Virus record (IMG/VR): IMGVR_UViG_3300008262_000768
Span: 1 to 28,601 of that record
Source: a virus
Length of the DNA: 28,601 nucleotides
Reading direction: 5' to 3' (one strand)
In this document: positions 1 to 28,601 of the stretch, piece after piece
How positions within the stretch are numbered: the first letter of the stretch is position 1
Layout of the letters: each line of letters begins with the position of its first letter
Program-made: the position numbers and the translations under genes
Notes under the pieces: generated by a model
What the model was told of the DNA's origin: nothing
What the model saw: only the letters and a program-made list of their open reading frames with translations
Databases searched by the model: none

Positions 1-69
1 ATCCCATTCTTGCTGGGAAGCATCATTCAGGAAATCTTCCCGAGTATACTCAAATGCAGGACCACACAT
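1..69 (-). CDS. Hypothetical protein, N-terminal 23 residues only
   Basis: An ATG at 69-67 opens a frame that stays open to the left window edge. The fragment begins MCGPAFEYTRED. The ATG lies 2 nt past the stop codon of the preceding minus-strand ORF, typical spacing for this genome. Too little is visible to name a function. Confidence 0.55.
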   Translation of the reverse strand, partial: MCGPAFEYTREDFLNDASQQEWD

Positions 70-71
70 AA

Positions 72-314
72 TCAGATCACCGAAACGTTGACTTCTTTGA
101 TGTTCAAACCACAGAGTTGATTGTATACTCGCTTGCTGATAATGTCGCAAGCATTCTTGAGTTTTGAACGCTCATACCAAATAGTACACAAACCATCGTA
201 AGTTTCAACGCGGATCCTGATGTCTTTCAAGGTGAATTCCCGACGACGAATGTAGAATATCCCACGACGTGGGCAATTGCAACTAGTCTTGTGACAGTTC
301 AAAAAGTGGCACAA
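72..314 (-). CDS. Hypothetical small protein, TTG start, 80 aa
   Basis: Unrecognised. The open frame has no ATG. The TTG at 314 gives 80 aa with an N-terminal Cys/His-rich stretch (CHFLNCH, CNCP). An internal TTG at 230, preceded by GGGAATTCACC, gives a 52-aa product that also looks like a normal small phage protein. The body (RIRVETYDGLCTIWYERSKL) is protein-like, and it stops 2 nt before the next ATG, which supports it being a gene. A TATAAT box lies 38 nt upstream of the longer start. Which TTG is used is uncertain. Confidence 0.5.
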   Translation of the reverse strand: MCHFLNCHKTSCNCPRRGIFYIRRREFTLKDIRIRVETYDGLCTIWYERSKLKNACDIISKRVYNQLCGLNIKEVNVSVI

Positions 315-352
315 GATCGATTGAATTCCGACGATCCACGTGCTAACAGGGA

Positions 353-358
353 ATTATA
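353..358 (-). promoter_or_regulatory. -10 box (TATAAT) for the 72-314 gene
   Basis: Minus strand reads GGTATAATTCCC. No convincing -35 is seen; the 361-390 hairpin occupies the space immediately upstream. The same hairpin-then-TATAAT arrangement recurs near 10160 and 10640. Confidence 0.4.
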
Positions 359-360
359 CC

Positions 361-390
361 ATTCTCAATAAGCGAGACCTTATTGAGAAT
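361..390 (-). terminator. Perfect 12-bp hairpin, possible terminator or protein-binding palindrome
   Basis: ATTCTCAATAAG (361-372) and CTTATTGAGAAT (379-390) are exact inverted repeats around a 6-nt loop. They lie downstream of the 439-597 gene. The stem is AT-rich and has no long U tract, so intrinsic termination is uncertain. The same half-site recurs at 404-414 and 1136-1147, which also fits a binding site. Confidence 0.4.
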
Positions 391-414
391 CAATAATATT
401 ATATTATTGAGAAT
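391..414. repeat. Second short hairpin and repeat of TTATTGAGAAT
   Basis: CAATAATA (391-398) and TATTATTG (402-409) form an 8-bp AT-only hairpin with a 3-nt loop. Its right arm runs into TTATTGAGAAT (404-414), an 11-nt copy of the half-site in the neighbouring hairpin. Confidence 0.5.
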
Positions 415-427
415 AAGACCAATCTTT

Positions 428-438
428 AAACTGGCACA
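428..438 (+). repeat. Copy of the AAACTGGCACA intergenic motif, plus orientation
   Basis: AAACTGGCACA abuts the stop codon of the 439-597 gene. The same sequence occurs on the minus strand after stop codons at 10192-10202 and 10675-10685, with a shorter AACTGGCACA at 23379-23388. This copy is inverted relative to the others. Confidence 0.4.
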
Positions 439-597
439 TCAGAAGATATCGCTGTAATCTTTGATGCTAACATTCACATCTTCATCACCTTCTAGGTGTA
501 GGATCTCACGCCAATTGATATCTTCTAGTTCTAGATCATCATAACACATGAGGTCTAGCGTGATACGTACCACGCGCTTTGTATGTGTGTTAGGCAT
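439..597 (-). CDS. Conserved-looking acidic small protein, 52 aa
   Basis: ATG at 597, preceded by GAGATTCTT as a ribosome binding site. The product begins MPNTHTKRVVRITLDL and ends IKDYSDIF. It is strongly acidic, with DDLELED and EGDEDV stretches. From memory it resembles a small conserved cyanophage hypothetical with a WREIL core. No domain or function is recognised. It is followed by the 361-414 hairpins, so it probably ends a short transcript. Confidence 0.75.
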   Translation of the reverse strand: MPNTHTKRVVRITLDLMCYDDLELEDINWREILHLEGDEDVNVSIKDYSDIF

Positions 598-627
598 AAG
601 AATCTCGTGCGTGTTTACTTGATTATA

Positions 628-777
628 TCATGCATAATGACGATATGCAAGCGTTTCGTAATCTTGCCCATCTCGTGCATAATCCTCGTCGAGATCTGCA
701 TCTTGTGCATAATACTCGTCGAGATCGTATGTGTAATCTGATGCGTATGTATAGTCGAGATCGTAGTCGTCGTACAT
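628..777 (-). CDS. Acidic Asp/Tyr-rich repeat peptide, 49 aa
   Basis: ATG at 777 with GACGAG 4-8 nt upstream. The product is almost entirely D, E, Y, A, L and T, with two tandem units DLDEYYAQDA and DLDEDYARDG preceded by YDLDYTYASDYTYDLDE. Each DLDE is encoded by one ATCTCGACGAG palindromic repeat, so the protein repeat follows the DNA repeat. An extended -10 promoter lies 32 nt upstream. It may be a real acidic mini-protein or an accidental frame through the repeat array. No homologue recognised. Confidence 0.4.
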   Translation of the reverse strand: MYDDYDLDYTYASDYTYDLDEYYAQDADLDEDYARDGQDYETLAYRHYA

Positions 778-809
778 AATGCTCGTCGAGATTTGTATGA
801 TGCTTATGA

Positions 810-839
810 ATTATAGCATAAAGCTCGACGAGATTGCAA
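810..839 (-). promoter_or_regulatory. Extended -10 promoter with a palindrome in the spacer
   Basis: The minus strand carries TTGCAA (839-834), an 18-nt spacer, then TATAAT (815-810) preceded by TGC, an extended -10. The palindrome at 824-834 fills the spacer and the 782-792 copy lies just past the likely start site. A protein bound to the repeats would be expected to control this promoter. It would serve the 628-777 ORF. Confidence 0.5.
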
Positions 840-878
840 GCCCTTATGATGCACACGTCTCGTCGAGATTCATAAGAG

Positions 879-908
879 TATATATGCATTCTCGTCGAGA
901 TTTGTTAA
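879..908 (-). promoter_or_regulatory. Possible second promoter within the repeat array
   Basis: The minus strand reads TTAACA (908-903), an 18-nt spacer holding the 891-901 repeat, then TATATA (884-879), with an overlapping TATACT. The -35/palindrome/-10 order matches the promoter at 810-839. Weaker than that one; no clear gene starts immediately downstream of it. Confidence 0.3.
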
Positions 909-934
909 GAAATGCTTATAAGTCTCGTCGAGAT

Positions 935-1201
935 TTGTGTGGGTCTCCTGGCATTTTTGCGGCGGTGGCACTTGACAAACTGCGCGTCTTATGATACGCT
1001 CGCTTAGCTCACAAGACCCAGAGGCATTTATGAGACTTTATAAGCATTTAGAGAGCATAAAGATCGACCATTTATGAAACCTTTAGAACACCTTATTCTC
1101 AACTATATTCTCAATTGATTCTCATTAATTATCACCTTATTGAGAATGTTATAAAACACTAACATATATTTTTTAATACCTTTTTTAATTAAATTTACAT
1201 T
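935..1201. other. Gene-poor AT-rich stretch with short repeats
   Basis: No ORF here looks real. 1092-1147 has TTATTCTCAA (1093-1102), TATTCTCAA (1106-1114), GATTCTCATT (1118-1127) and the inverted CTTATTGAGAAT (1136-1147), the last identical to 379-390. TATAAGCATTTA-type words at 1020-1060 echo the spacers of the 685-934 array. 1150-1206 is almost pure A/T. The combination of iterated palindromes, AT-rich DNA and flanking repeats is origin-like, but that is inference. Confidence 0.5.
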
Positions 1202-1222
1202 AAAAAACCCCTAAAATGGGGT
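1202..1222 (-). terminator. Intrinsic terminator of the 1230-2048 gene
   Basis: The minus strand reads ACCCC-ATTTTA-GGGGT followed by a run of T. The stem is 5 bp with a 6-nt loop. It starts 7 nt past the stop codon. Confidence 0.75.
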
Positions 1223-1229
1223 AATTTGG

Positions 1230-2048
1230 TTAATTTTCGGTATTTTCACTCTTTCTCGGTCTACCTCTCCGTTTTGGAATAGGATGCTCTTCTTCCACCT
1301 CTTCATGGACATTCTCAAGAGTATTCAATGCAATCTCATCAATAATAGAATCAATCAATTGTGCTGTCTCTGTATCCTCTTCAGTCTGTGATGATTCTTC
1401 TTCCTCTAATGTGTCTGGGTCAATACCTTGTGCAATTAGACGTTCTCTTTCCATTTTTCTCCACATTACTAATTCGGGAGAATCATCCTGTAGAGCAACA
1501 TGATCAACAAAACCTACACGTTGCATTTCCTGTTCTGCAACCATTTGACGATGTGCTAATACCTCTTCCTCAGTATAATTTGGTTCTTCAGGTGTTGGAT
1601 CAAACTCCCACATTGAACCATTCCAATACCAATACAATGTACGACTATCAGGTTCTGGCATTGTCCAACTATACTTTGTTCCTAATTCCTTTTGATGTGG
1701 GAATCGGGGACGATCAATTTCTGGATCTGGATTCAGGACCTTTTCCTTAACTTGTTCAAATCCAGATTCTAACCAATCCTGTTCACTAATTGTCCATTTC
1801 TCAATTGGGCATGATTCTAATGAGAACCTTACCTTATAAGCAAGGAAACATCCACAATGACGGCAACGTCCTTGTTTACCATCAAAGTAAGGACATTCTC
1901 TACAAATATCTAAACGTTGATTTTGAATCTCCTGACTTACAAACAACTTCTCATGTCCATTGGCAAATGCTTCTTTAATCACTTCAAATGTGAACTTTGC
2001 CAGATTCTTACCTTGTTCTCCTAATGAAGGATATTCCTGTTCAGCCAT
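1230..2048 (-). CDS. Cysteine-cluster protein with C-terminal AT-hook-like motif, 272 aa
   Basis: A cluster at about residues 48-80 (CRECPYF, CRHCGCF, then SCPIEKW) has the spacing of a zinc-binding fold. Residues about 141-148 are aromatic (YWYWNGSMWEF). The C-terminal third is very acidic (DTLEEEESSQTEEDTE), then a basic tail, KRRGRPRK, carries the RGRP core of an AT-hook, which binds the minor groove of AT-rich DNA. The gene sits beside the very AT-rich 1080-1200 region. It has its own extended -10 (2079-2084) and terminator, so it is a single-gene unit. A structural role is possible because the next gene upstream is tail-like. The RGRP match is seen in the sequence; DNA binding is inferred. 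Confidence 0.8.
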   Translation of the reverse strand: MAEQEYPSLGEQGKNLAKFTFEVIKEAFANGHEKLFVSQEIQNQRLDICRECPYFDGKQGRCRHCGCFLAYKVRFSLESCPIEKWTISEQDWLESGFEQVKEKVLNPDPEIDRPRFPHQKELGTKYSWTMPEPDSRTLYWYWNGSMWEFDPTPEEPNYTEEEVLAHRQMVAEQEMQRVGFVDHVALQDDSPELVMWRKMERERLIAQGIDPDTLEEEESSQTEEDTETAQLIDSIIDEIALNTLENVHEEVEEEHPIPKRRGRPRKSENTEN

Positions 2049-2078
2049 GTTTTTTGAATAAAAAATGCACGTATACTA

Positions 2079-2087
2079 ATTATAACA
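2079..2087 (-). promoter_or_regulatory. Extended -10 promoter (TGTTATAAT)
   Basis: The minus strand has TGT directly before TATAAT, 30 nt upstream of the ATG at 2048. No -35 is evident. The leader is AT-rich and has no clear Shine-Dalgarno sequence. Confidence 0.45.
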
Positions 2088-2090
2088 CAA

Positions 2091-3215
2091 TTATTGATAA
2101 AGTCCTCTGATATTCGTCGTTGATCCACTGACGGTGTAATTAGCACCAGTAATTGCTCTTCCTGCAGTTCCACCATTGAATGCATCAGTACCAGCAGAAT
2201 TAGTACCCCAATCGGCACCATTGGATCCTCTTTGTCCATCAAATCCATTTCCACCATAAGTTGGGCAACCACCTGGGGATCCTGAATTTGGTCCTTCTGA
2301 TTGTCCTAATGTCGCAGAATCAGTCCTTGTTAAAGTATAACCCTGACCATTTCCTCCTCCACCTCCAGCACCACCAGGGGCACCAGGAACTGAGAATACT
2401 TGTGGATATGTGCATTGACGATAATAGTAGTAATAAGTCGGTCCTTTGAAATACTGGGCACAAATACCATTATTAATACAACCATTATCGGAAGAGGCAC
2501 CAGCAGAACATCCAGGGCAATTGTTACAATCTTGTCCAGTGTTCTGATTATAATATGTCGTACATTGTCCAGATGATCCTGTTGCTCCTACGGCACCTCT
2601 GGATCCACCAGCTCCACCACCCCAGATTCTGGCAGTTCCTCCTACAATGATCTCAACAGGTCCACCAGATGGTGAATTCACAAATAGGGCAGGTCCACCA
2701 TTATTACCTTGTCCACTTCCACTGCTCTTTAATGCACCAGTTCCACCCTGCCCATAGATATTTCCATTGACCAGAATCTGTAAATTAAATGCCGTCGCAT
2801 TGAATGATGCTCCATAGGCACCAGTCGAAACATTACCACAGGTTCCTTCAATGAAGATTCTCTTTTTAATGTTCTTTGCCAGATTATTATTCCAGTATAC
2901 CGATGCATCTAAATTAATACCATTCGCAGATGGTGTTCCTGCCGTGTTTTGATCCGTATTTGATTGAATAATATCATAACGCTTAATCGAATAACGGAAT
3001 TGCTGTGTCTTCCAGTTTGTTTGTGTCGTTGTAATTGCATCGTTTTCGGTGCAGTTCGGTACGATAGGATTGGTATTATTGGTCGGAAGAATTCTCAATA
3101 GTTCTGATGCAGAAATCTTCCCAGGATTCGCTGGTTCCTGAAAATTAGTTCTTAATGATGAAAATGTAATCGGACCAGATGAATATAATGGTGTTGTTGA
3201 TATGGCAACTGACAT
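2091..3215 (-). CDS. Glycine-rich tail fibre/adhesin-like virion protein, 374 aa
   Basis: The N-terminal segment (PITFSSLRTNFQE, ISASELLR) matches the opening of cyanophage tail-fibre-like proteins known to me. The C-terminal half is packed with glycine blocks (GQGGTGALKSSGSGQG, GGGAGGSRGAVGATG, GAPGGAGGGGGNGQG), as in polyglycine-II adhesin tips such as phage S16 gp38. Two inserts are Cys- and Tyr-rich (DCNNCPGC, TYYYYYRQC). No chaperone-like neighbour is evident. Likely role: distal tail, host-receptor contact. ATG at 3215; AGGAG lies about 21 nt upstream, far for a ribosome site. Confidence 0.75.
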   Translation of the reverse strand: MSVAISTTPLYSSGPITFSSLRTNFQEPANPGKISASELLRILPTNNTNPIVPNCTENDAITTTQTNWKTQQFRYSIKRYDIIQSNTDQNTAGTPSANGINLDASVYWNNNLAKNIKKRIFIEGTCGNVSTGAYGASFNATAFNLQILVNGNIYGQGGTGALKSSGSGQGNNGGPALFVNSPSGGPVEIIVGGTARIWGGGAGGSRGAVGATGSSGQCTTYYNQNTGQDCNNCPGCSAGASSDNGCINNGICAQYFKGPTYYYYYRQCTYPQVFSVPGAPGGAGGGGGNGQGYTLTRTDSATLGQSEGPNSGSPGGCPTYGGNGFDGQRGSNGADWGTNSAGTDAFNGGTAGRAITGANYTVSGSTTNIRGLYQ

Positions 3216-3239
3216 CGAAATTGAACGCTATTCTTTCTC

Positions 3240-3515
3240 CTATTTAGAATTACTCTTTGTATTTTCGGTGTAAGGTACCCGTCCGGTCTCCTGATACATT
3301 ACCATGTCATACTTGAACTTACATTCCATTGGTTTCTGATTACACAACTTAAGAGTCGAATTGATCGTTGATTGTGTATAGGCATTCGATCCCAGTGCAA
3401 AACTGATCATACCTGTCAGAATGAGTGCAGGATAATACACCAGTTTACTTTTCACTGAAACACTGGTACGATTTCCGAGTTCAGGTATCCGTTCTTCTGT
3501 ACGTGTTGTTCCCAT
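3240..3515 (-). CDS. Small single-pass membrane protein, 91 aa
   Basis: One hydrophobic segment, about residues 26-43 (LVYYPALILTGMISFALG), follows a charged N-terminus. The C-terminal part contains two cysteines (LCNQKPMEC) and would lie outside the cytoplasm or in the lumen if the N-terminus is in. GAGG lies 10 nt before the ATG at 3515. It is separated from the 3528-3779 gene by only 12 nt, so they are probably co-transcribed. Function unknown. Confidence 0.7.
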   Translation of the reverse strand: MGTTRTEERIPELGNRTSVSVKSKLVYYPALILTGMISFALGSNAYTQSTINSTLKLCNQKPMECKFKYDMVMYQETGRVPYTENTKSNSK

Positions 3516-3527
3516 AATGATGCATCC

Positions 3528-3779
3528 TCAATGTTGTAAAATACTGCTGTTTGTTTTGTTTGTTTGTCCTTTTTCTGTTTGTAGTAGATAACTTGGTACT
3601 TCATAATGATCATTCCAATGTCTTATGACCCCTGCGATAATAAAACAATTAGTAAGAAGATAAGAAAGGAATATAAAAGTCCGTACACCAGCAATGTAGT
3701 CTGCTTCTCTGTCATTTTTCGTCGCCTTCTCCCCTAATGCTTTCGCCCACCATCTCCACATAGACTTTCTCTTCTTCAT
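3528..3779 (-). CDS. Small membrane protein MWRWWAKALGEKA family, 83 aa
   Basis: A tryptophan-rich opening (MWRWWAKALGEKA), a charged linker, then one membrane span at about residues 33-52 (IFLSYLLTNCFIIAGVI) ending RHW. This pattern recurs in marine cyanophage small proteins as I remember them. The ATG at 3779 has GGGAA 8 nt upstream; a second ATG at 3761 would trim six basic residues. The 5' end overlaps the 3' end of the 3712-4002 gene by 68 nt in another frame. Function unknown. Confidence 0.7.
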   Translation of the reverse strand: MKKRKSMWRWWAKALGEKATKNDREADYIAGVRTFIFLSYLLTNCFIIAGVIRHWNDHYEVPSYLLQTEKGQTNKTNSSILQH

Positions 3780-4002
3780 AGACAGATTCCCTTGACTTCA
3801 CATACGTTAATTCATCCCATTGAGTATGATAGCACAGAACTAATAAACGATTGTTCTTATGAATACTACAGGCATTATAGTTCTCTTGTGTTTTAGGTCT
3901 TACCCAAGATTCAATCGTGATGTATTGTTGATCTTTAAAATACACCCATCCTTCAATATGATCTTTCCATAGTACATAATCGTTCACCTGTGGTTCATAC
4001 AT
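3712..4002 (-). CDS. Hypothetical soluble protein, 96 aa
   Basis: The first 70 residues look like a compact beta fold (DYVLWKDHIEGWVYFKDQQYI, split by turns; ITIESWVRPK). Two cysteines occur at NACSIH and VLCYH. The C-terminal 23 residues are highly charged and overlap the next gene, so they may be under relaxed constraint. It overlaps the 3995-4282 gene by 8 nt. Resembles a conserved cyanophage hypothetical; no known enzyme motif. Confidence 0.7.
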   Translation of the reverse strand: MYEPQVNDYVLWKDHIEGWVYFKDQQYITIESWVRPKTQENYNACSIHKNNRLLVLCYHTQWDELTYVKSRESVYEEEKVYVEMVGESIRGEGDEK

Positions 4003-4282
4003 ACGCTGCCTCCAGTGGTGTTTGCTTTGGGACCATTGCAGAATATGGACTGGTCCGTTCTATACTAACAACGTTTCCGATCGTGTTGGAATTAACTGGG
4101 GCATGATAGGTTCGGGTTTTGGTGTTGTAGAATCCCCAGATAGATCGTACAGGAGTGCCCCCGTTATAATCAAACCGAGTGCCATTCCAAATCCAAATAG
4201 AAATGACATTTCGTTTGAAGTCTTCATACTCATAACGATAACCTTCGGGTGCCTTGTGTGGGAATTCAATAGTCATCACCAT
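3995..4282 (-). CDS. Hypothetical protein, 95 aa
   Basis: Aromatic-rich beta-type sequence: YRYEYEDFKRNVISIWIWN, SIWGFYNTKTRTYHAPVN, then SPYSAM. It looks like a conserved cyanophage family. ATG at 4282 is chosen, with an alternative ATG two codons later at 4276. It overlaps 4266-4568 by 17 nt and 3712-4002 by 8 nt. A second frame inside it encodes a hydrophobic peptide (4060-4209). Function unknown. Confidence 0.75.
   Translation of the reverse strand: MVMTIEFPHKAPEGYRYEYEDFKRNVISIWIWNGTRFDYNGGTPVRSIWGFYNTKTRTYHAPVNSNTIGNVVSIERTSPYSAMVPKQTPLEAAYV
4060..4209 (-). CDS. Nested ORF for a 49-aa single-span membrane peptide
   Basis: Lies entirely inside the 3995-4282 gene in a different frame. 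From ATG 4209 it reads MSFLFGFGMALGLIITGALL, a strong membrane span, then YDLSG and a proline-rich tail. The ribosome site is weak (GAAGAC 9 nt upstream). The membrane-like composition argues for a real overlapping gene; the weak start argues against. Confidence 0.35.
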   Translation of the reverse strand: MSFLFGFGMALGLIITGALLYDLSGDSTTPKPEPIMPQLIPTRSETLLV

Positions 4283-4568
4283 ATTCTAATCCAGATTCGG
4301 CATTCATCAATTCAACAGTTGTCTGATACCCCTTGGCAATCGTTAGTTCATGAGTCTTTCCGATGTCCTGTAAGGTTTCAACATCGAACTCTGGTGCAGT
4401 GATCCAACTAAAACCTTTGCCAAATGTGTTATCAGGATTAACCACATACCAATGACAAGAAGTGTCAGGGACGAATACAGAACATTTCTTCCAATCATTG
4501 TCCCATTGAGGTACTTGAACAAATGATAGTGCGGCAAACAGAATTGCAAACAGACTTGAGAACATCAT
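4266..4568 (-). CDS. Hypothetical exported or membrane-anchored protein, 100 aa
   Basis: The N-terminus MMFSSLFAILFAALSFVQV is a signal peptide or anchor. The mature part has a paired-cysteine region (WKKCSVFVPDTSCHWYVV) that could form a disulphide outside the cytoplasm, and ends with an acidic stretch. The ATG at 4568 overlaps the upstream stop as ATGA. Resembles a conserved cyanophage hypothetical. Function unknown; an envelope or lysis-phase role is possible. Confidence 0.75.
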   Translation of the reverse strand: MMFSSLFAILFAALSFVQVPQWDNDWKKCSVFVPDTSCHWYVVNPDNTFGKGFSWITAPEFDVETLQDIGKTHELTIAKGYQTTVELMNAESGLEYGDDY

Positions 4569-4723
4569 TCACAAAGATAAACTTTTAGATACTCTGGATT
4601 GATACCACCAGAGAGTAGTGTATTTAGAACTTCATCACATTGCTCTTTGGTTAGATTGTCGGCAACTGCTTCCCATCCACCAGTGTAGTTTTGAAGAATT
4701 TTGTAACGTTTGTCTTCGGTCAT
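4565..4723 (-). CDS. Hypothetical small protein, 52 aa
   Basis: Starts at ATG 4723 with MTEDKRYKILQNYTGGWE and ends VYLCE. Predicted mostly helical, with an LTKEQCDEVLNTLLSGGINP segment of helix-turn type. The stop overlaps the next ATG by 4 nt (ATGA), and the ATG lies 2 nt after the stop of the gene at 4726. Short, but codon pattern and spacing support it. Function unknown. Confidence 0.7.
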   Translation of the reverse strand: MTEDKRYKILQNYTGGWEAVADNLTKEQCDEVLNTLLSGGINPEYLKVYLCE

Positions 4724-4725
4724 GA

Positions 4726-4971
4726 TCAGGTCAGGAAGATGTCAATAACTCTGGACTCTTCATCATCGACAAGTGCAAATTTTGGTGCCTTGACGATGTT
4801 AGGCATGACGCGATCTTCATATTGTGGATCAAATGGATTGGTTTCACCTTCATCAAAATTGGTGAGAAGATCAAAGCATTCTTGATCATCTTCGGCAATC
4901 ACACTGATCATGCCACCATACTCAGAAGAGGGGAACGGAACCCAATAATCAACAAGATAAATGTACTTCAT
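4726..4971 (-). CDS. Hypothetical protein, 81 aa
   Basis: Begins MKYIYLVDYWVPFPSSEYGG and continues ISVIAEDDQECFDLL, an alternating strand/helix pattern like a small alpha/beta fold. Acidic overall (DEGETNPFDPQYEDR). Conserved-looking in cyanophages. It sits in the small-gene operon that starts from the -10 at 5750. No catalytic motif seen. Confidence 0.75.
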   Translation of the reverse strand: MKYIYLVDYWVPFPSSEYGGMISVIAEDDQECFDLLTNFDEGETNPFDPQYEDRVMPNIVKAPKFALVDDEESRVIDIFLT

Positions 4972-4984
4972 TTGTTTTTCTAAA

Positions 4985-5155
4985 TTACTCCTTAATTTTA
5001 GATGAATGATTCAGATTTGTCAACTGACGTTGGAGTTCAACTTGTGCAGGAATGAGATGAGAATATAGAAAATGTTGATACTCATTACCTTCAAGCAGTG
5101 ATGTCAGATTATCAATCTGCATGAGAGCAAAGATCAGTTTCGTCTGTTCGTTCAT
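4985..5155 (-). CDS. Hypothetical helical small protein, 56 aa
   Basis: ATG at 5155. Reads MNEQTKLIFALMQIDNLTSL, then LEGNEYQHFLYSHLIPAQ and VELQRQLTNLNHSSKIKE. Entirely amphipathic helix, with leucine spacing in the second half suited to a coiled coil. It overlaps the stop of the 5152-5334 gene by 4 nt (ATGA). Resembles a widespread cyanophage hypothetical. Function unknown. Confidence 0.75.
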   Translation of the reverse strand: MNEQTKLIFALMQIDNLTSLLEGNEYQHFLYSHLIPAQVELQRQLTNLNHSSKIKE

Positions 5156-5334
5156 ACAAACTCAGAAATGTAATAATCAACAGACACATTCATCTCTGCT
5201 GCTTGACGTTCAAAGTAACTCTTTGTATATTTTCGTGCTGCTTCACGTCTCACATAGTTTTGGACTTCGACATCAGCATGTTTCATAAAGTCTTCAAAAG
5301 CAGTCATAAACTGCTTGATGTCTTCATCGTTCAT
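5152..5334 (-). CDS. Hypothetical small protein, 60 aa
   Basis: The frame extends further upstream, but ATG 5334 is chosen because the preceding residues are coded by the 3' end of the neighbouring gene and the overlap is then 11 nt. Product begins MNDEDIKQFMTAFEDFMKHA, then VEVQNYVRREAARKYTKSYF. Helical and charged. Function unknown. Confidence 0.7.
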   Translation of the reverse strand: MNDEDIKQFMTAFEDFMKHADVEVQNYVRREAARKYTKSYFERQAAEMNVSVDYYISEFV

Positions 5335-5461
5335 TTGCACATCCAATGGTTTGACAATAATAGGACTCGAACATGCGATTGTCACGTTGAATTAACCAAT
5401 AGTTGTAACTCAACATGCCAATCGCAATCAATACACCATAGAACACATACTTCCGTGTCAT
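5324..5461 (-). CDS. Small single-pass membrane protein, 45 aa
   Basis: ATG 5461 shares its A with the upstream TGA (TGATG). The N-terminal MTRK is followed by a hydrophobic span (YVFYGVLIAIGMLSYNYWLI), then a polar tail with two cysteines (YYCQTIGCANER). Orientation would put the cysteines outside the cytoplasm. Function unknown. Confidence 0.7.
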   Translation of the reverse strand: MTRKYVFYGVLIAIGMLSYNYWLIQRDNRMFESYYCQTIGCANER

Positions 5462-5724
5462 CAGCAGGCACCATAGAAAGGATTACCAGTTTGGGGCAGG
5501 TTTTGATTGTCACCCGTCACCACATAATCATATGCCAGGCGCTCACGAATGGCAACTGCCTTCTCCACACGATTCAGATACTTCTTGGAAACCTGATCCA
5601 CACCTTTCCAGGAGAGAATTTGCATACACCATTCGGTGCTGATGTCACCGAAAGGAGTTTGGACAGGATAGAAACCGACCAGCATCGTGCCATCCTTAGA
5701 CTGGAGAGTGGGGAAGTCGATCAT
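5461..5724 (-). CDS. Hypothetical protein, 87 aa, first gene of an operon
   Basis: Begins MIDFPTLQSKDGTMLVGFYP; contains WCMQILSWKG and ends GNPFYGAC. Looks like a small alpha/beta domain; not recognised. Transcribed from the TATAAT at 5750-5755. Its leader AAGGTAATCGAGGGACGCCCCC is almost identical to that of the 7347-7538 gene; GAGGG can pair with CCCCC next to the ATG, which may hide the ribosome site. Confidence 0.75.
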   Translation of the reverse strand: MIDFPTLQSKDGTMLVGFYPVQTPFGDISTEWCMQILSWKGVDQVSKKYLNRVEKAVAIRERLAYDYVVTGDNQNLPQTGNPFYGAC

Positions 5725-5749
5725 GGGGGCGTCCCTCGATTACCTTAGT

Positions 5750-5755
5750 ATTATA
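5750..5755 (-). promoter_or_regulatory. -10 box with AAGGTAATC leader
   Basis: TATAAT, then 3 nt, then AAGGTAATC (5746-5738). The same spacing is found at 7564, 9100 and 10639. 25 nt to the ATG. No clear -35. Confidence 0.6.
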
Positions 5756-5757
5756 GG

Positions 5758-5961
5758 TCAGAAGGACGGCACCACGTCGTTCCGTAGACCAGTTTGGGAA
5801 CTGTCCATCCGCTCCCAGACGCTGTAGAGTTTGTTATAAAGTGCAGGCACACTTCCATATTCCCGTGCAATTCTATTTTCCTCACGGAGATTCAATTCCT
5901 GCAGTGCAGATAGAATAATGCCCATTTCATGGACATTTAGTTGTACGTTCGTTTCGATCAT
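5758..5961 (-). CDS. Hypothetical protein, 67 aa
   Basis: ATG 5961 preferred over a TTG at 5976. Sequence MIETNVQLNVHEMGIILSAL, then LNLREENRIAREYGSVPALY and NKLYSVWERM. Helical; the AREYGSVPALYNKLYS core resembles a conserved cyanophage hypothetical. It ends just before the next -10 box, so it closes the operon of the secreted and RlpA-like genes. Function unknown. Confidence 0.75.
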   Translation of the reverse strand: MIETNVQLNVHEMGIILSALQELNLREENRIAREYGSVPALYNKLYSVWERMDSSQTGLRNDVVPSF

Positions 5962-5966
5962 TGTTT

Positions 5967-6377
5967 TCAATCCCAACTAACATTTTGCAAAAGAAATCCT
6001 GGCATCACATAAGTCCAGGCACCATCATTATCTTGACCACCAACTTTATACTCCCACTTATATTCACGCTTGTTGTAATTATCCCACGTCATGTATCCTT
6101 TCTGTTTGTCAAATCGTCCTTTGATGGTGAGACGGAAACGATTCGAAAAAATATTACGAGTGCGAAGTGCTCCACCAACCTCACGGGTTTCTACAATTTT
6201 ACAGGTATCATAATGTGGATTGCCATTATTCTCCAACATGCAGGGAGTTTCGTATGCGAATGGACGTGGCAACCTAGGTGCAACTGGAGCAGAATTGTAT
6301 TTACTTTCAGTTGCAGATGGTGTCGCAAATGCTGGTGATGCCAATAGCAACGATGCGATTAGAAAAAACTTTTTCAT
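5967..6377 (-). CDS. Secreted protein with signal peptide, 136 aa
   Basis: ATG 6377 overlaps the RlpA-like gene stop by 4 nt (ATGA) and has GGAGG 9 nt upstream; an ATG at 6395 is less likely. The N-terminus MKKFFLIASLLLASPAFA is a classic signal peptide with AFA cleavage. The mature part has two cysteines (TPCMLENN, DTCKIVETRE) and is beta-rich (FRLTIKGRFDKQKGYMTWD). Co-transcribed with the RlpA-like protein, so probably works in the periplasm during lysis or entry. Specific function unknown. Confidence 0.75.
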   Translation of the reverse strand: MKKFFLIASLLLASPAFATPSATESKYNSAPVAPRLPRPFAYETPCMLENNGNPHYDTCKIVETREVGGALRTRNIFSNRFRLTIKGRFDKQKGYMTWDNYNKREYKWEYKVGGQDNDGAWTYVMPGFLLQNVSWD

Positions 6378-6688
6378 CCAACTACCCTCCAACATACGGT
6401 TGCGTTTCCTTGTTTTGTAGAAGCAATGTGAGCAAATGCAGCATAACTTAAATCAAGGTCAGCATGAGAATAAGGACCGCGATCATTGACTCTTACGATT
6501 ACCTGTTTGAGATTGTCTTGGTTTGTAACTCTAATTTTAGTTCCCATAGGTAAGTAAGGGTGAGCAGCAGTCCAACGATAAGTATCAAATCGTTCTCCAT
6601 TTGCAGTAGTTTGTCCGTGAAATCCGTCACCAATTCCATAGAATGTGGCAACTCCACAAGTAAGACCAGCAATCAGTGTTTCAATCAT
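6374..6688 (-). CDS. RlpA-type double-psi beta-barrel protein, 104 aa
   Basis: All family signatures are present: ATFYG (14-18), GQTTANGERFD (25-35), TAAHPYLPMGTKIRVTN (40-56), VIVRVNDRGPY (63-73) and DLDLSYAAFAHI (77-88). RlpA of some bacteria is a lytic transglycosylase acting on stem-peptide-free septal peptidoglycan; others only bind. The conserved Asp of NDRGP is intact. Only the barrel is present, with no SPOR domain, which is short for bacterial RlpA. The N-terminus (MIETLIAGLTCG) is a poor signal peptide; C11 could pair with C99. ATG 6688 overlaps the upstream stop as ATGA. Likely wall degradation or remodelling in lysis or infection. Confidence 0.85.
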   Translation of the reverse strand: MIETLIAGLTCGVATFYGIGDGFHGQTTANGERFDTYRWTAAHPYLPMGTKIRVTNQDNLKQVIVRVNDRGPYSHADLDLSYAAFAHIASTKQGNATVCWRVVG

Positions 6689-6879
6689 TGTTTGACTTTC
6701 ATCTCCCAAACATCACGACTCAGAGATTGAACAGCAGAATTCACATTGCTGTCCAGAGAGTGAACTTTGTACTCAAGTTCACCAAGTTGACGATATAGGT
6801 TCAGGCACATGAGAGTATTGGCAGCAATACCCACAATGATTGACCAACCAACAACTTTCTCAAGACTCACATTATTCAC
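6685..6879 (-). CDS. Small membrane protein with coiled coil, GTG start, 64 aa
   Basis: Starts GTG at 6879, overlapping the upstream stop as GTGA. The N-terminal membrane span (VVGWSIIVGIAANTLMCLNL) is followed by a heptad-like helix (LGELEYKVHSLDSNVNSAVQ). Size and layout fit a bitopic membrane protein such as a holin-like or spanin-like element, and it is translationally coupled to the RlpA-like gene. That role is inferred from neighbours only. Confidence 0.75.
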   Translation of the reverse strand: MNNVSLEKVVGWSIIVGIAANTLMCLNLYRQLGELEYKVHSLDSNVNSAVQSLSRDVWEMKVKQ

Positions 6880-7040
6880 TCTGTCACCTCATCATAATCA
6901 ACGGCAAGTTCAAGATAATTGTAACCAATTACCTTACGACCTTCATGGGTAGATGTATTCACAACCACACCATCTTGGGTCAGTTTTTCAACACGACGAT
7001 TTGCCGCATTGTTCATTTTAATAGTCCAATAATAACTCAT
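6876..7040 (-). CDS. Hypothetical small protein, 54 aa
   Basis: Strong ribosome site AGGAGGAATCTC before ATG 7040. Reads MSYYWTIKMNNAANRRVEKL, then TQDGVVVNTSTHEGRKVIGY and ends VDYDEVTE. Beta-rich. Overlaps the 7037 gene stop by 4 nt (ATGA) and the next GTG by 4 nt. Function unknown. Confidence 0.7.
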   Translation of the reverse strand: MSYYWTIKMNNAANRRVEKLTQDGVVVNTSTHEGRKVIGYNYLELAVDYDEVTE

Positions 7041-7192
7041 GAGATTCCTCCTGTTTTGTTATATTCTATCATAGATCGACGTGCAGAGTAAGCCTCAAAT
7101 TCGGATGGAAATGATGCAATGGTCCGACCATTATCTGCCCAGTACAGATACCAACGTCTGGCAAAATGTTTGATGAGAATAGGTTTGTCCAT
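7037..7192 (-). CDS. Hypothetical small basic protein, 51 aa
   Basis: Two adjacent ATGs (7195 and 7192); the second is chosen because GAGG lies 4 nt upstream of it but abuts the first. Sequence MDKPILIKHFARRWYLYWAD, then GRTIASFPSEFEAYSARRSM. Basic and aromatic. The 3' end carries the Shine-Dalgarno sequence of the next gene (TGGIS codons). Function unknown. Confidence 0.7.
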   Translation of the reverse strand: MDKPILIKHFARRWYLYWADNGRTIASFPSEFEAYSARRSMIEYNKTGGIS

Positions 7193-7350
7193 CATTCCTC
7201 GGGGTAAAGTTTCCAAGTATCGGGATAGATTCCCATCTCTTCACAGCGCACCTCATAGGCAATACGCTGTAAGCAAAGAAGATCCATGGATTCAACTGCT
7301 TTCATAATGGAGCGGCGAATCTGCTTGTCTTGAACTGTGTCGGCAATCAT
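7192..7350 (-). CDS. Hypothetical small protein, 52 aa
   Basis: ATG 7350 overlaps the upstream stop as ATGA. MIADTVQDKQIRRSIMKAVE, then LLCLQRIAYEVRCEEMGIYP and DTWKLYPEE. Helical, with two cysteines. The last codons (Glu-Glu-stop) supply the GAGGA ribosome site for the next gene. Function unknown. Confidence 0.7.
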   Translation of the reverse strand: MIADTVQDKQIRRSIMKAVESMDLLCLQRIAYEVRCEEMGIYPDTWKLYPEE

Positions 7351-7538
7351 TTGATGTCACCTTCAGCGATCAGACCCATGATTTCACGAGCAGTAGCAGC
7401 AAAGTTGATGTGATCCTCCAGACCTTCATCGGAATAGACCTTGAACAGATCAGATTCCCTGTAGGTATCCATGATCAGAGCGCAGGCATCATACAGGGCA
7501 GCGATGTGATGTGCCTTGGACTGAAAGGAAAGTGCCAT
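7347..7538 (-). CDS. Hypothetical helical protein, 63 aa, first gene of an operon
   Basis: MALSFQSKAHHIAALYDACA, LIMDTYRESDLFKVYSDEGL, EDHINFAATAREIMGLIAEG. All-helical. Its leader AAGGTAATCGAGGGGCGCCCCC contains a 10-bp palindrome (GGGGCGCCCC) over the ribosome site, next to the ATG. It heads the run 7538 to 5758 and follows the methyltransferase gene. Function unknown. Confidence 0.75.
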   Translation of the reverse strand: MALSFQSKAHHIAALYDACALIMDTYRESDLFKVYSDEGLEDHINFAATAREIMGLIAEGDIK

Positions 7539-7563
7539 GGGGGCGCCCCTCGATTACCTTTGT

Positions 7564-7569
7564 ATTATA
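7564..7569 (-). promoter_or_regulatory. -10 box with AAGGTAATC leader
   Basis: TATAAT, 3 nt, AAGGTAATC (7560-7552), ATG 25 nt downstream at 7538. The leader is nearly the same as that at 5750. Confidence 0.6.
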
Positions 7570-7611
7570 GGGCAAAGGAGAGGGGGGTTCAACGACTCCT
7601 GTACCACTTGT

Positions 7612-8514
7612 TCAACTGTCCACCTTCACGATCAGGATCTCATGAGATTCTTTAGTATTGCTCCCACCAGATACAATACGATTATCACCAATACGTGTCT
7701 CTCCTAATTGATAGGAATAGTGCCACTCTGGGAAATACTGATCAAAATCTTTGTAGTATTCACGGATCGTCTCACAATTGTTGTAAGACAGGATAAAACT
7801 GCCTTTATGGTTGTGCAACAGATCCCTCAGTGTTTCATGATCAAAACCAGTATGATGCACGTCAATATTGCAGTTGGGATACATTCCCTTCAGCATTTTG
7901 TTATCGGAATCCTTATCCAAATAGTATGGAGGATCCAGATAAAGAAGATCACCAGAATGTTCTGGGATTACATCAACAAACGATGCCTTTTCCACATGCA
8001 GATCTTTATTCTTGTAGGATCTGATGTTGTGGACCATCTTATCCCATTTGGTCTGACTTTCATAGATCTTACTCATCCAACCCAGATACATCGGTCCATA
8101 GGACAGATTATGATTGAAATAATAGTATGCTGCAGCAGTCAGATCATCCAATTGGATTGGATCACGCTTATAATAATCAGTGTGCCAATCTTTGAGCATG
8201 TCCTGAGTATACTGCCACTGCAGCAACATTTCCTTAATCTCAGCATACTTTTCCTTGGTAGGAGTCAACTCCTGAAGTTTATCTGCCAACTCATGTGGAG
8301 AAGACAGAAGAACATTCCAGAAGTTGACCAGGGCATCAAAGATGTCGAACCCATAAACAGGAACGCCAAGTTCAGATGCCCACTTTGATTCTAAACTACC
8401 TCCACCAACAAATGGTGAGATGATACGCTGGGGATATGGTAGTCTAGGAATATATTGGGTGATAAGTTTGTATGCCTTTGACTTACCACCAGCATAGCGG
8501 AGAGGTGTCTTCAT
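7612..8514 (-). CDS. dam: D12-class DNA adenine-N6 methyltransferase, 300 aa
   Basis: Transfers methyl from S-adenosylmethionine to adenine N6 in DNA. TPLRYAGGK (3-11) is motif X, PFVGGGS (34-40) the SAM-binding motif I, and LDPPYY (193-198) catalytic motif IV. The order X-I-IV and the length (about 280-300) fit Dam/DpnIIA-type enzymes, which usually recognise GATC. The target specificity cannot be read from sequence. The ATG overlaps the stop of the GIY-YIG-like gene (ATGA), so the two are translated together, suggesting a restriction-modification pair. Could also act alone in protection or timing. ORF complete and intact. Confidence 0.9.
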   Translation of the reverse strand: MKTPLRYAGGKSKAYKLITQYIPRLPYPQRIISPFVGGGSLESKWASELGVPVYGFDIFDALVNFWNVLLSSPHELADKLQELTPTKEKYAEIKEMLLQWQYTQDMLKDWHTDYYKRDPIQLDDLTAAAYYYFNHNLSYGPMYLGWMSKIYESQTKWDKMVHNIRSYKNKDLHVEKASFVDVIPEHSGDLLYLDPPYYLDKDSDNKMLKGMYPNCNIDVHHTGFDHETLRDLLHNHKGSFILSYNNCETIREYYKDFDQYFPEWHYSYQLGETRIGDNRIVSGGSNTKESHEILIVKVDS

Positions 8515-9077
8515 TTAGTCTTGCGATCGATTTTGTACTGCCCAAATGCTTCATGAATAATACTAGGAAGTGCTACACCAGTCTCTTGATAGTTCCACTT
8601 AGGATAGCAACCTTCAATAGCATTATACTGCATCAGACAATTTTCTTCAATACCCTTGGCACTCACAGGAACAACCATCTGCTCAGACTTAAAGAGACCA
8701 GGAACTTCAACAACAATCGGTTCCATGTAAATCATATAAACTTCTACCTTGTTTCCTTGATCCAGTTGCTCACGCATAAACCAATTGATAGCAAACCGAT
8801 TGATGCCAGGGTCATCTTGACCAGCATTCAAATAAAAACCCATACAACCTTGAATACCGCTCTTGGTAGAAGATTGACCAATCTTATAGATCTCTCCGTT
8901 GACACACAAAATATACACAAGAGAGACATGCTTGTTTTTCAACTTCTTAGGGAAGTTGCTGTCATAATTCAGAACAAGTTTAGTCTTGTAAAGCACATGC
9001 TTAGGACCAGAATAAGTATCAGTTCCGTGAACAATCTCACCGACACGAATTGCATTTGGAATGTCAGAAACGTTCAT
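8511..9077 (-). CDS. GIY-YIG / T5orf172-like protein, putative endonuclease, 188 aa
   Basis: VYIL (54-57) followed by EIYKIGQS (62-69) matches the two-tyrosine core of the GIY-YIG/T5orf172 fold. Downstream R94 (INRF), E144 or E145 (GIEENCLMQY) and N162 (PKWN) are in the order of the catalytic Arg, Glu and Asn. The rest (FYLNAGQDDPGINRF) is not recognised. It is the first gene of a two-gene unit with the adenine methyltransferase, starting from its own -10 at 9100. Likely a restriction or homing-type nuclease; a non-catalytic DNA-binding role is possible. The fold assignment rests on short motifs. Confidence 0.6.
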   Translation of the reverse strand: MNVSDIPNAIRVGEIVHGTDTYSGPKHVLYKTKLVLNYDSNFPKKLKNKHVSLVYILCVNGEIYKIGQSSTKSGIQGCMGFYLNAGQDDPGINRFAINWFMREQLDQGNKVEVYMIYMEPIVVEVPGLFKSEQMVVPVSAKGIEENCLMQYNAIEGCYPKWNYQETGVALPSIIHEAFGQYKIDRKTK

Positions 9078-9099
9078 GTGTTTGACTGATTACCTTGTA

Positions 9100-9105
9100 A
9101 TTATA
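9100..9105 (-). promoter_or_regulatory. -10 box with AAGGTAATC leader, within the upstream gene end
   Basis: TATAAT, 3 nt, AAGGTAATC (9096-9088), ATG 22 nt downstream. It overlaps the last codons of the metallopeptidase gene. It would drive the nuclease/methyltransferase pair. Confidence 0.55.
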
Positions 9106-9577
9106 CTGCCTGCATCAGGCGGTTGGGGAAATGGTGTACCACTTCTGGAACTGGCACATTCAATTCATCATACAAATACTCCAGATATAGGGTTTCTTCT
9201 TGCTCCCGTGCCTCTATTTCGTGTGCCTGATGCCAATAGTCCACATCTTCCATACATTCTTTACCATAATACATTTTTCCGCTTCGGAGTCGCAGTGAAC
9301 CTACTACCCACTGCCGCAGGTGCGTCAGTTCATGTAAAAGAGTTTGTATATACAACTCTTGGTCCATATGGGTATTCAGTTCAATCAGGAAGTGACGGGG
9401 GCGATAAGTTTCACCCACAACATCACAATACCCATAAACACACTCACGATTCAGACCACGATGAACAATATCCACCGTGATCTTGTGGCGTGGGAAGAAC
9501 CTATTCAGAAACCAAGAGGTAACATCCTCACAGATCCGCTTGCGATAACCATATCCAGAATGCGTGATGTAAGACAT
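9101..9577 (-). CDS. HELTH zinc metallopeptidase-like protein, 158 aa
   Basis: HELTH (82-86) is the zincin motif with the two His ligands and catalytic Glu. HEIEAREQE (119-127) supplies a likely third Glu ligand as in SprT-like and phage WEIEA proteins. ATG 9577 has GGGG 4 nt upstream. The frame continues open upstream (ATCGTTCATTTGGTTTTTGC codons) as hydrophobic VCFIVHLVFALGS without an ATG, so the true N-terminus may be the 9505-9639 ORF joined by a -1 shift. Substrate unknown: peptide or protein hydrolysis, in the cell or at the membrane. Confidence 0.75.
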   Translation of the reverse strand: MSYITHSGYGYRKRICEDVTSWFLNRFFPRHKITVDIVHRGLNRECVYGYCDVVGETYRPRHFLIELNTHMDQELYIQTLLHELTHLRQWVVGSLRLRSGKMYYGKECMEDVDYWHQAHEIEAREQEETLYLEYLYDELNVPVPEVVHHFPNRLMQAV

Positions 9578-9639
9578 TGACCCCAGTGCAAAAACCAAAT
9601 GAACGATGAAACAAACAGGAGTTTTTCTTTAGCAGTCAT
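9505..9639 (-). pseudogene. Out-of-frame 5' segment, probably the metallopeptidase N-terminus
   Basis: ATG 9639, 2 nt past the stop expected for the upstream gene, begins MTAKEKLLFV. Read straight on, the frame ends after 44 aa at 9505. A -1 shift at the GTT codon gives MTAKEKLLFV-FIVHLVFALG and runs into MSYITHSG of the peptidase. The joined N-terminus is a well-formed signal peptide or anchor (KEK then a 15-residue hydrophobic run). It may be a mutation, a sequencing error or a frameshift site. Confidence 0.45.
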
Positions 9640-9641
9640 AC

Positions 9642-9954
9642 TCAACGAGCGTACAAATAAGAACCTGCCCAGTCAGCATTCTCAAGCAACCATTCACGCT
9701 GCTCAATGATACGCAGATCGTAGCGAACACCTTATACCTTCTTTCAGTTTAGCAACAGATGCCTTGTGATAGGCAATACCAGTTTCAGTATTACCTTCCA
9801 GACGCTTCAGAGAACTCTGATGGGACTTGATGCTATATTCAATGTAGTTCTGGCGCAGTGCCTCACAGAGAGCATAGGTGTGCCCCAGAACTGCCTCTGC
9901 GATGTTCTTCCGTGCCTCTGCTTGGGCGGAATACTCAGCGAAGGTGGTGGTCAT
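9642..9954 (-). pseudogene. Small helical protein, frame-broken near its C-terminus
   Basis: ATG 9954, 21 nt after a TATAAT. The frame reads MTTTFAEYSAQAEARKNIAE onward to KLKEGIR, then goes to an unrelated CSLRSAYH and stops at 9703. In the shifted frame the codons from 9728 down read GVRYDLRIIEQREWLLENAD then WAGSYLYAR and stop at 9642, 2 nt before the next ATG. The surplus is 1 nt modulo 3; GAAGGTATAAGGTGTT looks like a 7-nt partial duplication. The intact product would be about 101 aa, helical. Function unknown. Confidence 0.6.
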
Positions 9955-9975
9955 TGCTTGGTTGCGTATGTGCTT

Positions 9976-9981
9976 ATTATA
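9976..9981 (-). promoter_or_regulatory. -10 box with CATACGCAAC leader
   Basis: TATAAT, 5 nt, CATACGCAAC (9970-9961), 6 nt, ATG 9954. The promoter at 23344 has the same 10-mer with identical spacing on both sides. Confidence 0.6.
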
Positions 9982-10006
9982 GGGCACTCAGAGGCGCCCA
10001 GAGCGG

Positions 10007-10132
10007 TCAGTATGCCAGTTCAGGATCTGGCACCCAGTAGTCGTCATTCTCCAAATAACCCATCCAATCTTGGGGGTCTGTATCATACAGGGCAATTTCC
10101 CGCAGTTCATCAATCAGTTCAGACAGGTCCAT
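10007..10132 (-). CDS. Acidic mini-protein, 41 aa
   Basis: MDLSELIDELREIALYDTDP, then QDWMGYLENDDYWVPDPELA and Y. Very acidic with two tryptophans. It has its own -10 (10158-10163, 25 nt upstream) and is bounded by another -10 downstream, so it is a one-gene unit. GAGAGAAGCG may hold the ribosome site. Function unknown. Confidence 0.65.
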   Translation of the reverse strand: MDLSELIDELREIALYDTDPQDWMGYLENDDYWVPDPELAY

Positions 10133-10157
10133 GAGAGAAGCGTTCAACTACTTGGAT

Positions 10158-10163
10158 ATTATA
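10158..10163 (-). promoter_or_regulatory. -10 box directly after a terminator hairpin
   Basis: The minus strand reads GGGTTTTCTGCTATAAT: the T tail of the 10171-10189 hairpin runs into the -10, so termination of one unit and initiation of the next share about 35 nt. Confidence 0.55.
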
Positions 10164-10166
10164 GCA

Positions 10167-10189
10167 GAAAACCCGCCGAGTGGGCGGGT
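10167..10189 (-). terminator. Intrinsic terminator of the 10203-10613 gene
   Basis: The minus strand reads ACCCGCC-CACTC-GGCGGGT then TTT. A 7-bp GC-rich stem with a 5-nt loop, 13 nt past the stop codon. Confidence 0.8.
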
Positions 10190-10191
10190 CT

Positions 10192-10202
10192 TGTGCCAGT
10201 TT
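10192..10202 (-). repeat. AAACTGGCACA motif after a stop codon
   Basis: Directly follows the TAA of the 10203-10613 gene and precedes the terminator hairpin. Same element at 10675-10685; AACTGGCACA at 23379-23388. Confidence 0.55.
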
Positions 10203-10613
10203 TTAGACTGCCAATGCACCAGAGGGAATTTCTACACCTTCCAAGTAAGAATCGTGCCAATCGCAAGTATCATAGCACAACCAACCTTCAGATTGAGTGT
10301 AGACATAAGCAAACTCTTCACCATTCTGAAGATACTCTGCCAAGTTTGCATCAAGGCGAGGAGGAGAATCTTCACCACGTTGAGAGTAGTATTGGGGACC
10401 ATAAACACCCTTCACACCAGAACCATCCCAACGCTCATCTGTCCAGGCACAGGACATATCACCACCATCAATCAGTTCAGCGGCAAGAGATTTGGTATTG
10501 TAGTGAGTCTTCAAGATACGACCCAACCACTCAGGATAACCATCCCAATGGGAATAAGCAGAGAGAATAGAACCATCAAGGAGTTCGATACCAATCCGAG
10601 AGCGGGTTGCCAT
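10203..10613 (-). CDS. Conserved phage hypothetical, MATRSRIGI family, 136 aa
   Basis: MATRSRIGIELLDGSILSAY, then SHWDGYPEWLGRILKTHYNT and ELIDGGDMSCAW. This opening, with the HWDGYPEWLG motif, recurs in hypothetical proteins of many T4-like phages and bacteria as I remember them. Later segments are aspartate- and aromatic-rich (YGPQYYSQRGEDSPP, GWLCYDTCDWHD). No catalytic role is known to me. Single-gene unit: -10 at 10639 and terminator at 10167. Soluble. Confidence 0.8.
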   Translation of the reverse strand: MATRSRIGIELLDGSILSAYSHWDGYPEWLGRILKTHYNTKSLAAELIDGGDMSCAWTDERWDGSGVKGVYGPQYYSQRGEDSPPRLDANLAEYLQNGEEFAYVYTQSEGWLCYDTCDWHDSYLEGVEIPSGALAV

Positions 10614-10638
10614 GAGGCGTTTCGTTGATTACCTCCAT

Positions 10639-10644
10639 ATTATA
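10639..10644 (-). promoter_or_regulatory. -10 box with GAGGTAATC leader
   Basis: TATAAT, 3 nt, GAGGTAATC (10635-10627): one mismatch from the AAGGTAATC leaders and the same spacing. 25 nt to ATG 10613. Confidence 0.6.
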
Positions 10645-10645
10645 A

Positions 10646-10694
10646 TGGGTCTCCCAGCGAACCAGAAGACCCAGTGTGCCAGTTTACAAACTGG
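10646..10694 (-). terminator. Paired hairpins between cp12 and the next promoter
   Basis: First CCAGTTTGTAAACTGG (10694-10679), a 6-7 bp stem that includes AAACTGGCACA (10685-10675). Then TGGGTCT (10673-10667) pairs with AGACCCA (10652-10646), next to the TATAAT at 10639. No U tract, so the pair may slow or process the transcript rather than end it. Confidence 0.5.
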
Positions 10695-10696
10695 TC

Positions 10697-10909
10697 TCAG
10701 TCATCATACACTCTACACTCTAATGCATCAGGATTGGCATCACAATAAAGTTCCAGTGGTGTAGGATCGTGAGAGTCTTCAGGATGGTGTTCTTTATATG
10801 TTTTAAGTGCTTCTAATTCTTCTTCAGTATGTCTTCTCGCCTGTGGAGAAATAGTTGGGTCACTCAAAAGGTCCTCGTCCTTCTGAATATGTTGGTCGAT
10901 GTTATCCAT
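10697..10909 (-). CDS. cp12: CP12-like Calvin-cycle inhibitor, 70 aa
   Basis: CP12 bridges GAPDH and phosphoribulokinase into an inactive complex, shutting down carbon fixation; phage copies are thought to favour NADPH and pentose use for nucleotide synthesis. The C-terminus LELYCDANPDALECRVYDD is the CP12 GAPDH-binding end, with the Cys56-Cys65 pair. The N-terminal Cys pair and AWD_VEEL core of host CP12 are absent, replaced by SPQARRHTEEELEALKTYKE, as in other phage forms I recall. Acts in the host cytoplasm. Preceded by a possible late promoter at 10930-10937. Confidence 0.85.
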   Translation of the reverse strand: MDNIDQHIQKDEDLLSDPTISPQARRHTEEELEALKTYKEHHPEDSHDPTPLELYCDANPDALECRVYDD

Positions 10910-10929
10910 AGTTTTGTATCATGATGATA

Positions 10930-10937
10930 TATTTATT
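10930..10937 (-). promoter_or_regulatory. Possible T4-type late promoter (AATAAATA)
   Basis: The minus strand reads AAAAATAAATATATC about 20 nt before the cp12 ATG, matching the late -10 consensus NATAAATA. AT-rich DNA produces such matches by chance. Confidence 0.3.
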
Positions 10938-10940
10938 TTT

Positions 10941-11147
10941 TTATTCACTCAAAGAACTACCACGCCAGTTCTTTGGAGTGGGTGGATCACACTTCCCTTC
11001 CAGACTTTTGACCATTAATTGAGCAAATTTCTCCATTTTTTCTGCAGAAACAGATGCTGGACGATAGGTAATTGCCTCTTTTAGGGCAACAAGTTCGTTC
11101 CATTCTTCAGTTGTGAGGTCAGCCGTGCTGGTTTTGGGGAGTGACAT
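10941..11147 (-). CDS. Conserved-looking small protein, 68 aa
   Basis: ATG 11147 with AGGAAACTCT upstream is preferred to the longer frame. MSLPKTSTADLTTEEWNELV, ALKEAITYRPASVSAEKMEK, then FAQLMVKSLEGK. Helical; the body recalls a cyanophage family found near cp12 and helicase genes, from memory. Function unknown. Transcribed with cp12 after a 31-nt gap. Confidence 0.75.
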   Translation of the reverse strand: MSLPKTSTADLTTEEWNELVALKEAITYRPASVSAEKMEKFAQLMVKSLEGKCDPPTPKNWRGSSLSE

Positions 11148-11236
11148 AGAGTTTCCTGCGATGTAGTTCAATGTTAGCATTCCAATATAATACTATCTAG
11201 AAACTTAATGTTTTCTTTGGGATCATGTTACACTGC

Positions 11237-11863
11237 TTAATAATGCATCTCTGCAACATATCTTTTTAGGTAATCAATCTTGACATCAACTGATAAAATA
11301 ATCCTTTCTTTTGTTCCACCATGCACAACAGAATGCTTAAGGGGTCCACCATCTTTGAATGCAAGGATCTTTCCATCTTCCCATGTTCTAGTTTGATCAC
11401 CAACTGTAATTCTACATCCAGGATCGCATGAGATTCCAAGATGCATTCTCATGTAATTATCAGTCCATCCAGTGTGAGGATTGATAACTGAACCAGGAAC
11501 CAATCTGCTGATAAAAGAATTATGAAGAACGTCTAGTTCTTCTTCATACTTTCTGAGTATTCCCGTTGTTACTGGACATTTTTTTCTAGAGTTTTCAATG
11601 ATAACTTTTAGAAATGCCATCTCTTGCTCACTAGCATAAGATGACATAAACTCACCCTCAAACTTTGTTAAAGGTGCTGCCTTCCAATAGTGCTCATATA
11701 GATTTCTACCATCAATTTGGTATCGTGGATAATCAAATAACGATAAAGGTGCCTCACAAAAGTTAAGGACTTCTTCTTTAATTACTGGATAATTTTCAAT
11801 CAGTTCATTATATACTGGAACATCTTCAAAATAAGAGTCCCAAAATGCTATTTTCTTGCTCAT
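11237..11863 (-). CDS. AspH-type 2-oxoglutarate/Fe(II) oxygenase, 208 aa (third in tandem)
   Basis: Matches the aspartyl/asparaginyl beta-hydroxylase catalytic region: H130 and H177 as the two iron ligands, R139 and H141 (MRMHLG) and R187 as 2-oxoglutarate contacts, aligned one-to-one with human AspH H679, R688, H690, H725, R735 from memory. Between them, RITVGDQTRTWEDGKILAFK is the jelly-roll core. This family hydroxylates peptide Asp/Asn, lipid A (LpxO) or small molecules. The N-terminal 110 residues are not recognised. Last of three coupled paralogues (ATGA overlaps), starting at 13221. Substrate unknown. Confidence 0.85.
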   Translation of the reverse strand: MSKKIAFWDSYFEDVPVYNELIENYPVIKEEVLNFCEAPLSLFDYPRYQIDGRNLYEHYWKAAPLTKFEGEFMSSYASEQEMAFLKVIIENSRKKCPVTTGILRKYEEELDVLHNSFISRLVPGSVINPHTGWTDNYMRMHLGISCDPGCRITVGDQTRTWEDGKILAFKDGGPLKHSVVHGGTKERIILSVDVKIDYLKRYVAEMHY

Positions 11864-12528
11864 TTTAAATACTTCTCCAGGTAACTTAACTTAAGATCAA
11901 ACGACATAACATATCTATCTTTCTTTCCATTATGGACTACACTATGATAGTATGGACCGCCATCTTTAAATGCTAATATTTTACCATTCTTCCACGTTTT
12001 TGTCACGTTTCCTACAGTTATCTGGCATCCAGGATCTTCCACAAGACACAAGTGAACTCTCATATAATCTTTAGAGTATCCTTGATGAGGTCTGATAATT
12101 GTACCAGGAGATAGCATACTTAGGAACATATTCGCAAGTATTCCTTCTTTTTCTGGTTTTTTAATAATATTATGAATTACAGGTGTTAATATCCATCGAT
12201 ACTGATCAATTAACATGTCGAGATCCTTTCCTCCCTGCAACTTCTTTACGATCATATTCACTTCATGATGATATGACTCGCTGAATCTGGAGAGAGCTAG
12301 AACATCCCAGGTATTATCATACATTCTCACCTTTTGACCAGTTTGTGGATCGGTAATCTTATACTTTGGATAAGGATTCATCCATTTGTAAGAAGATCCA
12401 CCGACCTTTGGAAATAGTTTAGATTTGATAATGAGTTCCCACTTAATGAATCTCCAATACCGCATAAATGTGCGACATATGGGCTCATCCATCAAATAAT
12501 CTTCCCAAAATTCTGGTTCTTGTGTCAT
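11860..12528 (-). CDS. AspH-type 2-oxoglutarate/Fe(II) oxygenase, 222 aa (second in tandem)
   Basis: Paralogue of its two neighbours: H148 and H195 (YYHSVVH) are iron ligands, R157 and H159 (MRVHLC) and R205 (DRYVMSFD) bind 2-oxoglutarate, so the site looks complete. TVGNVTKTWKNGKILAFKDG is the shared core. N-terminal motif NPYPKYKITDPQTGQ also occurs in the 12525 protein as NPLVVDPDTGDQ, so the N-terminal domain is homologous too. ATGA overlaps at both ends show tight coupling. Substrate unknown. Confidence 0.85.
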   Translation of the reverse strand: MTQEPEFWEDYLMDEPICRTFMRYWRFIKWELIIKSKLFPKVGGSSYKWMNPYPKYKITDPQTGQKVRMYDNTWDVLALSRFSESYHHEVNMIVKKLQGGKDLDMLIDQYRWILTPVIHNIIKKPEKEGILANMFLSMLSPGTIIRPHQGYSKDYMRVHLCLVEDPGCQITVGNVTKTWKNGKILAFKDGGPYYHSVVHNGKKDRYVMSFDLKLSYLEKYLK

Positions 12529-13199
12529 TCGATGTCAATATATTCTTTCAGGTAATCTACACTCAAGTCAAACGAAAGATAGAGTCGATCTTGGTCCTTA
12601 CTTTCATTCTTCATGCTGATAAAATATGGACCTTGATCTCGAAATGCCAGAATATCTCCATCACTCCAGGTTCGAGTCTCATCACCAACAGTAATCGTGG
12701 CAGCATCATCGTCCCAGGCAAGTCCCAGATGCACTCGTACATATTCTTTAGTCCAACCTTTATGACGATTCACCACACAACCAGGATAAAGTGTGCCGAG
12801 GAAAGCATTCGCCAGTTTCTTATCTCGTTCTGCTCTCCAGATCAGATTATGAAGTACAGGTAGACCACGCTTACGCAGTTTCCTAATAGTATCATCCAGA
12901 CTCAGATCGAGTTTCTTCTCTTGTTCTTCCTTAAATTCAAGGAACTCTGGACTTACAGACTTCTCCTCATCAACATAACCAACAGGAAGAGTTGTCCAGT
13001 TACCAGTATACAATGGATTCTGATCTCCAGTATCAGGATCCACAACCAAAGGATTGAAATAAGGAAGCGACCAGTGTGCTGCCATACCAGCAAAATGAGT
13101 CAGTTCAATATAAAGTTTATCAAAGTTTTCAATCAATGAAGCACAGATAGGTTCCTTTCCTTGCTTCAGTTTAAAATCCCAAAATGCAGGTTCTGTCAT
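12525..13199 (-). CDS. AspH-type oxygenase fold lacking the second iron ligand, 224 aa
   Basis: First gene of the three-paralogue operon, from -10 13221 with GGAGAT as ribosome site. H146, R155, H157 and R205 are conserved, but the second iron-ligand His is replaced: AFRDQGPYFISM has Ile194 where its sisters have GPLKHSVV and GPYYHSVV. Both histidines of HSVVH are gone. This predicts an inactive or altered-metal form, perhaps a regulatory or scaffold partner of the two active-looking sisters. ITVGDETRTWSDGDILAFRD keeps the fold. N-terminal domain shared with 11860. Substrate unknown. Confidence 0.85.
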   Translation of the reverse strand: MTEPAFWDFKLKQGKEPICASLIENFDKLYIELTHFAGMAAHWSLPYFNPLVVDPDTGDQNPLYTGNWTTLPVGYVDEEKSVSPEFLEFKEEQEKKLDLSLDDTIRKLRKRGLPVLHNLIWRAERDKKLANAFLGTLYPGCVVNRHKGWTKEYVRVHLGLAWDDDAATITVGDETRTWSDGDILAFRDQGPYFISMKNESKDQDRLYLSFDLSVDYLKEYIDIE

Positions 13200-13220
13200 A
13201 CTTAAATCTCCACTTGTAGT

Positions 13221-13226
13221 ATTATA
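13221..13226 (-). promoter_or_regulatory. -10 box of the three-oxygenase operon
   Basis: TATAATACTACAAGTGGAG, 21 nt before ATG 13199. It overlaps the region just past the ketosynthase stop (13227), so the oxygenases can be transcribed apart from the ketosynthase. Confidence 0.55.
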
Positions 13227-14417
13227 TCACACTTCGATGACTTGACTGATACACTTACCACCAAAGGCAAATGAATTGTTGAGAGTGCGAAGTGTTCGGT
13301 TTGGTAGTTCTAGATTCTCCTTGACAAGACATTCTTTTCTGTCAAGTGAACATTTATTTAGGTTCTGGATGTGAGGGATGACTCTGTTCTTCATCGACTC
13401 AATTGCATAGATTGTTTCAAGAATACTAGCAGCGCCGATTGTATGCCCAATCTTACTCTTTGGTGCATAGATTGGAGTCTTATCAAGAACATCCGTGATT
13501 GCCATATATTCAATCGGATCACCAATGAATGTGGAGGTTGCATGACCCGATACAGCATCAATGATCATGGGCATAGGACTATGCATATCAGCGTTCTTCA
13601 GCGCCTTTGTAATCGCTATCTTGGCGCCTCTGGCATCAGGTGCTGGAGCAGTCATATCCAGGGCATCAGACGCCATTCCAGCGGGGTATAGAGTGGCGTG
13701 AATGGTGCTACCATACTCCTTTGCCTTCTGACTGGATTGTAGGATCAGGCATCCAGCACCATCACCCATCATGAAACCTTCACGCTTGTCATCAAATGGG
13801 CAGTTATAGTTTCCAAGGGCACCAAGTGCCTGAAAATATAACATCAGTTCCACGTTCACATTATAGTCAGACGATCCAACCACAACATATTCATATTCAT
13901 CACACAGGCGTTGAGCATACTCCATGGTAAACATTGAGGTTGCACATGATGCCAACATGGAAACAGATGCTCCCATGAATCCATAATGTCCACACAGGTG
14001 AGATGGAATCATATCAGGCAGAATGTTTACCAGTTTCCGCAGATTGATTCGCTTGTTATTATACAAATCATTTACAATCTTGTTACCTGCCTCATAGGAA
14101 TTAGAAGCAGATGAAAAGATCACGGCAACTTCCTGCTGTGGTTTCAGACCAGACATCTTAAGTGCCTGCTCTACAACATGGAATGCAAGAAGTTGTGACC
14201 TTGTGTAGGTTCGCATCAATTTGGGATCAAGATCTGGCAGTTGTAGAGTTTCATAGTCTACCATCAGACCCCTGGTGATCTTTTCACCCCGTTCAATCAT
14301 GGGATGAAAATCCACAGAATAATCTACATCATCCAAAAACCTTGGAAAACAATCGCTAGGATTGTTACCCAAAGCGTCAATCATTCCATAACCAACAACA
14401 TGGACTGGATTAACCAT
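13227..14417 (-). CDS. Beta-ketoacyl synthase (KAS I/II, FabF-like), 396 aa
   Basis: Condensing enzyme fold: joins an acyl thioester with a malonyl thioester in fatty-acid or polyketide synthesis. Catalytic set is complete: C158 (MLASCATSMF, nucleophile), H292 (SGHATST), K320 and H325 (PKSKIGHTIGAA) and the gate loop NSFAFGG (381-387). GDGAGCLIL (218-226) matches the GEGAG-type strand. Length near FabF (about 410). No acyl carrier protein, ketoreductase or malonyltransferase is visible nearby, so it would need host ACP. The usual DTAC/ACSS nucleophile context is divergent. TAATG overlap with 14417-14653. Divergent from typical FabF, so the substrate may differ. Confidence 0.88.
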   Translation of the reverse strand: MVNPVHVVGYGMIDALGNNPSDCFPRFLDDVDYSVDFHPMIERGEKITRGLMVDYETLQLPDLDPKLMRTYTRSQLLAFHVVEQALKMSGLKPQQEVAVIFSSASNSYEAGNKIVNDLYNNKRINLRKLVNILPDMIPSHLCGHYGFMGASVSMLASCATSMFTMEYAQRLCDEYEYVVVGSSDYNVNVELMLYFQALGALGNYNCPFDDKREGFMMGDGAGCLILQSSQKAKEYGSTIHATLYPAGMASDALDMTAPAPDARGAKIAITKALKNADMHSPMPMIIDAVSGHATSTFIGDPIEYMAITDVLDKTPIYAPKSKIGHTIGAASILETIYAIESMKNRVIPHIQNLNKCSLDRKECLVKENLELPNRTLRTLNNSFAFGGKCISQVIEV

Positions 14418-14653
14418 TACTCGTCATCTCCACGATTAAAAAATGTACCAAAGAAACCAGAATCACCTGGTTTTCGGTTTTCGAGTTTGTCAAGCAAGGA
14501 ATCTGTAGTCTGTAGAGATTCAATACGACTGATTAGATCAGCGATCACACTACAAACCATCGGACGCTCTTGACGTGCAGCATATGCTAATGCATTTCGC
14601 AGAGATTGCTCTGCTTCCTTTAACGATTCTTCAACAGATTGTGATAGTGCCAT
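14417..14653 (-). CDS. Helical small protein, 78 aa
   Basis: MALSQSVEESLKEAEQSLRN, ALAYAARQERPMVCSVIADL, ISRIESLQTTDSLLDKLENR. Long amphipathic helices joined by RP, then a Gly/Phe tail (GDSGFFGTFFNRGDDE). Resembles a conserved cyanophage hypothetical. It is directly upstream of, and coupled (TAATG) to, the ketosynthase; it is not an ACP, as it lacks the DSL phosphopantetheine site context. Function unknown. Confidence 0.8.
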   Translation of the reverse strand: MALSQSVEESLKEAEQSLRNALAYAARQERPMVCSVIADLISRIESLQTTDSLLDKLENRKPGDSGFFGTFFNRGDDE

Positions 14654-14859
14654 ACTTCAGGGTTCTCCAAGTCTTTACAACGGGGGTAGAAAATGCCATC
14701 ACGATAGCAGGCATTTTCGGGGTCTTGTGGATCATATTTTGTCACTTTTGCTGGATAATCTCTAATATTACAGAGTTCTCCTTGTCTGTGTAGGTAATTA
14801 TCAAGGCATAAACCGCCAACAAATGGAGCAAGACCTTGTAGCATATAGAGTGTATACAT
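14620..14859 (-). CDS. Hypothetical protein with hydrophobic N-terminus, 79 aa
   Basis: ATG 14859 shares an A with the upstream TGA (TGATG); a GTG at 14865 is possible. MYTLYMLQGLAPFVGGLCLD, then LHRQGELCNIRDYPAKVTKY, DPQDPENACYRDGIFYPRCK. Four cysteines, suggesting disulphides or metal, and a possible membrane-associated start. The PENACYRDGIFYPRCKDLENP part resembles a conserved cyanophage hypothetical. Overlaps the next gene by 34 nt. Function unknown. Confidence 0.75.
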   Translation of the reverse strand: MYTLYMLQGLAPFVGGLCLDNYLHRQGELCNIRDYPAKVTKYDPQDPENACYRDGIFYPRCKDLENPEVWHYHNLLKNR

Positions 14860-15488
14860 CAGCACTCATCAGATCCAAGTGGTTTAGTAGATTTACGAAT
14901 GGTATAAGAACCATCGTTGTTATCAATCCAATGGACTGCATCACCTTCTTTGAGGTCTGCTGCTTCTAACAAGTCTTGTGGGAATGAAACAAAGTATTCT
15001 GTTTCATCAGTATCCATATCCTTTGCTTCTTGAACAGGAAGAATCCATCGGGTCACAACATCTTTTTTGACTTCTGGTGTCCATTCATATCCACCTGCTT
15101 TACGGATTTCTTCTACTTGAGCATCAAGTTCTGCTTTATCACACATCGCATCAAGTTCTTCATCAGTATATCGCACACTACTTACAGTCGTGCCCCAATC
15201 TTGAGAAAGATACTCTAAGTCACTATGTCCCCAAGGAGGCATACAATCTTCTTCTAATTTTTTATTTTCTTTTACTACAGTTTCCTGCCAAGCAAGTTTA
15301 AACTTCTCATCAAACTCGCTCAGATAATACTCAAGAAACTCATACGCAGCAGACATCATAGTTTCTGCTTTATCATACTGATGTTCTTGAATTTTATCGA
15401 TCGCAGCGTCAATAATCTCACGAGCGGAACAAATCTTGGATGTTACCATCTCAAGATCGTTCATTGTGTCCCATACTTTACTTACCAT
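14859..15488 (-). CDS. AbrB-like C-terminal domain with helical N-terminus, 209 aa
   Basis: ATG 15488 is preferred to TTG 15509, giving an 11-nt overlap with the upstream gene. Residues about 8-75 are helical (ARE IIDAAIDKIQEHQYDKAE). The C-terminal 55 residues (YFVSFPQDLLEAADLKEGDA, VHWIDNNDGSYTIRK) have the swapped-hairpin pattern of AbrB/MazE-type domains, which bind DNA or toxins. Such a domain could be a regulator. Cys residues are sparse. Confidence in the AbrB resemblance is moderate. Confidence 0.7.
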   Translation of the reverse strand: MVSKVWDTMNDLEMVTSKICSAREIIDAAIDKIQEHQYDKAETMMSAAYEFLEYYLSEFDEKFKLAWQETVVKENKKLEEDCMPPWGHSDLEYLSQDWGTTVSSVRYTDEELDAMCDKAELDAQVEEIRKAGGYEWTPEVKKDVVTRWILPVQEAKDMDTDETEYFVSFPQDLLEAADLKEGDAVHWIDNNDGSYTIRKSTKPLGSDEC

Positions 15489-15645
15489 GACGTTTGAGTT
15501 CTTCTTCAATTGCTTGCTGTACTATAACTGAAACTTCTTTGGATGTCAACCCATTCAACCATTTCCAGTTTGGGTCTTCTGGATCCCAGTCCATTGTGAA
15601 CGACCCATCCTCATTCTGTGTTATCTTAAGACTATCAGCAGTCAT
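15478..15645 (-). CDS. Hypothetical small protein, 55 aa
   Basis: MTADSLKITQNEDGSFTMDW, then DPEDPNWKWLNGLTSKEVSV and IVQQAIEEELKRHGK. A beta-hairpin-like front end (ITQNEDGSFTMDWDP) followed by an amphipathic helix. Overlaps its neighbours by 11 nt each side. The SFTMDWDPEDPNWKWLN pattern recalls a conserved cyanophage protein. Function unknown. Confidence 0.75.
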   Translation of the reverse strand: MTADSLKITQNEDGSFTMDWDPEDPNWKWLNGLTSKEVSVIVQQAIEEELKRHGK

Positions 15646-15820
15646 CGCAGTCAGTATCCTTGTGTTTCTTACGAATTTTTTTAAGTTGTTTGAGTTCTTC
15701 CTTAATCATTTTATAAGCAGCATCACTATCAATCTTATCACCTATTTCTAGAGCAACAATAATGTCCACACGAGTTCCAAAATGTGCTAGTGCTTTTTCA
15801 AAACAATCTAGATCATACAT
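15635..15820 (-). CDS. Small basic helical protein, 61 aa
   Basis: MYDLDCFEKALAHFGTRVDI, IVALEIGDKIDSDAAYKMIK, then EELKQLKKIRKKHKDTDCDD. Helical; a basic lysine-rich patch followed by an acidic tail with two cysteines (DTDCDDC). Overlaps the next gene by 11 nt. Function unknown. Confidence 0.75.
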   Translation of the reverse strand: MYDLDCFEKALAHFGTRVDIIVALEIGDKIDSDAAYKMIKEELKQLKKIRKKHKDTDCDDC

Positions 15821-16052
15821 TGTCTTTAGTCTCCTTAATCCATTGTTCTGCTGTCAAAATATCTATGCGAGCATCAACAGCATCAATAGAATTCATCAGT
15901 TCATACAAACAATTAGATGTTTCTACGTTTTCTGCTTCAAGTGCAGTAATTCTATCCTGAAGTTCAATCAACTTTGAATAAGTGTCAATTTCTTCAACAA
16001 TAAGTTTTTGTGAAGGAGCAAAAAACCAATCAACAAATCGCCTAATCATCAT
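15813..16052 (-). CDS. Coiled-coil protein, 79 aa
   Basis: Opens MMIRRFVDWFFAPSQKLIVE, a hydrophobic/basic tip that could touch membrane, then a long heptad run (LIELQDRITALEAENVETSN) and VDARIDILTAEQWIKE. Ribosome site AGGTG before two consecutive ATGs (16052, 16049). Function unknown. Confidence 0.75.
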   Translation of the reverse strand: MMIRRFVDWFFAPSQKLIVEEIDTYSKLIELQDRITALEAENVETSNCLYELMNSIDAVDARIDILTAEQWIKETKDNV

Positions 16053-16213
16053 AATACACCTACAGATTTTAGATAGTTACGATAACTCATATATCGTCTT
16101 ATGCTTGGTTGATTCTTCACATCTAGTTGATGGCAAATTTCACAATAACACAACCACTCATACCAGGGTGTGGTAGGATCTAACTCATGATATGGGTAAT
16201 CAGAGTTTTCCAC
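16049..16213 (-). CDS. Cys-rich small protein, GTG start, 54 aa
   Basis: GTG 16213 gives MENSDYPYHELDPTTPWYEW, LCYCEICHQLDVKNQPSIRR, YMSYRNYLKSVGVL. CYCEICH could bind a metal. It overlaps the 16200 gene by 14 nt and the following ATG by 4 nt. No ATG is in frame near the start, so the GTG is inferred. Resembles a conserved cyanophage hypothetical as I recall. Function unknown. Confidence 0.65.
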   Translation of the reverse strand: MENSDYPYHELDPTTPWYEWLCYCEICHQLDVKNQPSIRRYMSYRNYLKSVGVL

Positions 16214-16406
16214 CTACTTGCCCATCATAAGTTTTGGTTTCAGGCCAACCTTCCTGCCGTCCTTTAAGATAAAAACGGGTGCCTGATATACATGACTCTT
16301 CAGTGAGAGCCGTGACCAATCCTTTTCCTTCAAGGTCTGTTGAATCCCATAGTCCATACTTTTTTTTCTCAACATAAAAGCAATCGTCAATTAGTTTCTT
16401 TTCCAT
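16200..16406 (-). CDS. Hypothetical protein, 68 aa
   Basis: MEKKLIDDCFYVEKKKYGLW, DSTDLEGKGLVTALTEESCI, SGTRFYLKGRQEGWPE. Beta-rich with two cysteines. Looks like a conserved cyanophage protein. Overlaps the 16387 gene by 20 nt, in a run where each gene overlaps the next. Function unknown. Confidence 0.75.
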   Translation of the reverse strand: MEKKLIDDCFYVEKKKYGLWDSTDLEGKGLVTALTEESCISGTRFYLKGRQEGWPETKTYDGQVGGKL

Positions 16407-16554
16407 CTTTGTTTATGTAGGGATGAGGTGCATAAAGAGGACCAGGATAATTTCCAGCAAACTTTTGATACGCTTTAAGTGCAGCAATTACCTCTGGGGT
16501 CTCCTCCCAGTTCCACTCATTACCATTTTTGTCAGTAAAAGTTCTTAAAGTCAT
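16387..16554 (-). CDS. Hypothetical small protein, 55 aa
   Basis: MTLRTFTDKNGNEWNWEETP, EVIAALKAYQKFAGNYPGPL, YAPHPYINKDGKETN. A short two-strand plus helix pattern and a proline/tyrosine-rich end. ATGA overlap with the epimerase-type gene, so it is translated right after it. Function unknown. Confidence 0.7.
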   Translation of the reverse strand: MTLRTFTDKNGNEWNWEETPEVIAALKAYQKFAGNYPGPLYAPHPYINKDGKETN

Positions 16555-17585
16555 AGAGTAATCCAGCGATTGTTTTTAAGTGTCCATTGAGTTACTTCTG
16601 CGATACGTTCTCTAACAGACTTAGAAGGAACCCATCCCAGTTGCTTCATTTTATCACCATCAAGGGCATAACGCAAATCATGTCCAGGACGAGAAGAATG
16701 AAAATCTACCAAATCATACTTCAGTTCTTTTCCTTGGGCTTCGGCAATGATTTGTGCAAGTTCCAAGTTATTGAGCTCTTCCGCTCCGACAATGTTAAAC
16801 TTAGGACACTTAGCATTACCCCAAGTAGGTTCGAACTTACCCTCATAATTTAACAGAAATAGAACAGCAGATGCGACATCTTCGGCATGAATGTAATGGC
16901 GAGAACCAGGAATCGTTCTGGTAGAATCACTATGAATCGTCACATTTTCACCATCACGAATCCGTTTGATGCACATCGGAATATACTTCTCAGGATGTTG
17001 ACGCTCACCAAACACATTCATTGTGTGGGTGATGTAAATTGGAAGATTATATGTATTTTCATAAGCAACAGCAAGTTCTTCACCACCTGCCTTGGTTGCA
17101 CTATAAGGATTAGTCGAATTATAACGATCATTCTCCTTATATTTGATTCCGTTTGGTGCAGGACCAAAAACTTCATCAGTACCAAAATAGACAAATCGTT
17201 CCAGATTATCTTTCTGAAGACGTGCAAATTCAAGAATGTTACAGGTCGCAACAACATTATCCATGACAAATTCCATGGGATAAAGAATGCTACGATCAAC
17301 ATGAGATCCAGCAGCAAGGTGTAGAATGTAATCTACATTACCAATCTCAGAGCGAACCAAAGGATTGAGTTCTGCCTTCAAATCATGGTGAACAATCTTC
17401 ACACGCTTACGAACTTCAGGATCAAATGAAAGCATCAGATCGTGAAGACGATTTAGATTTCCACTATAATCAAGACGATCAAGTGTGATCACTTCCCAAT
17501 CAGTTGTCTTGAGAATTTGTCCAATCAGATGGTGAGCAATGAAACCTGCACCACCAGTAATAAGTGCTCTTTTAGTCATAGTCAT
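16551..17585 (-). CDS. rfbB: dTDP-glucose 4,6-dehydratase, NDP-sugar epimerase family, 344 aa
   Basis: Extended short-chain dehydrogenase that makes dTDP-4-keto-6-deoxyglucose from dTDP-glucose using bound NAD+. Visible: TGGAGFIAHH (10-19, Rossmann glycines), LDRLDYSGN (35-43, NAD ribose contact), HLAAGSHVDRSI (89-100), catalytic TDE (136-138) and Y161-x3-K165 (YSATK), GSRHYIHAED and SRPGHDLRYALD. All RmlB hallmarks; length is normal (about 350). No rmlA, rmlC or rmlD is here, so it would feed host or other phage sugar pathways: envelope-sugar change or glycosylation. Start at ATG 17585 rather than 17579, from the ATGA overlap. Confidence 0.9.
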   Translation of the reverse strand: MTMTKRALITGGAGFIAHHLIGQILKTTDWEVITLDRLDYSGNLNRLHDLMLSFDPEVRKRVKIVHHDLKAELNPLVRSEIGNVDYILHLAAGSHVDRSILYPMEFVMDNVVATCNILEFARLQKDNLERFVYFGTDEVFGPAPNGIKYKENDRYNSTNPYSATKAGGEELAVAYENTYNLPIYITHTMNVFGERQHPEKYIPMCIKRIRDGENVTIHSDSTRTIPGSRHYIHAEDVASAVLFLLNYEGKFEPTWGNAKCPKFNIVGAEELNNLELAQIIAEAQGKELKYDLVDFHSSRPGHDLRYALDGDKMKQLGWVPSKSVRERIAEVTQWTLKNNRWITL

Positions 17586-17755
17586 TCTTCAAATTTGTAA
17601 CTAAGTTTAATATCTTTTTTCTTTAGTTTGTAGCGATCAATGTGCTTTTGTCGGTGTGCTTCTGATTCAAAGTAACATTTGCGAGTCTCATTCCCTTCCT
17701 TATACACAAGTTTCCAAGGGAATCCGTCAAAGGGGAATTCTTCAGTGTGTTCCAT
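17582..17755 (-). CDS. Basic small protein, 57 aa
   Basis: MEHTEEFPFDGFPWKLVYKE, then TRKCYFESEAHRQKHIDRYK and LKKKDIKLSYKFEE. A beta-hairpin (FPWKLVYKEGNETRKCYF) followed by a basic helix, with Cys and His suggestive of a small finger, but only one Cys. Couples to the dehydratase (ATGA) and to the upstream gene (TAATG). Conserved-looking in cyanophages. Function unknown. Confidence 0.75.
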   Translation of the reverse strand: MEHTEEFPFDGFPWKLVYKEGNETRKCYFESEAHRQKHIDRYKLKKKDIKLSYKFEE

Positions 17756-17913
17756 TAAGTTGGTTGTTCTCTCCGTTGAGTATACACTGAATCAAACAAT
17801 TCGTCAAGCACTTCCCCACACTCAACATAAGTTTTAGGGTCATATGTACTCTGTTCTTGATAACGGCGAACCGCAGTATAAATGAGTCTATATTGTTCAG
17901 ATGTAAAGTCCAT
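17755..17913 (-). CDS. Hypothetical small protein, 52 aa
   Basis: MDFTSEQYRLIYTAVRRYQE, QSTYDPKTYVECGEVLDELF, DSVYTQRREQPT. Helical with one cysteine. TAATG overlaps on both sides. This Yxx-VRRYQ pattern recalls a cyanophage hypothetical. Function unknown. Confidence 0.75.
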   Translation of the reverse strand: MDFTSEQYRLIYTAVRRYQEQSTYDPKTYVECGEVLDELFDSVYTQRREQPT

Positions 17914-18686
17914 TAGAAAAAAATCCTCCAAATACCATCACAAAGTAATCCATGTCCTTGCATTGTAATTCTCCTTTCATTTTCTTCAAGAGATATGAAA
18001 GGTGCAATCTGATGAAGCAATACTCCTTTAAAGAAGAAAGATTCTCCAAGATTATATGATACCACACTATCTGGTGGTCTATGATTTAGATACTCTTGAT
18101 AGTGACTTAAACCCCTGACATAATCAGATAGTTCTTTATTCGTATCATATTGTTTTAGTACAGATTCATCCCATATTGCTAATCCACTACCACATTTAGG
18201 AGATTCAAGAAGCAATGTCCAGGTTAATGAATTATGAATTGTTACATCCTTGAATTTTGCCCATACCATCCTTGCTTTTTGATGTGCATATGGTCTATCC
18301 TCATGAATTTTAAATAAAGGTTTTTGACTCAACTTCATTGTGAGTTTATTATTTAATTGTCCAGGAGGGTGCCCAAGTACATGAAACCCAGGATGACCAA
18401 GATCATCTATAATTTCACATGGTCCTATCTGCTCAGTAAGTTTTTCAATGACAAGATCATAAATCCATTCGAAATTCTTTTTCAAAATTGGATTCATTTT
18501 ATTCATCTGGGCAGTATATCTTTCAGAATGAGTCATTCCTTCTTGATAACTGGTGGACCCTATGGTATAAAAATCCCAGGGTTCTGGTTCTCTCCTGACC
18601 CAATATTCATAAAGGTCATCAACAATACCTACAGCAGTTTTACATTGTTCATCATTGAGAACTTTTATAAATCCATGTCTTTTCAT
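17913..18686 (-). CDS. 2OG-Fe(II) oxygenase-like protein, 257 aa
   Basis: Contains an HxD pair H128-D130 (FKIHEDRPY), distal H225 (GVLLHQIAPF) and R238/R239 (ERRITMQGHG), in the spacing of 2-oxoglutarate/Fe(II) dioxygenases. WTLLLESPKCGSGLAIWDE and VVSYNLGESFFFKG look like jelly-roll strands. The N-terminal 100 residues are not recognised. Fourth oxygenase-like gene in the window, between a sugar dehydratase and a cupin-like gene. Substrate unknown; could act on a protein, nucleic acid or metabolite. Complete, with ATGA/TAATG couplings. Confidence 0.75.
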   Translation of the reverse strand: MKRHGFIKVLNDEQCKTAVGIVDDLYEYWVRREPEPWDFYTIGSTSYQEGMTHSERYTAQMNKMNPILKKNFEWIYDLVIEKLTEQIGPCEIIDDLGHPGFHVLGHPPGQLNNKLTMKLSQKPLFKIHEDRPYAHQKARMVWAKFKDVTIHNSLTWTLLLESPKCGSGLAIWDESVLKQYDTNKELSDYVRGLSHYQEYLNHRPPDSVVSYNLGESFFFKGVLLHQIAPFISLEENERRITMQGHGLLCDGIWRIFF

Positions 18687-19078
18687 CGACCAGTAATATC
18701 TGCATAGTCTTGAAGTTTACCATATCTAAAGTGTAATCTCAAGCGGGGCCAATCTTCCCACTTACCCTCCCATTCAGCAGGATACACTTCGACATACTTG
18801 GTGATATGATGTGGTTGAAATTTGCCATGCTGACCAGTTGGAATCCATTCAAAGTTTAGAAACCTTGCTGTATCATTATATCGCTCATCATCCTCTGAGA
18901 TTGTCTCAAAGGTATGTGTGCCATTATAACTTGGATACCACAACTGACCACTGGGATCTAACCAGTAGTCAGTCATTGTACCACCAATACCCTCTTCGAT
19001 GTCTTTGGTTTGGCACACTACATTAGTGAACTGCTTACCCAAATCATAGGATGATCTAAAATAATCAAACATTCCCAT
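18683..19078 (-). CDS. Conserved-looking phage hypothetical, MGMFDYFRSSYDLG family, 131 aa
   Basis: MGMFDYFRSSYDLGKQFTNV, then CQTKDIEEGIGGTMTDYWLD and GQLWYPSYNGTHTFET. The opening matches a hypothetical I recall from several T4-like and cyanophages. Ends basic/aromatic (WPRLRLHFRYGKLQDYADIT). No catalytic motif known. ATGA overlap with the oxygenase gene suggests coexpression. Confidence 0.8.
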   Translation of the reverse strand: MGMFDYFRSSYDLGKQFTNVVCQTKDIEEGIGGTMTDYWLDPSGQLWYPSYNGTHTFETISEDDERYNDTARFLNFEWIPTGQHGKFQPHHITKYVEVYPAEWEGKWEDWPRLRLHFRYGKLQDYADITGR

Positions 19079-19080
19079 TC

Positions 19081-19554
19081 TTATTCTCCAAGTGTATGAA
19101 TGACTGGTTTTTCGTGTGCTAGAATATGATATAGATCTTTATTTTTTGCTGCTGATACTGGAACAAACTCCGTCTCTGGATCAAACTCATCATCACGAAT
19201 GGCTTGATTGATGACAATAGAACCATCAGCACCAGAATATGAACGATGGAAAGTCATTTTAGGGATGACTAGAGCGCCTGAACTGCGATTTAAATGAACG
19301 ATATGGTAAGGGTAACGCCATTCTGGATTGACAAGTTCAAATGTGCGAAGTCCAGATAGCACACGATTGTGGTCTATCTGGTGATAGTGAATATAAAATT
19401 GTTTGGCGCCTACAATATCATCTGGTGGTGAGATAGCAGCACCAGTATGACATACAAGGTCTTGTGCATTAGATCCATCTACTGAAATATCATAGAATAC
19501 AACCGCTTCTGTTTCACGGAATACTCTGTGTTTTTTGAATTGAACTTCGCTCAT
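19081..19554 (-). CDS. Cupin-like protein, 157 aa
   Basis: MSEVQFKKHRVFRETEAVVF, then FYIHYHQIDHNRVLSGLRTF, WRYPYHIVHLNRSSGALVIP, KMTFHRSYSGADGSIVINQA. HYHQIDHNR with a later His (TFHRS) resembles the metal-site pattern of a cupin barrel, in strand-rich sequence. It recalls a family seen in cyanophage genomes. Function (isomerase, epimerase, dioxygenase or binding) is not determined. TAATG overlap with the next gene. Confidence 0.6.
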   Translation of the reverse strand: MSEVQFKKHRVFRETEAVVFYDISVDGSNAQDLVCHTGAAISPPDDIVGAKQFYIHYHQIDHNRVLSGLRTFELVNPEWRYPYHIVHLNRSSGALVIPKMTFHRSYSGADGSIVINQAIRDDEFDPETEFVPVSAAKNKDLYHILAHEKPVIHTLGE

Positions 19555-19748
19555 TAGTCGTAAACGTTTTGCTCCTGTTGTATTCTATCTAGGTGATGGT
19601 AAATCGTCTCTTGAGAGTACTTAAATTCTTCAAATCTTTGTGGATTATTTTTCTGCATTTTGGTAAGCATATTAATCCATTGATATCGACTATCAACGAC
19701 CCAACCATAACGTCGTTCGTCTTGCATCATGTCGTAAATGGAAATCAT
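19554..19748 (-). CDS. Hypothetical small protein, 64 aa
   Basis: MISIYDMMQDERRYGWVVDS, RYQWINMLTKMQKNNPQRFE, EFKYSQETIYHHLDRIQQEQ. All-helical and polar. TAATG coupling to the cupin-like gene and ATGA coupling upstream. Function unknown. Confidence 0.75.
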   Translation of the reverse strand: MISIYDMMQDERRYGWVVDSRYQWINMLTKMQKNNPQRFEEFKYSQETIYHHLDRIQQEQNVYD

Positions 19749-19948
19749 TGGAACCCCTTCGTTTTCTTTTTCTTCTGTGGAATGTCAAGAACTTCAATGT
19801 GACTTAAAAAACCAGATGGACTATTCCACCAAGTTAATTGAACATCTTCAAAGTTATCAAAAATAACTTCTTTACCATTTGTGGACACCAACTTATAGTG
19901 ATGGCGATCATAAGGTTTATCACAAGTTTGTTTAAATGTTTCAGTCAT
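19745..19948 (-). CDS. Hypothetical protein with basic tail, 67 aa
   Basis: ATG 19948 chosen over the longer frame because the 5' extension lies within the upstream gene; the overlap is then 4 nt. MTETFKQTCDKPYDRHHYKL, VSTNGKEVIFDNFEDVQLTW, then WNSPSGFLSHIEVLDI and PQKKKKTKGFQ. Beta-rich domain and lysine-rich tail of nucleic-acid-binding type. Function unknown. Confidence 0.75.
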   Translation of the reverse strand: MTETFKQTCDKPYDRHHYKLVSTNGKEVIFDNFEDVQLTWWNSPSGFLSHIEVLDIPQKKKKTKGFQ

Positions 19949-20187
19949 TTTGGACAATGTAAAAAGTATTTGTATTCGGCAAGGGCACCATAATGCCATT
20001 GTACCACATCACAATCCTTATACTTACTCACAACATTGTAAGTGCCGTGATTGGGTTCAGGTTGTTCCACTTTTGTCTCTGGTTCTTTGACATCCAATGC
20101 TACACCCACCATATAAAATAGTGAGAGAGATGCCATACCCAATACTACTCCAAGTATCACGGCACGATAATAATCAAAGTTTCTCAT
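19945..20187 (-). CDS. Small membrane protein, 80 aa
   Basis: A basic start (MRNFDYYRAV) then one hydrophobic span (ILGVVLGMASLSLFYMVGVA) at about residues 11-30. The rest is polar with two cysteines (YKDCDVV, LHCPK) that could form a disulphide outside. Couples to neighbours through ATGA overlaps. Function unknown. Confidence 0.75.
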   Translation of the reverse strand: MRNFDYYRAVILGVVLGMASLSLFYMVGVALDVKEPETKVEQPEPNHGTYNVVSKYKDCDVVQWHYGALAEYKYFLHCPK

Positions 20188-20357
20188 TGTTCTTTAACAA
20201 CACAAGACGAAGTACATTTGAGATCACCAGAAGACCCAGACACTGTAGAATTATGTTGAGGTGTCCTCTCTGGTGTTAGATTATAGGACACAATCGCAGA
20301 AATGAAAAACGCAAGTGCGGGAATCGCAACATATTGAAGATAAGTTTTACTACTCAT
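20184..20357 (-). CDS. Small membrane or secreted peptide, 57 aa
   Basis: MSSKTYLQYVAIPALAFFIS, AIVSYNLTPERTPQHNSTVS, GSSGDLKCTSSCVVKEQ. A hydrophobic N-terminus (span or signal) and a Ser-rich tail with a CTSSC motif, reminiscent of thiol or disulphide sites. ATGA overlaps both sides. Function unknown. Confidence 0.7.
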   Translation of the reverse strand: MSSKTYLQYVAIPALAFFISAIVSYNLTPERTPQHNSTVSGSSGDLKCTSSCVVKEQ

Positions 20358-20545
20358 AATGCTTCTACCTCATCAGCAATTTTATTTAATACATCAACAG
20401 GATGTTCCAACTCACCCCAATCGGTACAAAGTCGGTCTGCTGCTTCACGAATCACACGAGCAATCAACTTCTGTCTATCGCCACTTTTAGGACGCATAGA
20501 AAGTTCCATCGTTGATTCCAAGATTTGTAGGGCTCTGGTAGTCAT
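20354..20545 (-). CDS. Helical small protein, 63 aa
   Basis: ATG 20545 preferred to 20554. MTTRALQILESTMELSMRPK, SGDRQKLIARVIREAADRLC, TDWGELEHPVDVLNKIADEV. The KLIARVIREAADRL segment resembles KLIASVLRIAAENI of the 24006 protein, so they may be paralogues. Function unknown. Confidence 0.75.
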   Translation of the reverse strand: MTTRALQILESTMELSMRPKSGDRQKLIARVIREAADRLCTDWGELEHPVDVLNKIADEVEAL

Positions 20546-20546
20546 T

Positions 20547-20888
20547 TTAATCATCCCAAGGTGCTTTACGACTTAATACTCTGGCAATCTTTTTATCATA
20601 CTCTGGTGGTTTGTTAATTGCTTCTACCAGTTTATCATATGCTTCTTCTGAAACATAAACAACTGGTGGTTTTTGACCTAATCTCAACTTACGTTCTGGT
20701 GAAGGAATGTGTCCATAAAATACATCATCATAAGGATAGATGTAGTCATCATACCATCCAGATGATAGTGCCTCCCAGAACTCATCATAACTATATTCAT
20801 CACCTGCAATATAACAATCCCAGGCATACAGAAAGTCGTGGAAACCTTCAAGGAATAGTTCCCATTTTGTTGGGTTTTCAAATCTCAC
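20547..20888 (-). CDS. Aromatic acidic protein with DUF1778-like tail, GTG start, 113 aa
   Basis: GTG 20888 overlaps the upstream stop as GTGA. The N-terminal half is aromatic and acidic (DCYIAGDEYSYDEFWEALSS, GWYDDYIYPYDDVFYG). The end (PPVVYVSEEAYDKLVEAINK, PPEYDKKIARVLSR) resembles DUF1778/TacA-type antitoxin C-termini, in which a toxin-binding helix follows an SEEA motif. No toxin is visible. The resemblance is from memory and short. Confidence 0.7.
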   Translation of the reverse strand: MRFENPTKWELFLEGFHDFLYAWDCYIAGDEYSYDEFWEALSSGWYDDYIYPYDDVFYGHIPSPERKLRLGQKPPVVYVSEEAYDKLVEAINKPPEYDKKIARVLSRKAPWDD

Positions 20889-21070
20889 GGGGTCTCATCA
20901 CTCCAATAATAACGCAGTTTATCACTATCCGCAGAAATATTCAAGTGATAGATTTTATCATCTTCTGTATAAACACCAATCCAAAGTGTGCGTTCATTCA
21001 TACTTTCAAGATGAAACATTTGAATGTCTTGAAGCACAATTTCGTCTGGATTTTCTTGAAATCTACTCAT
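20885..21070 (-). CDS. Hypothetical small protein, 61 aa
   Basis: MSRFQENPDEIVLQDIQMFH, LESMNERTLWIGVYTEDDKI, YHLNISADSDKLRYYW. Compact beta-rich pattern with acidic surface. ATGA from the frame-broken gene upstream, and GTGA at the next. Function unknown. Confidence 0.75.
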   Translation of the reverse strand: MSRFQENPDEIVLQDIQMFHLESMNERTLWIGVYTEDDKIYHLNISADSDKLRYYWSDETP

Positions 21071-21427
21071 TTCAATACCTCCGTTACAGTTGCTTGACCA
21101 TACTCTTCAATCTTCAAGAGTTCCATCACATAACCCTCAAAGTCAGTTTCATCCTTCTCATAGATGACGTGACCATGATTATTATCACTCTCTGTGTGAT
21201 TATCAAGGTAGTCACCAATCACCAGAAAGATTGCCGCAGTTCGTGCCTTATCGTGTTCTGTTAGGTGCTGATGTGGATGTGCTACGATATTCATAATCGT
21301 GTTGAAGAGTTCTGCTCTGGTATAAGAGAACGCAGGTATTCTCATCAGCAGGATTAGTCCAAGTAAAGACATCAATCTTACTGCGGAGCACATCAGTTCC
21401 AGGAAGTAAAGTGTAAAAATTACTCAT
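21067..21427 (-). pseudogene. Small protein gene broken by a frameshift
   Basis: ATG 21427 is in an ATGA overlap with the upstream stop, and the distal stop (21067) overlaps the next ATG, so both ends fit one gene. The first frame reads MSNFYTLLPGTDVLRSKIDV, FTWTNPADEN and then degenerates, stopping at 21248. The other frame reads IPAFSYTRAELFNTIMNIVA, HPHQHLTEHDKARTAAIFLV, then IGDYLDNHTESD and stops at 21067. The length is 361 nt, 1 nt over a multiple of three, so an extra base lies near 21337-21350. A frameshift, assembly error or ribosomal +1 shift could explain it; otherwise an ATG at 21345 would start the second part. Confidence 0.6.
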
Positions 21428-21819
21428 ACCAAGCTCCTCAATACTTTACGAAGAAACTGAATAGAACCATAAAACTCTTCACCATCTTGCCCACCAATCA
21501 CAATCCAGTCAATTTCTTCTAGTGCAAGTTGAATTCGTTGCTCTCTTGTGAGGTCTTCAAAATCTTTTTCAGCAAGTTCTTTTCTTTCAATCGCAGCAAG
21601 ATGTTGGAATGCTTCCTTATTTTCTTCCATAAGGTTCCTTGCGATGTCTAATACCTTTTCTTCTTTTTCTCTTCGTGCTGCTTCTTCAAGCATTTCTTCG
21701 TGAGTCATTTCTTTAACCTCTAATTTCATTTCTGGAGTTTGGATTTTTCCCCAAGAACTACCATCAATTGCGAAATTTTCTTTTCCTTTATCATAGAACC
21801 TCAACTTACCATCAGTCAT
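21424..21819 (-). CDS. Coiled-coil acidic protein, 131 aa
   Basis: ATG 21819 (ATGA overlap) rather than the longer frame. An N-terminal strand-rich segment (GKLRFYDKGKENFAIDGSSW) is followed by a long Glu/Lys-rich helix (THEEMLEEAARREKEEKVLD) through QHLAAIERKELAEKDFEDLT. The end has IDWIVIGGQDGEEFYGSIQF. No function known; coiled coil suggests a protein partner. Confidence 0.75.
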   Translation of the reverse strand: MTDGKLRFYDKGKENFAIDGSSWGKIQTPEMKLEVKEMTHEEMLEEAARREKEEKVLDIARNLMEENKEAFQHLAAIERKELAEKDFEDLTREQRIQLALEEIDWIVIGGQDGEEFYGSIQFLRKVLRSLV

Positions 21820-22010
21820 ACATCCCACTCCCTTGCTTCCCAGTCCATCAAGCACATTTCACCTTGCTCCTTGTCTGTGTAGTTGTCGTAGGCATATTGT
21901 CGGCACTGGTCTTCTGTGCCCTCAAATAGCATTTCATACATCTTGTGGTCTCCATCATAGGTAATTTTATAGAGTCCCCACTCGTCGTAGCAATCAGGGA
22001 AGAACGGCAT
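21816..22010 (-). CDS. Hypothetical small protein, 64 aa
   Basis: ATG 22010 with GGAGAAACAAAG upstream. MPFFPDCYDEWGLYKITYDG, DHKMYEMLFEGTEDQCRQYA, YDNYTDKEQGEMCLMDWEAR. Three cysteines; small alpha/beta pattern; acidic. The 17-nt overlap with the preceding gene is typical here. Function unknown. Confidence 0.75.
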   Translation of the reverse strand: MPFFPDCYDEWGLYKITYDGDHKMYEMLFEGTEDQCRQYAYDNYTDKEQGEMCLMDWEAREWDV

Positions 22011-22272
22011 CTTTGTTTCTCCTATACCATTCAAGATTTCTGGGTGCCCCATCAATTATATCACAACTCATCTCAAATGCTCGCCAGCGGAAAGTAAATC
22101 CACACAAACATTTACTACCAATATTCACAATCAGCATGGGGAAGATTTCCGTGGCAGGATATTCATCCCACTGTAGGGTGAAATCAAACAGAGCAAACTT
22201 GGGGGATGTGAGAACCTGAAAGAACCATTCGTGCCCGTAGTCCTCATAGTGTTCGGTATCAAAGAGTTTCAT
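21994..22272 (-). CDS. Conserved-looking MKLF-family protein, 92 aa
   Basis: MKLFDTEHYEDYGHEWFFQV, LTSPKFALFDFTLQWDEYPA, then EIFPMLIVNIGSKCLCGFTF. Shares its layout with the 23728 protein (MKLF, YG-E, aromatic strand pairs, a P-rich middle), so they are probably paralogues. Similar sequences occur in other T4-like phages as I remember. Function unknown. Confidence 0.75.
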   Translation of the reverse strand: MKLFDTEHYEDYGHEWFFQVLTSPKFALFDFTLQWDEYPATEIFPMLIVNIGSKCLCGFTFRWRAFEMSCDIIDGAPRNLEWYRRNKDAVLP

Positions 22273-22487
22273 CGTAATTTACTTTTGATGGTTCTAATAC
22301 ATTCATTCCATTTATAACTGTTGGTATCGTGTTCTTTCGGCAACCAGTTTTCAATACTCTCAACAAGGTCCATAATGGTGGGGGTTTTATCCATATATTC
22401 ACCATCACGATCTACTGGTGCTGGATTATTACAGAATACATCATCCCACCAGTCGGCAATCACATCATAGAGTTTTTGTTCATTCAT
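22269..22487 (-). CDS. Hypothetical protein, 72 aa
   Basis: ATG 22487, overlapping the upstream stop by 8 nt. MNEQKLYDVIADWWDDVFCN, NPAPVDRDGEYMDKTPTIMD, LVESIENWLPKEHDTNSYKW. Helical, with an aromatic WWDD motif and acidic character. Function unknown. Confidence 0.75.
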   Translation of the reverse strand: MNEQKLYDVIADWWDDVFCNNPAPVDRDGEYMDKTPTIMDLVESIENWLPKEHDTNSYKWNECIRTIKSKLR

Positions 22488-22659
22488 CTTCATCTTCCTC
22501 ATAAGGGAACATTTCATCATACTCTTCATCAGTCAGAGTAAGATACTGAACATTAGCGTTCTTGTGCTCTTCGGCATACACTGACTGATAGTGTGCGAAA
22601 GAAGATGGGTCAGAACTAGCGTATTCTAGCAGACCATCAACAAAACAAAGGTAGTTCAT
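22480..22659 (-). CDS. Acidic small protein, 59 aa
   Basis: Strong ribosome site GGGAGGTATT before ATG 22659. MNYLCFVDGLLEYASSDPSS, FAHYQSVYAEEHKNANVQYL, TLTDEEYDEMFPYEEDEDE. A long acidic tail. Tail acidity can mimic DNA or interact with positively charged partners. Function unknown. Confidence 0.75.
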   Translation of the reverse strand: MNYLCFVDGLLEYASSDPSSFAHYQSVYAEEHKNANVQYLTLTDEEYDEMFPYEEDEDE

Positions 22660-22856
22660 AATACCTCCCAATCACATTCCCAGTTACAATCGTTGCTTAC
22701 ATTAACCCAGAAGAAGTATTTCTGGTTCTCTGATGCGAGAAACATCATACCATCTCCCTTATCTTGCTCTACAATACAGATGGGGTTGTTGCCCATCATA
22801 TTAGCAAGACGATTCTTAGCCTTGCTACTCTTTGGTTTTACGGTCACTCTTCGCAT
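22656..22856 (-). CDS. Basic small protein, 66 aa
   Basis: MRRVTVKPKSSKAKNRLANM, MGNNPICIVEQDKGDGMMFL, then ASENQKYFFWVNVSNDCNWE. A basic N-terminus followed by a beta domain and CNWECDW end. ATGA overlap with the next gene, 1-nt gap to the upstream one. Nucleic-acid contact is possible but not shown. Confidence 0.75.
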   Translation of the reverse strand: MRRVTVKPKSSKAKNRLANMMGNNPICIVEQDKGDGMMFLASENQKYFFWVNVSNDCNWECDWEVL

Positions 22857-22857
22857 T

Positions 22858-23322
22858 TCAATCTTTTACCCCAGTTTCAGGACTACCATCGGGCCAAACA
22901 TCATCAAGTGTAGTATCTACTTCAAATCCTTCATCTTCCTTATCAGTCAGGACAGTTCCCATAGGACCTTTTTTCAGTCGTGCCCACTCTTCTTCTGCTT
23001 GCTGCATATCATCAAACTTCTTCCTCAGGTCTTCACCCAAAGTCAGTTCAAACTCATCAGCAACTTTACGCATATCTTCTTCTCTTCGGTCCTCACCAAA
23101 TGCGACACCACAAGCACCTCTCATAATGTTGATCTCATCGTGACCCATCGCACGGGCAACAGTTGCAAAGAAGCGAAAAAGTTGATGAACATTAAGATCT
23201 TCAGCAGGAACCTGAAAAGTATAATGCTCTTCAGGCAACACTGAATCATCAAAACCACTGCTATAATGAGTGGAAGTCCACTCAGTATCAAACTGAACTT
23301 TAAGGGTTGCCTTGTAAGTCAT
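22858..23322 (-). CDS. Hypothetical protein, 154 aa, first gene of an operon
   Basis: MTYKATLKVQFDTEWTSTHY, then SSGFDDSVLPEEHYTFQVPA and EDLNVHQLFRFFATVARAMG. The second half is acidic and helical (EDRREEDMRKVADEFELTLG, RKKFDDMQQAEEEWARL). The front resembles a small beta domain. Promoter at 23344; a long chain of overlapping genes follows. Function unknown. Confidence 0.75.
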   Translation of the reverse strand: MTYKATLKVQFDTEWTSTHYSSGFDDSVLPEEHYTFQVPAEDLNVHQLFRFFATVARAMGHDEINIMRGACGVAFGEDRREEDMRKVADEFELTLGEDLRKKFDDMQQAEEEWARLKKGPMGTVLTDKEDEGFEVDTTLDDVWPDGSPETGVKD

Positions 23323-23343
23323 TGGTCTGTTGCGTATGAAAGT

Positions 23344-23349
23344 ATTATA
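23344..23349 (-). promoter_or_regulatory. -10 box with CATACGCAAC leader
   Basis: TATAAT, 5 nt, CATACGCAAC (23338-23329), 6 nt, ATG 23322. Same element and spacing as at 9976. Confidence 0.6.
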
Positions 23350-23378
23350 ATGGAAATTCCACCCATTCTATGAGTGAG

Positions 23379-23388
23379 TGTGCCAGTT
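23379..23388 (-). repeat. AACTGGCACA motif after a stop codon
   Basis: Lies just past the stop of the 23391 gene and 29 nt before the TATAAT. Matches the copies at 10192 and 10675. Confidence 0.5.
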
Positions 23389-23390
23389 CC

Positions 23391-23741
23391 TCAAGTGTCC
23401 TCATCATCTTCATCATCAAACAAATCTACATCAACACCATCAGTAAGTTCTTTTATTCTATCAAAAAAGTCTTCATCAAGTGGATATACTTTCTCTTCAC
23501 CTCTATCAATACGATCACACATTTCCATCAGATACTCAAGAAATTCTTTGGGATAAGTTTCATCTAGGTTGATACTCGTCCAGAACCATTGATAACACTC
23601 TTGGTAGGGGTCATCATCATCCAAGAGAGCATATCCCTCATAGTTTCCACTGATAAGGTCTCTCCACATCTTAAAGTTATTCCACATCTCACGCCATCCA
23701 GTTTGGAAGCAGTGACCGAAGTAATACTCAATCCAGTTCAT
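23391..23741 (-). CDS. Acidic aromatic protein, 116 aa
   Basis: ATG 23741, with a longer frame possible. MNWIEYYFGHCFQTGWREMW, NNFKMWRDLISGNYEGYALL, then DDDDPYQECYQWFWTSINLD. The rich Trp/Tyr front is followed by a very acidic C-terminus (VDVDLFDDEDDEDT). Possibly a DNA-mimic or partner-binding protein; no motif recognised. It overlaps the next gene by 14 nt. Confidence 0.75.
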   Translation of the reverse strand: MNWIEYYFGHCFQTGWREMWNNFKMWRDLISGNYEGYALLDDDDPYQECYQWFWTSINLDETYPKEFLEYLMEMCDRIDRGEEKVYPLDEDFFDRIKELTDGVDVDLFDDEDDEDT

Positions 23742-24009
23742 TTTTTTGGACATAGAACAATTCATCCCGCCAGTTACGACCTGCAATATCAAAACTAAAT
23801 CCTAACTTACCAAGAGTGAATAGAAATGAGAATAATCTACCATATCCCATAGAGATTTGTAGATAAGGCCATTCTATCCAGTTACCATACTCACCAAAGT
23901 CAATTGCGACTTGAAGAAGTGCATATCGTTCGGTTAGAAAGAGTGAAAAGTAGAACTCTTTACCGTAGTCTTCTCTGACTCCCCACTTTGCGACTTGAAA
24001 TAGTTTCAT
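23728..24009 (-). CDS. Conserved-looking MKLF-family protein, 93 aa
   Basis: MKLFQVAKWGVREDYGKEFY, FSLFLTERYALLQVAIDFGE, YGNWIEWPYLQISMGYGRLF. Likely paralogue of the 21994 protein (same MKLF start, YGKE/YGHE, aromatic beta strands and FSFD end). ATGA with the 24006 gene. Function unknown. Confidence 0.75.
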   Translation of the reverse strand: MKLFQVAKWGVREDYGKEFYFSLFLTERYALLQVAIDFGEYGNWIEWPYLQISMGYGRLFSFLFTLGKLGFSFDIAGRNWRDELFYVQKNELD

Positions 24010-24200
24010 TCTTCCAATTCCTGTGCTAGTTGTAGCATATCATTTTTATCAAGAACAATCAAGTCATTTTGAGCAGTATAAAACTGAATGTTTTCAGCAG
24101 CAATACGCAAAACAGAAGCAATTAACTTCTCTTCGGTATCAGCACCAGCATTTCGTGCTTCCCATATTTGATTCATTAATGATTGAGATCGTTCAGTCAA
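24006..24200 (-). CDS. Helical small protein, TTG start, 64 aa
   Basis: The frame starts at TTG 24200, overlapping the upstream stop as TTGA, with GAGGAAAGTACA as ribosome site. MTERSQSLMNQIWEARNAGA, DTEEKLIASVLRIAAENIQF, YTAQNDLIVLDKNDMLQLAQ. Resembles the 20354 protein. Function unknown. Confidence 0.75.
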   Translation of the reverse strand: MTERSQSLMNQIWEARNAGADTEEKLIASVLRIAAENIQFYTAQNDLIVLDKNDMLQLAQELEE

Positions 24201-24397
24201 TGTACTTTCCTCTTTTTTAAGTAATGATGGTTTTCAGAATCAAAGATTGTCCATTTTGCTATTTTAAGACACATTAGCACAGTTTGGTGCTCTCTCTGAT
24301 ACAAGTCCCAATCTTCTTTAAGTTTTGCAGCGTGTCTTCTACGATAGGCACAGCACCAAACATTTTTATAAATTTGTGCTTTTTCGGTTAAAGTCAT
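24197..24397 (-). CDS. Basic small protein, 66 aa
   Basis: MTLTEKAQIYKNVWCCAYRR, RHAAKLKEDWDLYQREHQTV, LMCLKIAKWTIFDSENHHYL. Basic with three cysteines (CC pair). Helical. Coupled to the 24394 oxygenase gene by an ATGA overlap and to 24006 by TTGA. Function unknown. Confidence 0.75.
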   Translation of the reverse strand: MTLTEKAQIYKNVWCCAYRRRHAAKLKEDWDLYQREHQTVLMCLKIAKWTIFDSENHHYLKKRKVH

Positions 24398-25104
24398 CCC
24401 AAACTTCTCAAAAAATCTTTGTCAATTTCCTGATCAAAACAGAGGCAGTATCTTGGTGTAGATAATTCATTTTCTACTTTATGGCGAATTCTACCCCAAA
24501 AGAACATGTGTTGATTGTTTACGAACAATCTTTTCTCTGCTTTTTCTCTATTGTTACCAAACATTAGATAACATTCTTTACCTTCTTCCTGACGAACATC
24601 AAGTCCCCAGAGACCACGAATAATTGCTAGATTATCACGTTCTGGATCTGGATCAAGATGCCAACCAATACCTTTACCAGGACCAACCATACTAATACCA
24701 AATCTTCTCTTAATTCCAGCCTCTCTCATTGTTGATGTGAGAATAGGAAGTAATTCAGAGTTTTCTCTGTGATATCCAATTTTTTCTTCTTTAACAAAAA
24801 TTGGATCTCCAAAGTTTTTGCCAATAATTGTGGGTGCTATTTTAACAAATGAGTCCCATTCATCATCAGTGATTAGTTTTGCACTAAAGGGATCTCTACA
24901 CTCCATAAAGATCGGAGCAATTTGCCAACCAGCATAAGCAATTGCAGTATGACCAGAATACCCAGTATCATATCCCCAGTTACACCAATAAATCTTATCG
25001 AAATTGTCAAGAAATTCTTTTTGAATCTCTTCAAATCTTTCCTCAACAAGTTTAAGTTTTGGATTTAACTCCTCAAGAGTAAAGAAACGATCTATTTTAT
25101 TCAT
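24394..25104 (-). CDS. 2OG-Fe(II) oxygenase, AspH/PHM-like, 236 aa
   Basis: H149-L-D151 (IGWHLDPD) is the facial triad start, H208 (RIRHKVEN) the distal ligand and R218 (TPRYCLCFD) the 2-oxoglutarate Arg, with R163 (IIRGLWGLDV) in the core. MFFWGRIRHKVEN matches this group. The N-terminal 120 residues share helices with the 25101 protein, so the two are paralogues: LKLVEERFEEIQKEFLDN versus LQILSDNFDSIHDEFVTN. Coupled to it by ATGA. Substrate unknown. Confidence 0.82.
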   Translation of the reverse strand: MNKIDRFFTLEELNPKLKLVEERFEEIQKEFLDNFDKIYWCNWGYDTGYSGHTAIAYAGWQIAPIFMECRDPFSAKLITDDEWDSFVKIAPTIIGKNFGDPIFVKEEKIGYHRENSELLPILTSTMREAGIKRRFGISMVGPGKGIGWHLDPDPERDNLAIIRGLWGLDVRQEEGKECYLMFGNNREKAEKRLFVNNQHMFFWGRIRHKVENELSTPRYCLCFDQEIDKDFLRSLG

Positions 25105-25763
25105 AGCATACTTCTAAAAAATACATTTGGTTTATTATTAATGTGTGCAAGACTTTTAGAGGCAAACACATCCATTGCTATCACTGTTCTTGGTTGAGAC
25201 ATCATATTCTCAACACGATGAGTAGTATTTGAGTCAAAAGTATAAAACTTATTGTTCTCAAACAATTGAGTTTCTACATTTCCAGATTCATCTTTCATTT
25301 GAAAGATCGAATATTTATCTTCTTCTACTGGAACATCAATTCCCCACAAAACACGATAGGTATTCAATCCTCCACCACCATAATCCTTATCACAATGCCA
25401 ATCTAATGAAGCTCCTGGATGTAATACGTTGATTCCCGCAACTAATACTGCTTTAATGGAAGAAAGTGTTTGACATAATATAGGAAGGTACATTGCATTG
25501 CATGGATGAAATACTCCATGGTAACTCAATGCTCCCATATGCCATCCAATATCACTATTGGTTTGCTTGGCATCCAAATAACTATTGAATTGAATTGGAA
25601 ATCCTCTTTTATTTTGTGTAATATATTCCTTTTGTTGATCTGTAAAATCCCTAATTTCTAGAGATTCTCGATTTGTGACAAACTCATCGTGAATTGAATC
25701 AAAATTGTCGGATAATATCTGCAATTCTGGTAGAATCTCTTTATAGTCTAAGAAGAGAGACAT
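25101..25763 (-). CDS. 2OG-Fe(II) oxygenase, AspH/PHM-like, 220 aa
   Basis: H123-C-D125 (LDWHCDKDYG), R137 (TYRVLWGIDV), H182 (NTTHRVEN) and R192 (QPRTVIAMDV) make a complete iron and 2-oxoglutarate site. PGASLDWHCDKDY and FENNKFYTFDSNTTHRVEN are typical. Paralogue of the 24394 protein. It follows the 25765 gene after 1 nt, so three oxygenases of at least two types are co-transcribed. Substrate unknown. Confidence 0.82.
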   Translation of the reverse strand: MSLFLDYKEILPELQILSDNFDSIHDEFVTNRESLEIRDFTDQQKEYITQNKRGFPIQFNSYLDAKQTNSDIGWHMGALSYHGVFHPCNAMYLPILCQTLSSIKAVLVAGINVLHPGASLDWHCDKDYGGGGLNTYRVLWGIDVPVEEDKYSIFQMKDESGNVETQLFENNKFYTFDSNTTHRVENMMSQPRTVIAMDVFASKSLAHINNKPNVFFRSML

Positions 25764-25764
25764 C

Positions 25765-26277
25765 TTACAACCAATTAAAGTTTATATTTGCTCTATATTT
25801 AGAATCAGAAGTTGTACTAGAATTGTGCTCGTCATGGGCATCAAATAAAATCAATCTATTTGCAACACTATCAACTTTAGTGCCATCAGACATCCGTGTG
25901 AATCCGTCACAAGTATTCAAAGAAAATATTGCTGCTTTATGTGAAAAATCGTAATCAGAATGTTTAGTATGTTCTTTTATATTTTCAGTATTGGGATATA
26001 GATTTGCTTTAATTCTTAACCAAGATCTTAATGGATTTTCTTTATCAAGTTTTGAAGCAAAAATTTGATTTAAAAATTGAAAATGTCTGCTATTAGGAAC
26101 GTTAGAAATATAAAAAACATGTACAAAATAGGTTGACCATATTTCTGATTCTGCTTTTACATGTGTCACACCATCACTGAAGAACCATTCAAATCCTTCT
26201 TCATTATCAAGTATCAAATTAGAAATCTGTTTAAACTCATTCTTATCTAAAAAATTATCAATAACTTTATAACTCAT
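25765..26277 (-). CDS. 2OG-Fe(II) oxygenase superfamily, cyanophage type, 170 aa
   Basis: H106-S-D108 (TKHSDYDFSHK), H151 (DEHNSSTTSD) and R162 (KYRANINFNW) fit the HxD...H...R pattern of the P4H-like oxygenases that are common in cyanophages. AIFSLNTCDGFTRMSDGTKV is a typical core segment. Alternative distal His is H148. ATGA overlap with the 26274 gene. Substrate unknown; cyanophage members are proposed to act on host proteins or nucleotides. Confidence 0.82.
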   Translation of the reverse strand: MSYKVIDNFLDKNEFKQISNLILDNEEGFEWFFSDGVTHVKAESEIWSTYFVHVFYISNVPNSRHFQFLNQIFASKLDKENPLRSWLRIKANLYPNTENIKEHTKHSDYDFSHKAAIFSLNTCDGFTRMSDGTKVDSVANRLILFDAHDEHNSSTTSDSKYRANINFNWL

Positions 26278-26471
26278 ACTGATTTCAATCCATTTAGAAC
26301 TTCTTTAAACTTTTCGGCACGACTTTGATGCTCTGCAGCATTCTGCCCAAGCACATCCACAATATCTCCCAGAATCACATCCGCAGGAGCATCGGTATCA
26401 AAGTATTGTTGGATTGCTTCGGCAAGATATCGCCGCCTGGTCCACTCTACGCTGTAGGGTTTGTAGTCCAT
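26274..26471 (-). CDS. Hypothetical protein, 65 aa
   Basis: ATG 26471, 22 nt after a TATAAT, is chosen over a 17-residue extension that lies 5' of the -10. MDYKPYSVEWTRRRYLAEAI, QQYFDTDAPADVILGDIVDV, LGQNAAEHQSRAEKFKEV. Helical; the MDYKPYSxEWxRxRYLxEAI pattern is one I recall from several cyanophages. Heads the oxygenase operon. Function unknown. Confidence 0.8.
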   Translation of the reverse strand: MDYKPYSVEWTRRRYLAEAIQQYFDTDAPADVILGDIVDVLGQNAAEHQSRAEKFKEVLNGLKSV

Positions 26472-26493
26472 AATGAAAGAGTTATATATGGGT

Positions 26494-26499
26494 ATTATA
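26494..26499 (-). promoter_or_regulatory. -10 box of the three-oxygenase operon (24394-26277)
   Basis: TATAATACCCATATATAAC, 22 nt before ATG 26471. It lies within 8 nt of the 26506 gene stop. No -35. Confidence 0.55.
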
Positions 26500-26505
26500 G
26501 GGTAT

Positions 26506-26712
26506 CTATCCCTGTTCGTCAAGTCCTAAACATTTCTCAAACTTATCTCTCATCTCATTAATCTTGACCTGATGCTGAAATTCCATAATGTGGTCCTTTA
26601 TTTCCTTCTCTTCATCAGTCAGTTCCAAACGATATTTGAGTTTAACATCAACAAGACGTACCATTTCCATATAGAACTCGGTGCCTTTATGAATAAACTC
26701 GTCGTATGTCAA
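26506..26712 (-). CDS. Helical small protein, TTG start, 68 aa
   Basis: TTG 26712 is favoured: GGAGG lies 8 nt upstream and it overlaps the upstream stop as TTGA. MTYDEFIHKGTEFYMEMVRL, VDVKLKYRLELTDEEKEIKD, HIMEFQHQVKINEMRDKFEK. Amphipathic helices with a possible coiled coil. Function unknown. Confidence 0.7.
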   Translation of the reverse strand: MTYDEFIHKGTEFYMEMVRLVDVKLKYRLELTDEEKEIKDHIMEFQHQVKINEMRDKFEKCLGLDEQG

Positions 26713-27032
26713 TCTCTGGTCCTCCAATCAGTTTCGTCTTCATCACGTTTAAACCAATCATGTAAGTCATCTACACTATCAAAACCGCGACGACCAAATC
26801 GTTCATGACCTAAACCACCAATATCCAACTGATTCATAAAATCATCTAAGTCACCCTCAACCATATCAGGGTTTTCTGCTCTTCTTCTTGCCTGACGAAG
26901 CATTGTACCAGCAGAGCGGTTTGCCTTGGCAAGTTTCTCTGCCCAAATCATATCTTCAAGACTGACTTCTTCGTGTAGAACGATCTTTTCACAGATTGCT
27001 TCCAGTCTCAATCTATATTGTGTGGATAACAT
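26709..27032 (-). CDS. Conserved-looking hypothetical, 107 aa
   Basis: MLSTQYRLRLEAICEKIVLH, EEVSLEDMIWAEKLAKANRS, AGTMLRQARRRAENPDMVEG, then DLHDWFKRDEDETDWRTRD. Helical front with a basic AKANRSAGTMLRQARRRA segment and an acidic tail. Resembles a widespread cyanophage family. ATG preceded by GGAAAG and a possible late promoter. Function unknown. Confidence 0.8.
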   Translation of the reverse strand: MLSTQYRLRLEAICEKIVLHEEVSLEDMIWAEKLAKANRSAGTMLRQARRRAENPDMVEGDLDDFMNQLDIGGLGHERFGRRGFDSVDDLHDWFKRDEDETDWRTRD

Positions 27033-27052
27033 AAGTCTTTCCAGATATAGTT

Positions 27053-27060
27053 TATTTATT
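27053..27060 (-). promoter_or_regulatory. Possible T4-type late promoter (AATAAATA)
   Basis: The minus strand reads AAAAATAAATAAACTATATC about 20 nt before the ATG at 27032, a match to NATAAATA. It overlaps the stop codon region of the gene at 27062. Chance match is possible in AT-rich DNA. Confidence 0.3.
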
Positions 27061-27061
27061 T

Positions 27062-27169
27062 TTAGATTCTAATATCAAAAATATACACAAAAGCATCAGC
27101 AACATTTCTGTCGCTGATGATTACATAAGCAATGATAGCAAGTAAAGCAAACCAGGCGTAGTAAGTCAT
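27062..27169 (-). CDS. Tiny membrane peptide, 35 aa
   Basis: MTYYAWFALLAIIAYVIISD, then RNVADAFVYIFDIRI. One membrane span plus a second hydrophobic stretch. ATG 27169 overlaps the upstream stop as ATGA. Resembles small membrane peptides in cyanophages. Function unknown. Confidence 0.65.
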   Translation of the reverse strand: MTYYAWFALLAIIAYVIISDRNVADAFVYIFDIRI

Positions 27170-27336
27170 CGTCTTAGAATTTTTAGATATTCTAGCACAT
27201 GTTCCCGAACTGCCATGAGTTCATTGTAACATTTTTGATTGTGAGCACACTGACGAAGTTCGTGGTCTGGTTTGTGTACACTTTCAATAAACAAATCCAG
27301 TCCTCGGTTCCATTTAACGTCTTGTGCTTCATCCAT
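27166..27336 (-). CDS. Hypothetical small protein, 56 aa
   Basis: MDEAQDVKWNRGLDLFIESV, HKPDHELRQCAHNQKCYNEL, MAVREHVLEYLKILRR. Helical, with a His/Cys-containing middle (HELRQCAHNQKC) that could bind metal. ATGA to the membrane peptide. Function unknown. Confidence 0.75.
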   Translation of the reverse strand: MDEAQDVKWNRGLDLFIESVHKPDHELRQCAHNQKCYNELMAVREHVLEYLKILRR

Positions 27337-27359
27337 AATGTTCAATGTAATTGTACTAT

Positions 27360-27614
27360 TTAACTAAAAAATTGATCGATACTTGTAGTCTTTTTCTTTG
27401 ATGCATTGACTTGCTTCAAGATGTAAGACTTTGCCGATGAATAATTGTTAGCGGTGTGAACTTGCTGCCCGTTATGAATGATAATGAATTTTTTACCAGT
27501 CCAGGGGACAGCAGCCCACATTCCGTCTTTAGTCACATAACCTTCTGGATCTCCTGGTTTAGGATCAAGGACACCAGGACGAGGAACAAATGGTTTGAGA
27601 AAGTTTTCGCTCAT
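27360..27614 (-). CDS. Hypothetical protein with PIP-like C-terminus, 84 aa
   Basis: MSENFLKPFVPRPGVLDPKP, then GDPEGYVTKDGMWAAVPWTG and KKFIIIHNGQQVHTANNYSS. Beta-rich small domain. The C-terminus (KKKTTSIDQFFS) looks like a sliding-clamp (PIP-type) peptide with a basic run before an IxxFF motif; clamp binding is inferred. ATGA overlap with 27611. Function unknown. Confidence 0.75.
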   Translation of the reverse strand: MSENFLKPFVPRPGVLDPKPGDPEGYVTKDGMWAAVPWTGKKFIIIHNGQQVHTANNYSSAKSYILKQVNASKKKTTSIDQFFS

Positions 27615-27754
27615 CCGAATACTGCAGTGACACCAACAACTTTAGCAGTAGGATTACGTGCTAGAGCAGTACGACGGGCATCTTCATAGTCCCGTGCTTC
27701 AACAATTTCATCAAAAGTGCGACCAGCGACGTAGAGTTGGACTTTGCAGCGCAT
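27611..27754 (-). CDS. Conserved-looking small protein, 47 aa
   Basis: AAGGAGGAACCCCCTA before ATG 27754. MRCKVQLYVAGRTFDEIVEA, RDYEDARRTALARNPTAKVV, GVTAVFG. A strand-helix-strand pattern; the RDYEDARRTALARNPTAKV part is one I recall from many cyanophages. Function unknown. Promoter at 27781. Confidence 0.8.
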   Translation of the reverse strand: MRCKVQLYVAGRTFDEIVEARDYEDARRTALARNPTAKVVGVTAVFG

Positions 27755-27780
27755 TAGGGGGTTCCTCCTTGTGTGTGAGT

Positions 27781-27786
27781 ATTATA
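27781..27786 (-). promoter_or_regulatory. -10 box
   Basis: TATAATACTCACACACAAGG, 26 nt before ATG 27754; it follows the helicase stop by 9 nt. Confidence 0.55.
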
Positions 27787-27795
27787 GCAGAAAAG

Positions 27796-28601
27796 TCAGC
27801 GCCTGACAATGCTGATGGCAGGTTGACCCTGTTGGAATACGGTGTCTACGACCGCCTGAACGCTCTTGGCGGTGCTGATGCCCACCTTGTCATAGACAGG
27901 CACACAGACCAGTCCAAACGTCTTCTGGGCGCCCCCCAGGCGGATCACACGCCCGATGCTCTGGGAGATACCGATGTAGTCCATGTTCCGCATGAACAAC
28001 ACTGCCTCCAAACCAGACACATTGATACCCTCAGACAGAATGCTGTGGTGCAGAACCACAAACTTCTTAGAGGAGTCTTTGCCCCAGGCATTGAGAGTAT
28101 CAAAGAACACCTCACGATTAACCTTCTGACCATCAATCACGGCACCAGTCTTGGAAGTAATATACATCCAAGAATATCCACGCTCCTTGAGGTCAGAGCA
28201 GAAGTCAGACTGAGAGACCAGATTGACGATCTGTTTGGTAGAACGAGCACAGATCAGAATCTTATCCAAACCATTATCATCAATCGTCTCCAGCAGATTA
28301 GCAGAGTCACGATCAGCAATCATCTGCTTGTCCTGAACCATCTCAAGTTGCTTCACGACAACTTTAGGGGGCAATATGTATCCTTGATCCACCAGTTCGG
28401 GAGCAGGGACATTACAGATCACTTGACCATAAACCTCGGGCATGTTCATCCCAGGTTTGGAAATCGTAGCAGAATGCTTAGGAGTAGCAGTGAAGAAATA
28501 ACAGCGGTCAGCAACAGAAGAGAAGTGCTCCGTAGCAGGGAAAAAGTTACGTTGGACCGAGTTGTGTGCCTCATCAAAATAAATGGTATCGACATGAATA
28601 T
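27796..28601 (-). CDS. SF2 helicase (DEAH-box), C-terminal part, 5' end outside the window
   Basis: Unwinds nucleic acid with ATP. The frame is open to the right edge. Walker B IYFDEAHN, then motif III YFFTATPK near the edge, then motif V-like ILSEGINVSGLEAVLFM and motif VI ISQSIGRVIRLGG. The first recA-like lobe and Walker A lie outside. Related to cyanophage helicases annotated as UvsW-like or DEAD-like; I cannot tell which. Ends at TGA 27796, 9 nt before the next -10. Confidence 0.85.
   Translation of the reverse strand, partial: IHVDTIYFDEAHNSVQRNFFPATEHFSSVADRCYFFTATPKHSATISKPGMNMPEVYGQVICNVPAPELVDQGYILPPKVVVKQLEMVQDKQMIADRDSANLLETIDDNGLDKILICARSTKQIVNLVSQSDFCSDLKERGYSWMYITSKTGAVIDGQKVNREVFFDTLNAWGKDSSKKFVVLHHSILSEGINVSGLEAVLFMRNMDYIGISQSIGRVIRLGGAQKTFGLVCVPVYDKVGISTAKSVQAVVDTVFQQGQPAISIVRR

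Follow-up and report, generated by a model that had tools for sequence, protein, structure and literature searches.

What is the function of an array of short palindromes that lies in a long, largely gene-poor stretch of a viral contig, and does it mark a place where early transcription is controlled, where replication begins, or both? The array lies near the start of IMG/VR record IMGVR_UViG_3300008262_000768 (positions 1 to 28,601; we refer to this whole stretch of 28,601 nucleotides as the window). We think it probable, although with limited confidence, that the palindromes are helically phased sites for a phage protein of the MazE/AbrB fold, within a conserved early-control region of the Kyanoviridae that is also a probable origin of replication.

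The array and its surroundings in the window

Seven copies of CTCGWCGAG start at positions 685, 715, 782, 824, 859, 891 and 924 of the window. Six of them are the exact 11-mer CTCGTCGAGAT and the seventh is CTCGACGAGAT, with a degenerate eighth copy, TAGTCGAGAT, at 752-761. When one mismatch was allowed, just two extra matches were found elsewhere in the window, both of them scattered, and the resulting count of nine compares with a mean of 2.0 and a maximum of five in dinucleotide shuffles. The array described in the initial annotation is thus present and exceeds all shuffles. The start of a 65,972-base contig, IMGVR_UViG_3300008111_000048, matches the array and the adjoining gene. An Rfam search of the window for an RNA family or riboswitch gave no match. 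The features of the region are as follows:

439-597, minus strand: ORF2, 52 aa, PHROG 12516, kept in many Kyanoviridae
628-777, minus strand: ORF1, 49 aa, acidic and Tyr-rich, in which in-frame palindromes read LDE
685-932, minus strand: array of seven CTCGWCGAG copies and one degenerate copy (motif scan; sense orientation ATCTCGWCGAG)
810-839, minus strand: predicted forward promoter, TTGCAA-18-TATAAT (10/12, TG before the -10), with the palindrome at 824-832 in its spacer
963-1192, minus strand: conserved core, from the AT-rich block to the divergent promoter (profile match at locus L057, 1192-963, E 1.6e-39, with the window sequence itself among the training sequences of the profile and the coordinates taken from a contig that begins with the window's bases)
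972-1000, plus strand: predicted divergent sigma70-like promoter, TTGACA-17-TACGCT, facing the AT-rich block (alignment)
1080-1201, no strand: AT-rich block, a candidate unwinding element and the AT peak of the window (AT content)
1202-1222, minus strand: predicted intrinsic terminator of the upstream gene at 1230-2048 (terminator/promoter scan)

Read along the minus strand, the order is therefore terminator, AT-rich block, divergent promoter, array, ORF1 and ORF2. That a very AT-rich tract adjoins the array at about 1080-1200 had been pointed out before and agrees with the AT peak located here. The description of the stretch as gene-poor is only partly right, as ORF1 and ORF2, which are conserved but shorter than the length limit of the first ORF list, had been overlooked. 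ORF1 itself contains three of the copies, those at 685 and 715 and the degenerate one at 752, and palindromes within ORF1 are in the L-D-E frame in 12 of 12 cases. A Pfam scan of ORF1 and ORF2 showed in neither of them the Rep initiator domain that would be expected beside the origin of an iteron plasmid.

Palindromes had also been placed within the spacers of two promoters. The one at 810-839 stood up, on the minus strand, whereas the one at 879-908 fell below the scan threshold. Because one palindrome lies between the -35 and the -10 of the forward promoter, binding there would be expected to switch this promoter off. The -35 of the divergent promoter is kept in all eight of the phages aligned; its -10 is poor in the window, below the scan threshold, and better (TAGAAT) in S-SRM01 and S-SM2. 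On the plus strand 3' of this promoter there is no ORF up to the terminator.

(Several other minus-strand genes of the window were noted in passing. A 396-aa protein at 13227-14417 resembles beta-ketoacyl synthases by eye, three tandem paralogous small proteins at 11237-13199 and two more such tandem paralogues at 24394-25763 resemble 2OG/aspartyl hydroxylases by eye, and 7612-8514 encodes a D12-class DNA adenine methyltransferase with a Pfam E-value of 1.9e-24.)

Distribution of the motif and of the surrounding module

We searched IMG/VR for two copies of CTCGWCGAG spaced 15-40 nt apart. This motif pair occurs in at least 120 loci, and a control palindrome of the same composition matched none, on which basis a chance origin of the array was rejected. 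Within long genomes the copies are restricted to a single region that does not exceed about 10 kb: in S-SRM01 all 11 copies lie at 85.6-91.0 kb of a 241-kb genome, and in the scanned IMG/VR contigs of 115-236 kb every copy except one lies within a single small region. The copies are thus not spread at random through coding DNA, a pattern that had been named as one that would speak against the proposal, and the motif is present in related phages. P-SSM2 has chiefly a variant palindrome, TCTCGACTAGA, at one site only; in S-T4 TCTCGACTAGA and CTCGWCGAG occur together, again at one site that is seen twice because the record repeats the stretch; and S-SKS1 has two exact copies together with TGTATCTCGT repeats. 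In both P-SSM2 and S-T4 the site is the module described below. The initial annotation knew of no such array in cyanophages, in agreement with the open-access literature, in which we found neither the region nor DnaA boxes described for such phages; P-SSM2, S-T4, S-SRM01 and S-SKS1 carry the array unremarked. (Note that in the S-T4 record, MH412654, the module and ORF2 are found with identical scores at 2.5-3.2 kb and at 174.1-174.7 kb, which suggests that the end of the public record is duplicated.)

The array is accompanied by conserved surroundings. A profile of the module was built from an alignment of eight phages and runs from the AT-rich block through the divergent promoter. In 105 of the 120 listed IMG/VR loci, which had been picked by the motif alone, it matched at a distance of no more than 600 nt upstream of the array, and it gave no matches in a reversed-sequence control. 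Similarly, of the 501 motif copies near the module in the listed loci, 447 are oriented with the AT flank on their upstream side, as read along the sense strand. (Note that the loci are related to each other, and these counts are therefore not independent.) In S-SRM01, S-SKS1 and S-T4 the array is immediately followed by homologues of ORF1 and ORF2. The module is also found in P-SSM2 (65.7-66.2 kb), Bellamy and S-SCSM1, with weak similarity in S-PM2 (19.2-19.4 kb), Syn9 (52.5-52.7 kb) and Sf-FP1, and lies at 58.0-58.2 kb in S-SM2. When a profile was built from only those phages that are free of DnaA boxes, its best match in the genomes of S-PM2 and Syn9 was still at the module, with E-values that are non-significant. 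In annotated genomes where both are seen, the module is located about 3-11 kb upstream of gp25-gp6. Judged from these alignments, the array belongs to an apparent control region that is conserved across T4-like cyanophages.

In the T4 gene order, oriE, with its genes repEA and repEB, lies within reach of the baseplate genes, as the module also does here. The PeSL mobile promoter cassettes of T4-type phages likewise bring early promoters into plastic regions of small genes. They occur, however, as many dispersed copies, whereas the module is in fixed synteny near gp25-gp6, and the palindromes described here are too short for RNA stem-loops.

Other repeats were observed at or near the module in some phages. 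S-SRM01 has secondary clusters of two or three palindromes at 88,165-88,252 and 90,908-91,005, between the module and the MazE/AbrB-like gene described below; loci L264 and L300 likewise have secondary clusters, and none of these lies in a promoter spacer. S-PM2 (AJ630128) has a different array at the module, with six of the seven genome copies of TTAAGATTT within 400 bp (19,440-19,650), in a palindromic context and directly after three DnaA boxes, and Sf-FP1 (locus L334, 16,130-16,510) resembles this arrangement. In S-CAM7 (KU686213), repeats of the CGCAGCATATA type at 56,060-56,220, just 5' of ORF2, may be a replacement array.

Helical phasing, promoter overlap and a linked MazE/AbrB-like gene

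Among 82 non-redundant arrays, the spacings between neighbouring palindromes peak near 22-25, 30-33, 39-44 and 60-62 bp, that is, close to integral numbers of helical turns (Rayleigh test, p about 7e-6 for a period of 10.5 bp, and somewhat stronger for 9.5-10 bp). A palindrome lies within the spacer of a sense-strand promoter, counted at a match of at least 9/12, in 13 of 30 non-redundant module arrays, and two of these 13 promoters are a perfect TTGACA-17-TATAAT; in P-SSM2 it is the variant palindrome that is found inside a perfect TTGACA-17-TATAAT spacer. By contrast, none of 27 secondary clusters has a palindrome in a promoter spacer, and repression of a promoter alone therefore cannot account for all of the copies.

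Comparing phages with and without the motif drew attention to a protein of about 57 aa (PHROG 661), encoded downstream of the array on the same strand. Instances are S-SRM01 QPX48150, S-SKS1 at 144.9 kb, S-T4 at 171.4 kb and P-SSM2 PSSM2_102, and the protein is also encoded in G003, a long contig that is the window's close relative; the window contig itself stops before the expected position, so that the gene is known from relatives alone. This comparison is weak on its own because hundreds of ORFs were screened. The reverse test took 80 IMG/VR loci picked solely for encoding the protein: the array was found upstream in all 19 loci with at least 8 kb of upstream sequence and in 26 of 28 with at least 5 kb, with 150 motif copies upstream of the gene versus two downstream. 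Since these loci are related, the result represents strong linkage rather than 19 independent events.

The predicted fold of the protein is a short helix flanked by strands (mean pLDDT 79), and its best fold matches in the PDB are MazE, AbrB and SpoVT, with probabilities of 0.8-1.0 and weak E-values of 0.05 and above. The Pfam match to MazE (E 7e-4) is under the curated cut-off, and a sequence search of the PDB found no relative, only fold comparison giving matches. The likeness to MazE, AbrB and SpoVT and their operators would thus lie in a small, predicted dimer-type beta-hairpin DNA-binding fold and in palindromic sites that overlap a promoter, which are present here; the differences are that no toxin partner was identified, that the phased arrays are far longer and that they lie in the early region of a lytic phage.

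Some phages have the protein and lack the motif: Sf-CH8 has both the protein and the module with CTCGWCGAG absent, and S-CAM7 and ACG-2014f encode distant homologues and have no CTCGWCGAG. Two other candidates for a binder were considered. ORF2 was disfavoured as the specific binder because it is found in palindrome-free phages too, and a larger window protein (14859-15509, minus strand, 216 aa) was set aside in favour of the array-linked protein. (Its C-terminus is weakly MazE-like, again PHROG 661, and it may be a second regulator of the same fold.)

Operator, origin or both

Features expected of an origin were found at the module in some of these phages. The cyanobacterial DnaA box is TTTTCCACA (PMC4674748), and the densest cluster of TTWTCCACA in the whole genome is located at the module in S-SKS1 (three of nine copies, spaced 21 nt), DSL-LC03 (seven of 13), S-SM2 (two of four, spaced 21 nt), S-PM2 (three of nine) and Syn9 (two of four); Sf-FP1 has three DnaA boxes at the module, spaced 12 nt. 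No DnaA box was found at the module in the window's lineage (G003), S-SRM01 or S-T4, and boxes are absent there from about half of the isolates checked. No site of S-SRM01 is richer in AT than this block, which also ranks as one of the four most AT-rich sites of S-SM2, SynMITS9220M01, Sf-CH8 and the long contig G003; it is not a top AT site in LC03, S-T4, S-PM2 or Syn9. As in an oriC, then, an AT-rich element judged by AT content lies beside the site, and six sister phages have clustered TTTTCCACA boxes next to it; unlike the cyanobacterial oriC, the module is not beside dnaN or dnaA, and the window itself has no DnaA box. Moreover, cumulative GC skew has no consistent switch at the module in ten phage records and one long contig. 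GC skew gives an origin no support, and the switch that the initial annotation had predicted for one did not appear. Its two proposals, an operator array and origin iterons by the AT-rich tract, otherwise both gain support and may both hold.

The nearest known arrangement, by analogy, is T4 oriE, where evenly spaced 12-nt direct repeats accompany an early promoter and the role of the repeats is also unproven (PMC3016281). Here too a cluster of short, evenly spaced direct repeats adjoins small early genes and a promoter of the early host sigma70 type as judged by consensus (TTGCAA-18-TATAAT in the window, perfect in P-SSM2). The cyanophage module differs in that its repeats are palindromic, with one of them between the hexamers of a promoter, in that a second, divergent promoter points into the AT-rich block, in the host DnaA boxes of sister phages and in the linkage to a gene for a predicted MazE/AbrB fold.

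If the array were purely an operator of an early promoter, with the protein autoregulating the early operon and with the AT-rich block and divergent promoter serving transcription, then the palindromes in promoter spacers and the missing GC-skew switch would be as expected. We consider this unlikely, although a reading to be taken seriously, given that the same module has host DnaA-box clusters in six sister phages, that the AT-rich block is an AT extreme in several genomes, that the divergent promoter has no ORF and that secondary clusters lie outside promoters. Alternatively, the palindromes might be true iterons that load an initiator, either the MazE/AbrB-like protein or some other factor of the phage, in place of the DnaA boxes of sister phages, their overlap with promoters being secondary. 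The direct, phased repeats do adjoin an AT-rich block, as in iteron plasmid origins, some phages have DnaA boxes without palindromes and others the reverse, and a comparable repeat cluster exists in T4 oriE (PMC3016281). Yet the divergent promoter separates the palindromes from the DnaA boxes, and S-SKS1 and about 10 of 105 contigs have both, for which reasons a simple positional replacement of DnaA boxes was rejected; the predicted fold of the linked protein is that of a regulator and not of a known initiator. True iterons thus appear improbable.

It is very unlikely that the array is a site of partition, packaging or recombination that lies within a regulatory region by chance. Such a site could well consist of phased clusters, of which as many as three occur in a stretch of about 10 kb, but the association with promoters and small early genes is fixed, and an unsystematic view of the neighbourhood revealed no par-like gene pair. 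That the palindromes merely encode acidic L-D-E stretches of a small protein would accord with the constant frame of the copies inside ORF1. We nevertheless reject this reading as scarcely credible because most of the palindromes are found in promoter spacers and other non-coding DNA, with helically phased spacing; moreover, ORF1 of Sf-CH8 and of S-SKS1 has no internal palindrome.

Our preferred reading, an array of phased sites for a MazE/AbrB-fold protein within a control and probable origin region, suggests the following course of events. Just after infection, host sigma70-type RNA polymerase would fire two back-to-back promoters. The forward promoter would drive ORF1-ORF2 and the early small-gene operon, and the non-coding transcript of the divergent promoter would enter the AT-rich block, where it could prime or open replication in the manner of a T4-like R-loop; in some phages, host DnaA on the boxes in the AT-rich block may assist this opening. 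The MazE/AbrB-like protein, encoded about 2-10 kb down the same strand, would occupy the palindromes cooperatively along a single face of the helix and, as its level rises, would shut the forward promoter off. The array with its orientation, phasing and confinement, the conservation of the module, the clusters of DnaA boxes and the linkage to the MazE/AbrB-like gene can be read directly from the sequences; protein binding, promoter repression and origin activity are what we infer from the arrangement. More tentatively, the one syntenic module may be the first candidate replication origin common to T4-like cyanophages, with host DnaA boxes in some, a phased array of operators for the MazE/AbrB fold in others, and a conserved promoter that sends non-coding RNA into the unwinding element.

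In the open-access literature we found no report of a replication start site in T4-like cyanophages, nor of a phage protein that regulates their early genes. With the exact coordinates of the module in cultured phages and a small candidate protein, both questions become open to experiment, and time courses of infection that already exist could be re-examined at these coordinates. T4 replication, as commonly described, is not tied to the host initiator; in lytic T4-like phages such as these, clusters of host DnaA boxes would link phage replication to that initiator.
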